From contig NC_003283.11 in NCBI RefSeq assembly GCF_000002985.6, forward strand, positions 10,292,001-10,356,000: 64,000 nt of DNA. Reading direction: 5' to 3'. The notes beneath the pieces are model-generated. The model worked only from the letters and a program-made list of their open reading frames with translations. It searched no databases and was not told where the DNA came from. This document shows positions 1-64,000 of this stretch, in pieces. This stretch comes from Caenorhabditis elegans. Taxonomy: Eukaryota > Nematoda > Chromadorea > Rhabditida > Rhabditidae. Positions within the stretch are counted from its first letter, which is position 1. Each line of letters opens with the position of its first letter. The position numbers and the translations under genes are program-made.

Positions 1-812
1 TGGTTGTCCAGCTCTTCCTGGTGCTCCTGGAGATCCGTGTCCGCGACGCCCATCCTTTCCTGGATGTCCTGGTTGTCCTGGATTTCCATCTCTTCCTGGT
101 TGTCCAGCATTTCCTTGTGGTCCTGGTTGTCCTGGTCTTCCATCATTTCCTCGTCTTCCTGGTTGTCCTGGACGTCCGTCTGGACCCGGTCTTCCAACCT
201 GTCCGCATGTACCGGATGGTCCTGGTGGTCCGGCCGGGCATTTAATACAGTCTTGATTACGCGGTGGACAGGCGGGAGCACGAATTGTGTTATAATTATC
301 TTGTCCATTGCGTCCTGGAATTCCTGGAATTCCTCTCTGTCCTGGATGCCCTGGTGGTCCTGGTGGTCCTCGTGGACATTTTGGCTTTGTTGGCTCACAT
401 TGGCACCAAGCTGGGAGACCTGAGAAAGTTGAACGACGTTTTTGGCGGAAGACGGAGTTGAATGGATTTTCCTTTGGCTGAGATGGTGGGGAGACCATGA
501 CTTGAACATCGAGCATCTCAACCCAGGCAGCATCAGTGTCGGCGCGGAACATCTTCACACCATCAAGAACCTGAAAATAAATTATTATATTTCACAGAAG
601 TATAAATAACATTTAGTTAATATTTTCTGATCCATCTTTTGAGGAAAAATATTATTTCGAAAATGTAAATTAGAAAACAATATTAAAATGCAAACCTCGT
701 CATGCATCTCATTAATAGTAGAGTAGAGTCCTGGAATGACAACAACACATGTCAAAATGGCAATAGTAGATGCCAAAGAGGCAATACCAACCAGAAGCTT
801 CTCCTCAAACAT
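1..812 (-). CDS. col-149: Cuticle collagen (C-terminal end off the window)
   Basis: Structural collagen of the nematode cuticle, made by the hypodermis and secreted as trimers. Two exons are visible: 696-812 (39 codons) and 570 down to the window edge, joined in phase 0. The protein starts [16 protein letters not shown], followed by a single hydrophobic segment typical of the type II N-terminal anchor of cuticle collagens. A non-collagenous stretch contains the subtilisin-type cleavage region FRQKRR. Gly-X-Y repeats follow, with interruptions flanked by cysteine clusters (WCQCEP, CIKCP). The end, with the last Gly-X-Y block and stop, lies outside the window. It is closely similar to the next collagen, same strand, 0.8 kb away, with the intron at the same place, so they are tandem duplicates. 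The family call is certain; the symbol rests on recall of this locus. Confidence 0.9.
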
Positions 813-890
813 TTTAGCTCAGTCCGAACGTCTTCTCCTTGAAAGGGAAGTCGATGTGGATGATGAATTTTCAAACCCTTCATCCTTCAC

Positions 891-897
891 TTAAATA
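891..897 (-). promoter_or_regulatory. TATA-like box of first collagen
   Basis: The minus strand reads TATTTAA about 80 bases upstream of the collagen ATG at 812. The position is plausible for a core promoter and matches the arrangement at the second collagen, but a TATA-like run in AT-rich DNA is weak evidence by itself. Confidence 0.35.
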
Positions 898-1577
898 CTT
901 TTCCGGAGAAGGTCGCCGCACCAGGCGCAAAATGGGCGGGGCATCTGTATCCCCATCTTTTTTACTTTTATCATCTAAAGTTTCTGTTCTCTTTCTTCTC
1001 TCTTTCTCGCTCCTGCAATTTAGTTTTGCACCCGTAAACGTAAACGTTTTTCTTTCCGTTTCTGACCTAATTGGTAACTCCTCGCGCCAACCGCGCCTTG
1101 ACCATTTTGATAGGAGAAATTGATAAGAAAAGGTGAAATAAAGAAAATGAGATGATATGAAAAAAAGGGAACGCTTTTTTTGCCCTTTACGATGACACAA
1201 TGACCGCTTTCTCTTTCTCGGAGAAGAACATCCAATTGCGGAATAAGAGTGTGAGAGTAGAACTATTCAACCTGTTTTTGCCAAATGTTTAGTTGGTTTT
1301 TTCGATAGTAGGAAACAATTTTCAAAACTTTCAGATAGAGACGTTGAAACTTTTCGACGTGGTACTGTGAAACTGATGTGGTACTTGAAAATAACCGTTT
1401 CATTGGTGAACTAGTACACATTTTCAAGAGGTTACATCACTTCAAGGCATATTGAAACTTAGTTACTCTTCTCAATTGTAATTCGAGAATTGTCTGCCGA
1501 GTCTCTAATTTTCTTAACATGATGAATATTCATAGGTCTTGTTCGATGGAAAAATATTCAAAAACGGTGCATAAAAG

Positions 1578-1583
1578 TTTATT
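1578..1583 (-). terminator. Polyadenylation signal of second collagen
   Basis: AATAAA on the minus strand, about 50 bases after the collagen stop codon at 1634. This is the usual spacing for a short nematode 3' UTR. Confidence 0.6.
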
Positions 1584-1633
1584 TTTGTTGTTGTGGAGTG
1601 AAAAAAGAAAATAAAAACCTTAAAATCCAACTT

Positions 1634-2606
1634 CTAATGCCTTGCTTTGACAAACACTGACGATCTTGGTGGGCATGCACAATATGCAGCATCTGGTCCT
1701 GGAAGGCCTCTACCTCCTGGAGTACCTGGATGTCCATCGGATCCTCTGTTTCCTGGTTGCCCTGGTCTTCCTCCTGGTCCTGGTTGACCATCTTGTCCTC
1801 TTTCTCCTTTTCTTCCTGGATTTCCTGCACTTCCTTGCTTTCCTGGTTGTCCTGGTCTTCCAGCTGTTCCTGGATGCCCACGTCCCTTTCTTCCGTCTTT
1901 TCCTGGATTTCCTGGTTGCCCGGGTTCTCCGTCTCTTCCAGGATGTCCAGCATTTCCTTGTGGTGCCGGTTGACCTGGTCTACCATTATTTCCTTTTCTT
2001 CCAGGTTGTCCTGGACGTCCATCTGGACCTGGTCTTCCTGCTTGTCCAATTGAACCTGTTGGGCCTGCTGGTCCTCGTGGGCATTTAACACATCCTGGTT
2101 GTTGTCGTGGACATTGAATTGGAGCATGCACCTGATGATTGTCCTGTCCACGGGGTCCTGGTGATCCAGAAGTTCCACGTTGTCCTGGACGACCTGGAGG
2201 TCCTGGTGGTCCCCGTGGACAACGTGGCTTCGCCGGCTCACATTGACACCAAGATGGTAATCCCGAAAATGTTTGACGCTTTTGACGGAAGACAGAGTTA
2301 AATGGATTTTCCTTAGGCTTTGATGGTGGAGATACCATTACTTGAACATCGAGCATCTCAACCCAGGCAGCATCCGTTTCTGCGCGGAAAATCTTCACAC
2401 CATCCAAAACCTGAATGGAAACATGAGTAAGGTTTAATTTTAAATGAGAAAATAATGATTTTTTGTCATTAAATTTAACTAAATCATACTTCTTCATGGA
2501 CTTCATTGATAGTGCTATAGAGTGATGGAATAACCACAAGACAGACGATAACGGCAACAGTAGATGCCAATGAGGCTATTCCAACTAGGAGCTTTTCTTC
2601 AAACAT
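1634..2606 (-). CDS. col-150: Cuticle collagen
   Basis: Complete cuticle collagen of 297 residues in two exons, 2490-2606 and 1634-2410, joined in phase 0. The start is the MFEEKLLVG methionine. An upstream in-frame ATG extends the open frame but lies over the promoter and lacks collagen character. Order of parts: a hydrophobic N-terminal anchor in the first 39 residues, the conserved box leading to FRQKRQ (proprotein cleavage site), cysteine pair CQCE, a first Gly-X-Y block, an interruption with CVKC, a long Gly-X-Y block rich in Pro, Gln and Arg, and a C-terminal cysteine pair (YCACPP) with a short tail ending KARH. The length is typical for the family. It is a near copy of the upstream gene. 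A TATA box and AATAAA flank it. The symbol is from recall. Confidence 0.93.
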
Positions 2607-2644
2607 CGTCAGATGTGTTGTGCCTTCTGAACATCTGACATTCT

Positions 2645-2652
2645 CTTTTATA
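2645..2652 (-). promoter_or_regulatory. TATA box of second collagen
   Basis: The minus strand reads TATAAAAG about 40 bases upstream of the ATG at 2606. Collagen genes are strongly and periodically expressed, and a canonical TATA box is common for them. Confidence 0.55.
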
Positions 2653-2699
2653 CTCATCGACGGAAGGTCAATTTCTGCCATGCCAACAGCCATTAACGA

Positions 2700-5431
2700 T
2701 GGGCGGTACCACCCAGAAGAACAGCCGGTGGTTGAAGGAGGGCATCATGTTTTTTGTCTGCCGGATGGTTTTGGTAGAAATAAAAAAATGAAGGAAGTAT
2801 CGAATGCGATTAAGGAAGTTACTTACTGGAAATAACGAAAAAATCGGAGAAAATCACAGCGGTGTGCAGTTAAGTAATGCGATTTCGTTTTGTTTACTGG
2901 TTTGATTGACTTATGTCTTGTTCATAGTTTAAATTTGAAACTACTTTTTTAATAATTGTTACTGATGTTTTCAAATTTTTGAATCCCTAGATGTTGTTTC
3001 TAAAATTATAAAATAAAGTTAGATGCCTTCAATGATCAAATAGTTAAATTTACTCCTTTGGTTATTGTACCTAAACAAGTTTTACAAATTTGCAAATTTA
3101 TAAATAATTAGCAGTTCTGATTTAATTTTTAAAATGTCACTTTTCATAAAGCCTATTTTCACTTCAGTTTTAAGTATGTAGCTCACTGTCAGTTGACAGT
3201 TCCGAGTTTAGACCAAGAAAAACCACGATAATAAGCTTTGAACTTTGAGAGATTTTACAGAAAACAACAAAACAATTGAATTTACGGAAACATGTTTTCT
3301 CTCAAATTAACGCATTTTCTACTTTCAGACTACACCAAACAAACATCTTAATTTTCAAGAAAAAAATTTCCGACGACACATAGCCATGATATTGTGATGG
3401 GATTTATTATAACGATTATCTCAATGATATCTTCTTATTTATGTGTATTTTTTGCCCGGTAACACAAAAACAAATTTATTTCCACCGCATGATTTCCTTC
3501 TCATCTTGATTCCCAAAACTTCCCTCTATTACTCTCCTCCTCGACAATTTGTCCTTGACCGATCCGTTTGAAATCCCAAGGAATTGTTACTTTTTCGGAA
3601 GCTGTTATAGAAGATTTAGATATGAGATACTGAGAAATGAATTCTATAGAATCGGTTGGAACCTGGAACCATCGGAAATTCACCAGGATGGAACGGAATC
3701 TTTCTTTTTAGCCATGTTATTATTTTGGTTGGAACCGGAAACAGGAAGAAGCTGCAAAAGTGTAATGTTATACTAGTTGATTACAAAGTACTGATCATGA
3801 TAAAATTGTGTTCCTTTGTTCAATTTAACTGTAATTTATGTCGTGATTATCGCACCTTTCAAACTTTGTTACAAAATCTACAGAAATAGAAAAACACTTC
3901 GGAGCTCTCATAATCCAATTATTGTGATCTTTTTCAGTTTCCAAACCAATGTAAAATATATTAACTTCTCTTAAATCAATTAAAATAAATAAATAAATTT
4001 TACTGCAAAAATTCTTCTTCTTCTGGACGTTGACTTCATCGAAAAATGTAAGCGACAAATTGGGTGTTAATATGCATTCTAAGTTGTTTTACTGAATGCT
4101 ATGTAGTTAGTATTTTAACACTTTCGTCAGTTGGGTATTTTCGTTAATCATTTTTCGTTGAATTTCCAAATGAAGGGTAAGGTAATATTTGACTGAAGTT
4201 TTCATTTTCCTGATTACATTCACAGTAAATCTAACAATGGAATGAATTCACCAAACTGTTACTAATAGGTTTAGCTTTTACACGAATACTTCTAATTTCT
4301 AAGTAATTTCTTGAATATAATACCTGTAATTAAAGCTACCTAACCACGCAAACTTCAAGGAATCGACCTCGACCATCACAATGAAAAATTGACAAACCTA
4401 GGTGCTATTTCAAAAGTCGATTGATGTGATTTACGATGTCTGGAGACTCTTCTACCTCTGATAATCAAATTAGGAGAAGGAACGTCGAATGGCTTTCAAG
4501 GTCTTTACGAATTCTGATTTTTGATTACATGGTATATATCTTTTTGGCAGTTTCTGTAATCTATTAAAACTTTAACAATTTATCCGACCAGAGTATCAAA
4601 AAGCGACTTTCAACAGATATCGGAGATATCTGCAGATTTGCAAATCTCGGTTCAACTTCAATATCTATTCTTTTCCGTTTTTGTAACGTCAAAATCCGTG
4701 TCGTGACGTCATCATAATCTGGGAGGTTTCCGTCGAGACAAAACTGGTTTTAATAAATACAAAGGAACGGAAGCAGGAGAAGAAGATGGAAAAGAAGGGG
4801 TGCAAGGTTATTTATGCGGTGGAAATGACACGGGAAAGGTGGCAAAATGTAATACATGGGAACTTTGATTGGCATACAATGGTAGACAACTTTAATTATA
4901 GATAATGGCTTTTAGAAACAATAAAAAATAACAAAGAAGAATAGTATAAGAGCAATTATAGAAAAATCATGGATTTTATGAGATACTGTTCTTGTTGCAG
5001 TGACTAACCCAAAATATTAAAAAATTGAAGCTACTGTATCTGTTTTTAATATGTATTCTTCTCGTTGGAGCTTAGAAATTTTGGCATGAACCTCAATTTT
5101 CGCAAAAGATATAAGATAGGCTTTGATTGCCTTTGCACCAGGCAGACATGTTTTGTTTAAGTGAATGCTTTTTAAGCTTCTCTTAAACACCATTCGTTTT
5201 AGACACTATCTATGTTGGAGTCATAATCTGTTGCAAATTGAAATGGGTTTTTTCTATAATTGTGAATCATCATTCTGATTCACCAGCTTTGTGATTATAC
5301 CTTTCTTATCACTATTATCACTCCCATTTACACTCCTCCTCGATTTCTCAATGTTTACATAGCTGTTCTTTTTAAGCAGGCAATAAGCCTGAAATAACGG
5401 TATTCCAAACGAACTTTCTATTTCTAGTAGA
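2700..5431. other. Intergenic, nothing recognised
   Basis: About 2.7 kb between the divergently transcribed collagen and the CUB-like gene. It holds only short open frames without splice or codon support. It probably carries the promoters of both neighbours. I see no RNA gene or transposon ends here. Confidence 0.5.
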
Positions 5432-6838
5432 ATGATTGTTCCAGTTTTATTTTCGTTATTTGCTGTCTGCAATGCACAACAAATTCTCAACTTGAAAGAT
5501 TTTGATGTAAACACTGGCACTAAGATTTCTCAAGTTGCTCCTTACGCCATTTATGTATCTGCTTCTACGGACGATACTACTCTTCTGAAACAAATCAATG
5601 TGAAAACAACCGATAATCAGGTCAAGAATTTGTATGACCTATCCAGAAACCATATTATGCAAAACACTGGACTTTTGCAACCATTTGTTGTGAATGTCAC
5701 CACAGAAGCTTCGATTTCAACAACATTGAGCGCAGAGCAAATGGGAAAACTCACTGGATTCTTGTACATTACCACTTCTAAACAACTGACAAGTTAGTTG
5801 TTTATTTAGAATCCAATTTCATGAAAGATTTTCAGACAACCATTTTTTGGTATACAATGTTCAAGAAGCTGAACTGATTAAGGTTCCAACAGACGACTAC
5901 ACAATTGTATTTTTGAACAGCAACTACAGCATTCTAACATCACAACCATTTCAATCATCAAGCATCAGTGCATGGTCTCAAACTGAAGGCTCCTCTGTAA
6001 AGTTGTATGAAGGATGTCCAAGAGACGATGCTGAAAAAGAAAATTCTCAATTTTTCTCGAATCCTGCCGTTATGATCAATGGAAAGCAAATGTGAGTGCA
6101 TACATAAGCTGAAACTACTCTAGAAATCGTTGGAGATATCTCACGAAAAATTAAAATTGTTCCAATTTTCAGGTTCTTTCCTGTCGTTGAAATTTTCTCT
6201 CTGAGTTTGGGAGCATTTTATTTCAAATCATCAAAAGGCGTTCAATTTGTGATTAGTAATGAATTTAGTAGGTAAAGTTTTTGTATTTATTTTCAAAAAT
6301 TAAAAATTTCAGCTGATGTGAACAATCGTCCTACCACATCTAAAATTACAACAGGTCTTTATATGAAACCAATCACTGTGAATGACCGAAAAGTGAGCAT
6401 TTTCACAGGACACGACGATAAGCTTAATGGAACTATTGGAGTCAATGTTGTGGGAAGTGTTCCAGCAAATGCAAATTTTTCAGTCACATATCCAATTAAA
6501 TGGGTTACTATTCCGACAAATATTATCCAATCATGGAGTATACCTGAAATTTCTGACAGATTGGGTTTGGATACAATCAATTCGGTAGCTGGAGAAGTTT
6601 TTGTACAGTATTATATGATTCGTAAGTCTCATTTTTGCTATTTAAACATGCCTAATCAAGTATTAATACTCCACTTTATTTTTCAGAAGGAAATCAGTCA
6701 ATCAATCCAGTGACAACAACAATGCTTCCAGGACGTCAAACTACATCACGAGGAATTGAAACAACAACAAAGTCAAATGCAATTGTTCAACTATTCACGT
6801 CATTTATCATTACAATTCTTGGAGCTCGGTATCTTTAA
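5432..6838 (+). CDS. Secreted CUB-like (DUF141-type) nematode protein
   Basis: Five exons read cleanly: 5432-5792, 5836-6091, 6173-6267, 6313-6621 and 6687-6838, giving 390 residues ending ARYL. Residues 1-16 (MIVPVLFSLFAVCNAQ) are a signal peptide. The N-terminal half (ILNLKDFDVNTGT...) looks like the nematode-specific CUB-like family, many members of which are gut-expressed and pathogen-induced. The C-terminus is a Thr/Ser-rich linker and a hydrophobic tail (IVQLFTSFIITILGA), which suggests a GPI anchor. At exon 3 the donor GTAGGT at 6268 must be used, because the nearby GTAAAG donor at 6272 would create an immediate stop. Family membership is by resemblance only; the splice model and secretion signals are seen directly. 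No enzymatic motif was found. Confidence 0.75.
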
Positions 6839-6964
6839 GTTGATATTTGTTTGTAATTACGGACTTATGGTGCTTCATATTTAATTGCTCTTATGTTTAA
6901 TATTCATATGAATGAAAAAAATTTCTGGATACTTACTTCGTCAATAATTGTAATACTTTTTTTC

Positions 6965-6970
6965 AATAAA
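6965..6970 (+). terminator. Polyadenylation signal of CUB-like gene
   Basis: AATAAA about 125 bases after the stop at 6838; the first good signal downstream. Confidence 0.5.
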
Positions 6971-7663
6971 TGATTTCATCAAGCTCAAAGTGCTAAATTC
7001 CAGATAGATTTTTATAGTTGGGGATGGCCACAAATAATAAAAATGATCTTCTTTAACCATGAAAAATCGTATGATAAAACAATTTTTGCCGGATTATAAC
7101 ATATTTGTTTTAAAAAACTCCGAAACAGCTATCAATGATTTCACTACTCTCAAATGAAACATGCTTCTATAAAATGGAACATTGAAAAATGGAACTTTTT
7201 TTTTGGGAGGAAAAAAATTAGTAAAAAAATTTGCCCGTGTGTGAGAGTTGAACTGCTTTACAAATAATGAAGTTTTTATGATTATTTGTATTTTTTTTAA
7301 TGAATGGTGAAATCACGTATAACTGAGTTTGTTTGGAAGACGTTGATTCAAAAGTGAAAAAGAATCATTGTTGAGTACCTATCGTCTAAAAATATACTTT
7401 AATCAACGAAAAAGTCGCAACAAAAATTTTTTTTTGTTGGTTTTTTTTTTGAGAACACAAGTACACCAAAACGCACCACAGTAAGATTTATTGAAAAACT
7501 AGAAAAATTATCACTAAAATTGAGAACCCGCTGACAGAACAGTTACGGAATTCTTATGAAAATCACCGAATCAGAGCATCCAATTGTTTCTTTCTATTGG
7601 GATCCAACTCTGAAGTTGCCAAGTCAAGCAATTGTTTTTCCCCAATCTAGAAATTTTGAAATT
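6971..7663. other. Intergenic between convergent genes
   Basis: About 0.7 kb of AT-rich sequence between the CUB-like gene (+) and che-12 (-), with several homopolymer T/A runs around 7190-7460. No gene, repeat or structured RNA recognised. Confidence 0.5.
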
Positions 7664-10600
7664 TTAATGCAAAATTTGGTTTCTATTATTTCTTACAAGT
7701 TTAGCAAGAGTTTTTGCAAGATATTGTGTTGCTTTCTTGTTATCAACATCTGGCGCACTATTTTTGACACTGTCCCACAATAGAGGAAGAGCCATCACTT
7801 CGACTTGTTTTGGTTTGCTTTTGTATGCCAATTTGGATAACTCTGAAATTAATAAAATTTGTGTGTAATTAATGAATTTCCAACATACCACAATATTGTG
7901 TCAAGATAAATGGACGTTGTTTTACATTTGATTTCTTTGTAGCTGATGTCATTGCAGGAAGCAAGCTAACTGGTTCAATTGATCGAATTGTATGTTGAAT
8001 ACATGTTCTTGCTAGATGCTTGTGCTCTTCCGATTTACTGGAAAGATGAGCAGTCAATGCATGTGCAAGTTGGTTCATCACTGCTTTTAGATTAGATTCA
8101 GTTGAGTAGAGTCTGTAAACTTGTTTATTATAGAAAAATCTTCAAACAAAAAAAACTGACTTCGCCATGCTTCCCATAGTAGAAATATATGTTTCCATTG
8201 CACACGATGCAACTTTTCCATTTGTATCCCCTAATCTTGAAATGAATGCTTCAATAAGTCGAGTGTCACTTGCAACTGCTTTACTTGCATGTCCACACAT
8301 TTCTTCAAATCTTTGTAAGCCTGTTAACCGTCTTTCCCATCCCGCAGCTAAAAGCTCAGTACGAATTTCATCGAGGTCAAGCTGTAAGCTATCGGGAAGC
8401 TTCTTCTGAACTCTTCGGGTACTTCCGATTCTAGAGAGTGATCCAGAAAGGTTAGCGGTTGATTCCAATGAGTCTACTCCTCCCTAAAAAAAAACTTTTA
8501 AAAAGTTTCCACAAACAACCGATGAAACCGATGATTTTAGATCAATTTTGAGAATTTATAGCCCTTACCCGTTTTTCAACATTTGCCAAAACGTCTTTCA
8601 CAGCTTTGATCTCCGATTCCAATGCATTTTTTCTCATAAGTCTATCGAAATTCGGGTCCTGAATAGCTTTACTTTTACTTAGCATTCATTTTTCATTAAG
8701 TTACCTTTGACAAAAAGCAAAGAGATTGTTTTCCTGGATTTCTTACTTGTGGCGATTGATCTCTTGAAAATTGAAGTAGAACGGGAAGCACATTTGAAAG
8801 TGCATTTTGATTATTAAGAATCGCTGAACTTCCTTGAATTGTGATAATGTCATAAACAAAATTAGCACATGAGGAACGAATTGTATTGTTCTTGGATCTG
8901 AAAACAAATACATTCGTGACGTTTCATTCAAATTCTTCGTTCATTCAAAAGTTTCTTTTTTCTATTGAAATTCTTACTTTGCTCCAGCCAAAATAATCCC
9001 TTGCAGTGCTTTTCCAGCAGTTGCAGCTTTCACAAGTTTATTCAACGAATCAGTTGCATCATCTCGAATAAAGGCGTTTGACACGTCACCAGATTTAGAG
9101 AGAAGTACAGCGCAAATCTACAAACAATTGTTATTTTAAGTCTACATTTGTTTTGTACCTTTTCCATTTCTGAATCAATTTTGGAGTTTAAATTTTGAGC
9201 CACTGTTCCTATGGTAACAATTGCCACTCTAGAAACCGATGATCGCAAATTTTTGCATTCATTCAAAATGGCAATGATGACCTGTAAATTTAAGGTAAAA
9301 TAAAGAGCTTCAATACTAGAAAGGTACCTCTTTCAAGTTATCAGCTACCATTCTTGGTTGTGTTTCAGATAATGTTGAAATCATATTTAAACCATCGACC
9401 TTATCCGCCCATTCATCACTTGACATCTTTTTCAATGCTTGATTTACCGACATATTCGATGTATCCAATAATGAATATGTTTTTGAAACAGCAGTAAGCT
9501 CACGATGGGGCTGCAATATTTCTCTCAAAATTCTATTTTACACATTTAAATACCTTTGATACAGATTTTGTCCTTTGTCCCTGTCCGGAACGTAGAAAAG
9601 TACCATTATTGTTGATTCTTTTCTGGGGTTGTGAAATCTGAAAATTATTAACTTTCGAAACTGAACTGAAATTTGATTTTGAAAGATGATTTTATATTTA
9701 CCGCATGCTTCAAAGGAGGATGTGAAGTGATTGGTAGACTGTGGTGACTGATACTTTTCTTTCCCATGCTGGATGGAACAATGGCAGCGTCGAAATCTAA
9801 ATTTGACTATTAATTTGAATTCGAATTTCTCTCAATGCCATCTCTTTTTTTGTAATTTCACAATTAGTGCCTTGACTTTCAGAAAATGTAGTTCTAACTT
9901 TCAGGTTGTTTTCCTATTTGGAGTTTGTTGTTTTTTGCTAATGTTCTCGGAAGCTTTGAAAGTGTATTTTCTTGAAGTGCGAATACATTTCTCGGCAACG
10001 TCAGTTTTCCAAAAAAAATGTTGTTCGTAGAGAATAAACATCTGCAGATTTTGCAAAATCCAATTAGGTCCAAAAATGTATACATACGTTTACGGATGTT
10101 ACAGTATTCACTTCACCATAAAAAAGATCTAATTTTACAGCTGTAAACTCCTACACTGATTAAATATAATTTCAAAAACATTCTGAATTCATAAAAGTGA
10201 AAGCTATTTACAAAAAATGAATTACTTGGACTACTCCACAGATATTCTCGGCCATCAGATTTTAACCAGGACTGTGTTTTATGAGCGAAGATAGGTGGAA
10301 GATGAGTACTAGAAATAGCGGACATTTTTTGGGAATACATCACGTAAAGCACTGAAGAATGAAAGTGAGCAAAATTTTTAGTTTCTTTTTCTCTTTTTCT
10401 GGATGCTTCGTTGTCTCTTCTCCATCCGCTCACATGGTTACGCCTGCGCAGCACACCAATTCAATGCCTCTTCTTTTATTTTTCTTTTTTTCAAGTCCTC
10501 TTTTCGTATGGTTTTGTTTAGAGGTACGAAAAGGAGATATATGGAAAATATATATGTATTGAAATGGGTGAGCAGAGAATAAAAATGAAAAGACCGACAG

Positions 10601-13600
10601 AGATGAGTCCAATAAACTCCGCTCTAGAAAAAGTAGTATGGCTTCTGTTGATCTTTGGTATTCGAATTTGAGTTTTGAATTTTAATTTAAAATCTCGAAT
10701 GTCAAAAATGTCGCCCACCTTGGAATGAATATTGCCCACTTGCTTTTGCTGGGCGATCGTCAAAACTTCTTGGAGGATCATTTTCCATCTCTTCTTCTCC
10801 ATGATCTTCAGAAAGATTTGTGTCACTTCTAGCTCTCTGAAAAAGAGTTATATTTTAGTCAAGTATAAGTTATCGTACCATTGACTTCAAATTTCCTTTC
10901 TTAACAATATGATTGTTGTTAACTTCTTTCTTTGTTGCGCTTATCGATGACTTTTCTGATGGGGATATCGGTGGACGTTTCGGAGCTTCCCAGGAACTTG
11001 TACTTGAATTTGGATTTGATGCTGCTATAAAACAGAGTATGCAAATTTTTTTTCTAGTTTGAAATTTAATTTTTCAATTTTTTAAACTCATATAAAATCT
11101 AACATTAATGTTTATTATTAAGCAAGAAGCATAAATAAGCAGAAGCAACACTATATTTTATCTGATTATTCCTTAGAAGTACCGCATTCTAACTAATCAA
11201 AAAACTTTTTAGAAATTTGGCAGATGCCGAACGCCAAACTTCCTCGATTTTTGTGCAAAGTTTGGAAAATTTGAGTTTGGCACTGGCCAAAATATTGAAG
11301 CTTCTTTAAGCGAGGTACTGAATTCTTTTGAAAAATTTCTTCCGTGAGGGGAAAAATATTATGTGTTTTCTGTTATAAGAATTGTAACAAAAAATATCTC
11401 AATGAAAAGAAGATTGTATTCAGATACATTTGTTATTTTTCAATACATCTTTAATAGAACTCATACGTCTCATTCTTCTGTTCACAACCATGAACATGTT
11501 ATTCTGATTTGAAGACATCGGCATTGGAGTTACAGTTGACGAATAAATACGATTTGGAGCAGAGACGGCGCGACTGACAGTTGTACCCATTTAGTATTGG
11601 TACGTCATTAGTACATCTGAGTACGTGGTCAAAAAATGAAACAAAAGAGGTTTGAGAGTACAGAATATTCGATGAAGTGTAGTGTAGGGACTAACGAAAA
11701 AAGTAAAGATACAACAACGTGGGAGGAGGCGGGTGCCATGCAACGCGTCCTTTTTTCCGAAACAAGAGAAGATGGAGAGGAAGGAGAGAGAGTGGTCATT
11801 TTATTATGTCACTTGGTCTTTTTGTTGCATGGAGGTACGAGAATAGATGAAGAATGGGATTGAATAAAGGGAGAGAGTGAGAGAACTCAAAATTGGTTTC
11901 GACGGATGGCCTTCGCGAAAGGCATGAAAGAGCTTGACTACCAGTTTTTGTACGATTTTTGGTTGAGATTTTGAGCGTAATACTTCGAGAAAACTAGTAA
12001 AAAGCAAAACAAAAAATATTTTAACCCTGGAAGGCAGAGTTAAAAATGTGTGTGTCTTGAAAATGAAGTTATGCTTTTCATAGAACTTTAGTAGAATGCA
12101 AGCAACACAAGAATGCAGGTTCTCGTTAGCACCTGCTTGTTCCCACAACTAATCCAGGAAAGAAATGGGGTTAATGTCAAGAATAACAGACTATACGAAA
12201 ATTCAATGCTTTTGTTTGAGAGGAGAACTTTTGAAAAATACGAGATTCAGTACGAAATTGAAACTACATCTCTGTGAATAGGAATCATACCAACGCTGAT
12301 AAATTGCACACCAGCACCATTTTTAGTGGTGTCTGGATGAAGTGAAAACATGTTAGTATTTCTAAAAGTACTGTTATAAAATTGATTTTGTTATGTTTGT
12401 GGTTTTGGTTTTGATAATTGATACTGTTTTTTAATCACATTTTTGCCTATTTGAGTTATTTAAAATGCATCAATTATGATTTACGAAGTTTCATATTTCT
12501 TTATTTTGTTTTAATGCTTTCTCCTTCAAGCAAATCCCACTCACCTGAACCTTGTCTCCTCACAAACGAGTCATCACTTTTCATTCTTGTCATCACTATT
12601 CTTTGACCAATGTCCAGACTTGAATTTTCAGAAGTTTCGTGACTTTTCTCAATTCCGTTTGGTAGCCGTTGCGCTTGATGTGACGCTTGCTGAGCAGGTT
12701 GCTGTGGTAGACTGAATGACGGTTTCTCTGCTTGTCCCTGTTGTTGGATCACTCGATTTCTTCGAATTGTTGCAAGATTTCCAGCCAAACTGATTGGTGA
12801 CATTGTTCTTTCAAATGGATCTGGCTCAACGCCACCATTGCTCACAATCCATGAGAGATCTGCATTGGAAGGCAAGCTCATCTCAGCTTCTGCAAGATCA
12901 AATGAGTCCATCATTGGAGGTGTTGAGTATTCAATGAGACCATCGTACCGAATACGTGGAAGTACCTGACGACGGATTCTGGCCTGAATTAAAATGATTT
13001 AAATACTTTCTAGAGATTCAATCATCATACTGTTACTGCTTCCGTTAATCCTCTTGAATTCTGATCTTGTTCAAAATCTCTCACGGGTTTCATGATGATC
13101 TCGGTTTTCCCATTCAATAGGTAAGCCAGTACAGACAACTGCTCAAAGGCGGCTAATCTGAAAATATGTACGACGGATTAGGTTTTTATTCATGAAATAC
13201 TTTCATAAAACTCAGATCTATGAACATATAAGACAACTCACCTAACCCGTTTCTTGACGTCATGAAACATTGGAACCAAAATATTCACAAGCGGTTGCAA
13301 GTTGAATTTTGAAGGGCTGATAGTCATCAAAGAAGCTGTGTAAATATTGATTACTTCCTCTCTCACTCTTGAATTCTTATTTTCAAGAAATACCCGAAGA
13401 CATCCACCGACTGTTTTAGGATTTATATTCTGAAAAATATTTTAAACCACTTTAATATTGTTTTGAAGTTTAGTTAAATAGTAAGGTATATGCAATTGCC
13501 ACCCATTTCGTTTCGGACCATGAAAAAGTATGTTTAAACTTCAAATTTACAAACAAACCTGAAAGAGTTCCATAAAAGTCATCATTATGATTTGTTTGAT

Positions 13601-15354
13601 CACAGATTTTTGATTTCCGAAATGCTTCGCCACGAGATTCACAAATTGTTGAATATGTGCTTCCATGTGCCCTTTCAAATGATGTCCAGTTGCACGAACA
13701 ATGTCAAGAGCTAGAACTACTACCTGAACAGTATTTGTATTAATAATAAACATAAAAAACACTGAAATATACCTTGAAGTTCAAATCTTCCAAAACATTT
13801 GACAACATGAGCAAATACGAATGTAAATGAGGAACCAATCTAGCTATTTCTTCTGGAGTAATCTGATCAACTACTTGTTTCATTTTTTCTAATCCCGAAA
13901 TTCTTTGATTAGCATCTGTATCCTCAGCAATTAAAGCACACACTAAGCTTGGAACTATTCCGAATCGAAGACGTCGTTCACCGCCAGATTGAGGTTTAGC
14001 TGATGCTCGTAGAACACCGCTTCCTGCTTTTGATTCTGTGTGTTCTACTTGAACATTTGCAGTTATTTGTTCAAGAACTTCACGCTTTTCCGGTGATAGA
14101 TTGGTTATTATCTTTTGCCAAAATTCGTTGCCAATGAAATCTGAAAAATAAAATATTGTGCTAAAATTCTTTCAAAATTGGCGGATATTTAAAACTATTC
14201 TTATTTTCCAATAACTCTAGCCCAAAAATTTGATAACTTTTTCACAAGATCTTACAATGCAACTTTTTCATGAGTACTCCAGCTTGATCTTCACATCCTT
14301 GAATATTTGATTCTGTTGTGAAATTTTCCACCAGGCATGTCCAATTTGATTTAACCAACTGAAAAATAAGAGATACTGAAAAATAAGAATAATAACACCT
14401 AAAATACCTCCGGAATAAGAATGTGGTGTAGTTCTGTGATCAATTCAGATTTTGAGTTGCAATTGGGCATAAAGTTGGAAAGCATTTTCTTTAATTGAAT
14501 TATTTTAATTGTTTTAACATCTTTAAGCAAAAATACTAACCAAAAAGGATTGTAATGCTTCAGGTTTCAGGCGAAGAAACGTGGCAATTGCCTGATGTGT
14601 TATCTTCCGAACTGTCACCTTATTGCTCACCAATTTTGGAATTAAATTTGGCATCACAAAGCACATGCAATATTCTGTGGCCTGAAATATAAGCGCATTT
14701 TAATATCCAAAATATTCAAAATATTTTAAATTCCATCCGAGTTACCAGTTAGGTTATTTTATTAGTAAAAACTGGAATTTATCATTTTTCTTTGAAGATG
14801 GGCAATACGTTTAAAAACGAATTTTCAAACTCACACTTCCAAATGTCGGCATAGCTTCGACCAAAAACTTGATACATTGATGTTGAAGTTCCCATCTATC
14901 ATCACAGATAATCTTGTCAATACATTTAAATAATTCTCCTTTCTTTTGAAATTTATGAAACCAATCTTCTTCCCGTTTTGCTATCGTTGCGGCTCGAATC
15001 AAAGTCTGTAATATGTATGATAATAGCCTAAACCTCGTAAAAAGTGTGAGTTTTTATTTCTACTTTCAAAGCGCTCTTTGAAAAACAATAAACTAAATTA
15101 ATAACATTCAAACCATTGGAAAATTCTCAAATTTATTTGAAATTATATTATTTTAAAGTATGATAGAATCAGTCACATGTAAATCTTTCCCTCCTCTTTT
15201 ACTATCAATATTCCATTCTTATCTTTTAAAAACTAACCGTTAGTTTTGTATCAAAATCATTGCTCTTGAGAAGTTCAAGAAAATCCTCAGGTAGAAAGTT
15301 GGGAGATGGTAAGCGATCATTACTTCTTGATAATGCATCAAACAGTGATGTCAT
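7664..15354 (-). CDS. che-12: CHE-12, TOGARAM/crescerin-type TOG-array cilium protein
   Basis: A gene of about 23 exons coding for roughly 1,290 residues. First exon 15238-15354 (MTSLFDALSRSN...), then 14835-15005, 14541-14681, 14408-14488 and onward to the stop at 7664. Two regions of HEAT-repeat TOG modules are separated by a long polar, Gln/Ser-rich linker (about 9500-12980). The N-terminal array includes a stretch reading ISGLEKMKQVVDQITPEE; the C-terminal array includes WERRLTGLQRFEEM, a typical first TOG helix. The layout of paired TOG domains at each end matches TOGARAM1/crescerin proteins, which bind tubulin and shape cilia. In C. elegans, CHE-12 is needed for amphid and phasmid sensory cilia. 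All joins followed keep frame. The acceptor before 14488 is odd (TTAAAG). A 15-codon exon lies near 12282-12326. The symbol is from recall of this locus. Confidence 0.85.
11467..11590 (-). CDS. che-12: Possible alternative first exon of che-12
   Basis: Inside a long che-12 intron the minus strand opens with ATG at 11590 and reads MGTTVSRAVSAPNRIYSSTV..., Ser/Met/Asn-rich, for 41 codons to a good donor (C then GTATGA) at 11466. It leaves one base, which fits the phase of the downstream exon starting at 11024. This would give a shorter product with only the linker and C-terminal TOG array. There is no in-frame acceptor upstream, so it is not a cassette exon in this reading. This is inference from frame and splice consensus only. 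Confidence 0.35.
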
Positions 15355-15561
15355 ATTTCAGATTCAATTGCTTCCAACTGAAATTCAAAAAAAAAAACTG
15401 AAATCAACAATAGATGAAAGATGGAGAGAAACTGGAAAAGAGTACGGGGGAGTGGGAGAAAAAGGTGAGGATATCATAAGCCGTGGGCGGTGGTAGTGGA
15501 CAGACGATGAAGACAACGTGAAAAGATGAAAAGGAGAAAGAAGGGGGAACGCAATGTAGCT

Positions 15562-15575
15562 GTAGTCTGGGCAAC
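15562..15575 (+). promoter_or_regulatory. Degenerate X-box candidate upstream of che-12
   Basis: GTAGTCTGGGCAAC lies about 210 bases upstream of the che-12 ATG. It resembles the RFX/DAF-19 X-box, an imperfect inverted repeat of the GTTNCC/GGNAAC type used by cilium genes, but has about two mismatches to the consensus. The placement is right for such a site; the match is weak. Confidence 0.25.
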
Positions 15576-16290
15576 CGCTGCGTGAAATGTGTATAGAGTC
15601 TACTAGTTGAGGAAAGAAGCCGAGTTTCGAGGTATGCAGGGTTATGATGACCAAATGGACCTAAACGAGGTCCGTTCAGTAATACATAAGATAAATGTGT
15701 CCGTTTAAAGAGAAATAAAATACGAGAAAGAAAAGTTTCGTTTTTTTAATACTTCTCTTGAGCTTTTCTACGATATTCTATTTGCCTGCTCAAATCCTTA
15801 TTTTTGAATTTAAAATGTACATATATTTTTATTTTTGATAAACAATTGAGTTCAAATGTCGAACTCGTACCACCACAAGCAATATTTCATCGACCTAAAA
15901 CTAATTGTTATTTAAAATTTAACAGGTGATTGCTTGCAATTTTTAATCTAATACCTTCACCCAATTTCTGAGTTTTTTACTAAAAAACAAGTTTCGGATT
16001 CCAAATTCAATTTCCTGTGTGCTCTGTGGGACTTTATTGATAAAGTATGAGATTTTGGGAGTTCGCAAAAACTGAACTTCCGCTTTGAATATTTCCGGTT
16101 TTTATTGGTTTTCAAGCTGATACGCTTAAAGCCAAAAAATAAATGATTACTTATGAGTGTAACTTTATTTTCTGAAACACTGTCGGTCTTTAAACATTTT
16201 ATCAAAAACTTCAAATATTTAAAATTAAAATAAAACGATACAATATGTATACATATAATAGTAAGCAAAAACTGAATATCAAGATAATTT
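15576..16290. other. Intergenic, che-12 promoter and gcy-6 downstream region
   Basis: Between the start of che-12 and the end of gcy-6, both on the minus strand. AT-rich with no supported gene. The open frames here have no splice or codon support. Confidence 0.5.
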
Positions 16291-19200
16291 CTAATCTTGT
16301 TTTTTCTTCAGAATTTTCGGGGCAGCTGACTCGTCCATTTTAAGCAACCAATACGTTGCCATAACACCTTTTCCCTGAAAGAAAAACAAAAGAAATCAGT
16401 GTTCATGTCTTGAGATTTCGAAACCTTGATTATGACTTCGCCACGTGGCTCTGTGGTAAATCCACCAAGTCTCATCAACATTTGATTTGCTTCTTCCGAA
16501 AGATGAATCTGCCCCGCTGAAAATAAATGAAACGAAGAACTTATGTTAGTGGACTTCTGGAATATTTTACGTTTAGAGTTGCTCTCCATTCGGCTTGCCG
16601 TATTGACCGCATCACCAAATAAGCAATATCTTGGCATTGTTAGTCCAACAACACCGGCTACAACGGATCCTGAAAAAAACTTTTATTCCAATAGTTCTGT
16701 ACATTTATTTTGTCTAGATATTATGTTCAATCTATGTATTAGGTTGGCAAGAAAGTCCTGTCCTATTTTTCAATCATTTATTTCTCGAAGCGAACTAAAA
16801 CAAGAAATCAGTTATATGTTCCATCATGATCAACAACGTCCTGCCAACGTTGAGGTAACTTGTGGATCCCCTGCCTGTAGAATCCAGCGGGCAGGGACTC
16901 AAAGTATTGCTTGATATCAGATTTGAAATTTTCTCTTGTTTTGAAAGCTATACCTTGAAGGGCAAGAGTCAGATCGGAGAAAAGCCAATAATCACTTAGA
17001 GCAATGTCAGGAAAATTTGGTGGTAGAGGGAGAATCACCCATCCATATTTTGTCAGTTCCTGCACCACTTGTTTTAAAACATGTGGTCGAGAGTTTTAAT
17101 GTTGGGAATATACTTTCTTATACTTTAAGGCTGAAGGACCGACTGTTTTCTTAAAATTCGGTAGTTGTCTTGAGTGGGTCTCTCCGGTAATAAATTCACC
17201 CTTAGGTAACAGCTCCCAGTAGAGGGGTCCAGCCAGTCCCACCAAACAGAGAGCATACTTTTTTTTTGGGTGAAGGCCGAGTTTCGGAACATGCAGTAGG
17301 GTTTGTCCTTCTGCAATCCGCTGGGCTTGTCTGTGATGGTTAGTGTACAACACCCACTTTCCGTGTTTAGTAATAAGCCGGCTCAACCAACGGTCACCGC
17401 CGTGGAGAGTGAGGAGATTACATGAAACATCAACTTGGCGGTTAAGGTTAGCCAGGGTCAAATCATGAGGTACGATCGACCAAGAATTTTACTCATGCCG
17501 AGCAATTTCAAGCTATCTGCTTTAGAGTTATGAAAGAACCTAAGCTTGCTTGCAAGCTCATTGGTAGTTTCAAACGGATCCGATTCAACACTGGCTTTCA
17601 GTGCATTCAAATCCAACTCATGTGGTCTTTTGAGCATTCCTTTTCAATCAACGAAAAGTCGCTTTTTCCGAAACGATTGAACCATTTCTGTATGGTTTTA
17701 TACGAGGGAGTATGTCCATCGTAAACTTTCATCAGAAAAGTTTTCGAATCATTCAGTGTGTTGTCCGCCAGGAGCATGCATAACAGAACATGCCGAAGAA
17801 GAATTGAAGTAGGAAGATTCATCTCAATTGAACTTGAACTAAGAGAAAGGGAGAGGGATAAGGGGTTAATTACTACAAAGACTTTTGTCTGCTTATTAAT
17901 CACTAGAAGTGAGTACACACCAAAATAGATCTACATCCCACCATGACAAAAAATTAGGACATGACTTTCTTGCCAACCTAATATTTTCCTTTCTTTCCTT
18001 CATATATATCTATTCGAAATTATATGGCTTCCATATAAAATAAAACTACCAACCACAATGAAATCCAACTCGAATTTTAATCTTCTCCCCTGGAAGATGA
18101 GGTATGCTAAAGTCCGCCAAGGATTTAACAAAGTTGATTGACATGCTTGCAATATTTCTCGTATGTTCATTTCCATTCCTTCTGGGAACACCAGAAGCAA
18201 CAAAATATCCATCACCAATAGTTTCAACTTTGTAGACATCGTGCTGTTCAATAATTCCATCGAATATTGTGTACAATCCGTTTAATAAATTAACGACTTG
18301 AAGAGGAGTACACTTTCCTGCGAGAGTTGTAAAACTAACAACATCTGAGAAAAACAGTGTGACAATATCAAATGTTTCCGGTTCAACTGTTTGTCCAAGT
18401 TTCAGCTTATCAGCTACTTGTCTTGGAAGCATACGGTATAGAAGAACATCACTTTTCTTCTTTTCTTCAACTAATTCTTTCATTCTTTCAGCAACTTCAT
18501 CTTCTAATGTTGATGCATATGATTCAAGTACATTGAATACATGATCCATTAAATTATCATTTCTATTCGTATTCATGCTTCTCAATTGTGAAGCTACTTG
18601 TTTAATATCAGGACGTTCTGAAGGTCTCTCTGTCCAACAGTCTCTTACTAGGTGAAGCTGTAAATGCATAATTATCAAAATTTAAACAGAGAAACATACC
18701 AATGCAGGATTTATTTCAATTGATTCATCATGTTCTAAGCTTGGTCGTGGAGATTGAAGTCCGCCCTTTTTCAGCATGTATATTATTTCTAAACTCAAAA
18801 TCTATTAGGATTCAACTCAATTCATGAAATACCTTCTGCATCCTCTTTCCTGTTTTCGAGATCAAAAACTGAACTTCTGGTAATTAACTCAGCACTTATA
18901 ATTCCAAAACTGTAAATATCTCCCTCTCGACTACCCAATATATCATCAGTTCGTAAAAGTTCTGGAGATGTCCATAATCGATCTAAAATTATATTATTTA
19001 ATTCGTCTGGTTTTGACAACAATAAACTACAGTTTCAAAATTCAATTTTGTAAATTACTTACCAGATTTGTTGTATTGATCGTGTGTTCTGAAAATTCTT
19101 AATCCAAAATCTGTGATTTTCAACTGCCATCTGTCATTTAATAAACAATTTTTTGATGTGAGCATTCCGTGAAACTCGTGGGATGACTCATGAATCCAAG

Positions 19201-22053
19201 TTAAGCCATTGATAATATCTTTCATTAATGAATAAATAAAGAATCCATCCATTTGCATACTAGCTTTTCTTATCACATCAGCCAAAGATCCTCTTGAACA
19301 GAATCTCCATACGGAATAAAGTTGTGGAGCATCTAGACTCATTCCGATGAATTTATTCAAATTGGCATGGTCTATCAATCTCATCTTCAAACGTCACTCA
19401 TTATGAACAACATATAAAAACCTCAACTACCTGTCTCATTGTTGCACATGTTTTATTATCGAATACCATACGAATTGAATGTTTTTTCGCTGCTACTCGT
19501 TCCATTTCAACATCATTTTGGATTTGGAAAAACAAATAATTTCTGGTTTCTCCAACTTCTGATAATGTTGATGATCTTGTTGAAGATATAGTACTGGGAA
19601 CACTGCTGATACTTCTCATACTATGTTCTCCTTTTCCTTTCTTTGTAACAGTCATCATTGATTTGAATGGTATTTGCCAAAGTGCATTTTGTCGCTCAAC
19701 TTCTTGTTGTTTTGCACTTAAATAAGGGGTTTATAAAGGTGTGTGATATCAAAAGGAACTTACTGGCAAAGGTAAATAAATGCGAGAATAGCTCCCATGA
19801 TAGTAAAGAAAATTATAATTATGGCTGCAATAAACCACCCAATATATTGAAAAAATACGTTTGCAGGGCACAATGAACCCGTGTATCCACAAATTGGTTG
19901 ATCAGGTGGTCGGATTCCTTTTCTATGAGACCATAAAGCAGTTGCTTCATTTGTATAATGTTTTGTAACTACTGCCTCCTGTTGATCCACATCAACAGTC
20001 ATAATAAGTGAAGAATTATTGTTTGAATCAAGTGTTAGAACAAATAGAGTTGGCTGAAGTCCTCCACCTTCATCTATGGCTACTGTACCACCGACTCCTG
20101 AAATACAATTATCAGATTATATCAGATTCATCAGATTCAGTTTTGAATAAACTATATTCCATTAAATACACTTTCGTACCATTAAATACTCCTGCCATTT
20201 TTCGTGGGAATGCAGTTCCATTTTTATACTGATTAGGAACAGTTTTCATTATTTGATCCATTACAACTCCATAGATGTATACTGAATCGTGTAACTGACC
20301 AGCATACGTAGCAGCCTAAAACATATTCTTTGAATTTGAGCCGATTCTGTTTTAAATCTGACAGTTTGATATTCAGGAGACGCGCACGCATCTGTACAAT
20401 TATATGGTGGCTCTTTCATTCGTTGAATAATTTCATGTTCAAACTGTGTATAATTTGATCCAACGTTTCCTTGACCTTGCATCTGAAATATCATGTTTTT
20501 GAAATGAATACTTGATAATTATTGAACTAACATCAACAATAAATATTGACTTTTGGAAACCCAAAAGAGCTTCTTGGTCACCTGGTTGTGGGCCTGTAGC
20601 TTCAGTCCATGGATATCTAAATGTACCATCAGCTTGTGGTACAGCTGAAAATTTTAACTGAAGATTTTCAGAGAGTACAGTAAAGTTTACCATATCCTCG
20701 AGATCGAAGTGAAGGGAAAATATAAACGTATTCATCATTAACAAATCCATTTCTTGCCGCTACTAACATCCATCTTCGATGAAGACCTCGTGAATTTCCT
20801 TCATGAAAACATGGAACAATTACTGAAAAATAAATTACTTCAGATAATAATTTCAGAAATGAAAGATACTTCTTCCTCTCGTAGAAACATCTTTTAAAAT
20901 TGCAAGAAGCCCTTCTTCACTGTGATCCATTATTTGAACTGCATACGATAAAACTATATCACCATAATAGGCTACCATATTTTGAAAATCATCTCTCAAT
21001 GTTTCACATTTTTCATCATTCATTTCCAAAGAATATGCAAATACAAATTGATCCCATCCATACTCTTTCATTACTTCACGAAATGTTACAGCAAGACTGA
21101 AAAATTGGTTTATCGTAGTAGATCTCAAAGTGGTGTAATATTCCAATCGAAACTAAAACTAAATCCAAATATATATTCTAACTGTCTTTATACTGTTATA
21201 CTGTTATAGCTGTCAAAACAATATAATTAAATCTCTTAAATAAATGTTGTGATTTTTGAAATGTATCCAACCTTCTAGATCCAATTGATAACATTCCAGC
21301 TGTTGGAAACCTGGATTCATCATCCAATGTTGCTGATGAAGTTATCCCCCAAGTAATAAGTGGGATATTGTAGTAGGTGGCAAGAATGAAAACTGGCATT
21401 GCAGCTGAAACTCAGTTTTCCAAAAATGAAGATCCATCAATTTATTGAATATTTACCATTATTGGTAGTAGGACCAAATAATACATCAACGTTGTGCTCT
21501 GCGAATAGTTTAATTGCATTTCCAGCAGCAATATTTTCATCACATTGATCATAGAGAATTGTAAATCTAAATTGTTATCATTTCAATTTCATTCGGGACT
21601 TTTTAAATTTAGATTTAACCTCCAGAAATAAACCTGGATCAATGTCATAAGTTCCCATTTAGTTTTAAATTTTTGGTAAGAAGGGTCATTTATTGTTACT
21701 ATCCCTACAAACTTCATTTTATTTTCTTACTTGAAGTCATATCCAAGAAGTAATCCTTCTCGTTTAATTTTATCAATTGCAATACTCGCTGCACTTGCAG
21801 ATGTTCGATAATTGATATATGTAGTGGATCCTTCCACATTCTGAAATCAAATATTTTATGAATAACGCTATGCTTTTCACGTTTTCAAGTACATCGCAAT
21901 GCAGAAATCCCAGATGAAATACGTTCCCAGGAGGTTGACATATAGTCTGAATATCATATTTTAAGAAACGAACGCTCGCAAGCTTGAAATTCCGGGTACC
22001 TGGATCACAAATAATAAAGGAAAAATTACAGAACGTAGATAAACTCCGATCAT
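16291..22053 (-). CDS. gcy-6: Receptor-type guanylyl cyclase GCY-6
   Basis: A transmembrane enzyme making cGMP from GTP; in C. elegans GCY-6 acts in the left ASE taste neuron. Exon 1 (22000-22053) encodes the signal peptide [18 protein letters not shown]. Exon 2 (21881-21946) and the next (from 21840) begin the ANF-receptor-like ligand-binding ectodomain, which runs to about 19900. The membrane segment [17 protein letters not shown] is near 19830. The kinase-homology domain (about 18700-19660) has HGMLTSKNC in place of the catalytic HRD loop, as in other receptor cyclases. The dimerisation helix [13 protein letters not shown] leads to the cyclase domain, with metal-binding Asp in FFSDVVSFT, then [22 protein letters not shown], and an end near [12 protein letters not shown]. 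Stop at 16291. A mariner copy sits in the intron between IRVGFHCG and SVVAGVVG. The symbol is from recall. Confidence 0.9.
16739..17981 (-). mobile_element. Degenerate mariner-type DNA transposon
   Basis: An element of about 1,243 bp with inverted ends. The left end is TTAGGTTGGCAAGAAAGTCC; the right end is its reverse complement with few changes. It is flanked on both sides by TA (16737-16738 and 17982-17983), the target duplication of the Tc1/mariner superfamily. It lies inside a gcy-6 intron, transposase in the same direction as the gene. Length and TIR sequence are those of a full-sized mariner, not an internally deleted one. Confidence 0.9.
16808..17918 (-). pseudogene. Broken mariner transposase
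   Basis: Three minus-strand open frames hold successive parts of a mariner transposase. 17607-17918 carries the N-terminal helix-turn-helix part ([16 protein letters not shown]). 17096-17461 carries the first half of the catalytic region ([31 protein letters not shown]). 16808-17068 carries the end ([19 protein letters not shown], then [14 protein letters not shown]). The pieces lie in different frames with stops between them, so no full-length protein can be made. In mariners the third catalytic Asp lies in a PDLAPSDYHLF-like motif; here that block is altered ([12 protein letters not shown]). Not active by itself. Confidence 0.85.
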
Positions 22054-22216
22054 TCACTGGAAAGGAGTTATGAAAATGAATAAGTGGGCAGTCTTCTGAG
22101 GTTTTAATATATACAAAAAGTGTTATAAAAACAATATTCTATCTTGTTTTCTTTAGTTTTTATTAGTTTTCGGATATATTCCAGGCGGCTCATAATCATG
22201 AGCAAACTTGTTGAAG

Positions 22217-22222
22217 GGCTTC
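22217..22222 (-). promoter_or_regulatory. Candidate CHE-1 / ASE-motif core upstream of gcy-6
   Basis: The minus strand reads GAAGCC (extended CGTCGAAGCCCTTCAACA) about 165 bases upstream of the gcy-6 ATG. GAAGCC is the core of the ASE motif bound by the zinc-finger factor CHE-1, which drives ASE-neuron genes including gcy receptors. The core is short, so the support is its position plus the known expression of the gene. Confidence 0.4.
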
Positions 22223-22670
22223 GACGAACAAGTCAGAGATAATATATTTGTTCAGTCCTATACGCGTATTAATCAGCTTCATTAGTCAGAAAGAAAATTA
22301 CGAATTGTCTGGGATGCATCGGATGTGTTTAGGATGCACTTCTCATTTCTAGGTTCTGCACTCCGCATTTAAACTGAATATTTAAATGATTGATAAATTC
22401 CTCAGAACTTTTCAACAACTGGTTGTATATATTTGTTACAGAGTTCAAGTGTATTTATCAACATTTTTCAGGTTATCTGTCTACCGATGCCCGAATAATA
22501 ATTTTAATTATTTCAGAAAACGTAAATGGCCGAGTTTTCCAAATGCTGGCCTAAAAGTTCTATTAGTTTAGAACAAATTTTTTTTGTTTTTAATATTAAA
22601 TTTAACTTTAATAATTCAATTTGAAATTATTTGTTTTAAGGTTCACATCAATAAATAATGTTTTTATCAG
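22223..22670. other. Shared promoter region gcy-6 / trx-2
   Basis: Upstream sequence of two divergent genes. No further gene recognised. The last ten bases before the trx-2 ATG (TTTTTATCAG) look like a trans-splice acceptor. Confidence 0.5.
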
Positions 22671-23210
22671 ATGCAGAAAGCACTTAAGCTTGGATCATTC
22701 TTTGCTCGATCAGCCATCTCCGTCAAACCAACTCTGGCGACTTCAAAAATGACACAATTACGTCATTTTTCTCACGGCGCTTCTGTTTTCGACATTGATT
22801 CTGTTGAAGATTTCACAGAAAAGGTAGATAATAGATAATTAAGTGTAATATATCATTTTTTGTTTCACAGGTAATTCAATCATCAGTTCCAGTCATTGTT
22901 GATTTCCACGCAGAATGGTGCGGACCGTGCCAGGCTTTGGGACCAAGACTCGAGGAAAAGGTACATACATATGTTAATTACTTTAATAGTTTAAAAAAAC
23001 GATAAATCCTTTCAGGTAAACGGAAGACAAGGAAGTGTTCTTCTCGCCAAAATAAACGTTGATCATGCTGGTGAACTGGCAATGGATTATGGAATCTCTG
23101 CGGTGCCAACGGTATTTGCATTCAAAAACGGAGAAAAAATCAGCGGATTTTCGGGAGTTCTTGACGACGAACAGCTTGACGATTTTATCGAGGACGTTCT
23201 CGCTGCTTAA
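22671..23210 (+). CDS. trx-2: Mitochondrial thioredoxin TRX-2
   Basis: A small disulfide reductase of the mitochondrial matrix. Three exons, 22671-22823, 22871-22960 and 23016-23210, give 145 residues. Residues 1-35 or so are basic and hydroxylated ([17 protein letters not shown]...) without acidic residues until FDID, a mitochondrial targeting sequence. The thioredoxin fold follows with the redox motif WCGPC at about residues 67-71, split from the targeting exon, and the cis-proline loop AVPTVF. The ATG directly follows TTTTTATCAG, a likely SL trans-splice acceptor, which supports this start. It is convergent with the TUG-like gene, with only about 150 bases between the two stops, so the 3' UTRs may overlap. 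Symbol from recall of the C. elegans protein. Confidence 0.93.
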
Positions 23211-23362
23211 ACTGTGTATTAAAATTGCCAATGTCTATTTAAACGTGTTGATTTTTAATGGTTCATTTAAATTAGAGGAATAACATTATGAAAGAAAGAA
23301 TCACATTAAAAATTCACCGAAGCAATATGTATAGACATTTACACTTTGTAAAAAACACGTTA

Positions 23363-25394
23363 TCATTTTTTTCCTGTTTGCAGCCATTTTGGCATAGCGG
23401 ATTTGGCAGGAGGTCCCGAATGCGATGAAGACGAAGATGATTGAAATTGAGGTCTCTTCTGTTTACGGTCATCATTGACGGTTGAGTTGAATGGCATAAA
23501 AGTTTTGTTCAGCGAGAGCCAGTCCGCTGACATCGCATCTGCCTTTTCTGGAGTAACCTCGATCACATTGTGTACGACATCTGCTGCATTCACTGTTTGT
23601 CCTCCGAAACTGGCGATCAAAGTGGATTTCGGCGCGAGTTCGATGTCGACAAAGTTTTTCAATTCGTTTGTGACCACTTTCAGATTAGTGAACATGAGTT
23701 TCCATCCAGATCTAGTCAAAACGTTATTCAAAAACAAGTCAAGATTTGAGCTTTGTTCGGCAGTATTAAAGTACACTTGAAGAATGTGTTCTCCAATCGA
23801 TATACGAATGACAGTGTGTTTGTAGGCTTCTAATTTCAACTGACGATTCTTCTTTGCCAGGTATTCTTTAGAAATGAAGCTTGCTTGAGTTTGATCACGA
23901 CTGAAACCGTACGAACATTATTATATTTGTTGAAAGCGGAATTCTATAACATACACAGCCTTTCGAAGATCTTTCTGCATGTTACGAACATCTTCAATCC
24001 CAACTTCGAAAAATTCCTCTGTTTCCATTGGCTCATCAGTTGTTTGCACTCTTGCTCTGAAAAGTTTTGTTTTGTGATACTATTTAAAATTTCAAGGATT
24101 TAAATGTTTGAGATTTTTAGTAGAATTTAATTTACCTTCCTGATTCGTGTGAACTTTTGAAAACTATTTTCATATATTATTTCGAAGTCAAAAAAAAAGA
24201 GTGAGCATTTACCGTTTTTTGTATATGACTGCTTGTCTATCGCATGGATTTGCAAAAACTTCGACTGGGTCTTCTTCTTGCTCCTGTTCCATTGCAACAT
24301 CGGCTCTCGTTCGAACTTCAGCAAGTGAAATTCTTCCTCCATCTGCCAATGCGTTGACCATTGCATCCATTCTGGATTCCACTGCAGGTGTAGCTAGCGA
24401 ATGATCTACGCGCTCGAGAAGACGATTTAATTCTTCCATTCTCATTGTGTTTTGAGGTACTTGACGAGAAAACGCCGGTCCGTCAAAGGACCATGAATTT
24501 GGATTCTGCTCAGGAACCTCTTGAAGCACATCTCGTTGTCTGAAAACCAAATTTTGTGAATTTATGATTTATTTGTTTCTAAAATTCTTACTGAGACTCA
24601 GTAGTGTCCATTACGGTACTATCCTGTATATTCGATGCAGGTTCCGGTATAAGAGCTCTCAATTGCTCTTGCTCTCTCTTTTCTCGAGATTCTTTGTCTT
24701 TATCGAAAGCTTCTTGTCGCAATCGTTCCAAACGATCTCTTTCAGCATTTTCAGCTTTCAATTTGACAAAATTCACGTCGAGAGCCTTTTTTCTTTCGTT
24801 TTCTTCTTGCAATTTCGCTTGCATTGTTGCGAGTTCTTGATCACTAAGTTTAACTCTCATATGACGAATAAGGCATTTTCCAGATGCTACTCCAAGGCTC
24901 GAGAGAGAGTTGACAGCGAGCTCGGCACCAGTGTACTGAAATTTAAATTTTCAATGTTTTAATTACTTTATGTATCAAATTACCCGCTTATTCATGTAGA
25001 CAATGCACGGAACGGATCCATCAATTGTCGTCGCTAAATCTTCTTTGAACTCGCTCGTGAAACTTTTCAAGGCATCTAAGAGCATCTGGTTTACACCTAC
25101 TTTCTTCTGATGGCGAGCTCCAGAAGCAGTCTGAATAGCTAGTTCAATAATCGTATTCTCGGATACAGCTTCCTTTTGTGTCATTTCGAGAGTTGCATTG
25201 TTGGCGAGTCCGGTGAGTCGAAATGGAAGAGAAGAGTCAATGGGTTTACGAGATTGTGTTTGAAGACGATGACTGTTTACTTCAAAACCACTTTTCAGAC
25301 AAGCTTCTTCGAGAACTTGCCTCATCAGCATCATTGGAGTGGTTTTTATTTGAACCCTTTTTGCATTTGGGCAGATTATGTTCAAGGAACTCAT
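23363..25394 (-). CDS. TUG/ASPSCR1-like UBX-domain protein
   Basis: Five exons, start at 25394 directly after ATTTTGCAG, stop at 23363. Residues 1 to about 75 (MSSLNIICPNAKRVQIKTTP...) form the ubiquitin-like TUG domain, which in mammalian ASPSCR1/TUG tethers GLUT4 vesicles. A second ubiquitin-like stretch follows (about 80-145). Then comes a charged coiled coil (QAKLQEENERKKALDVNFVK...), a region with PNSWSFDGPAFSRQ, and a C-terminal UBX-like domain (HTVIRISIGEHILQVYF ... NVLTRSGWKLMF) of the kind that binds p97/CDC-48. The tail is Ser-rich and ends PKWLQTGKK. The domain order matches ASPSCR1/TUG proteins. It is the third and last gene of a probable operon, 179 bases behind the pseudouridine synthase stop. 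Function in worms is inferred from the family. Confidence 0.85.
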
Positions 25395-25573
25395 CTGCAA
25401 AATATTATGAACTGATAAGAGTAGAGTGGCATTACAAAAAAATAAACGGAAAAGTTGGAAATCAACCAGAATTAAATAAATACACCTCACCGAACATAAG
25501 CAATTTTATAAATTCACAACAAATAACAAAAAGGTTAACAATAAAAATAAAATGAAACATTGAAACTGTTGTA

Positions 25574-27534
25574 TCATTGGTCCTCTGAAACAAGATTCAG
25601 CTCATTCGCATCATCGGATCCTTTTTCTTCCAACACATTTTCTTCAGTTTTTTCATCGTCACCACGTGTTTTGAACGAAGCATCTCTCATAGCCTTCTTG
25701 CCCATATCACTTCCAGTTACCTCACGAAGAGCTACAGTTGCATATGATCCAGATATCAAGCTAAACTGAATTTGCAATGCCAGAAGTGGACCTTTCTGTT
25801 CTGCTTCTGGGATAGCACGTGTTTGTAATCCATCTTGCAAGAGATCTCGTGCATTTCCATATCGAATAAACTTCCATTTGAGCTCCTTCGCTTCAACAAA
25901 CAAGCATCTTGATGATTCGCCAAGTGAAAACCGACTTAAAATATATTACATTGATTGAACTTGGACCAGGAAACTTACTCTTTTAGTGCTGTGAAGCTCG
26001 ATTGAGTGAGTCCATCTTCTTCAAGCAATTCAGAGATCCACTTAGCGCCATAACTACCCTCAAATGGCAAGTTTTCTCCCGGTAGTGGTATATGGATATC
26101 ATAATGAGTTGCATGCTCGCCAAGAGAGAATCCATTGGCTCCAACGTCACTTTCATGTACTCGAGTACCATATTCCTTAACTCGACGAGAAGCTACTTTA
26201 TTCCAAATGAGGCTTTGATAAGCGTGGACATAAAGACTGCGGCTTTGAATCGGAATTGCTTCAGTAATACAATTTTGCCATGTTCCTCCTTTCGAGAGAC
26301 ACTTCAAAATATTTCCTTCGACTGTAGCAAAAGCCTGAGCTCCTTTCAGCTTGGAAAATGCTTTTCTAGCATCCCCAGTTTGGGAAAAGCACTTAGCGGC
26401 GTAGCCAACTGACCCGTATCCCAGATGATCTAAAAAATATTAATTTTCTTTTTTTTTAATGTTTTAGCGCTAACCGGGCATAGCATTAGTCATGATCATT
26501 TTGACTGCTTTCTCCCAGTCTCTTTTCACAATAGCTAATCCGATTTCGGCTGTCGTAGAACTTCGTGAACCAAATCGTTGAGTACCTGAAGGTTATGAGG
26601 TCTATTGATACTCACCACCGATACTCACCGAAATAGTTGATGAATCCCGTATTTTGGAATGTTTCCAGTCTTTGATGGAGCAATTGTTCCGAATCGTCAG
26701 GCAAGCTTCTTAGTACAATGCTGAATCGATTTCCCCAGTGAGCTCCCATTTGAACTGGGTCATCTTTATACTCACATCCAAAGACTCGAATACCGCGGAG
26801 TTTCGAATTCAAATCCAGAATCGTTCGCTCATGCACTTTAGTAACACTAACTCTCTGTGAAGTCACAGCTCTCTTGTCTTTAATTCCGTGAGTTCTGATA
26901 TTGTTCGGGCCCACACTGAAAATTACTTTTTAAAAAGTTTTTTTCTAAATTACAACTTACTTTAAAAACTTTGCAATAAGTTGGCAAGCAAAGCTAGTCT
27001 CTTTATTTTCTTTGCAAATGGTGAAGTGACATTCCTTTGGAACTTTTTCATCCCATAGTTTTCGCTTCCGACTGCTCTTCGTATGACCATGAGATACCAG
27101 AATTCCATCTTCCTTCGTTTCGGTGATTAAAACTCCAGCATACCGCTCTCTAATGAAATGATGAATGCTTTTTCGATCTTCCTTGCTCAAATCGTCAACT
27201 TTTACAAGAACGGGATCTCCTTTCGTAGAGAATCGGTCATTTAATGCAGCTAATGTCTCTTCTGAGATGCAATCTGGCTTAGCAACACACTCTTCGATCT
27301 CAATGTCTTCTTTTTTGGACCCAGTACTTTCTAGGACAACATCTGGCGATGGAATGGCCAAAACTGTGTGGTCGGCTGAAAATAAAATTAATTCTAGTAA
27401 CATTAATTGAGTTTGATTAAATAACCTAAAATTTCTTGAACGATGAAGTCACTGTACATTTCTTTCAGTAGGCAGGGCACAGGAGTGATTGTATGCTCAC
27501 TGGCATACTCGGTCAATCCAAATTCGGTTTCCAT
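25574..27534 (-). CDS. PUS7/TruD-family tRNA pseudouridine synthase
   Basis: Enzyme converting uridine to pseudouridine in tRNA and other RNAs. Start at 27534 (METEFGLTEYASEH...), which lies just behind a TTTAG acceptor; stop at 25574. The TruD motif I region reads NIRTHGIKDKRAVTSQRVSV; the Asp of KDK is the catalytic residue of this family. A second hallmark, FINYFG then TQRFG across a splice, follows, and the C-terminal third has the SYVHAYQSLIWNKVAS-like block (here RSLYVHAYQSLIWN). The tail is acidic. It is the second gene of a three-gene minus-strand cluster with short gaps (119 bases upstream, 179 downstream), the mark of a nematode operon. Nothing essential looks missing. Confidence 0.9.
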
Positions 27535-27653
27535 CTAAACTTTATTCAATAAATACATGAAAGAAATCAGACCAAACGATAAAACAAATTATGCGTAAAA
27601 ACCATATTACAAGACCCCATTAGCAGAATAATCAATGAATTAACGTGTGAAAT

Positions 27654-28202
<549 letters not shown>

Positions 28203-28339
28203 TTAGGAGGAATCTAGCGCAGCTTGCTAAATATTTGAAAAAATGAAAATTAAAATAAGGAGAGAAATTATAACTCGAACGATGCGGAGATTTGTTCCAA
28301 ATCGACGCAAAAAATAAATAAATCAACGTTTAAAATTGT

Positions 28340-28382
28340 TCCTAGAACTAGGCCACGGCCACGCGTTCTCTCGGCCATGTAC
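28340..28382. repeat. Possible remnant of a dispersed GGCC-rich element
   Basis: CTAGGCCACGGCCACG ... CTCGGCCATG, a short GC-rich quasi-palindrome in the gna-1 / reductase promoter region. Similar TAGGCCATGGCC motifs are scattered in the C. elegans genome, often near promoters, by recall. It could equally be promoter sequence. Confidence 0.35.
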
Positions 28383-28717
28383 TCCTCTCGGACAAACATT
28401 TTAGAAACATTTTACATTGAACGACCTGTGAAATCAAAAGAAAACGTTTTACTTCTTTTTTTCTTTATTTTTTTTTCAAAACTCCAACTGCCCAGTATCT
28501 GCCATTGGTTTTTCTATTTACTTTCTCATCGCGCACTTACACACTTGCAGCTGCACTCGTTTGGCGTATTCTCTCCTCAGAAAAAGAAACTCTGCGTCGG
28601 CTCCTCCCTCGTCCAAAAATGTTTCCATTACTCATTTCCGCTCTTTTCTTCTTGTTTCCGTTTTTGACTTTATTTTTCTGTGTCCATTGATTTTTCTATA
28701 CAATTATTCATTTCAGA

Positions 28718-30215
28718 ATGTTAGATAGACTTTGGGAAGTGCGCCAAGCACTGCCCCTTTATCTGTTAGTATCTACGCTTGGACTTGCCATTTCATGTTG
28801 TTTTACTCTCATATGTCCTCACGTTTGTCGATTGATACCTGCACTAACTACATATGGAAAAGCTGCTGATCAACAAGAAGATAACTCTTTGGTAGAAAAA
28901 ATATCTGTACCTAAAAAGTGAGTACAGTTAGTCTTTGGGAGTTCTATCCTTGTCTGAAATTTTTCAGATGGTTTAAGCATTTTTACGCAATCGGTCTTCT
29001 AACACTTTTTATATGTCTACACACTGTCCACTCGTTAATCTACAATCCTAATTATCTGCATCCAGTGGTTCTCAAGATTCTTGCCACGCTAACACGATCC
29101 TACAGTATACCACCAAGTAAGTTTTTCTTTTAAAAAAAAAGTGATTTTCTTTTTTTTTTTTTGATTAGTGGTTTTTGGAATATATGCGAAGTCGCGACGC
29201 AGTTGTATTAATTTCATTGTTTTCAATTTTCAGTAGAACTTAAACTTTTTATTTTCAGTCAAAAAGTGTCTATTACTCAATTTTGTAAAACAACAAAAAT
29301 ATTGTATTCTACAAATGTTATATTTTAATAATGTTTCAAATATTTTATGTAATCACTGTAGGGCTTCAAACATGTGGTGTTGCTTTAAATTTTTCAAAAA
29401 CTTCAAACGTTTCGTAAATTTAAAAATAGATAAATACCATTTGGCAAATTACCAAAACTTTGACTCAAATTTTCAGAAATTAGAAATTTGATTAGAATAT
29501 CATATTATACACTTTTAAGTTGAAATAAATATGTTTTCAGTTACCCCAAGCACATCAATCTTGGCTCTCCTGCTCATAAGCCTTCACGTAGCACGACGTC
29601 TCTATGAAACAATATTTGTCAGTGTTTACTCGGACAGTCGTATGAACTTGTTTCACTATGCAGTTGGGATAGTCCACTACATCATTCTGCCAATTTCAAT
29701 TATGTGTGAAACACAGGGAGTTGCTTCCAAATGTAAGAAGATACTTATCTGAAATGTTCTAGTAATTTATTTTCACAGTACCTCAGCTTCACGTGTCAAT
29801 TGATGATATTTCTCTCACCCAATGGGCTGGAGCTGTCCTTTTTTGGATTTGCAATTGGAAACAACATCAGCTAGCCGAACAAATAGCAAATACAAGAAAA
29901 GGTCCTAGAGGACTAATTCGCAATTACGCCTATGGTATCTGCTTTGGTGGTTGGTTCAATCTCGTCTCATGTCCTCACTTTCTATTCGAGATATGCATCT
30001 ACTTGTCACTTTTTCTTGTAATTCCTGATGCCTACGTGTATAGAGTAAGTTGTCAGTTTCATCCGTTTTTCTTCTAAAAAAATCCGTTTCAGTTCATAAT
30101 CATGTTCGTGTGCATCAATCAAACGTTTGCTGCTCTCATCACTCACTCCTGGTACCACAAAACATTCCCAAAATATCCGAAAAGTCGGAAAGCTCTCATT
30201 CCTTACGTTCTATGA
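28718..30215 (+). CDS. Polyprenol reductase, SRD5A3 type
   Basis: A membrane enzyme of the steroid 5-alpha-reductase family that reduces polyprenol to dolichol for N-glycosylation in the ER. Six exons, 28718-28917, 28968-29116, 29541-29732, 29779-30044, 30093-30215 with one further check needed at 29116/29541, sum to 309 codons plus stop without frame breaks. Several hydrophobic segments are visible ([38 protein letters not shown], and others). The C-terminal catalytic block contains [13 protein letters not shown], ...[16 protein letters not shown], and ends [24 protein letters not shown] in two halves, the typical ending of SRD5A3-like proteins. The ATG follows ATTTCAGA, a likely trans-splice site. 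Assignment to SRD5A3 rather than SRD5A1/2 rests on the C-terminal motif and is by resemblance. Confidence 0.85.
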
Positions 30216-30568
30216 TGCTCTTCTCCCGGTTTCTTTTTATTTTTTCGCTACTCGTGTCGCTAGATTCTTGTCATAAACCAAAATTTATAAAGCAATTATT
30301 TATAGTTTATTAATCCAAATGTGTGCAACATAACTGTACAAAACACATTACATGAACTGACGAGACGAAAAGCTTTTTCATTAAAATCAGGGACAAGGAT
30401 GACCCGCATCGTGAGTTAAATTGATTGTGGATGAGAAGGTGGATTCATAATTAGATGATTGAAATGAAAAACTCGAACATGTGACAGAAACTGTACGAGT
30501 AAAAATTGTATGCGAATTTTGAACCCGCAATGAGAATGAGGAAGTAAGAAAAACAAAGGATGGTTTAA
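30216..30568. other. 3' intergenic region between convergent genes
   Basis: About 350 bases of 3' UTR and spacer between the reductase (+) and crm-1 (-). Nothing else seen. Confidence 0.5.
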
Positions 30569-33500
30569 TTATACTGGATATCGATGCTTCGGTGTCAGTG
30601 GTTGTGTGTCTGAAATCGGCACGTGTCCAGAAGAAGAAATTGTAGAAGGTGCTGTCGAAGTATCACTCCTGAAAAATATTCACGGAGAATGCGATGAAAA
30701 TAGAAAATTGAAGCATACATTGTAGAAAGCAAACTGTCTGATTGATCATCTGAATTCTGCGAGTCGTGTCGAACATGATTAGTTGATGTCTTCAACAATT
30801 CCTCCGTACTTCTGAAATATTTTTTAAAAATAAAGTATTTGATTTGTGTTACATACTCTTCTCTCGTGTCCTTCCAATCCACGAGTCTTGGCATGGATCC
30901 AATTGTTTTTGACGCTGAAAGTCTTACTGTTGATGCTCCCCCCGATGCTATTTGGCCGACTTCGTTGAACTTGTGCAGCTGAAATTGAACCTATTTTAAT
31001 AGACTCAATTGCATTTAAAGCGAACCTTGTTGCTTTTCTTATTTCGTTTATAGAGAAGCATAAGCACAATAATGAGAGCAACGACGCAAAGAGACATCAG
31101 AGATACAACAATCAGCGAAGTAGCAGAGCTTCCATTTCCATCATCCACTCTTGGTCCAAGAGAAGTTGGGAATGATGCTGAACCATTTCCATAACCATAT
31201 GGAGACCATTTTGCATCTAGAACTTTAAATGGAAAACTGTGATAAAACTTTTTGATAATACCTTTGCAAAGCGGACAACAATGTCCTTCAATTGGTACAG
31301 GATCATCACAATGTGGACAAACCATCTGACGACAGACAGTTTGACCACCGGTTACACAAGAACAATTTGAGCATCTACCATCTTGCCACTGCTCTCCAAT
31401 TGCATAAACAGATGATTGATAAGAGCAAACAGCTGATGATGAAAGAGCATCTGAGCACACTGGACAACACTTTCCTTTGATGACAAGCGGATTTCCACGA
31501 CATTCAAGACTCTCATCGCAAGCTTCTTTGTAGCAATCAGCAGAGCCTTCAGCAGAGCAAACACACGATGTACAGTCATCTTGACGCCATGAGGAACCCA
31601 TAATAGTTTAAAAATAATTTTGAACTCTCAACTTAATTTAAGCTTACCAACAATATGAGCTGTTCCAGCATCATCCGTACACACAATAGTATCACCTTTC
31701 TCATTTTTCGTATTCTCAACTTTTTGCTCTGGACAAGTTGGACAGCAGTCTTCTTCGTTTTGATATTCGGGGTTAGGACAGGCGATCGGAGGACATTCTG
31801 TCGTTCTACAGAGTACGTGTCCAACACGACAAGTACATGAGACACATGGTGCCAATTGCCACGTTTCACCATCTGTGAAGAGTCTTCCAGTTCCAGGTGA
31901 CTGGCATACTGTATGCTCATGTTTTTGAGCTGCCAATGAATTGCTCGATTTTGGTTTCTTCTTCTGATCAATGCAAGATGGACAACATTCATCTGTGTAA
32001 TGGTTATCAATTATACAAATTATTTCCAACAACAAATACCTTCTTTTTGCACCCATTTTTCATCAGCACAATCTGATGGTTTTGTTGGACATGAAATCAA
32101 TGAACAGAATTCTTGTTTGTTTTCACAGAAGCAATGTCTACATCCATCACTCCACCATTCTCCACCATCTCTCACGATTTGATGACCGTCATTTGAGAAC
32201 GATATGCATCTGAAATTTTCTTAAAATGGGCTTGCACTCTAACATAGGTATACTTACTTTTCACTGTGATACTCAGTTTGCTGCGCAGAGCCGGCTCCAA
32301 GTTTCGTTGATTTAGTTGTGCCTTGCTTCTTATCCAATTTCGATGAAGCTGTAACTTTTGATATATCTCAAAATATTCTATGTATATCCAACCTCGACAC
32401 TTGCACAACGAACATCCCGCCGAATTCGTCTCGAATCCATAGAGACAATGCTTGTGGCACTGATGGAGTGGTGGACATTTTGAGCACTTGCATACTGTGC
32501 AACCATCCTCATCCTTGAGGTATCCGTGAGCGCATTGTCTATAAGAAATTAGGTGATGAATATGTAATCATTATAAGCAACTTACTTTTCACAGTTTTCG
32601 TCATTAAGCTCACGACATCTTGGGTTAGTAGGAACTTCATCTGGAAGACATTCACACACATAGCAACCAATGTTATCACGACGAAGTCCATTGGCACATC
32701 TGTAAAATTCATTTAGATAAATTTATTAAGTTCAAACGAAAAACCTCAGAGAACACAGTTCGAGTGATGGACATGTTGCAGGAGGTCTGATGATGGTAGG
32801 TTCATCACAAACTGGACAACACTGCCCTTCAACTTTTCTTGGATTCTCGCAATCTGTTTTACACATATATTTCTCGCACATATGAGCACCAAGTTCGGAG
32901 CATGTACAGGATGTGCAGTCGTCTTTTTGCCAAGTTGCACCTCTTTCAAGTTTGGTTTGATTATCAGTCTGACAGCCAAGACATACTGGACAACATTCTC
33001 CAGTTGGTATGCCGATCCAAGTGCACTCCTCTGAAATATAGTTCGAAGTTCAACTCTAGTCGCCCAAAAGATATATCAACATTAGGAAAATAAACTAACG
33101 ATTCACTTTTGGGCATGTCATCTTGTTGCAAACTGAAACTCCTCGAATACACTGACAAGATTCACAATCTGACACGTGCCAGGTTTCAAGTGGTTGTCTC
33201 TCAATACCACTGTGATTACATTTTGCTTTTGACAATTCAGCATCCACACACTCCCATTTATCACAGCATCTTCCTGGAAATCCAGTTCCTTTCTTCGTGA
33301 CATTCACAACTTTTCCATCTGGACATTGAGCAGGACGACAGATTGAGCCACGGCATTTGCAGGATTGTCTTATTGGGCAACATGATTCTTTTGAAATACT
33401 CTCTGGTGGACGGATACTATCAGGTGGACATTCTTCTTCATCTTGGAACATAGGAGGACAGTGCACATTTTCGCACTTTTTCTCTGAAATTTTAACCATA

Positions 33501-36500
33501 GTTAAATTAAACAAAACTGTTAACAGAAATGCGATAGCTCAGATTTGATATACTCCGGTAAGATGATGAAGTTTAGACTAACTAACGAAATTGGACCACA
33601 CAAATGTGGTAAGAATATTCATATTAGTGGTCACGAGTATTTTACAAACGGCGAATCATCTCTATAGAAAACCAGCACTTCGTTAATTGTTTTCCTGAAT
33701 ATCAGATGGGTTTCTGCAAATTTCTATTAATGTTTCCATAGTTTCAAAATATTTTCTCAAACATTTACCCCTGGAAGAATGTCTAGAGAGTTATGATTTA
33801 AAAATCATGTAATTTGGAAATCAAATATTTTGTATAACTAATTGTTCGAAATCTTATAGAGACATCCTATGATTTGTTTCATGTTTACCTTTCTTATGGC
33901 ATTCATAGTATGCACAACATTTTCCAGGTATATCTGAACCTTTTTCAACCATCACAAGTCGCTCTTCTTTTGTACAAGTTGGCACGGATGGAACGCATTT
34001 CTGAAATTGTACAACTCTTTTGTCAACACATTAATTCTTAGAAAAGATTGAGATCGCCATCTCTCAATTTAATACTTTTTCATCTCAATCCCCGAAACAA
34101 TGGTCTTGATACGTCAAAAAGTAGAACAAGACTAGAGAAAAGATCCTTCCGCAAGAGAAAAAAAAACGATAGAAGGCTCTGTTCGGTTTGTGCACTCATC
34201 GGTTGATGCTTCTCAGGAGGACAAATAAAACAGTTACATTTCGACGAATTGAAGAAAAAACCGAAAAAGCGAGGGTCGTCGAGAGATAAAAGAGTGCAAA
34301 CTAACCTTCTGATCACAGTGGCAAGAGCCCGGTGGTGGACAACAGTTTCCCGGCGCTGGCGATACAGTGATCAGCTGAGAGTCTGATGGACATCCTTTGT
34401 GAAAAACCAATGGACAAATTGCTTTCAGACAATCGTCATGCATTCTTTCTGAAAATTCTCAATTCTTTTAAAGTGTTCAAATCTCAATAATATATGCAGT
34501 TTGATAGAAGAATTTTTCAAGCTAACTATAAGATAGTGTTTAAACTGCCACACGCATAGTCAATGCATTTTCAAGTGGGCTGTATGATTTCTGAACAAAT
34601 ACAAACAAGAAATTCAGTGTTATTTCAAAAAAAAAAGAAGATAGATGATGATAGAAATACGTCAAATGTAAAGTAAAATTTCAATAAACTTTCGGAATTT
34701 TTTAATTTATAGCCAAAAAGTTGCAAATACTTAGATTTCACCTATCATAACTTTGAATGCTGGATAAAAGTGATTTCGACAATTTATATTTTCCTAGATA
34801 TTTTTTTATTATTTGTAAATGATCATTATACTTTTCAAAAATTTGACTGAAAAACTTCATACATCAAAAAAAGTTTGAAAAAAAACCTTTTGTTAGCAAT
34901 ACCGCGTGTCGCCAAAACATATATTATTTTGAATATTAAACATACAGTAATCATGCTCTTATTGCAAGTTTCATACGACTCTTTTTTCAAATTAAATAGC
35001 TGATTGTATGAAATAAAAAATGTTTTCGAATCTGAGTCGTATGTTGAGCCTAATTGAAATAAAACAAAATATTGAAAGTAAGCCACGTTATGAAATGAAG
35101 CTAAAACATTTCGACAAGGATTTCGATGCTGTTTTCGACAAGGATTTCATAGCGAAATGGTATTGAAATCGTGTTACATCTTATTTTTGTAATCTATAAT
35201 AAAGCTTCACAACAGAAAAGAGCAAGGAACTAACAAAATTGTAATGTCCTGGCACAATGTACCCATATTTGTTCTTCATTCATATTATTCTAACATCACC
35301 CAAGAAACACTAATTATAACCTTCCCATCACCAGATGTCATTTGGTACACGAATTGTATCAACAGATGTGACGGACCGACGACATCTAACGTCGTCTTTT
35401 TTCTGTTTTATACCGTTTTAGTTTTATTGATTAATTTGATGACTTCTTTTAGGAATTGCAAAGAGTGAAAAGAATACTAAACGATGGGCTCATGAAGATG
35501 AGTTGATGGACCGTACGAGGTGGCAATTAGTACAAAGAAGAGGAAGATTTAATTTGATTCAAGAAAATGACAGCTCGAAAGAGACAAAACCCTTTAAAAA
35601 GACAGAAAAGTTCTTCTTGTCTTCTTTGTTAAGCCATATGTCAAAAAGTTGAGGTGGCAGAATGAGATGCAAATTGGAAAGAGAAGAAAATAGTACTCTT
35701 TTCTAAGTTCTCACCTGACAATGAGCTGCACTTTTCGGCATTTCAGAAACATATAATGTTAAATGAACAAAGCAAATGACTATTCTGACAATAACGGTTA
35801 TCTATCAAAAAGGAATCCATTCAAAAAAGTCAATGACAGTTAAAACTTGATGAGGGTCAAGAGATCCAAATTGCCTATTAATTTTAACTTTTTGAATTAT
35901 CAACCTAGTCTTTCAAAAGAAAATTGCACAAAATGACTGTAGGGTAAGGTAGTTTTCTGTGAGGTAGCTTCGTAAACAAAAGAAAAACCCTTTTTGCATG
36001 CAAAATATGGATGCTAGCTTTTTTCTTAGAAGCCATATTTATATATATCTCAAAATGATCACAGTCTTCGAAGGTATAAAATATCTTTCAAAAACTACAG
36101 TACTTTTACTACCTGTTAATGTCACGGTAAACTTTGAAATAGAACAAAACGTAAATGAGCCAAATCATATGATAGGGGACAAGAGTGCGAGCAACTCGTC
36201 GGTATAAATTGGTGGATGAGAGCATCAAACACCAATAAAGAGGAAACAATTCAAAAAAGCAGGAGAAAAACGAATCGGAATATCGTCCTCCTCACTTTGT
36301 GTCGATGCTCCGTGTTTGTTTTTCTCGCCACCTACCGGTGAAAAAACTCTTTCCCCCTCTCTCAGGGTAGATCATGTGTTCGAAACTAAAAAGAGCACAC
36401 CACGGCTCCTTTGCTCTCTGTCTGCAGGTCCCAATGGGACATTTTTAGATGATTGAAACAACATGAAATTGTAAGATTGAGACCCAAAAAAGGCGACAAG

Positions 36501-39500
36501 GAACAAAGAGAACAAGAAGAACAAAAAAAGAAAAAAATTTTGGGATGTTGCCAGTTGAGAAAGCCTAGAGGGTCCGAGATGTTTACACGATGACAAACGG
36601 GCGACTCATTTCACGCCCTTTACATGGTTTTCGAGAGTGTACTCTTTAAATATCATGGAGATTTCATTCTTTGATAAAAACACGAAAGCTAAAAACCGAG
36701 AAAAACTAAGAAATGAAATGATCAAATACGACAAACTAATTAGAAAATAAGAGTGAACGCTAGGAAATATGGAATACATAAGTAATTTTTGTTCAAATTC
36801 AAAGTACAAAACGTGCTTTTCCATTCAAAAAATGGAATCATCTGACAAGTCCGTCAAGTATTTACATTTTTCCCAAGATTACTGTAGCAAACAAGAAGAC
36901 ATCAACATATATGTAAGTTGCCTTTGGTTGGAGAAAAGAAGATGGAATTTCAAATATGTAAACGAGAATGAAATGAACATTGAAAATGGAGACGTCGGCA
37001 CATTGTAACGTCATGAATCATGTGTCACAGAGAATAAAACGTCACGGACAGTTCGATTCCGTTTGTCAACAAAAACTTCTGTTCTGTGGTTACCGCCATC
37101 ACCCCCTTTGTCACTTATTTTGACTCTATTAATTTCTTTTTGACAATATCTGTTCAAGAAGAGAATGCCTTCTAGCACACCTGATTGCTCCGTTCGGAGA
37201 AAATTGACAAATGAGAAGAGAAGTAGAAAGACGCAGACGACTAGTTGCATTCTCGAGCTGTAAATATAGTGAGTAGGAGAAAGAGGATTAGAGCACAAAA
37301 ATACACAAAAATCACATGGAAAAAAGAAAGAAGGATTTGAAAACATGAGAACATCTGATCAGGTGGACACCGAGAAGATACTTGGTGATGACTGAAGAAC
37401 AAAAAAGTTGCAGATGACAGGGTCAATTTCAAGTTGGTCAAGGCATATGAACCATTTTTATGCATTTCAAAGCAAAAATCAACTGGTACACATTACGATG
37501 AAAGGCGTTTTATGGAAGTGGCAAGTTACAATATGCAGAAAAACAAAGTACAATTTATACATTATAAGCAATGGATTCGGTTTGTCTAAATTGAAACAAC
37601 AGATATTACATAGTGAAACCAAATTCATTGCAGTTAATATAGAAAATAATGAAAGGCATTTTTATTTTGAAGTTTCAAACAAGTTTATTTTTATTTGTTG
37701 AAAATAATTTTTGTATATCAAATTTTTCTGATTTTTCCTTGTTATTTAAGCACAGAAATGTCGGGAATAGCCATTTTGAAATTTCAAAGTATGTACACAT
37801 AATTTTTGATATATACTAAGACATTTTCAAATTCAAATGAGAAGCAGAAAGATTTGCCGATGACAAAAATAGAAAAAAAAATTTCATGAAAAGAAGCTTA
37901 ACCATTACTAATCTCCAAGACACCAAGCTCTTCTTTCCGTAAAAAAATTATCGAAATGATTTACGTCGTCCCGCATATGGCCAACTCTATGCAACACTTG
38001 AAGACAAAGTAGGCGGAGTCAATTGAGGGAGACAGAGGTTAGACACTTCTCGAAACTCTGTTCTTTTTCGGTGTCGCGCAATTGGTTAGTCATTCGTTCC
38101 GTTTTTTTTTTTTGAAATTTTCTGTTTCCTATGCAATCATAATTCGAAAATTGAATTAAAGTTTGATGGCATCTTGAACGAAACAACACGGAATAGACAA
38201 ATACAGGAAGGAGTACATTTTTGAACTGAAAATCCAGACAAAACCAAATGTGCTTGAGCATAAAATAATTCGAGATCAGGTTGAGACGGAAATTCTACAA
38301 CAAGGCCGATCGTGGCTCGTTGTTCCATTATATTTCAGTAAAAATGTAGAAAATGTTTTAATAATCTATAAACTTTTCATTTTGAGTTAAAGGAGTTGGG
38401 AGGTGCTTAATGATGGCTTAAAATCTTCCAATTACCAAACATTGGAACAACATGCCGCAATCAAGAATTTTCTAGCTCACTCCTTTTCTAGATCTTGAAA
38501 GAAATTGATAAAAACAATTTATTTTTGAACAATCTAAGTATTTTTTAACAACATTCAAGTTTTGGTATGCTCAGAATCCTTGCAATATTTCAATTACTTG
38601 ATATCCCCATTGCCTACATTGTCCGATTTTTTATCCACAACAAGATCGTTTCAATTCTCAAGTTAGTCCAACCCATTTTCTACCTTTGCAAGCCGCCCTA
38701 TCTGCGGACACAACATAGAGGACTTTTTGGTTAAAAAACTGCGGGCAGAGTGAAGTAAAGTAAATAGAAATTGTATATTCGGGAGAGCAGGGTGGATTGC
38801 GTCGTCCGGCGAGCACACACGAGAAGCCTCAGCACAAGAGAACCGCCACCATTTTGAGAAGTCATTTTTTATAGGAAGAGAAAATGAAAGAGAGAGAGAG
38901 ATAGAGAGACTGAGAAGAAACCCTATCAAATTTCAGCAATAAAATAAGCCCAATAGTAACTCTAGAGCACCCTTTTCTTTTTAATTAGGAAGCATTCTGG
39001 ACCTCGAAAAAACAACCAAAGTTCTTTCAAATCGAATGAAACATGCAAAGGGACTTTGAAATATTGAAGAAAATATACCTTTACATCGACTTGAACCATC
39101 AAGATCGTTTTCCTGATGACATGAAAGATGCGAATCACAAACAAGACCAGGCCCGTCGCAAGTTTCACCGATTTGTCGAATGCAGACCTGCAAGTATAAC
39201 TTTTTGTTTATTGTTTGAAAGCCGTTAAAAAAGACCGCACATACTTTTTTATAGACTTTTGACTTATGTTTAAGTTTATTCAGTGTATTTCTTTTTGTAG
39301 AAACAAAATTATAACTAAAACCGCGGTTTAAAAACCGAAAGTAAGATTTAAGGGACAGTTATTATCATTTGAAACTTAGAAAGTTGAACCACTTTCAAAG
39401 CAATTAGGATTATTTTTAATGTACCGTGTTTCCTCTATTAGTAAAAAAAGTACTAATTATCGGGAACCTATCTATGTGCAATTTCATTATAGGAATAAGA

Positions 39501-40044
39501 GGAATAAGAGCTCTAAGAGGATACACGGTATCTGAATTATGCGTTTCTATCAAACGGTTCTTCGTTTTGGTACTGATTTGACTGTGTAGCATAATACATT
39601 AAAGCTCATCTTTATTCAGTTGTTTCACTGAGCATTTGATCCTTTCATTTGTTCATTTGATCATTGTCCAATAATAATTAAGTTATTGGGGATTTATGAT
39701 AATAGTTAGAATTTTAGTCATGAGAAATTGTGGAAAATTATTTCAAAAGCTCACATTCAATGTTCTGGAATTTTAAAAAGAAAATTAAAACTGAGGAACT
39801 AGAATATTAAAATTAATTTTAAAAATAAGTTTTAAAGAATTGTTAAACCATAGTTCGTTTTCTATCAAAATTTTAAATTACTCACTTCGCAGCAATCGCA
39901 CTGATCCTTTTTCAATTGCTCGCATCCTGAAACATCTGGACATGAATCCTTGTCACATGTCCCGCACAATGTGGTCTTTTGGTTTTTTGCATTGGAAATG
40001 ATAAGAAATGTGAAGAGTAAAATAATACTACTTGACCACTGCAT
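30569..40044 (-). CDS. crm-1: CRM-1, CRIM1-like transmembrane BMP modulator
   Basis: A single-pass membrane protein with an extracellular array of cysteine-rich domains. CRIM1 proteins bind BMPs through VWC domains, and CRM-1 promotes DBL-1/BMP body-size signalling in worms. The start at 40044 gives signal peptide MQWSSSIILLFTFLIISNA. An IGFBP-like module is split over exon 1 and the exon at 39079-39187. After a 4.6 kb intron come several cysteine-rich exons (34443 down to about 31010). These include VWC modules ending in CCPVC-type motifs (ECCPVCLGC, QCCPVCDE, DCCPTCPE, KCCPVCSD, HCCPLCKG) and antistasin-like repeats (CANGLRRDNIGCYVCEC, CAHGYLKDEDGCTVCKC). The membrane segment VVSLMSLCVVALIIVLMLLY is near 31060-31120. 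A short Ser/Thr-rich cytoplasmic tail ends KHRYPV at 30569. Symbol from recall. Confidence 0.88.
34450..39078 (-). other. Long second intron of crm-1
   Basis: About 4.6 kb between the IGFBP-like exon and the first downstream cysteine-rich exon (ERMHDDCLKAICP...). The flanking exons join in frame (one base left over on one side, two on the other). I found no exon with matching cysteine pattern inside. A GA-rich microsatellite lies at about 38888-38911. Confidence 0.55.
39422..39530. mobile_element. Small TA-flanked MITE in crm-1 intron 1
   Basis: About 109 bp with inverted ends TACCGTGTTTCCTCT and, reversed, TACCGTGTATCCTCT. The TA at each tip fits a Tc1/mariner-type target duplication. It resembles a very common C. 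elegans repeat starting ACCGTATTTCCTCTATTA, by recall. No coding capacity. Confidence 0.6.
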
Positions 40045-43000
40045 TTCAACAATTCTGCATAACCGTTTTTGCCGTTCAGCGGAGAAGCCGCGTGATGAAC
40101 GGCCCACAAGCTCTGCAAAGAAAAATATGAAAATTGTAGTCATGTATATAAATTTTTTGTCGATTTTTTTGGGACCATGTAACTAAGATTTCAATTCAAA
40201 TGAAAAAGTAAGTAAAACGAGAAACAGAGAGACCGTCTCGTAGTGTCCCAATTTGAAATGAACTGTGTCTGTGCAGGCCCCGCCTTTGAAAATCGAACTG
40301 CGCGGGATCTTCACGACGGTAAAGCACAAGAATCAGAGAGGTTATAGACAACGAAAGTGATCCGAGTCGATCGGTGAAGAAGCTGCACTGTCAAAGAGAA
40401 AGAACACAAGCGAGCAAGCAGGGAGACGAAAAAAGGTCTGTTGACATTGGGCGAAAGACAAAATGATGAAGGTGCGCGGAGACAGAAAGATGGTAGCAGA
40501 AGCTCGTAGTATACCGAACTGGCGCCCGATGGATTAGAACACTTTGTTTTGCAATTCAATAGAAAGAAACAACAACATAATTAAGAAGAAACACTCAGTT
40601 CATTTGACAAAGGAGACCTAGTTCCGTGTTATAACATTGATAATGACTTTCATCAAAGATTCTAAGTTTATTCATGTTTACTTTAGAAACTAGAACCAGA
40701 TCAAACAAAAAAAAATAGGTGGATGTTCCTATGCTACCTACTCAAAAGAACAGTTTTTACTTAACTATTTGTTTTATTCCACAGTTTTTCAAGAGAAGAG
40801 AAGTTATCTAGTTTTCAAAAATAACAAGTGATTTTATTACTGATAAAACTATTACGTCTCGTGCAAAATGTTCATTTGAAGAATTCAACTTTCAAATGAT
40901 TCCGGAATTATCTTCAACGTTCACTAAAGAATTTACCGTTTGAAATGCAGAAAAAAAGAATATTGAGGAGCAGGAAACCTGGAATATTTGAAATCTGGAG
41001 AAAATGAAACCCTGAAAAACACACAGAAAACTGGTCGCTAAGCGTGTCAACCTTACAAAAAGATTACGGTACTTTCCCTATTAGCCTTGTACATTTAATG
41101 CTCTATCTTGGCAGCTCATATTTGGTTATCCTTGGTATTATCACAAATTTTGTCAATACTAAAATATCAAAAAGTAATTGGCACCAAATTTATGTGCTAC
41201 ATTTTTAAGCCGAAGAAAACCTAGAAATAGTTTCTTAAAGTATATCAATAAGGGTAGTGCTATATTTTGTGGTATTCTATTGAGAAGTTTCCAATTAATT
41301 AGGAAGACATGCCAATCAGCCGAATGATCGAAGAGCATTCAAATCGTATTAAATTTGAAATAATACTTCTTTAACTTTAAAAAAGTACACAATGTTCCAC
41401 AAAAAACGATTCTTATGAAAACTCAATAAAAATCGCCTGGTTTAGGCCATAGTAAATTTTTTATGTGTTCAAAATGCTCTTATCAACTTGAGTGAACGAG
41501 GACAAGAAAATAGACAAAAAACGAGTCGATGAGAGATGGAAAAGGAAACATTGAAACCATTTAGATTATGCGGGTCTAGACGGGAAAAGGTAAAAAAACG
41601 TCTCATGGAGGTCTCATTGAAATACATGCTGCCTCAAATAAGAAACCGGTAAGGAACGGTGTGATAAAAGATAGAAAATGAGATGAATGTATGGTAAAGA
41701 AGGAGAGGTGTTTTGTTATTAGTGAGGGTGTAAAAATATTAGAAGAGGAATTTCAGAGATAGAGGAGAAAGAGTGGAACGGAATGCCTTTTCAGCAAAAA
41801 TTCCCTTTCTTCTCTTGTAGCTCGGTAATTTTTTATCACAAACACTTCATCGACGTCTTTCACTAAAAAAAGAAAAAAAGAAAACAGTTTGAAACTATCG
41901 AGAAAGGATGATGATCGAGAGGATGATTGGCGTGAAGGTGAGAAGATTGATTACAGTGTATATTGGCGTCGAAATGTCTCTTCGGTATATTTCTCCTTTT
42001 GCCTTCGAAAGGAAAAAATGACAAGAGGTTAGAAAATGGAATGTGTTTGACTCATTTTCATGGTTATCAGTAGAATGTCGATCAGCTGCGGGTGCTCGAA
42101 GAGCAAGCATCATCGGTAGCCAAAAAGTGACGAGAAATTGGAATGATGGACAGGAAACGGAAGGGCAAGAAAATATTTATGGAACAATAAAATGAAGTTT
42201 ATGTCGAAATTGAAAAGTTTTGAAATTTGAAATATATTTTCTAGTATCAGCTCGTGTGTTTTAATACGGTAAGTTATACGAGGTACGTCTCAGAGAAAAT
42301 TCCAAAATTATCAAATGCTTTCGGTTCTAGAAGCTTGCTTCCCAGTTTTCTGTAAAAAGAAAGTTTAAACACTTTGGATAACACTGGTTCTAATGGATTA
42401 TATAAATTTCCAAAACCTTTTGTACCAAGTTATCGAAAGAAACTTTTAATTCGAAAATAGCTAGAAAGTTTTGTTTCCACGAAGAAACAAAATGCCTACT
42501 TCTGTGCCTAGAAGGCAGAAATAACTCGCCTTGAATGGGAGAATAGTTATGTATCACTCTTTCCTAGTTCAAATTATCTAGAGGTAGGCGGTTTTTTTTG
42601 CAATTGACAGATGCATCAAAGCTGATTTGAAATTTGTGGTTCAGCACAGAAACATTTTAAAGCGTTGTTCCCTATTTGTATTGCACACCACTATTACATA
42701 AACTTAAATCAGAGAATGTTCACCATATCTTACGCGCATGGTCTCGCCGCGTGGGTATTGAGTTACTGTAATTCTTGTCAATAAATGTTATGTATGTAAA
42801 CTTCAAAATAAATGCAATCGTTTTAATATTTTCGCCAAGTTCCGCGTGATTTTAATATTGGTATTTTAAAAACTAGAATCCAATCAGTATAACTTTGTGA
42901 GATTCAGTTCAATTCACATTTCCAGTTCAGTTCGTATCTTCAAAAATAATAATTTTCATTTTTTCACAACTGATCGAGAATCGAAATCCAAAAAACATAG

Positions 43001-43775
43001 GTTCACCGACGGTTCAATAAACAAAAAAGTTTAAACTATTCTGAGAGTAAAGCAGCTATAAAAAGTTCCAATTTGGCTTCAACACAGACGAGACCTCCCC
43101 GTTTGATAGGTTGGTCAGGCGATGAAAGGACACTAAAACGACACCATTTTAGAAGTGCCGGTCGCTTCTGACGATTTCATCGACCACTGATTTATGTGGA
43201 CCTTTTGGAAAGAAAGAGAAACCAATTAAAATAAATGAATTGAAAAGATTTAAATGTGATTATATGAATCAGTTAATAAATGAGTTGGAAAGAAAAAATC
43301 CGAATGTCGCAAATAAAGGAGTATTTCGGATGAAAGTAGTTGAAATAGAGGAGGACACGGGCCTGAAGATAACAATTATCCGTTATCAGGTGGTAGAGTA
43401 TCCGTGTATCAAATGCGGGTCATCAATGTCGTCGTTTGTCTCTTTTTCTAATGCCCTTTTGCTGGATGATTTCGGTTTCATTTAATGGAAAAATGGAAGA
43501 AGGAATAAGAGGTGACGCAATTCAATTTCAAACCAAAAGTAAGTTGAAGAAGTGAATGAATTCAAAGTGGAAAATGTATTTACAACAGAGAATGATGGAT
43601 TCAGGTGGTTGTTGGTTTGAAAGATAAACGTTTGAATGAGAGTGGGGGAGAATAGGATGCCTATAAAGAATAAATTAGTTAACAGGTAGGGGATTTTAAG
43701 AGAATTCAGAGAAACGGGGATAAATGAACATAAAGCACTTTTAAACATGTTAACACGAAAATAAAGTCACAATAT
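40045..43775. other. Intergenic, upstream of crm-1
   Basis: About 3.7 kb with no supported gene. The first part is likely the crm-1 promoter. An imperfect hairpin lies near 43120-43192 (GCGATGAAA against TTTCATCGA). The open frames here lack splice sites or coding character. Confidence 0.5.
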
Positions 43776-46350
43776 TTAAGCTTTGATTCCAAGTTTGGCC
43801 ATACATCTTGCAATACCACCCTCTTCATATTCTTTCTTTGAAACCCAAAAATCTTGATCACGATCCTTCATCAGATTTGCAAGAACAGCTCCTCCAAGGA
43901 AAACCATGTGCTTACGGCTTGGTGGGGCTTCTATACGGATTTTGAATTTCTGAAAATAAATAAATTGGAACATTGCTGGTAATTTTTTCAAGGTCGTAGC
44001 CACGCCCACTAAAGAAGGATGTAAGTAAACACTGGGGTGATGGGGCGGAAAACTAAGATGTTGAGTGAGTGTTCTTTTAGGAGACCTCACACGAAGAAAT
44101 CAAATGCATTTAGTTAACACATCATCAAATCGTCATTGACGACCAAAAGCGCCATTCTTAAAAGGAATGGTCAAATAACCAAAAGTAAAACTACTACAGG
44201 AACACAAATATCTGGGAATGCGTAGAGTGCAACATATTTGACGCGCAAAATATTTCATAGCGAAAACTACAGTAATCCTTTAACATTGTCTAGTTTAATG
44301 AGCTTGATTTTTAAAATGAATTTCTTTTTGATCTGTTTTCTTAACTTTAATAATGTTCTATCAATAAATAAATGATTCAACTCAGCTAATCGAGCTCTTG
44401 AATCTACACAAGAACTATAGTAGTCATACAAAGGATTACTGTAGTGTTCGCTACGAGATATTTTGCGCGTAAAATATATTTCGCGATACGCATTTTCAGA
44501 AATTTGTGCTTTCGTAATACTTCCCATTCAAAAATTGGCATTACATAAAAATTGTTTTTTTTTTTTCAAAAAAACTTTTTACTTTTTGATTGATAATTAT
44601 TTGTGGAAAAAATTTCAATTCTACTACCAACTGTTTTGAAACTAATCTTTAATCGATTTTTTTTGATTAAAAAAAAGACAGCCATAGTGGGCGAAAATAA
44701 AAAATTTTCAGAAATTTTCGAGTTATAAAAATTTTCGAAAATTTAGAAATTCGGCGACAAAAAATTTCGGCAATTACCGGGTTCAAAACTATTAGAAAAA
44801 ATAACTATAAAAATTAACAAAAAAAATCAATTTCTACTGTAGTAAATGTGTTTTTGATGAAGAAATATAACTCAAAACGACCTGAATATTTTCAATTTTC
44901 TATTCGGTAATTGGAATTTATTTTTGATAATTCGAAACTTTGACAACTGCTGAATTTTGAAAAACTCAGCGATCGGCATTTTGACAATTGCCTAGTCTCA
45001 ACATTATTCCGGCAATATCCTTGTGGCCGAATTTTCGGAAATTCGTTACCTGGAACGCGTCAGTATTTCCATGCAATACGCGATCCAAATACAGCTGTTT
45101 CAGTTCCTTCTCAAGACGGCTGGGCAATCCTGGATACATAGTGGTTCCACCGGAAAGTACGATATGCTTGTAGAAATCAAGGCGAGTATCTATAAAAGGG
45201 ATTTATAATGGAAATGCACAATTTCATTTTTGAAATACCTATATCACTGGCTTGAATACATCCGAAAAGAAGTTCCGAGAGACCAGCTTTTTCAACATTA
45301 ATCAGATGTGGTTGGAATAGAATTTCTGGAGCTTCGAATCGTTCACCTCCGAGACGAATCACACGACCATCAGGAAGAGTGTATTGTTGAGAAAGAACTG
45401 TAGTCTCTAGTGCCAAACGTTCTTCTTGCTCAACATCATATGCAATGTAACAAAGCTTTTCCTTCATTTGGCGAACAGTTTCAAAGTCAGCAGAGTGATT
45501 GAAGTTGTATCCACGTTGCAGAAGAAGCTGAAAACAAATATATGTTAGTTTCTAATAAACCATATTTTGTCACTATAGCAATCAGGAAAATAATTGAATT
45601 AATATGTAACATTTAAAAACTTACCTTGATAAGATACTTGGTAATATCTCTTCCTGCAATATCCAATCGTCTTGTCAAATGATGAAGAGCAAATCCTTCG
45701 TAAACAGGACAGATGTGGGTAACACCATCTCCGGAGTCAACTACAACTCCTGTCAAAAGACCTTGAGCATAAAGAGTGAGCACAGCCTGAAAATATAATC
45801 ATTATGATTTTATCATGAGGATTAACTATTACCTGAACCGCCACATAGATAGAATTGAATCCATACTGCTCAAACATAACTTGAAACATTTTCTCACGAT
45901 TGCTGTTCGGATTGAGTGGTGGTTCTGTCAGCAGCAGTTTACACTCTTTCGGGTCGATATCCAACTTTTCCGGTCCAAAAGTATGATCCCATACATGCGC
46001 CATATCATCCCAGTTTCTAACAATTCCGTTGTCCATGGGATAATTGATATCAAGCATTTGACGAAGCTGAGAGCACTCCTCGCCAACCATCAAATCCTGT
46101 GAGAAAACAGTTATAAGACCTTTCTGTGTAAAGTTTTACCTTAATTTCAATATTTCCAACTCTTTGTGTCGATCTCACGATTGGCCGACCGACCATTGAA
46201 GGGAATATATGAGCTGGGAAATTGGTTCCTGCATACCCGCATTTGACGAACTGCAAATACAGAATTTTTGAAAATAAAATGGGATAAAATTTTGCAACTT
46301 ACACCTGTTCCGTTGTCAACGACAATCACCTTTCGCCCTTGCGAATCCAT
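43776..46350 (-). CDS. arx-2: ARX-2, actin-related protein 2 (Arp2)
   Basis: A subunit of the Arp2/3 complex, which nucleates branched actin. Exon 1 (46303-46350) encodes [16 protein letters not shown], the phosphate-1 loop. It continues [23 protein letters not shown], the DLMVGEE block, the insert-containing middle ([35 protein letters not shown]), the phosphate-2 loop [19 protein letters not shown], the adenosine motif [18 protein letters not shown], and a last exon 43776-43950 ending [10 protein letters not shown]. Sequence and length (about 395 residues) are those of Arp2, not actin or Arp3. The last intron (about 43951-45050) is unusually long and contains an inverted-repeat element. It shares an upstream region with the divergent aldo-keto reductase gene. 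Confidence 0.95.
44203..44508. mobile_element. Inverted-repeat element in the last arx-2 intron
   Basis: About 306 bp with arms of about 80 bases. The left arm contains GACGCGCAAAATATTTCATA and GCGAAAACTACAGTAATCC. The right arm is its imperfect reverse complement (GGATTACTGTAGTGTTCGC, then TATTTTGCGCGT). The GACGCGCAAAATAT...CTACAGTAAT pattern is one of the frequent dispersed palindromic repeats of C. elegans, by recall. It is non-coding and diverged, so not recent. Confidence 0.65.
44690..45045. repeat. Degenerate TTTTCGGAAATT / CGGCAATT-type repeats
   Basis: Scattered variants of TTTTCGAAAATTTAGAAATTCGG, CGGCAATTACCGGG and TTTTCGGAAATTCG in both orientations. They resemble worn copies of dispersed C. 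elegans repeat families. Still within the last arx-2 intron. Confidence 0.35.
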
Positions 46351-47502
46351 TTCGCCTGAAAATTGTTAAATCGATTGTGCGGGTTTCGAATGAGTCATAA
46401 AGAGAAGAAAAGTAAATAAATAGCAAATTTGCTTGCCAATCGATGAAACCGGTAAAAATTTCGTTTTGACACTGTCTTAGTTGGCTTAAAATAGAACAAA
46501 GTACGAACATTTAAGCAATATTTTACATTACTTAGATTTTAATTTAATGAACGAGGGTTTCTGGAAAGTAAATCTGACTATATTTAGTGGAGATCGCCGT
46601 CAAAATACGCGGAAGTCGATGGAAAAATGTTTCTACAATTTCGCGAGAATTTTTATGTTCTTCATAGAATACGAAAACAATTATAAGATTAAAATATACA
46701 GAAAAGAAATAAGGAAATTCTATTGAAATAAAAACATGACAGTTCTGTCTATAGTGGAGACGCAGGGAATTGGTTGTCGATGGAGCAGATTTGCAGCAAG
46801 AGTATCGTAGTGTAAAAACAGATTTAAAAAATCTAAATCATGAACCTTTGTTTTTTTTATTATTTTATTAGTTTTATTTATAACATTTATTTTTATTTAC
46901 ATGTTTACCATATTTATGATTTTTTTTACTTGTGTGATTAGTTTTTGGTAGAAATTTCTGAATATTTATGTAAAAAAACATTTTCAACATCTGTAATAAA
47001 TAAGTTGCGATATGGATTGTACCGAATTATTTCCACATGAAACATGGCTTTTTATAATAAAGGCTCTTCCTCACATCCAAAATTTTAATTTCTCAGTTAA
47101 TTTTAAGAAAAATGGGAAGAGACAACATAACAACTAGGATAGGTCATGTGTATATGGTAGTGTTCCTATCGTGATTGGAAATGATCACAATATAACGTCA
47201 TTCTTCTGTTAATTCAATTTTTCTCTGTTTAGTAAACTTATTGAACTCTAAATACAAACTTCGCAAAGAGAGTGTTTCAATGATCGAACGCTTCGTTCAA
47301 AGTCTATGAATTACCATTGAATAGTGTAAATTACAACAAACATCACATCTTAACTTTCAAAAATTGTTCAATGAAACTTCCATTGTTTGTTGAACTGTCC
47401 CCCTCCTCCTCTACCTATCTCTTATTTATATTTAATGTCCTCTATTCTTCATTTCTTGCCATTTTTATATTCTTTTATCTCATTTAAATGTATTTTCAGA
47501 CT
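46351..47502. other. Divergent promoter region arx-2 / aldo-keto reductase
   Basis: About 1.15 kb with no supported gene. A pyrimidine-rich tract (about 47397-47480) leads into the trans-splice acceptor of the reductase gene. Confidence 0.5.
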
Positions 47503-48876
47503 ATGAGTGTTTTCACAAATGTTGTTGGTGGTGCATTCAAGTTTTCCGATGGATACGAAATGCCAAAAATTGGTCTTGGAATCTCTCGAATTGAAACTCA
47601 ACAAGATTTAGATGTCTCTATTGAAGCCGCTCTGAAATCTGGATATCGTCAATTTGACACAGCCAATCTCTACAAAAACGAAACGTTTCTTGGTAATTCC
47701 CTGAAGGTAAATTTAAACTGATTTCTGAAAAACTATTCAAACCTCTAAAATTTTAGAAATATCTACCACAATTTGGCTTGACACGTGAAGATGTGTTCAT
47801 CACTACTAAAGTTCGTACTCTCAATGAAAATACTGTGGAGGAAACTGAGAAACAACTAGCCAATTCCCTTGCAACTTTGCAAACCGAGTAGGAAAATATT
47901 TGTTGAGTTATCATCAGAATTATTTCTATTTTCAGTTATGTAGATCTTCTTTTAATTCACTATCCACGTGACCGTGATACTGGAAACGATGATGACTACG
48001 AAATTAACAAAAGTAGAAGGAAAATTGTTTGGCAGACACTTGAAAAGGCAAAAGGTATGTTGGTTTCATGGTCATTTCATATAAAGTTGAGTTCCTTTTT
48101 CAACGTGGTTGGCGTTATCAATTATTTTGAAATAATAGTGGTAGATCAATCCGATCAAAAAAATCATTCTCTCATCTTACTCTAAGAATACTTTTGCAAT
48201 TGCAATGTAATTAGTAGATTCCAATGTTCAGAAAATTATATTTATAAATGAAACAACCTATGAATTGATGAAGTTCCGTTTTTAGATTTTCTAAGTATAA
48301 TGTTAGTATTACAACTGAGCAGTTGTGACACTTTACAAAATTCCATCTTTAAAAAAAATTAAAAATTACATTTTTCAGAGTCTGGAAGAGTTCGTTCAAT
48401 TGGAGTGTCCAACTATGAAGTTTATCATCTCGTTGAAATGTTTGAGTATGCAAAAATTCGTCCAGTCCTCAATCAATACGAATACCAACCGTACTTGACT
48501 CGTCCAACTCTTAAAAAGTTCTGTGATCTGAACAATATCGTCGTTCAATCATATTCTTCTCTATGCTGGGGAGATAAAGAAATTCTTCAAGAGAAACCAT
48601 TGGTCGATCTTTGTCAAAAATACAATCAGACTCCGCAAGCAATTCTCTATGCTTTTGCACACTGCAGTAATACTTCTATGATTCCAAAATCTGCAACTCC
48701 ATCGAGAATTCACGATAATTTACACAATGTGAGAAACCTGTATTTTCAAACAATTTAGAATAATTTTTTTCCAGACCATAAAAATCAAATTGACCGAGGA
48801 CGAGCTGAAATCTCTCAGATCTCTGGACAAGGGAAAATCATTCCCACAGATTGGTCAAACTTGGAGATGTCTATAA
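47503..48876 (+). CDS. Aldo-keto reductase
   Basis: An NADPH-dependent carbonyl reductase of the AKR superfamily. Five exons, 47503-47706, 47757-47887, 47936-48054, 48379-48728 and 48775-48876, give 301 residues, normal for the family. The start MSVFTNVVGG is chosen because TATTTTCAG lies two codons upstream; an upstream in-frame ATG at 47488 precedes that acceptor. The catalytic tetrad is visible: Asp in FDTANLYKNE, Tyr four residues later, Lys in FITTKV, His in LLIHYPRD. GVSNYEVYHL, the NQYEYQPYL block, and the cofactor-binding MIPKSATPSRI follow. It lacks the long extra C-terminal loop of human aldose reductase. Substrate unknown. Confidence 0.9.
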
Positions 48877-49167
48877 TTTTTTTTCCATCTTAGATTTTCC
48901 ATATAGGTATTTCTATTCCGATGTTCAGCATTACCTGTTAATTTTTGTATGATATAAACATTATTTAACATAGAACAATTTTTCCATAACTGCATTTTGT
49001 CAAATTATTCAGGATAGTTCAGATAGATTCAAAAACTACAGTAGTTCTAGGAATTTTTTCAAAGGAATTTTAGACATATCATCCCGCAAACTTGAAAATA
49101 TATAATAATAGTACAATTCCTTTTATAAAATTTTAATTCGAAAATAGCTCAGATTTTTATTGGAGTC

Positions 49168-49469
49168 GTAGTACGGAGACCCGAAGAACTCGGGGGATGT
49201 CCAATTGGGGGGATTACCAACTCGGGGGATTGGCCCCGCCCACAGGACCGTGGCTTGCAATACGCCCATTTCTGCAACTGCCGCACGGTTTCGAAACTGT
49301 ATTTTTCTCAATAGAGCGAGAATTAACAAGAAAAATACAGTTTCAAAACCGTGCGGCAGTTGCAGAAATGGGCGTATTGCAAGCCACGGTTCTGTCGGCG
49401 GGGCCAATCCCCCGAGTTGGTAATCCCCCCAGTTGGACATCCCCCGAGTTCTTCGGGTCTCGTAGTACG
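49168..49469. mobile_element. Young fold-back element with 8-bp target duplication
   Basis: A 286-bp element (49176-49461) that is almost entirely two inverted arms of about 133 bases with only a few mismatches, joined by a loop of about 20 bases. The tips are GAGACCCGAAG / CTTCGGGTCTC. It is flanked by a perfect direct repeat GTAGTACG (49168-49175 and 49462-49469). The arms carry runs such as CTCGGGGGATTGGCCCCGCC, much richer in GC than the surroundings. An 8-bp duplication fits hAT, P or Merlin-like transposases; the tips do not let me choose. Non-coding. Confidence 0.8.
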
Positions 49470-49801
49470 ATTTTTTGATACTACTACAAGATAGAGTTTG
49501 TGGTTCCCAAAAATCCGTTTTACTTACAAATGGGATCTTTATATATTTGGAATCAAAATGTATTTGTCTCTACTATATCCTGGACAGAAGTTACTAAAAA
49601 CGGCTTTAAAGTATAAAAAGGTTTTGAAATGGAATCAGAAAAAATTGAAATCCGAAATAGAGCTCGAATACGTTTTAGTCGTTTTTTTTTTAAATAATAC
49701 TTTATTAAATAGTTGTTCATATAAATATGAAAGATTGGTATGAGCTTGATAGAACTTGAGCTAGTCGTGAGCTCACTGATAGGTTGCATATTTTATTTTA
49801 T

Positions 49802-50174
49802 TTATGGGACGATGCAAGTGAATTTCTCGTAATTTCTCGACACATTTTTTGCAATGCAAGTGCGCGGAGAAATGACGAGAAATGTCGTGAAATTCGCAAT
49901 TTCTCCGAAATTTCTCCGCATTTCTCGACATATGATGAACGGTGAGAGACGCAGAGACATGTGTCCCCGCAGGAAACTCCGCCTACTCACCGCACTTTTA
50001 ACAGGGTGAAATGTCTTACCACCCTGCGGGGACACATCTCTCATATGTCGAGAAATGCGGAAAAATTGCGGAGAAATTGCGAATTTCACGGCATTTCTCG
50101 TCATTTCTCCGCACACTTGCATTGCAAAAAATGTGTCGAGAAATGACGAGAAATTCACTTTCATCGTCCCATTA
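49802..50174. mobile_element. Fold-back element with TTA flanks
   Basis: A 367-bp element (49805-50171) with inverted arms of about 130 bases. Ends are TGGGACGATG / CATCGTCCCA. The arms are full of ATTTCTCG / CGAGAAAT words, and the inner part holds ATGTGTCCCCGCAGG against CCTGCGGGGACACAT. TTA directly flanks both ends, a 3-bp duplication typical of PIF/Harbinger elements. No transposase. It probably depends on an element elsewhere. The arms differ at several sites, so it is somewhat older than the preceding one. Confidence 0.7.
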
Positions 50175-50706
50175 ACAATCGAGATTTTTCAATTTGACGT
50201 TTTTATTTCTGTGGCACGACGAACGCGTCAGCAATCGCGAAAAGCGCCAGCAAGATGCACTGGCGCACTTCTTGTTTTATTTATACTTGCAAGTAAGCTA
50301 CTTGTGCAATTGTGTTTTTTCTCTTTAATTTCTTGTAAAAATAGAGGAAACGTGCATCTCTAAATACTTGAGTTTTTTTTTCATATTTGATGATATAATT
50401 ATTTAACATATAGTTGTATTTTTCGCATTATCTCAAGCAGAGACTAAGATGTGTTTCATCACTAATTTTACCATCATGATTCAAATCCAATTTTAAACTA
50501 TTCTAAGTTTTTAATTTTACAGGAAACGCAAATGGAAAATAAAGTTCGAAATGGAAGAATCACCTGTGGATTGGCTGCTGAAACAATGATCATGACGCTC
50601 TTCGGCGTCTAAACTCTCCTCATTTTTCCTCTTGTTTTGCATTTGCATACCACCTGTTCAATTTCTTTTTCGCTCCATTGACAATTCTGTGAATTTGCGC
50701 GCGCCC

Positions 50707-50744
50707 TATATTTTATCTTGTATTTAAATACAAGATAAAATATA
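50707..50744. repeat. Perfect 38-bp palindrome
   Basis: A perfect AT-rich palindrome with no loop, centred between 50725 and 50726 on TATTTAAATA and containing ATCTTG/CAAGAT. It sits between the fold-back elements and the next gene, next to a TATATATTTATTATTTTTT tract. Confidence 0.8.
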
Positions 50745-51031
50745 TATTTATTATTTTTTAATATTTATTTTTTAAAATATGTTTATTATTTTTTAATTGT
50801 ATTTTCTCTGAATTCACCAGTGTTTGATGTGTTCATTAAATCTAATGTATTTAAGTTTTTTGTTGTAAAATTTCAAAGCTAGCCAATCTAGTAATAAATT
50901 ACAAATAGAAACGAATAAATAAAGAATATTAAATATTACCCGATCCTCGTGTTAAACCATTTTTAAGTTTCCCTAACTAACGTTCATATTTTTATTTTAT
51001 TCCCATTTTTATTTAAAAATAATCAATTCAG

Positions 51032-53354
51032 ATGGCGTCTTCTGCCCCTCCAAGATTTTGTACCGACTACGCTAAACGAGTGGCAAAATGCCAAAAATGT
51101 AAAATGCAATTGGAAAAAGGGGTATTGTATTTTATTCTGACAGTAGAAATTTTTGAAAATCTGAATTTCAGGTTCTCAGAATGGGAAAGATCATGCCGAA
51201 CTTCTTCGTGGCTGCAAAAGATCCAAGCAAGCCACCACCAGATATGAAACAATATTTTCATACAAATTGCTTGTTCGAAATGCTTTTCAAAGCAAGACCA
51301 ACCACAAAAGTCATCGATGAAACCGACGAAATCGAAGGATTCGAGGATTTGAATGCCGAGGACCAGGATGAAATTAAGAAGTTAGTAGATGAACTAGCAG
51401 AAAAAAGAAGTAAAGATGGACCAGCTGAACCAAAGAAAACTCCAGCGAAGAAGAAAACTGAAGAGAAGGAGGAAAAAGGCGACGTTGAAGCAACACCATC
51501 AAGAAAGAGAAAAAATGAAGAAACATTAAAGAGTAAGCGACCAACGGAATTTAATGAAGAATCGGATTTCAATTCGTTCTATAAGGTTTGTGCAGAAATC
51601 TTGGATGTTGTAATAATTTAGTTTATGTTTCAGTTCGTCAAGGTCTGTTCAGTTTTGAAGGAAATCTCAGTGAAATCGGAAAAATCTGCAGTAATAACCT
51701 CGCTTCTTCAGAAAAGTTCGTTTTACTTTTATTTTCGGTAATTCTACAAAGATCTATTGTGCCATGGTGTTCCAATACTTTATTGAAAATGAGTGTAAAA
51801 AAATTAATTTTGTAAAATCGCCGAAAATAATTGCCGCCTTTTGTTTTGTAATTATATGTAGTATTTATTCTTCCATTAATATTTTTCAGAAAACTTCGAT
51901 GGTGACTTGATGCTCTGGCTCACTTTCCTCATTCGTGAATCTGATCAAAGAAGCTACAATATCACCGACGAAAAGCTCATCCAATATTTTGCAAAGGTTT
52001 TGAATATATAATTTTTCACATATCTTTATTAAAAAATTTCAGATCCTCGACATGGGAGAATCGAAAATTCAAAAGTACGTCACAAAAAGTAACGACATTG
52101 CATTGTCGATTTCACATGCACACGAGAAGAAAGTAACAAATGAGAAAGGAAAATGGAGTCTCCAAAAACTTGACCGTTATCTCGAAAAGCTTTCTAAAAT
52201 TGAAGATGATGATGCTATTTTGAGCCATTTGAAGTTTGCTGCGAAACGAATGCGTCACGATGAACTGGATATTCTCATTCGATTGATTCGCAAAGAGTTG
52301 GATACGGATGCAGATGCTTCAATTATTCTCAAAGGAGTTCATCCGAAAGCTCCAGAAATTTTCCAATCAAATGGATTGGACAGCGTTATTGAAAAGTGAG
52401 AATTTTAAAAGGTTCTGATAATCTTAATATTTTCGTATTTACAGATATTACAACAACGATTTCGAAAAATCGGCTCAACAGAAGACTAGCAGCTCGAAGA
52501 ACAAGGTTGCAGAGCCAAGTTTCAAAAAATCGAAAAGACAAGAAGAGTCTGATGATGAGGAGAGGTAATTGTATATCTTATGCTTGTAATGTTTATATTT
52601 CTGACTTAATAAATATGTAGTTGCTGAAGCTTGTTGATCCATTCTTATTCCTTTCCAGCGATGTCGAAATGTCCAATTCGGAATCCGAAGGAGATCAAGA
52701 TTCAGATAGTGGATCGGACAATGAAGAAGAAATCAGCGGATCTGATTCTGACGACGTGTCGGAAATTTCATCAGATGATGAAGAGGAATCGTCTTTCAAA
52801 GAGAATTCTCCGAAAAAAGTAGCCAGAGGCACTAGAACTCGTCCACGTGGAAACGATGGAAACATCATTCAAAAAGAAGAGTGTCCACCAGATATGGAAG
52901 CTTGTCGGTAAGAACAAGGAAAATACTCTTGTGGGATTATTCGCAAATTAAAAAAATATCTGGAAAAGTTGCTCTGAAAAGGGCTGGCAATGGGTCGACA
53001 CGCCTATTTTACAGCAGCTCCGCCAACAATCGGGTCATCATTTTGAAATTGAAAATAAAATAAGTGTTGCCCCCTAACTAAAATTTACATTCGGGGTCGA
53101 CGATTTGTTCAACGGGGTCGCTACAATTAATGCTTAAAGTTGGAGTGTGTCGACCCATTGCGACCCATTGCCACCCCTAGCTCTGAAAACAATTAAAACT
53201 TCGTATTTCAATTGTTTCAGCAAAGTCAAACTGCTCATCTGGTTTCTAATAGTACTATTCTAACACAGTGAATCCTAAAATTTTCAGCTACGGAGAAAAG
53301 TGCTATCGCAAAAACAAGGACCATCTTGATTCATTCTGGCATCCAGCTCATTGA
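51032..53354 (+). CDS. PARP-type zinc finger + LIG3-like DNA-binding region + PBZ finger, no ligase core
   Basis: Eight exons (51032-51121, 51172-51585, 51634-51715, 51890-51996, 52043-52395, 52445-52564, 52659-52907, 53288-53354) give 493 residues in frame. Residues 1-100 form a PARP-type zinc finger of the kind that reads DNA nicks: Cys pair in KCQKC and His/Cys in FHTNC, with the MPNFF core. After an acidic/lysine-rich linker, residues 165-350 (FNSFYKFVKVCSVLKEI ... LDRYLEKLSKI ... DELDILIRLIRKELD) resemble the helical DNA-binding domain of DNA ligase III. A long Asp/Glu/Ser tract follows. The last 24 residues (CRYGEKCYRKNKDHLDSFW, then HP) are a poly-ADP-ribose-binding PBZ finger as in APLF. 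The KxDG nucleotidyltransferase core and OB domain of ligases are absent. Likely nuclear, strand-break response; family assignment is by resemblance. Confidence 0.85.
52971..53189. mobile_element. MITE with long target duplication in an intron
   Basis: A 199-bp insertion (52981-53179) in intron 7 of the preceding gene. The direct repeat GCTCTGAAAA flanks it at 52971-52980 and 53180-53189. Inverted ends are GGGCTGGCAATGGGTCGACAC and, reversed, GGGGTGGCAATGGGTCG...; the right end carries an extra CGACCCATTG unit. A 9-10 bp duplication suggests a Mutator-like or similar transposase. Non-coding. Confidence 0.7.
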
Positions 53355-53469
53355 TCATATCCATTAGTTCAGACGTTCTCAATATTCTCACATTTTCAAC
53401 TGATTTCGCGATTATCCTGACATTATTTCACTTTGTGTGGAATCAAATTGTATTATGTTTTTTTTGCAA

Positions 53470-53475
53470 AATAAA
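53470..53475 (+). terminator. Polyadenylation signal
   Basis: AATAAA about 115 bases after the stop at 53354, following a T-rich run. Confidence 0.5.
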
Positions 53476-54771
53476 TGTTTTTCCTTGATATCAATATTCA
53501 ATACATTTCAGATTAAGCTTGGACATAATTTTAATTTATGCTCTGAGAAGTTATGGTGGGATTGAACTTTTACAATTTTAACTTTCACTCTTTGAAAGTA
53601 GGTCTGTAAACTTAGCTACAGTATTAAAAAATAAAAATCCGTGTGCGCAACAGTTTCACATTTCTGACGGAAATATTTCTATAATTTTTACTCTCTTAAT
53701 ATTTTAAACTTCTTTTATAATTTTTCAGTAAATGACCAGCACACCTCAAGATTTTGTGTTTTCAACAACAAGCGAATTGCAGCAAAATTCGTAAATCTTT
53801 CTCACGACTCTTTTATTTTTATCACAATCCCCATAATTCTGTGTAACTATAGCAATTTCAAGTTTGACATTTCTAACAAAATGTGAAATTTCAAAAACTG
53901 AGTTTGTTTTTCTGGATTCAGAATGTGGGAATATTTCGAAATCAGAATTCGTTTGTTTCACTGTGATTACGTAAATTCAAAAACAATTGGCAAAACAATA
54001 CCTTGAGAATTATGAAGAGGAACTAGAATAACTGAAATTGAAAATGAATTTCTGAAAACTACTTTTTTTGGCTGTTTTGTTTTTGTGGAAAAAATTAATT
54101 CTAAAAAATGCAATCCTGTTAATCAAAGGATTAAACAGGTTTCGAGATTTTATTTATCATTTTCAAAAAGTATATAAACAAAGTATTTAATACAAATTTC
54201 TTATAAAACTAGATTAATTCAATTTGATTTTGAAATTCCAGATTAACTTGATTCCACGGATATGGAAAATGAAACCTTGTATCTATTAACCTATGAACTT
54301 CGATTTCAAATCTGTTGTCAAGTTTCTTCCTGTCTCCGGAAGTTTTCGAGTTTCGGAGAACTTTGGTTCTCCATTCAAATTGCAAAATTATTGAATTTTT
54401 CAATACTAAAATCTTTAGAAAATTATACTGAAAAACGGCCATGTTTCTTTTTCTTAGAGACCTGTGATAAAATAAATTTAGGAAAGAAGAACAACAATCT
54501 GAATCTGAAATAGAAAACATTCTCTGTGGTTACAATAATTCAATAGAAATGAAATATTAATTTGAGTTTCCTTTCCAACCGATTTTTAAACGGTTGTTTG
54601 TCGACAACTTCACTTCCTTTTTCCTGGGATTGACAATAAATTAAAGCACAACAAGTATTCACTTTATTGGAGGGAAATGGACAAAACGGAATGAATCACA
54701 AAATGGAGAATATATGATGTTAAATGGAATTTTGAAAACTTCTGGCGTACGTTGACTCGTGATTTCTGCGT
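53476..54771. other. Intergenic between convergent genes
   Basis: About 1.3 kb, AT-rich. An 83-codon open frame at 54262-54513 has no recognisable domain and no splice context, so I do not call it. Confidence 0.45.
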
Positions 54772-57700
54772 CTACTTCTTTCTTCCGAATAAGATTCCCT
54801 TGAATTGTCCATTTGCAGTCCTCTCCTTCAAACTACGAATCTTCTGATCTATTGATCTCTGAAAATATCTAAATTTGTGACTTAAAATAAATCTACAACG
54901 AACCTTATCAGACAGAATTGGAACGAAGAATCGTTGATCCTCGACTTGGTAAGGGACAGCCGCTCCAGCTTCCTCTTCCCAATATTGGTTCTAAAATAAA
55001 AAATATTCATAAATATATTTTTCAAGGTTTCACTTCCTACTAAAAGCTCAATTTCCTCACTTTTCAAAAATATCACAAAATTTTTAAAATCAACACAAAG
55101 GGTTCTTTGATATTGTGATTTTGAATATTTGAAGTGTGATGAAATAAATGTGCCAGAGAATTTATCATTTTGTGGTTTATGAGCAGTCCAGTTCATTGTT
55201 TGATGTTAATCAAATAGATCATAATGGTCTTATATCATACATCGTTTTATTTTTTTTAGAAGAGTTTCGCATTTCAAGAAATGTAAATTATACGCTATAA
55301 GGTATTGTGTTTCCCAAACTAAAACTCAAACTAAATCGTCTCAAAGTTGAATTTAATTTAGATTTCACTGAAAAGAAATACTTCAACCGAGAACTTTCAA
55401 GTAGGCAAAATGATCAAGATGTAGGTTAGTAGACCTAAATTCTTCTGTGATCGTCCCGGTTACACTGCTTTCTAGAAGACGCTAAACCTAATTTTTTGTA
55501 ACCCTGGATGCAGATTTTAGTATAATGGAAAAAATCCTCATCAGTTTCTCCAACGTCGTCAAAACTTACCACGCGTTTTACTCCGAGGTTTTATAATAAG
55601 GTGATTATTTTCTTACAGTTGTTTTTCCTGACGATATTTGTTAAATTTTAATCTTAAACCCATGGATCAACTTTACTAAATGATCATAGATGATCAGAAC
55701 ATATCAAAAACATAAAGTTATAATGATATATAATTTAGAAGACTACACAATACGATTCCCACGTCATTTTCTATAGAATTCTTCAAGACTCCCAGAACAA
55801 CAGAAAATTATACGGAATTTGGTATAACTCAAATAGACTTCTTAAAACTATGCAAAACTTAGCTCAAAATAGCTAGAATGGCTTCACGGCTCAAATGTAT
55901 ATATTTTTGAGAATTTGAAGTACCTTCCGAAAAGAACTAGCACATTAACAGGCTTCATGGCATCACATACGTTGAATCATAAAAGTTTAAGACCTACTTC
56001 CCACGATACAAATTAAAGTTTCTTGGAAATTCTCACTACGTCTGAAATCGTGGGTGGAAAGTTGGTGAGAAGCGGAAGTGAAAAATGAAAAGAAAGTTAT
56101 TAAAAATAATTGATTTTAAGGTTTATTTGTCTATTTTCAACATGCTACTGCTTTCGGACCAAACATCCGGCAACAGACACTTCCTAAACATAAAGGTCTT
56201 ATTTTGCACGTGATTCAACATGATATGTTTCCACTGTTTCTGATTTATTTTGGAAACAAATTCTGAAATATTTGACTCATAAGGTCATATTCGTGCAGTT
56301 TATGAAACCAAAAAGATTTTTCAGCTGTTTCTTGCAACTTGGGCACTTTTGTTAGATCAATGACGTGAATGATGTAGAAGTGAATACATCTCTTTTTTGG
56401 TTTTTAAATATTCTTAGAATAAGTCACACTATATGGTAATTTTCTAGAGGTTCTTTGTCTTCAACTTGAAATAATACTTCATTTTGATAAATGGTATTAG
56501 AATAAATTTCATAAAAGTTTTTTGCAAAGATATAATTTCGTTTTGAATTTGTGAAGAAACTCAGATCCCAGTATAATTTTACATTAATTGCTTTCTTCAT
56601 TAGGTTTATACTAGTTTGGTTGAAAAAGTTTATACTAGAAAAGGTTGAAAAATATGATTTTTTTTTTCAATGTGGAATATACAATTCTATAGGGTGATTT
56701 GAATACAACTAGAAGATTTATATATCTTCTTGGAATTTTTAAAGTCCTAGATTTTTTAAAAATAAAATATGACGTCATGAAAACATATTTAGGGGAAACT
56801 ACGATATAAAACTACTGTATTGCTAATTTAGTGACTAGGTTTTCTTTGAGTTAACTTCTAAGACGAGCTCATTGCTTTGCGTAGACGTCTATATTTTAAT
56901 TATTCTGTGGGAAAAGGAAGAAGCACATACATTAAGATTGGATTTTCCAGGTGAAATTCGTCATTACTCTCGAGCGACATTACTATTCAAAAAAGCTAGG
57001 CAAGAAAGCCGTTCAAATTTTTACGTATTCGTGTTATTACTCTCCAAACCCTCACAATTCTGAAAAATTCAGAAGCACATGAGCCAATTTAAATATGTTA
57101 ATCACTTTGACATAGAATCATCTGTCCCACTTCCCCGTAGGTAAATGAAATCACAATTAATATGCAGGTGAAAATGCTAACGATTTCCATGCAAACTACA
57201 ACCACGTCAATTGAAGATCGAAGTTCCATTTTGAAATGAAACTAAATGCGACTACAATGATAGAAAAGGATTAGAAATTTTGGAGAAAAAATATGATAAT
57301 TCTTTAGAAATCCTTGATTGGAATTATTGTCATGCAATATAAATCACAGGTTATGTGACTTTTGATAAATTGAAGATTTCATAATTCCAGGAATACATCT
57401 AAGAATCCAAAAATCATTTACTATATAAAAAGCGCTTATTCTGTGTGTCCATATTTTGTAGTCAATGTAGTCTTTGTAGTCTGTGAAGTTTTGGCTTCTG
57501 TGGGGATAGTGAGTTGGGGTTAGTGTAGGGATATAGTCGGGGTACTGTAGTGGTACAATAGTGGTAAGGTAGGAATACTGTAGGGTTACGGTAGTTTCAG
57601 AAAAATAAGATTTCAGCCCCAGAAGTCGGGGGCCGCGCCGGAGGTGCGGTCCACGGCTGGTAGTATTAATAATTAAAAATGACAAATTATTTTGATTCTT

Positions 57701-58122
57701 CTTAATATTTTTCTTTCTCTAAATAATTGTCGTAAATAGTTTCGTAAGGATTTCATCATTTTAAAGGTACACGTGCATTCTTTCGGTGGTTCTCGACACG
57801 ATCTCCATAATTTTTTATCTACCGAAAGTTTATCAAGTTTTCCATTCAAGACTGAAGCATATGAATTTCTACATTCCAAATTGCACAAATGGCAAGAGTT
57901 ACCAAAAAATAACGCTTCCAATCAAAAACTTTTGGCTTCTAGAGATTTTTTCTTCAAAAGTAGTACTATATTCTGAGCTTTTTTGCAAAAACAAAGTTAA
58001 AATAAGTTTAGCTTTTTATAATTAAAGTTCTTCTCCATTCTTTTTTTAATGAATAAAACCTGTACCTGTGCAAAAACCGTAACGAGAATTGAGACGAAAA
58101 TGACAAAAAGCCGGCAATTCAT
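54772..58122 (-). CDS. Small secreted amidatable peptide precursor
   Basis: A 76-residue precursor in three phase-0 exons: 58066-58122 (19 codons), 54904-54990 (29) and 54772-54858 (28 plus stop). Exon 1 is a signal peptide, MNCRLFVIFVSILVTVFAQ. Exon 2 is an acidic spacer starting NQYWEEEAGAAVPYQ and ending LSDK. Exon 3 begins RSIDQK, so a dibasic KR site lies exactly at the exon junction, and ends KGILFGRKK. Gly followed by basic residues at the end is the classic signal for C-terminal amidation. Processing would therefore release one peptide of about 23 residues, SIDQ...FKGILF-amide. This is the layout of a neuropeptide or peptide-hormone precursor. I do not recognise the family. The 3 kb first intron and by-eye joins are the main uncertainty; exons 2 and 3 are the firmer pair. 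Confidence 0.65.
54991..58065 (-). other. Long first intron of the peptide gene
   Basis: About 3.1 kb separating the signal-peptide exon from the rest. It holds no clear extra exon. An 82-codon frame at 57673-57921 with a Cys-rich middle (SCREPPKECTCTF) is the only stretch with some coding look, but its splice sites do not fit. G-rich quasi-repeats and a GC-rich block lie at 57490-57662. Confidence 0.45.
57490..57662. repeat. G-rich quasi-repeats and GC-rich hairpin block
   Basis: 57490-57600 carries loose repeats of GTAGGG / ACTGTAG / GTAGTGG words on the plus strand. 57619-57662 is a GC-rich block with CAGCC / GGCTG at its ends, CCCCAGAAGTCGGGG inside and CCGC...GCGG, able to fold. It stands out sharply in AT-rich intron sequence. 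It may be a transposon end or a worn repeat; no class assigned. Confidence 0.4.
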
Positions 58123-58485
58123 TTTGTGTAGGAAGACCAAAGAAAGAGAATACTGGAAATTAATAATTATTTTGAAAACAGATCTGAAAATAAGACAGTA
58201 TCAATAAAGGCGACTAATGAAATTATTATTTACTCTCTAAAAGAACGAAAAGGGTTGTTTTCCCGACCTATTATGAGACTGACTGAGTCTCAACTGACGT
58301 GTTGTGCATTTTCTAAGCTCCAGTCTTGCTCTCTTGGCCCCGCCCTTCTCGAGATTTTGACGCCGCCCTCTCATTCTTAATACACGGCTTCGCGTAGTGT
58401 AGTGAACAGAGCACTTTCGAACATTACTCGCACTGAAGTTTATATGTGAAGTCAATTCTAAAACATTTACGCTGGATTATACAAG
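58123..58485. other. Promoter region of peptide gene
   Basis: Between the peptide gene start and the end of nol-56, both minus strand. 58290-58400 is comparatively GC-rich (GGCCCCGCCCTTCTCG, GACGCCGCCCTCTC), unlike the flanks. No gene seen. Confidence 0.45.
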
Positions 58486-58491
58486 TTTATT
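58486..58491 (-). terminator. Polyadenylation signal of nol-56
   Basis: AATAAA on the minus strand about 130 bases after the nol-56 stop at 58618. Confidence 0.5.
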
Positions 58492-58617
58492 CATTAAGAA
58501 GAAAACAGAGTAACAACAAGATGTAGGGGTCCAACAGTCAACAAAAACAAAATAGTTCAACATGGGGGAGTTACATTCATAAAACAAAAAAGATCAGTGG
58601 TGTAGTGATGATGAAGA

Positions 58618-60967
58618 TTACTCGTCTCCAGCCTTGCTCTTCTTCTTCTTCTTTGGCTTTGGAGCATCCTCGTCAACCTCAGCTTCAGCAGTTGCAGTGA
58701 CAGACTCTTCAGCAAGACGCTTGGCTTTCTTGGCAGCCTTCTTCTTCTTTTTGATGACCTGAAATACAATTTTTAATTGATTGTTTCCTTAAAAGATAGA
58801 TCATGAGTTTAAAATGAGAGAAACCCAGCTAAAAATTCTTCAATGGATAATTATATCGCATGCAAGCTAAACGGCCGAATTAAAACAATTTGCCCGCATT
58901 AAATACATGCTAAATAGGAAATTTGCGCAAAACTGTACCTTCTCCTTAACCTCAACGGCAGCTTCCTCGGCCTCCTTCATGACGTCAATGTTTTTCTTTG
59001 GAACAGTTCCGGAGGTGAAATACTCAAGTCTATCCTCAACCTGTTGGCGAAGGAATTCTCCATATGTCGAAACTGGAGTCTCGGAGAAGCAATCCACACG
59101 AGCAGCAATGGAGCACTTGTTAGCAAGATATCTGGACACACGACCCTTGTTCTTGGTTCCAGCTTTTCCAATGAAGCTGGAGTGGAAGAGAAGTCCATAC
59201 TTTGGAGTGTTGGCTGAAAATGTACCAATTTCAGAAAAATCATAGACTCGAATATGACCGAGTGCAGCGAATAAAATCTTCAATAGAAAATAATTTTGCA
59301 TGCAAGCTAAACGGCTGAACTAAAATCATCCACCCGCATTAAATACATGCCATCAATTAATGATACATTTTTCATGACTTACATCTGGTCTTCAAGGCAC
59401 GGAAAAGAGCCTTCTCTGCTCCGAGGATTTGGACAGTGGACGCTGGATACTTGGCCAAGTTGGTCAGCGAACCAGCATGCGAGATCAAGCGAGCACCAAC
59501 TTGTTCTCCGATAAGAGCACTGAGAGAAGGAGCACAGTGGTCCATACGATCTTTAATGTACTCGTGAAGTTGTTGTCTATACTCCATGAGAGAAGAGACA
59601 CGAGCGGCGAATCTCTTGATGTTCTCAAGATCGAGATCGGAAATATCCATTCCCATTGATGTTCTGGCCGCTTCGATGATCTGAGCGGTTTTCTCGGAAT
59701 CATTGTCAAGAATTTCTGAAAAAGGAAAGAATATTTGTGGGACACACAAAGTGACCGAAAACATCAAAACATTCTCGGTGTCTGGTTGTCTCTATGCTTT
59801 ACCTCTCATTTTACTAGTGAACTTAACAAAATGCTAGTCCCCCGGCTTATAAGAGAGGTTACCCAAAATCTACATTTTGAACTATAATACTTACCAAGAA
59901 TCTCATTCTCGAGGTTCTCATTTTCAGCCATCTTGTTTCTGTCCAAGATAGCGACAGCAAGGCGAGAGTACTTGTATTGATCTGGAGCCAGACGGAAGAG
60001 CTCTGGATAATGGTAAGAGTACCATTCACGGATTCTCATTCCAAAAAGATTGATATCCTTGTCCAACTGATCGAGAAGGGCAATCGATTGAATAACCATG
60101 TTGTCCACACGATGCACATCGAATTTGACCTATCAAAAAACATTTAGAGAAAAAAGCGCGATCGAGGTACGCACCTTCGAACGAGAGTAACTATGACCGA
60201 GAGAAAGCTGAGCTTTCGATAAGGAGTGATGTGGGAGATTTTTGGCCAAACGCTCGAAATGAACACGAGTACCACGCAGAATCTAAACTCAAAATATGTG
60301 TTTTCGTCATCGGTAACAGATTCAGGTAAACTCCAAAGAGTTTATTGTGAATCTTCACGTTACCTCGGTGATAACACCTCCGAAGACAAGCTTCAGATCT
60401 GGGAACGCTTCAGTAAGCGAACCCGCAAGCTTCGAGTCATTGATTCCAAGCACAACGTGTTTTTTCTTTTTTGGAAGCGACTTTTGAAGAAAATTAGTGA
60501 GATCAGGGTGGGCGAGACCTAATAATTAAAATAATTACTCCCCATCAAAACTTATCGGTCTTTGTTACCTTCAGAGATGGAGTTGCAGTTTTCCAATGCA
60601 GCTTCGGTGTTTTTGAACGGATCAAACGAAGCAAGCTCAACGATTTGCGAGAACTTGTATCCATCAGCATGAGCGGCATCGACCTGAAAATGCGTTAATT
60701 TAAGCACTAAACTGTGGGACATACGAAGTGACCGAATATATCACAACATAATCGGTGTCTGGATGTCTCTATAATTTTCCTCGCGTTTTACTAGTGAACT
60801 CAGCAAAGGCTAGTCCCCCGGCTTATAAGCGAGGATATTTTAAAAATACTTTTTTCGAGCGAACGTACCTCTTGGAGGATAAGACCAGCATCATCAAACT
60901 CCTTAATCTTCATGAGAGCGTATCCAGCTGCATGCTCATAGAGCACGAAGTGGGGAACTTCCGACAT
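58618..60967 (-). CDS. nol-56: NOP56-type box C/D snoRNP core protein
   Basis: A core protein of the box C/D snoRNP, which guides 2'-O-methylation of rRNA in the nucleolus. Seven exons; the first is 60869-60967 ([20 protein letters not shown]), the stop is at 58618. Parts in order: NOP5NT domain with [23 protein letters not shown] region ([20 protein letters not shown], then the coiled coil with [18 protein letters not shown]); the Nop RNA-binding domain ([72 protein letters not shown]); and a Lys-rich KKKKK tail. YGLLFHSSF and the tail distinguish it from NOP58. Four long introns each hold a candidate snoRNA, while two introns of under 60 bases hold none. The symbol is from recall. Confidence 0.92.
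58779..58910 (-). ncRNA. Candidate intronic H/ACA snoRNA, pair 2 copy b
   Basis: Lies in the last nol-56 intron, sense to the host. About 132 nt. The first hairpin is closed by GCATG/CATGC with CGGGC / CGGCCG inside. A hinge GATATAATTA contains ATATAA (ANANNA). A second hairpin follows, and ACA three bases before the proposed 3' end. Its first hairpin is nearly identical to that of the copy in the preceding intron (CCGTTTAGCTTGCATGC). The second hairpin is weakly supported. Confidence 0.45.
59218..59350 (-). ncRNA. Candidate intronic H/ACA snoRNA, pair 2 copy a
   Basis: In the fifth nol-56 intron, sense to the host, about 133 nt. The first hairpin has the same GCATG/CATGC closing stem and TTTAGCTTGCATGC side as its partner. 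The hinge is AAATTA, the second hairpin has ACTCG/CGAGT, and the ACA box lies three bases from the proposed 3' end. That end is only about four bases from the 3' splice site, which is unusually close and lowers confidence. Confidence 0.45.
59733..59860 (-). ncRNA. Candidate intronic H/ACA snoRNA, pair 1 copy b
   Basis: In the fourth nol-56 intron, sense to the host, about 128 nt. Hairpin 1 is closed by ACCTCTC/GAGAGGT, the hinge is AAAGCA (ANANNA), hairpin 2 has ACACCGA/TTCGGT inside GACA/TGTC, and the RNA ends CCCACAAAT with ACA three bases from the end. Loops match the copy in intron 1, for example AAGCCGGGGGACTAG and TTCACTAGTAAAA. Confidence 0.65.
60710..60836 (-). ncRNA. Candidate intronic H/ACA snoRNA, pair 1 copy a
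   Basis: In the first nol-56 intron, sense to the host, about 127 nt. Hairpin 1 is closed by CCTCGC/GCGAGG; the sister copy has CCTCTC/GAGAGG at the same place, a compensatory change. Hinge AAATTA. Hairpin 2 is closed by GACAT/ATGTC with ACCGA/TCGGT above. ACA lies three bases from the end (CCCACAGTT). Internal loops, the places where target RNA would pair, are conserved between the two copies. Confidence 0.7.
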
Positions 60968-61674
60968 GGTGTAAGAACCTGAAAAATCATTTATTCAAGA
61001 AAACCAAAAAGGGTGCAAAAACTGTGAGACTTTAAGTAAAGAAGAATTGATAGAACATTAATGTAATTGTTTATAAATACATCTTTCCTTATCATTCCAG
61101 TAATAAATAAATAAATAAAAACCGAAATTGGATCGATAAGTATCAAAAATAGGCCGGAGAAAAAATAAGGACGAATCAAAAAGACGACGGCGTACCTCTT
61201 TCGCTGCGAGACCTATTCGCAAAAGAGTGTGTGCCTTTACTACTCGTGAACTCCACTCGGACAAAATAATGGCAGTGGAGAAAATTACGCCAGTAAAACG
61301 TTTTATTAGAAATTTCTATAGAAATGAAAAAAGACGAACGAAATATTATCGGGAAAAATCGAAATTTTTCTAGCCGTTCACCAGAATCGATGTGCTTAGA
61401 ATTTATTTTCAGAATGTAAATAAATCCAGATCAAGAAAACATGACGTGGAGGTTTTTGAATGAACGAATATACTGAAGCACGTATTTAAAAATTATTTAA
61501 CACGAAGTTGGGCGCAGACGTTCGAAAATGAATTATTGAATAAGGGCATTTTGTAAAATCGGAATTAAAAAAATAATGGTGATCATGAATTGAATAATTT
61601 ATTGAATAGACTGAATACAAATGTTTCAACAAACAACAATAAAGAGAAAAAACTACGGAGACGACTTCAAATAA
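60968..61674. other. Intergenic between SLU7 and nol-56
   Basis: About 0.7 kb, both neighbours on the minus strand. It holds the nol-56 promoter and leader (pyrimidine- and CTC-rich around 61190-61265 on the minus strand). No additional gene seen. Confidence 0.5.
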
Positions 61675-63815
61675 TTACTTGGTGTGTTTCTTCTCAAATT
61701 TGGAATTCATGTAGGCTGCCATCGGATCAGCAGAATGAACACTTGTCACACGATAAGCCTCCATTTCTTTTTCGTTCGGTGCAGTGTTGGAGTAGTCAGT
61801 GTTGTATTTACGGCCGCGATCACCCTGAACAAAGTATTTTATATTTTGAATTTTCAAGGAATATAATAGTACTAAGCGACCCGGATAAAATTAGTATTGG
61901 TAATCTTACCTCTCTTGCAGCTTTCATTCCTTCGGCCTTTTCCCGTTTCGCCTTCTTCATAGCTTTACGCATTTCTTCATCAGAATCAGATTCTGAACCA
62001 CTTCCCGACGAAGGATCGCTTTCATCGTCCGAATCGCGATGACGCCTCTTTCTTTTCCCCAGCTTTGCCTTCTTGCGTTCACGCTTTTCACGTTTTTTAT
62101 CACGACGCCGCTGGTCCCGTTCTCTTCGTTCTTTTTCAATTAACCTTTCCTTCTCGCGTTCTTTTTCTTTTTCTTCATCGTCACTTGGTGGTGATGGTGA
62201 TATGGACTTCTCTGATACTTTTTCCTTTTCTTCGTCATTATCATTATCACTGTTTTCTTCTGCTACTTCATCCTTGATGGAATCTTCCTTCTCTTTTTCT
62301 TCTTTAACTTCAGTCTTCTCTACTAACTTCGGAACTTTGAAAATTTCTTCGTTTGAGGTCGTTGTACCTTTTGCTGCGCTCGTTTCAGCTTCAATTCCCT
62401 GCTTTCCCGTACAATATGAGTTCTTGACGAATTGATGACAGCACTTATATCCCCACCGACCCTCTCTCCAGAAACTTCCGAACACTGATGTATGATTTTG
62501 GGGATATATATCTTCTTTGAAGCGAGAGCTAATTGCTACTTTTTCCTTTCCCTTGATAACTTTTCCTTTCCGATTGTATTCGATATAACTCTCAGTTTGT
62601 GCCAGTAGCAACTCATCCGCAGGCCTTTCCATGTGCTCACCTCCTCCGTATTTGTCTAATAACTCTTTCTGTGTTTCGTTTTTCAGAGTTGATTTTTCCT
62701 TCTCATACTCTTTTTTCAGTGCTTCTAACTTTGTAGGTTCAGCAATCGAGTGAGCATATACTCCACCACGAGTGGCTTGCCATGCAAAAACTTGGGCTTC
62801 GTTTGCTGCTGTTACTTCACCAGAATATCGAACAAAATTATCTCCAGAAAAACGAGCTGCTTCTAATTCTTTTCCAGCAACACCAGCAAATGGATTTTCG
62901 CGCATAGAACGAGATTTTGGATCGTAATATGGGGAATTTTCCGCCAAATTGTACAGATACTTGGCTGTATCTTCTCGAATTCGTAGGTTTCTCACTGTGA
63001 TTCTAGTACGGGAATCCATATCCACCGAAACTCCAGCCATATCCGCATCTTCTGCATACATATCCTCATCTTTTGGAGCTCCATCCTCCGTTGTAGCTGG
63101 TTCAACTTCTCCCTCTTTCATTTCATGCTCTCTGACCACTTTTCTAGCTTCTTCAAGATGCTCATAGTCTTCAATTACTTGTTTATGAGTAGATGGATCG
63201 TATCCATTCCAACGATCTCTTTTTGCATCAAATCCAAGTGTTAGATTCGGCTGTACGTAGTCATCTTCCGCGATATTATCATTGGTTTCCCTGAAATGAA
63301 AATTGTTTTTTTTTAAATTTGAAATGAACTTACTTTGCGTTAGATTTTCTAGGTCGGTCGAAACAATCTCTTTTCTGATGACCCATTGCTCCACAGTTTT
63401 CACAAGCCCCTTTACGAAACTTGGTTGCCGATTTTCCCGTTGTTCCTTTTTGGTACCACTCGTGAATTTGAGTCATCTTTTTCTCCCTTTCTTCATGCGG
63501 TCTCTGATGCTTCAAAGTGGGTCCTTCACTAGGTACGTACCACGGATTTTGTGAGATGAACATGGGAATATGTGGATTGATATCACGACCAGTCTGCACA
63601 TCAACCATTGCAGGAGCAGTTCCAGCTTTTCGATCTTCCTGAAAATCAATATTTGCTAATGTTATTTTATGATTAGTGGTTTATAGCACAAATTATTGTA
63701 AACTCACTTCCAGTTGACGATCGCGCTGAACTTCAGCTTTGGATTTCTTATCTGCTACATTGACTTGCTGTTTAATTAACGCCGAAGGCGGTAAGTTCTG
63801 CTTATAAGACGCCAT
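61675..63815 (-). CDS. Pre-mRNA splicing factor SLU7
   Basis: A second-step splicing factor that helps select the 3' splice site. The start at 63815 gives [24 protein letters not shown] in two exons, and the stop is at 61675. The second exon has [16 protein letters not shown] and the zinc knuckle [14 protein letters not shown], the hallmark of SLU7. Next come RPRKSNAK, then [24 protein letters not shown] and [23 protein letters not shown], all family-specific. The C-terminal half is highly charged (Glu/Lys/Arg/Ser) and includes a [19 protein letters not shown] stretch, a likely nuclear signal. The last exon ends [12 protein letters not shown]. Four exons; length about 640 residues. A conserved single-copy housekeeping gene; no oddities. 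Confidence 0.93.
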
Positions 63816-64000
63816 GAAGATGTCTGAAAATTAAGATATAGAAGTTTAGATTAATTTCCTCCAACAAATATAAAGAAACTTTGAGAATAAACACATCGCC
63901 GTTTTGTGGGCAACTAGACAAGAAGAGGTCCATTTTTTAATCAAAAAAGAGACGGTCAGAATGAAAAAAAGTTTCGTACATGCGCTACACTTTATTTATT
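63816..64000. other. Upstream region of SLU7 gene
   Basis: Leader and promoter sequence. An AGACATCTTC stretch lies just before the ATG, and a TTTTCAG acceptor-like motif on the minus strand just upstream of it (63825-63831), consistent with trans-splicing. Confidence 0.4.

Follow-up and report, generated by a model that had tools for sequence, protein, structure and literature searches.

A candidate amidated-neuropeptide precursor gene with a 3-kb first intron in Caenorhabditis elegans

As generally understood, neuropeptide-like (NLP) precursors combine a signal peptide, a spacer, a dibasic cleavage site, an amidation glycine, and a cysteine-free mature peptide, and all of these features are also present in the gene described here. 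In the SIFamide precursors of arthropods, the peptide directly follows the signal peptide. C. elegans processes its neuropeptides with a proprotein convertase and a carboxypeptidase encoded by egl-3 and egl-21, respectively (PMC10077061, excerpted text). Two NLP genes, nlp-59 and nlp-69, could be placed from the 20-base qPCR primers given in the excerpted text of PMC12803089; exact primer matches, one for each primer, lie at V:14.97 Mb for nlp-59 and at 20.09 Mb for nlp-69, so neither is the present gene.

Read as a raw three-frame translation with its exons left unjoined, the nlp-59 locus (V:14,967,001-14,976,000) shows a hydrophobic leader frame, KR sites, and, in the last exon, a C-terminal peptide followed by Gly-Lys-Lys-stop, a layout comparable with that of our gene; its reading frame ends KRTNLKRLVILSARGFGKK-stop. 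In the nlp-69 locus, read in the same way, a leader and dibasic sites can be seen, but there is no ending of glycine, basic residues, and stop. The likeness to nlp-59 is one of layout: the mature peptides are unrelated in sequence, as 64% of shuffles reach their score, and that of nlp-59 ends in SARGF-amide. Distant kinship of the precursors was considered and rejected, with 6% of shuffles as high and with KR and Gly-Lys/Arg shared by construction. For the nlp-69 stretch against our gene, 83% of shuffles were as high. Separately, we observed that the nlp-59 end, TNLKRLVILSARGF-Gly-Lys-Lys-stop, resembles the C-terminal end of insect allatotropin, MMTARGF-amide (0 of 5,000 shuffles as high).

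The gene lies at V:10,346,772-10,350,122, on the minus strand of a stretch of 64,000 nucleotides of C. elegans chromosome V (contig NC_003283.11, positions 10,292,001 to 10,356,000; here, the window), in which all positions below are counted unless a chromosome is named. A sequence-only reading had proposed three exons of whole codons that spell a signal peptide, an acidic spacer, a KR site at an exon junction, and a basic peptide of about 23 residues before GRKK, behind a first intron of 3 kb. Our examination bore out each of these points. The three exons encode a product of 76 residues, every exon length (stop codon counted) is divisible by three, and the junctions are phase 0; the Lys of the KR site is the final codon of exon 2 and its Arg is the first codon of exon 3, and 23 residues were counted between KR and GRKK. 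Measured lengths and positions are collected in Table 1. Neither donor 2 (GTTCG) nor acceptor 1 (TTTTAG) follows the strongest consensus of C. elegans splice sites. No ATG occurs between either candidate trans-splice acceptor and the start codon at 58122. Intron 1 also carries a dispersed repeat. Of 653 first-look candidates for further copies, 40 were scored; apart from the repeat itself, the matches listed comprise 39 at 91 to 99% identity and one at 87%.

Table 1. Features of the candidate precursor gene (window coordinates)
Feature	Position	Strand	Description
Exon 1	58122-58066	minus	57 nt; signal peptide MNCRLFVIFVSILVTVFAQ; start context AAAATG
Intron 1	58065-54991	minus	3075 nt; CAG/GTACAGGT ... 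TATTTTAG/AAC; GT...AG borders
Exon 2	54990-54904	minus	87 nt; acidic spacer NQYWEEEAGAAVPYQVEDQRFFVPILSDK
Intron 2	54903-54859	minus	45 nt; AAG/GTTCGTTG ... ATATTTTCAG/AGA; splits KR between codons
Exon 3	54858-54772	minus	87 nt including stop; encodes RSIDQKIRSLKERTANGQFKGILFGRKK = R + SIDQKIRSLKERTANGQFKGILF + GRKK
Predicted mature amidated peptide SIDQKIRSLKERTANGQFKGILF	54855-54787	minus	Between KR and GRKK
Poly(A) signal AATAAA	54663-54668	minus	103 nt past the stop codon
Candidate SL trans-splice acceptors	58190-58184 (TTTTCAG); 58159-58153 (TTTCCAG)	minus	Just 5' of the start codon
Dispersed genomic repeat	57430-57690		Inside intron 1; at least 41 matches including itself, on six contigs

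We consider it very likely that the locus is a protein-coding gene whose product is a small secreted prohormone, namely a neuropeptide-like (NLP-class) precursor that is neither an RFamide nor an insulin. The proposal of an amidated-peptide precursor draws support from the gene anatomy, the codon usage of exons 2 and 3, the signals in the untranslated regions, and the similar layout of nlp-59, whose last exon closes with Gly-Lys-Lys-stop; nlp-69 has no such ending. The predicted peptide is flanked by dibasic sites, KR before it and RKK after it, and the terminal Gly-Arg-Lys-Lys-stop would supply the amidation glycine. Membership among the FMRFamide-like peptides was rejected in the absence of an Arg-Phe-amide, the C-terminal end being Ile-Leu-Phe-Gly, and the product is not an insulin-like peptide: it has no paired cysteines, its sole cysteine being residue 3, within the signal peptide.

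The best reading is a single-copy neuropeptide-like precursor that likely yields SIDQKIRSLKERTANGQFKGILF-amide, with amidation and expression deduced from its features. The mRNA would probably be SL trans-spliced just 5' of the AUG and then undergo two cis-splicings, and the signal peptide would direct the product into the secretory pathway. A prohormone convertase of the EGL-3/PC2 type would probably cleave behind the KR site and at the RKK of the C terminus. EGL-21, of the carboxypeptidase E type, would then trim off these basic residues, leaving a terminal glycine that would be converted to the amide to give SIDQKIRSLKERTANGQFKGILF-NH2 (computed M 2647.4922). Shorter amides, such as TANGQFKGILF-amide, are possible through cuts at single basic residues. 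Release would presumably be from dense-core vesicles of neurons, and the peptide would act on a G-protein-coupled receptor.

The gene might instead encode a real small secreted protein whose basic C-terminal peptide has a non-neuronal role, for example as an antimicrobial of the epidermis or intestine. The mature peptide is indeed basic, with five Lys/Arg residues against two acidic ones, and the nlp-29 group of the C. elegans nlp set is regarded as antimicrobial. We judge this improbable nonetheless: an acidic spacer with KR and GRKK is classic prohormone anatomy, and nothing points in particular to a membrane-active helix, since the peptide's helical hydrophobic moment does not exceed that of its shuffled versions (38% are as high).

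The assignment of the signal-peptide exon bears on a further alternative. Exon 1 encodes 19 residues with a hydrophobic core mean of 3.4, a signal peptide by a rule-based call. A stretch of 5 kb upstream offers 39 ATG-to-GT combinations of compatible phase. The three beginning at 58122 exceed all others in hydrophobicity, and of the 15 most hydrophobic combinations listed, the modelled exon 1 has the top donor score. It sits 3 kb from exons 2 and 3, and the length of intron 1 leaves room for these two exons to be real and to be joined to another first exon. A second hydrophobic ATG exon is present at 57229, but its donors are poorer (scores of 1 to 2 versus 3) and its core is less hydrophobic. 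Alternatively, the gene could be the downstream partner in an operon whose upstream member is the same-strand neighbour, a NOP56-like gene with a Nop domain, presumably nol-56/K07C5.4; the AATAAA of this neighbour, at 58491-58486, precedes the candidate trans-splice sites by only about 300 nt. The N terminus and the expression would differ from the model in either event, although operon membership by itself would leave the encoded protein unchanged. We regard this pair of arrangements as very unlikely.

Several other features of the surroundings were observed. Only about 300 nt (58486-58190) separate the candidate gene from the poly(A) signal of its NOP56-like neighbour, a distance compatible with an operon (SL2). 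The introns of that neighbour apparently hold the H/ACA snoRNA ceN101 twice, at 59733-59860 and 60710-60836 on the minus strand. Domain matches elsewhere in the window are to Slu7, zf-PARP, Actin, and aldo-keto reductase; together with Nop, 5 of 5 stretches given found a match. At the left window end, two collagen-like frames with Gly-X-Y repeats occupy 1-2575 on the minus strand. A tRNA search of the 64-kb window found none.

Codon usage was scored as the log-odds of a coding model, trained on 18 long open stretches of the window (2,920 codons) picked by length and not by annotation, against the triplets of intron 1. Exon 2 scored 15.4 bits, a value reached by 0 of 4,000 intron samples, and exon 3 scored 6.2 bits, with 0.5% of intron samples as high. 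Exon 1 is not singled out by this measure, since its 0.3 bits are reached by 11% of intron samples and its own third frame scores 0.1. Read in the two remaining frames, the joined exons scored -25.8 and -17.6.

We also scanned both strands for three-exon chains in which a signal-peptide exon is followed by a middle and a terminal exon. Such a chain had to show acceptable splice signals and phase-0 junctions, contain a dibasic site, and close with Gly-basic-basic at the stop; the thresholds were fixed after the candidate was known. The present gene is the sole chain in the 64-kb window. Among windows simulated from a third-order Markov model, 16 of 6,000 held at least one chain (0 of 400 in an earlier run), and 96 of 6,000 did so when one basic residue after Gly sufficed. 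The simulated rate corresponds to about 5 chance chains per 100-Mb genome, so the pattern by itself is no proof of a gene and further evidence is needed. The same scan of twenty real 10-kb stretches of this genome returned 0 chains; these stretches are short and thus under-sample long first introns. A chance origin of the three-exon chain is unlikely. That the locus yields no expressed product, being either a dead gene or a set of open stretches brought together by chance, is the least credible of the alternatives and scarcely to be entertained: the expected number of chance chains, the indecisive codon usage of exon 1, and the late-fixed thresholds speak for it, but the codon usage of exons 2 and 3, a frame unbroken over three exons, the signals in the untranslated regions, and the empty control stretches speak against it.

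The earlier reading could not place the peptide in a known family, and we agree as far as Pfam, the PDB, eleven hormones, and nlp-59 and nlp-69 extend. The 76-residue product has no Pfam match. It matches no NLP precursor in sequence: a protein search of its own genome at E ≤ 10 reported no other match, in six frames read without introns and with first-look candidates alone scored, so diverged relatives could be missed. It also differs from NLP precursors in general in carrying only one putative amidated peptide. A PDB sequence search with the mature peptide returned no chain at E ≤ 10, and weak PDB matches to the whole protein (E values of 0.87 and 1.2) were dismissed as meaningless. The sole other genomic site found to encode FKGILFG within one exon, at chromosome I 8,056,420, was rejected as a paralogue; its frame continues into a long hydrophobic run resembling a membrane protein, and no dibasic site follows the glycine. 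When the pattern was relaxed to G-I-L/F-F-G-X-X, where X is a basic or similar residue, 29 sites appeared (14 forward and 15 reverse, this gene included), against 7 for the reversed control. Two of the 29, X:3748960 and IV:12076389, were read in the DNA and set aside, with stops nearby in frame. A peptide that has no detectable relative makes a weaker case than one from a conserved family would.

The eleven hormones were scored against shuffles. Peptides of the orexin, allatotropin, CRH, ELH, and VIP types share an amidated C terminus with our peptide as predicted. Scores were not above those of shuffles for orexin-B (43% as high), allatotropin (18%), CRH (21%), VIP (24%), DH31, PDF, NPY, and secretin; 6% of shuffles were as high for ELH and 4% for SALMFamide-2. 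An orexin-like ending, suggested by the GIL shared near the end of orexin-B, was rejected on its score, and membership in the orexin/allatotropin group was likewise not accepted, similarity staying at the level of chance. SIFamide gave the best score among the eleven peptides, with 0.27% of shuffles as high, which is not significant enough after 11 tries for membership to be assigned. Its C-terminal FNGSIF compares with FKGILF here; beyond the seven C-terminal positions the two do not align, and our peptide would end in ILF-amide, not SIF-amide. This shared type of ending may be the sole lead among the eleven hormones, if it is even a lead.

Whether the gene already bears a name is a separate matter. 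Most expressed C. elegans genes are already annotated, and a WormBase gene model probably exists at this locus as well. The earlier-numbered nlp genes of chromosome V presumably encode other peptides. They include, in the excerpted strain table of PMC10077061, nlp-9, -13, -24 to -31, -33, -34, -42, and -46, and the same table puts nlp-58, -59, -69, -70, -73, and -80 on chromosome V. It is possible that nlp-58, -70, -73, or -80 is this gene, and the same holds for other named neuropeptide genes. Many nlp genes are described in PMC8764417 and PMC9881375, and the excerpted text of these papers contains no match to ours. Excerpts of PMC7615469, PMC12667811, PMC8515059, PMC3524798, PMC11703107, PMC9524666, PMC13142642, and PMC9882198 contain no sequence that identifies the gene. 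The protein strings and the word GILFamide gave no text match in the open-access literature, in which nematode peptide lists stand mostly in supplements. We take the cosmid name K07C5 to belong to this locus, and no mention of the gene names K07C5.9 to K07C5.15 was found in open-access literature text. K07C5.5 is not this gene, being listed as an epoxide hydrolase in the excerpted text of PMC2246285.

The observation is real and the interpretation of its kind is sound. Should the gene already stand among the nlp entries, this work would do no more than confirm its gene model. It is possible, though on present evidence doubtful, that this is an undescribed C. elegans neuropeptide gene that founds its own ILF-amide family, perhaps restricted to Caenorhabditis, and whose product is the ligand of an orphan peptide receptor. 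The C. elegans peptide-receptor map serves as the reference for a wireless connectome. Receptor screens and the lists used in targeted peptidomics would lack any additional ligand of this kind, and a real unlisted precursor could therefore fill an orphan-receptor gap.
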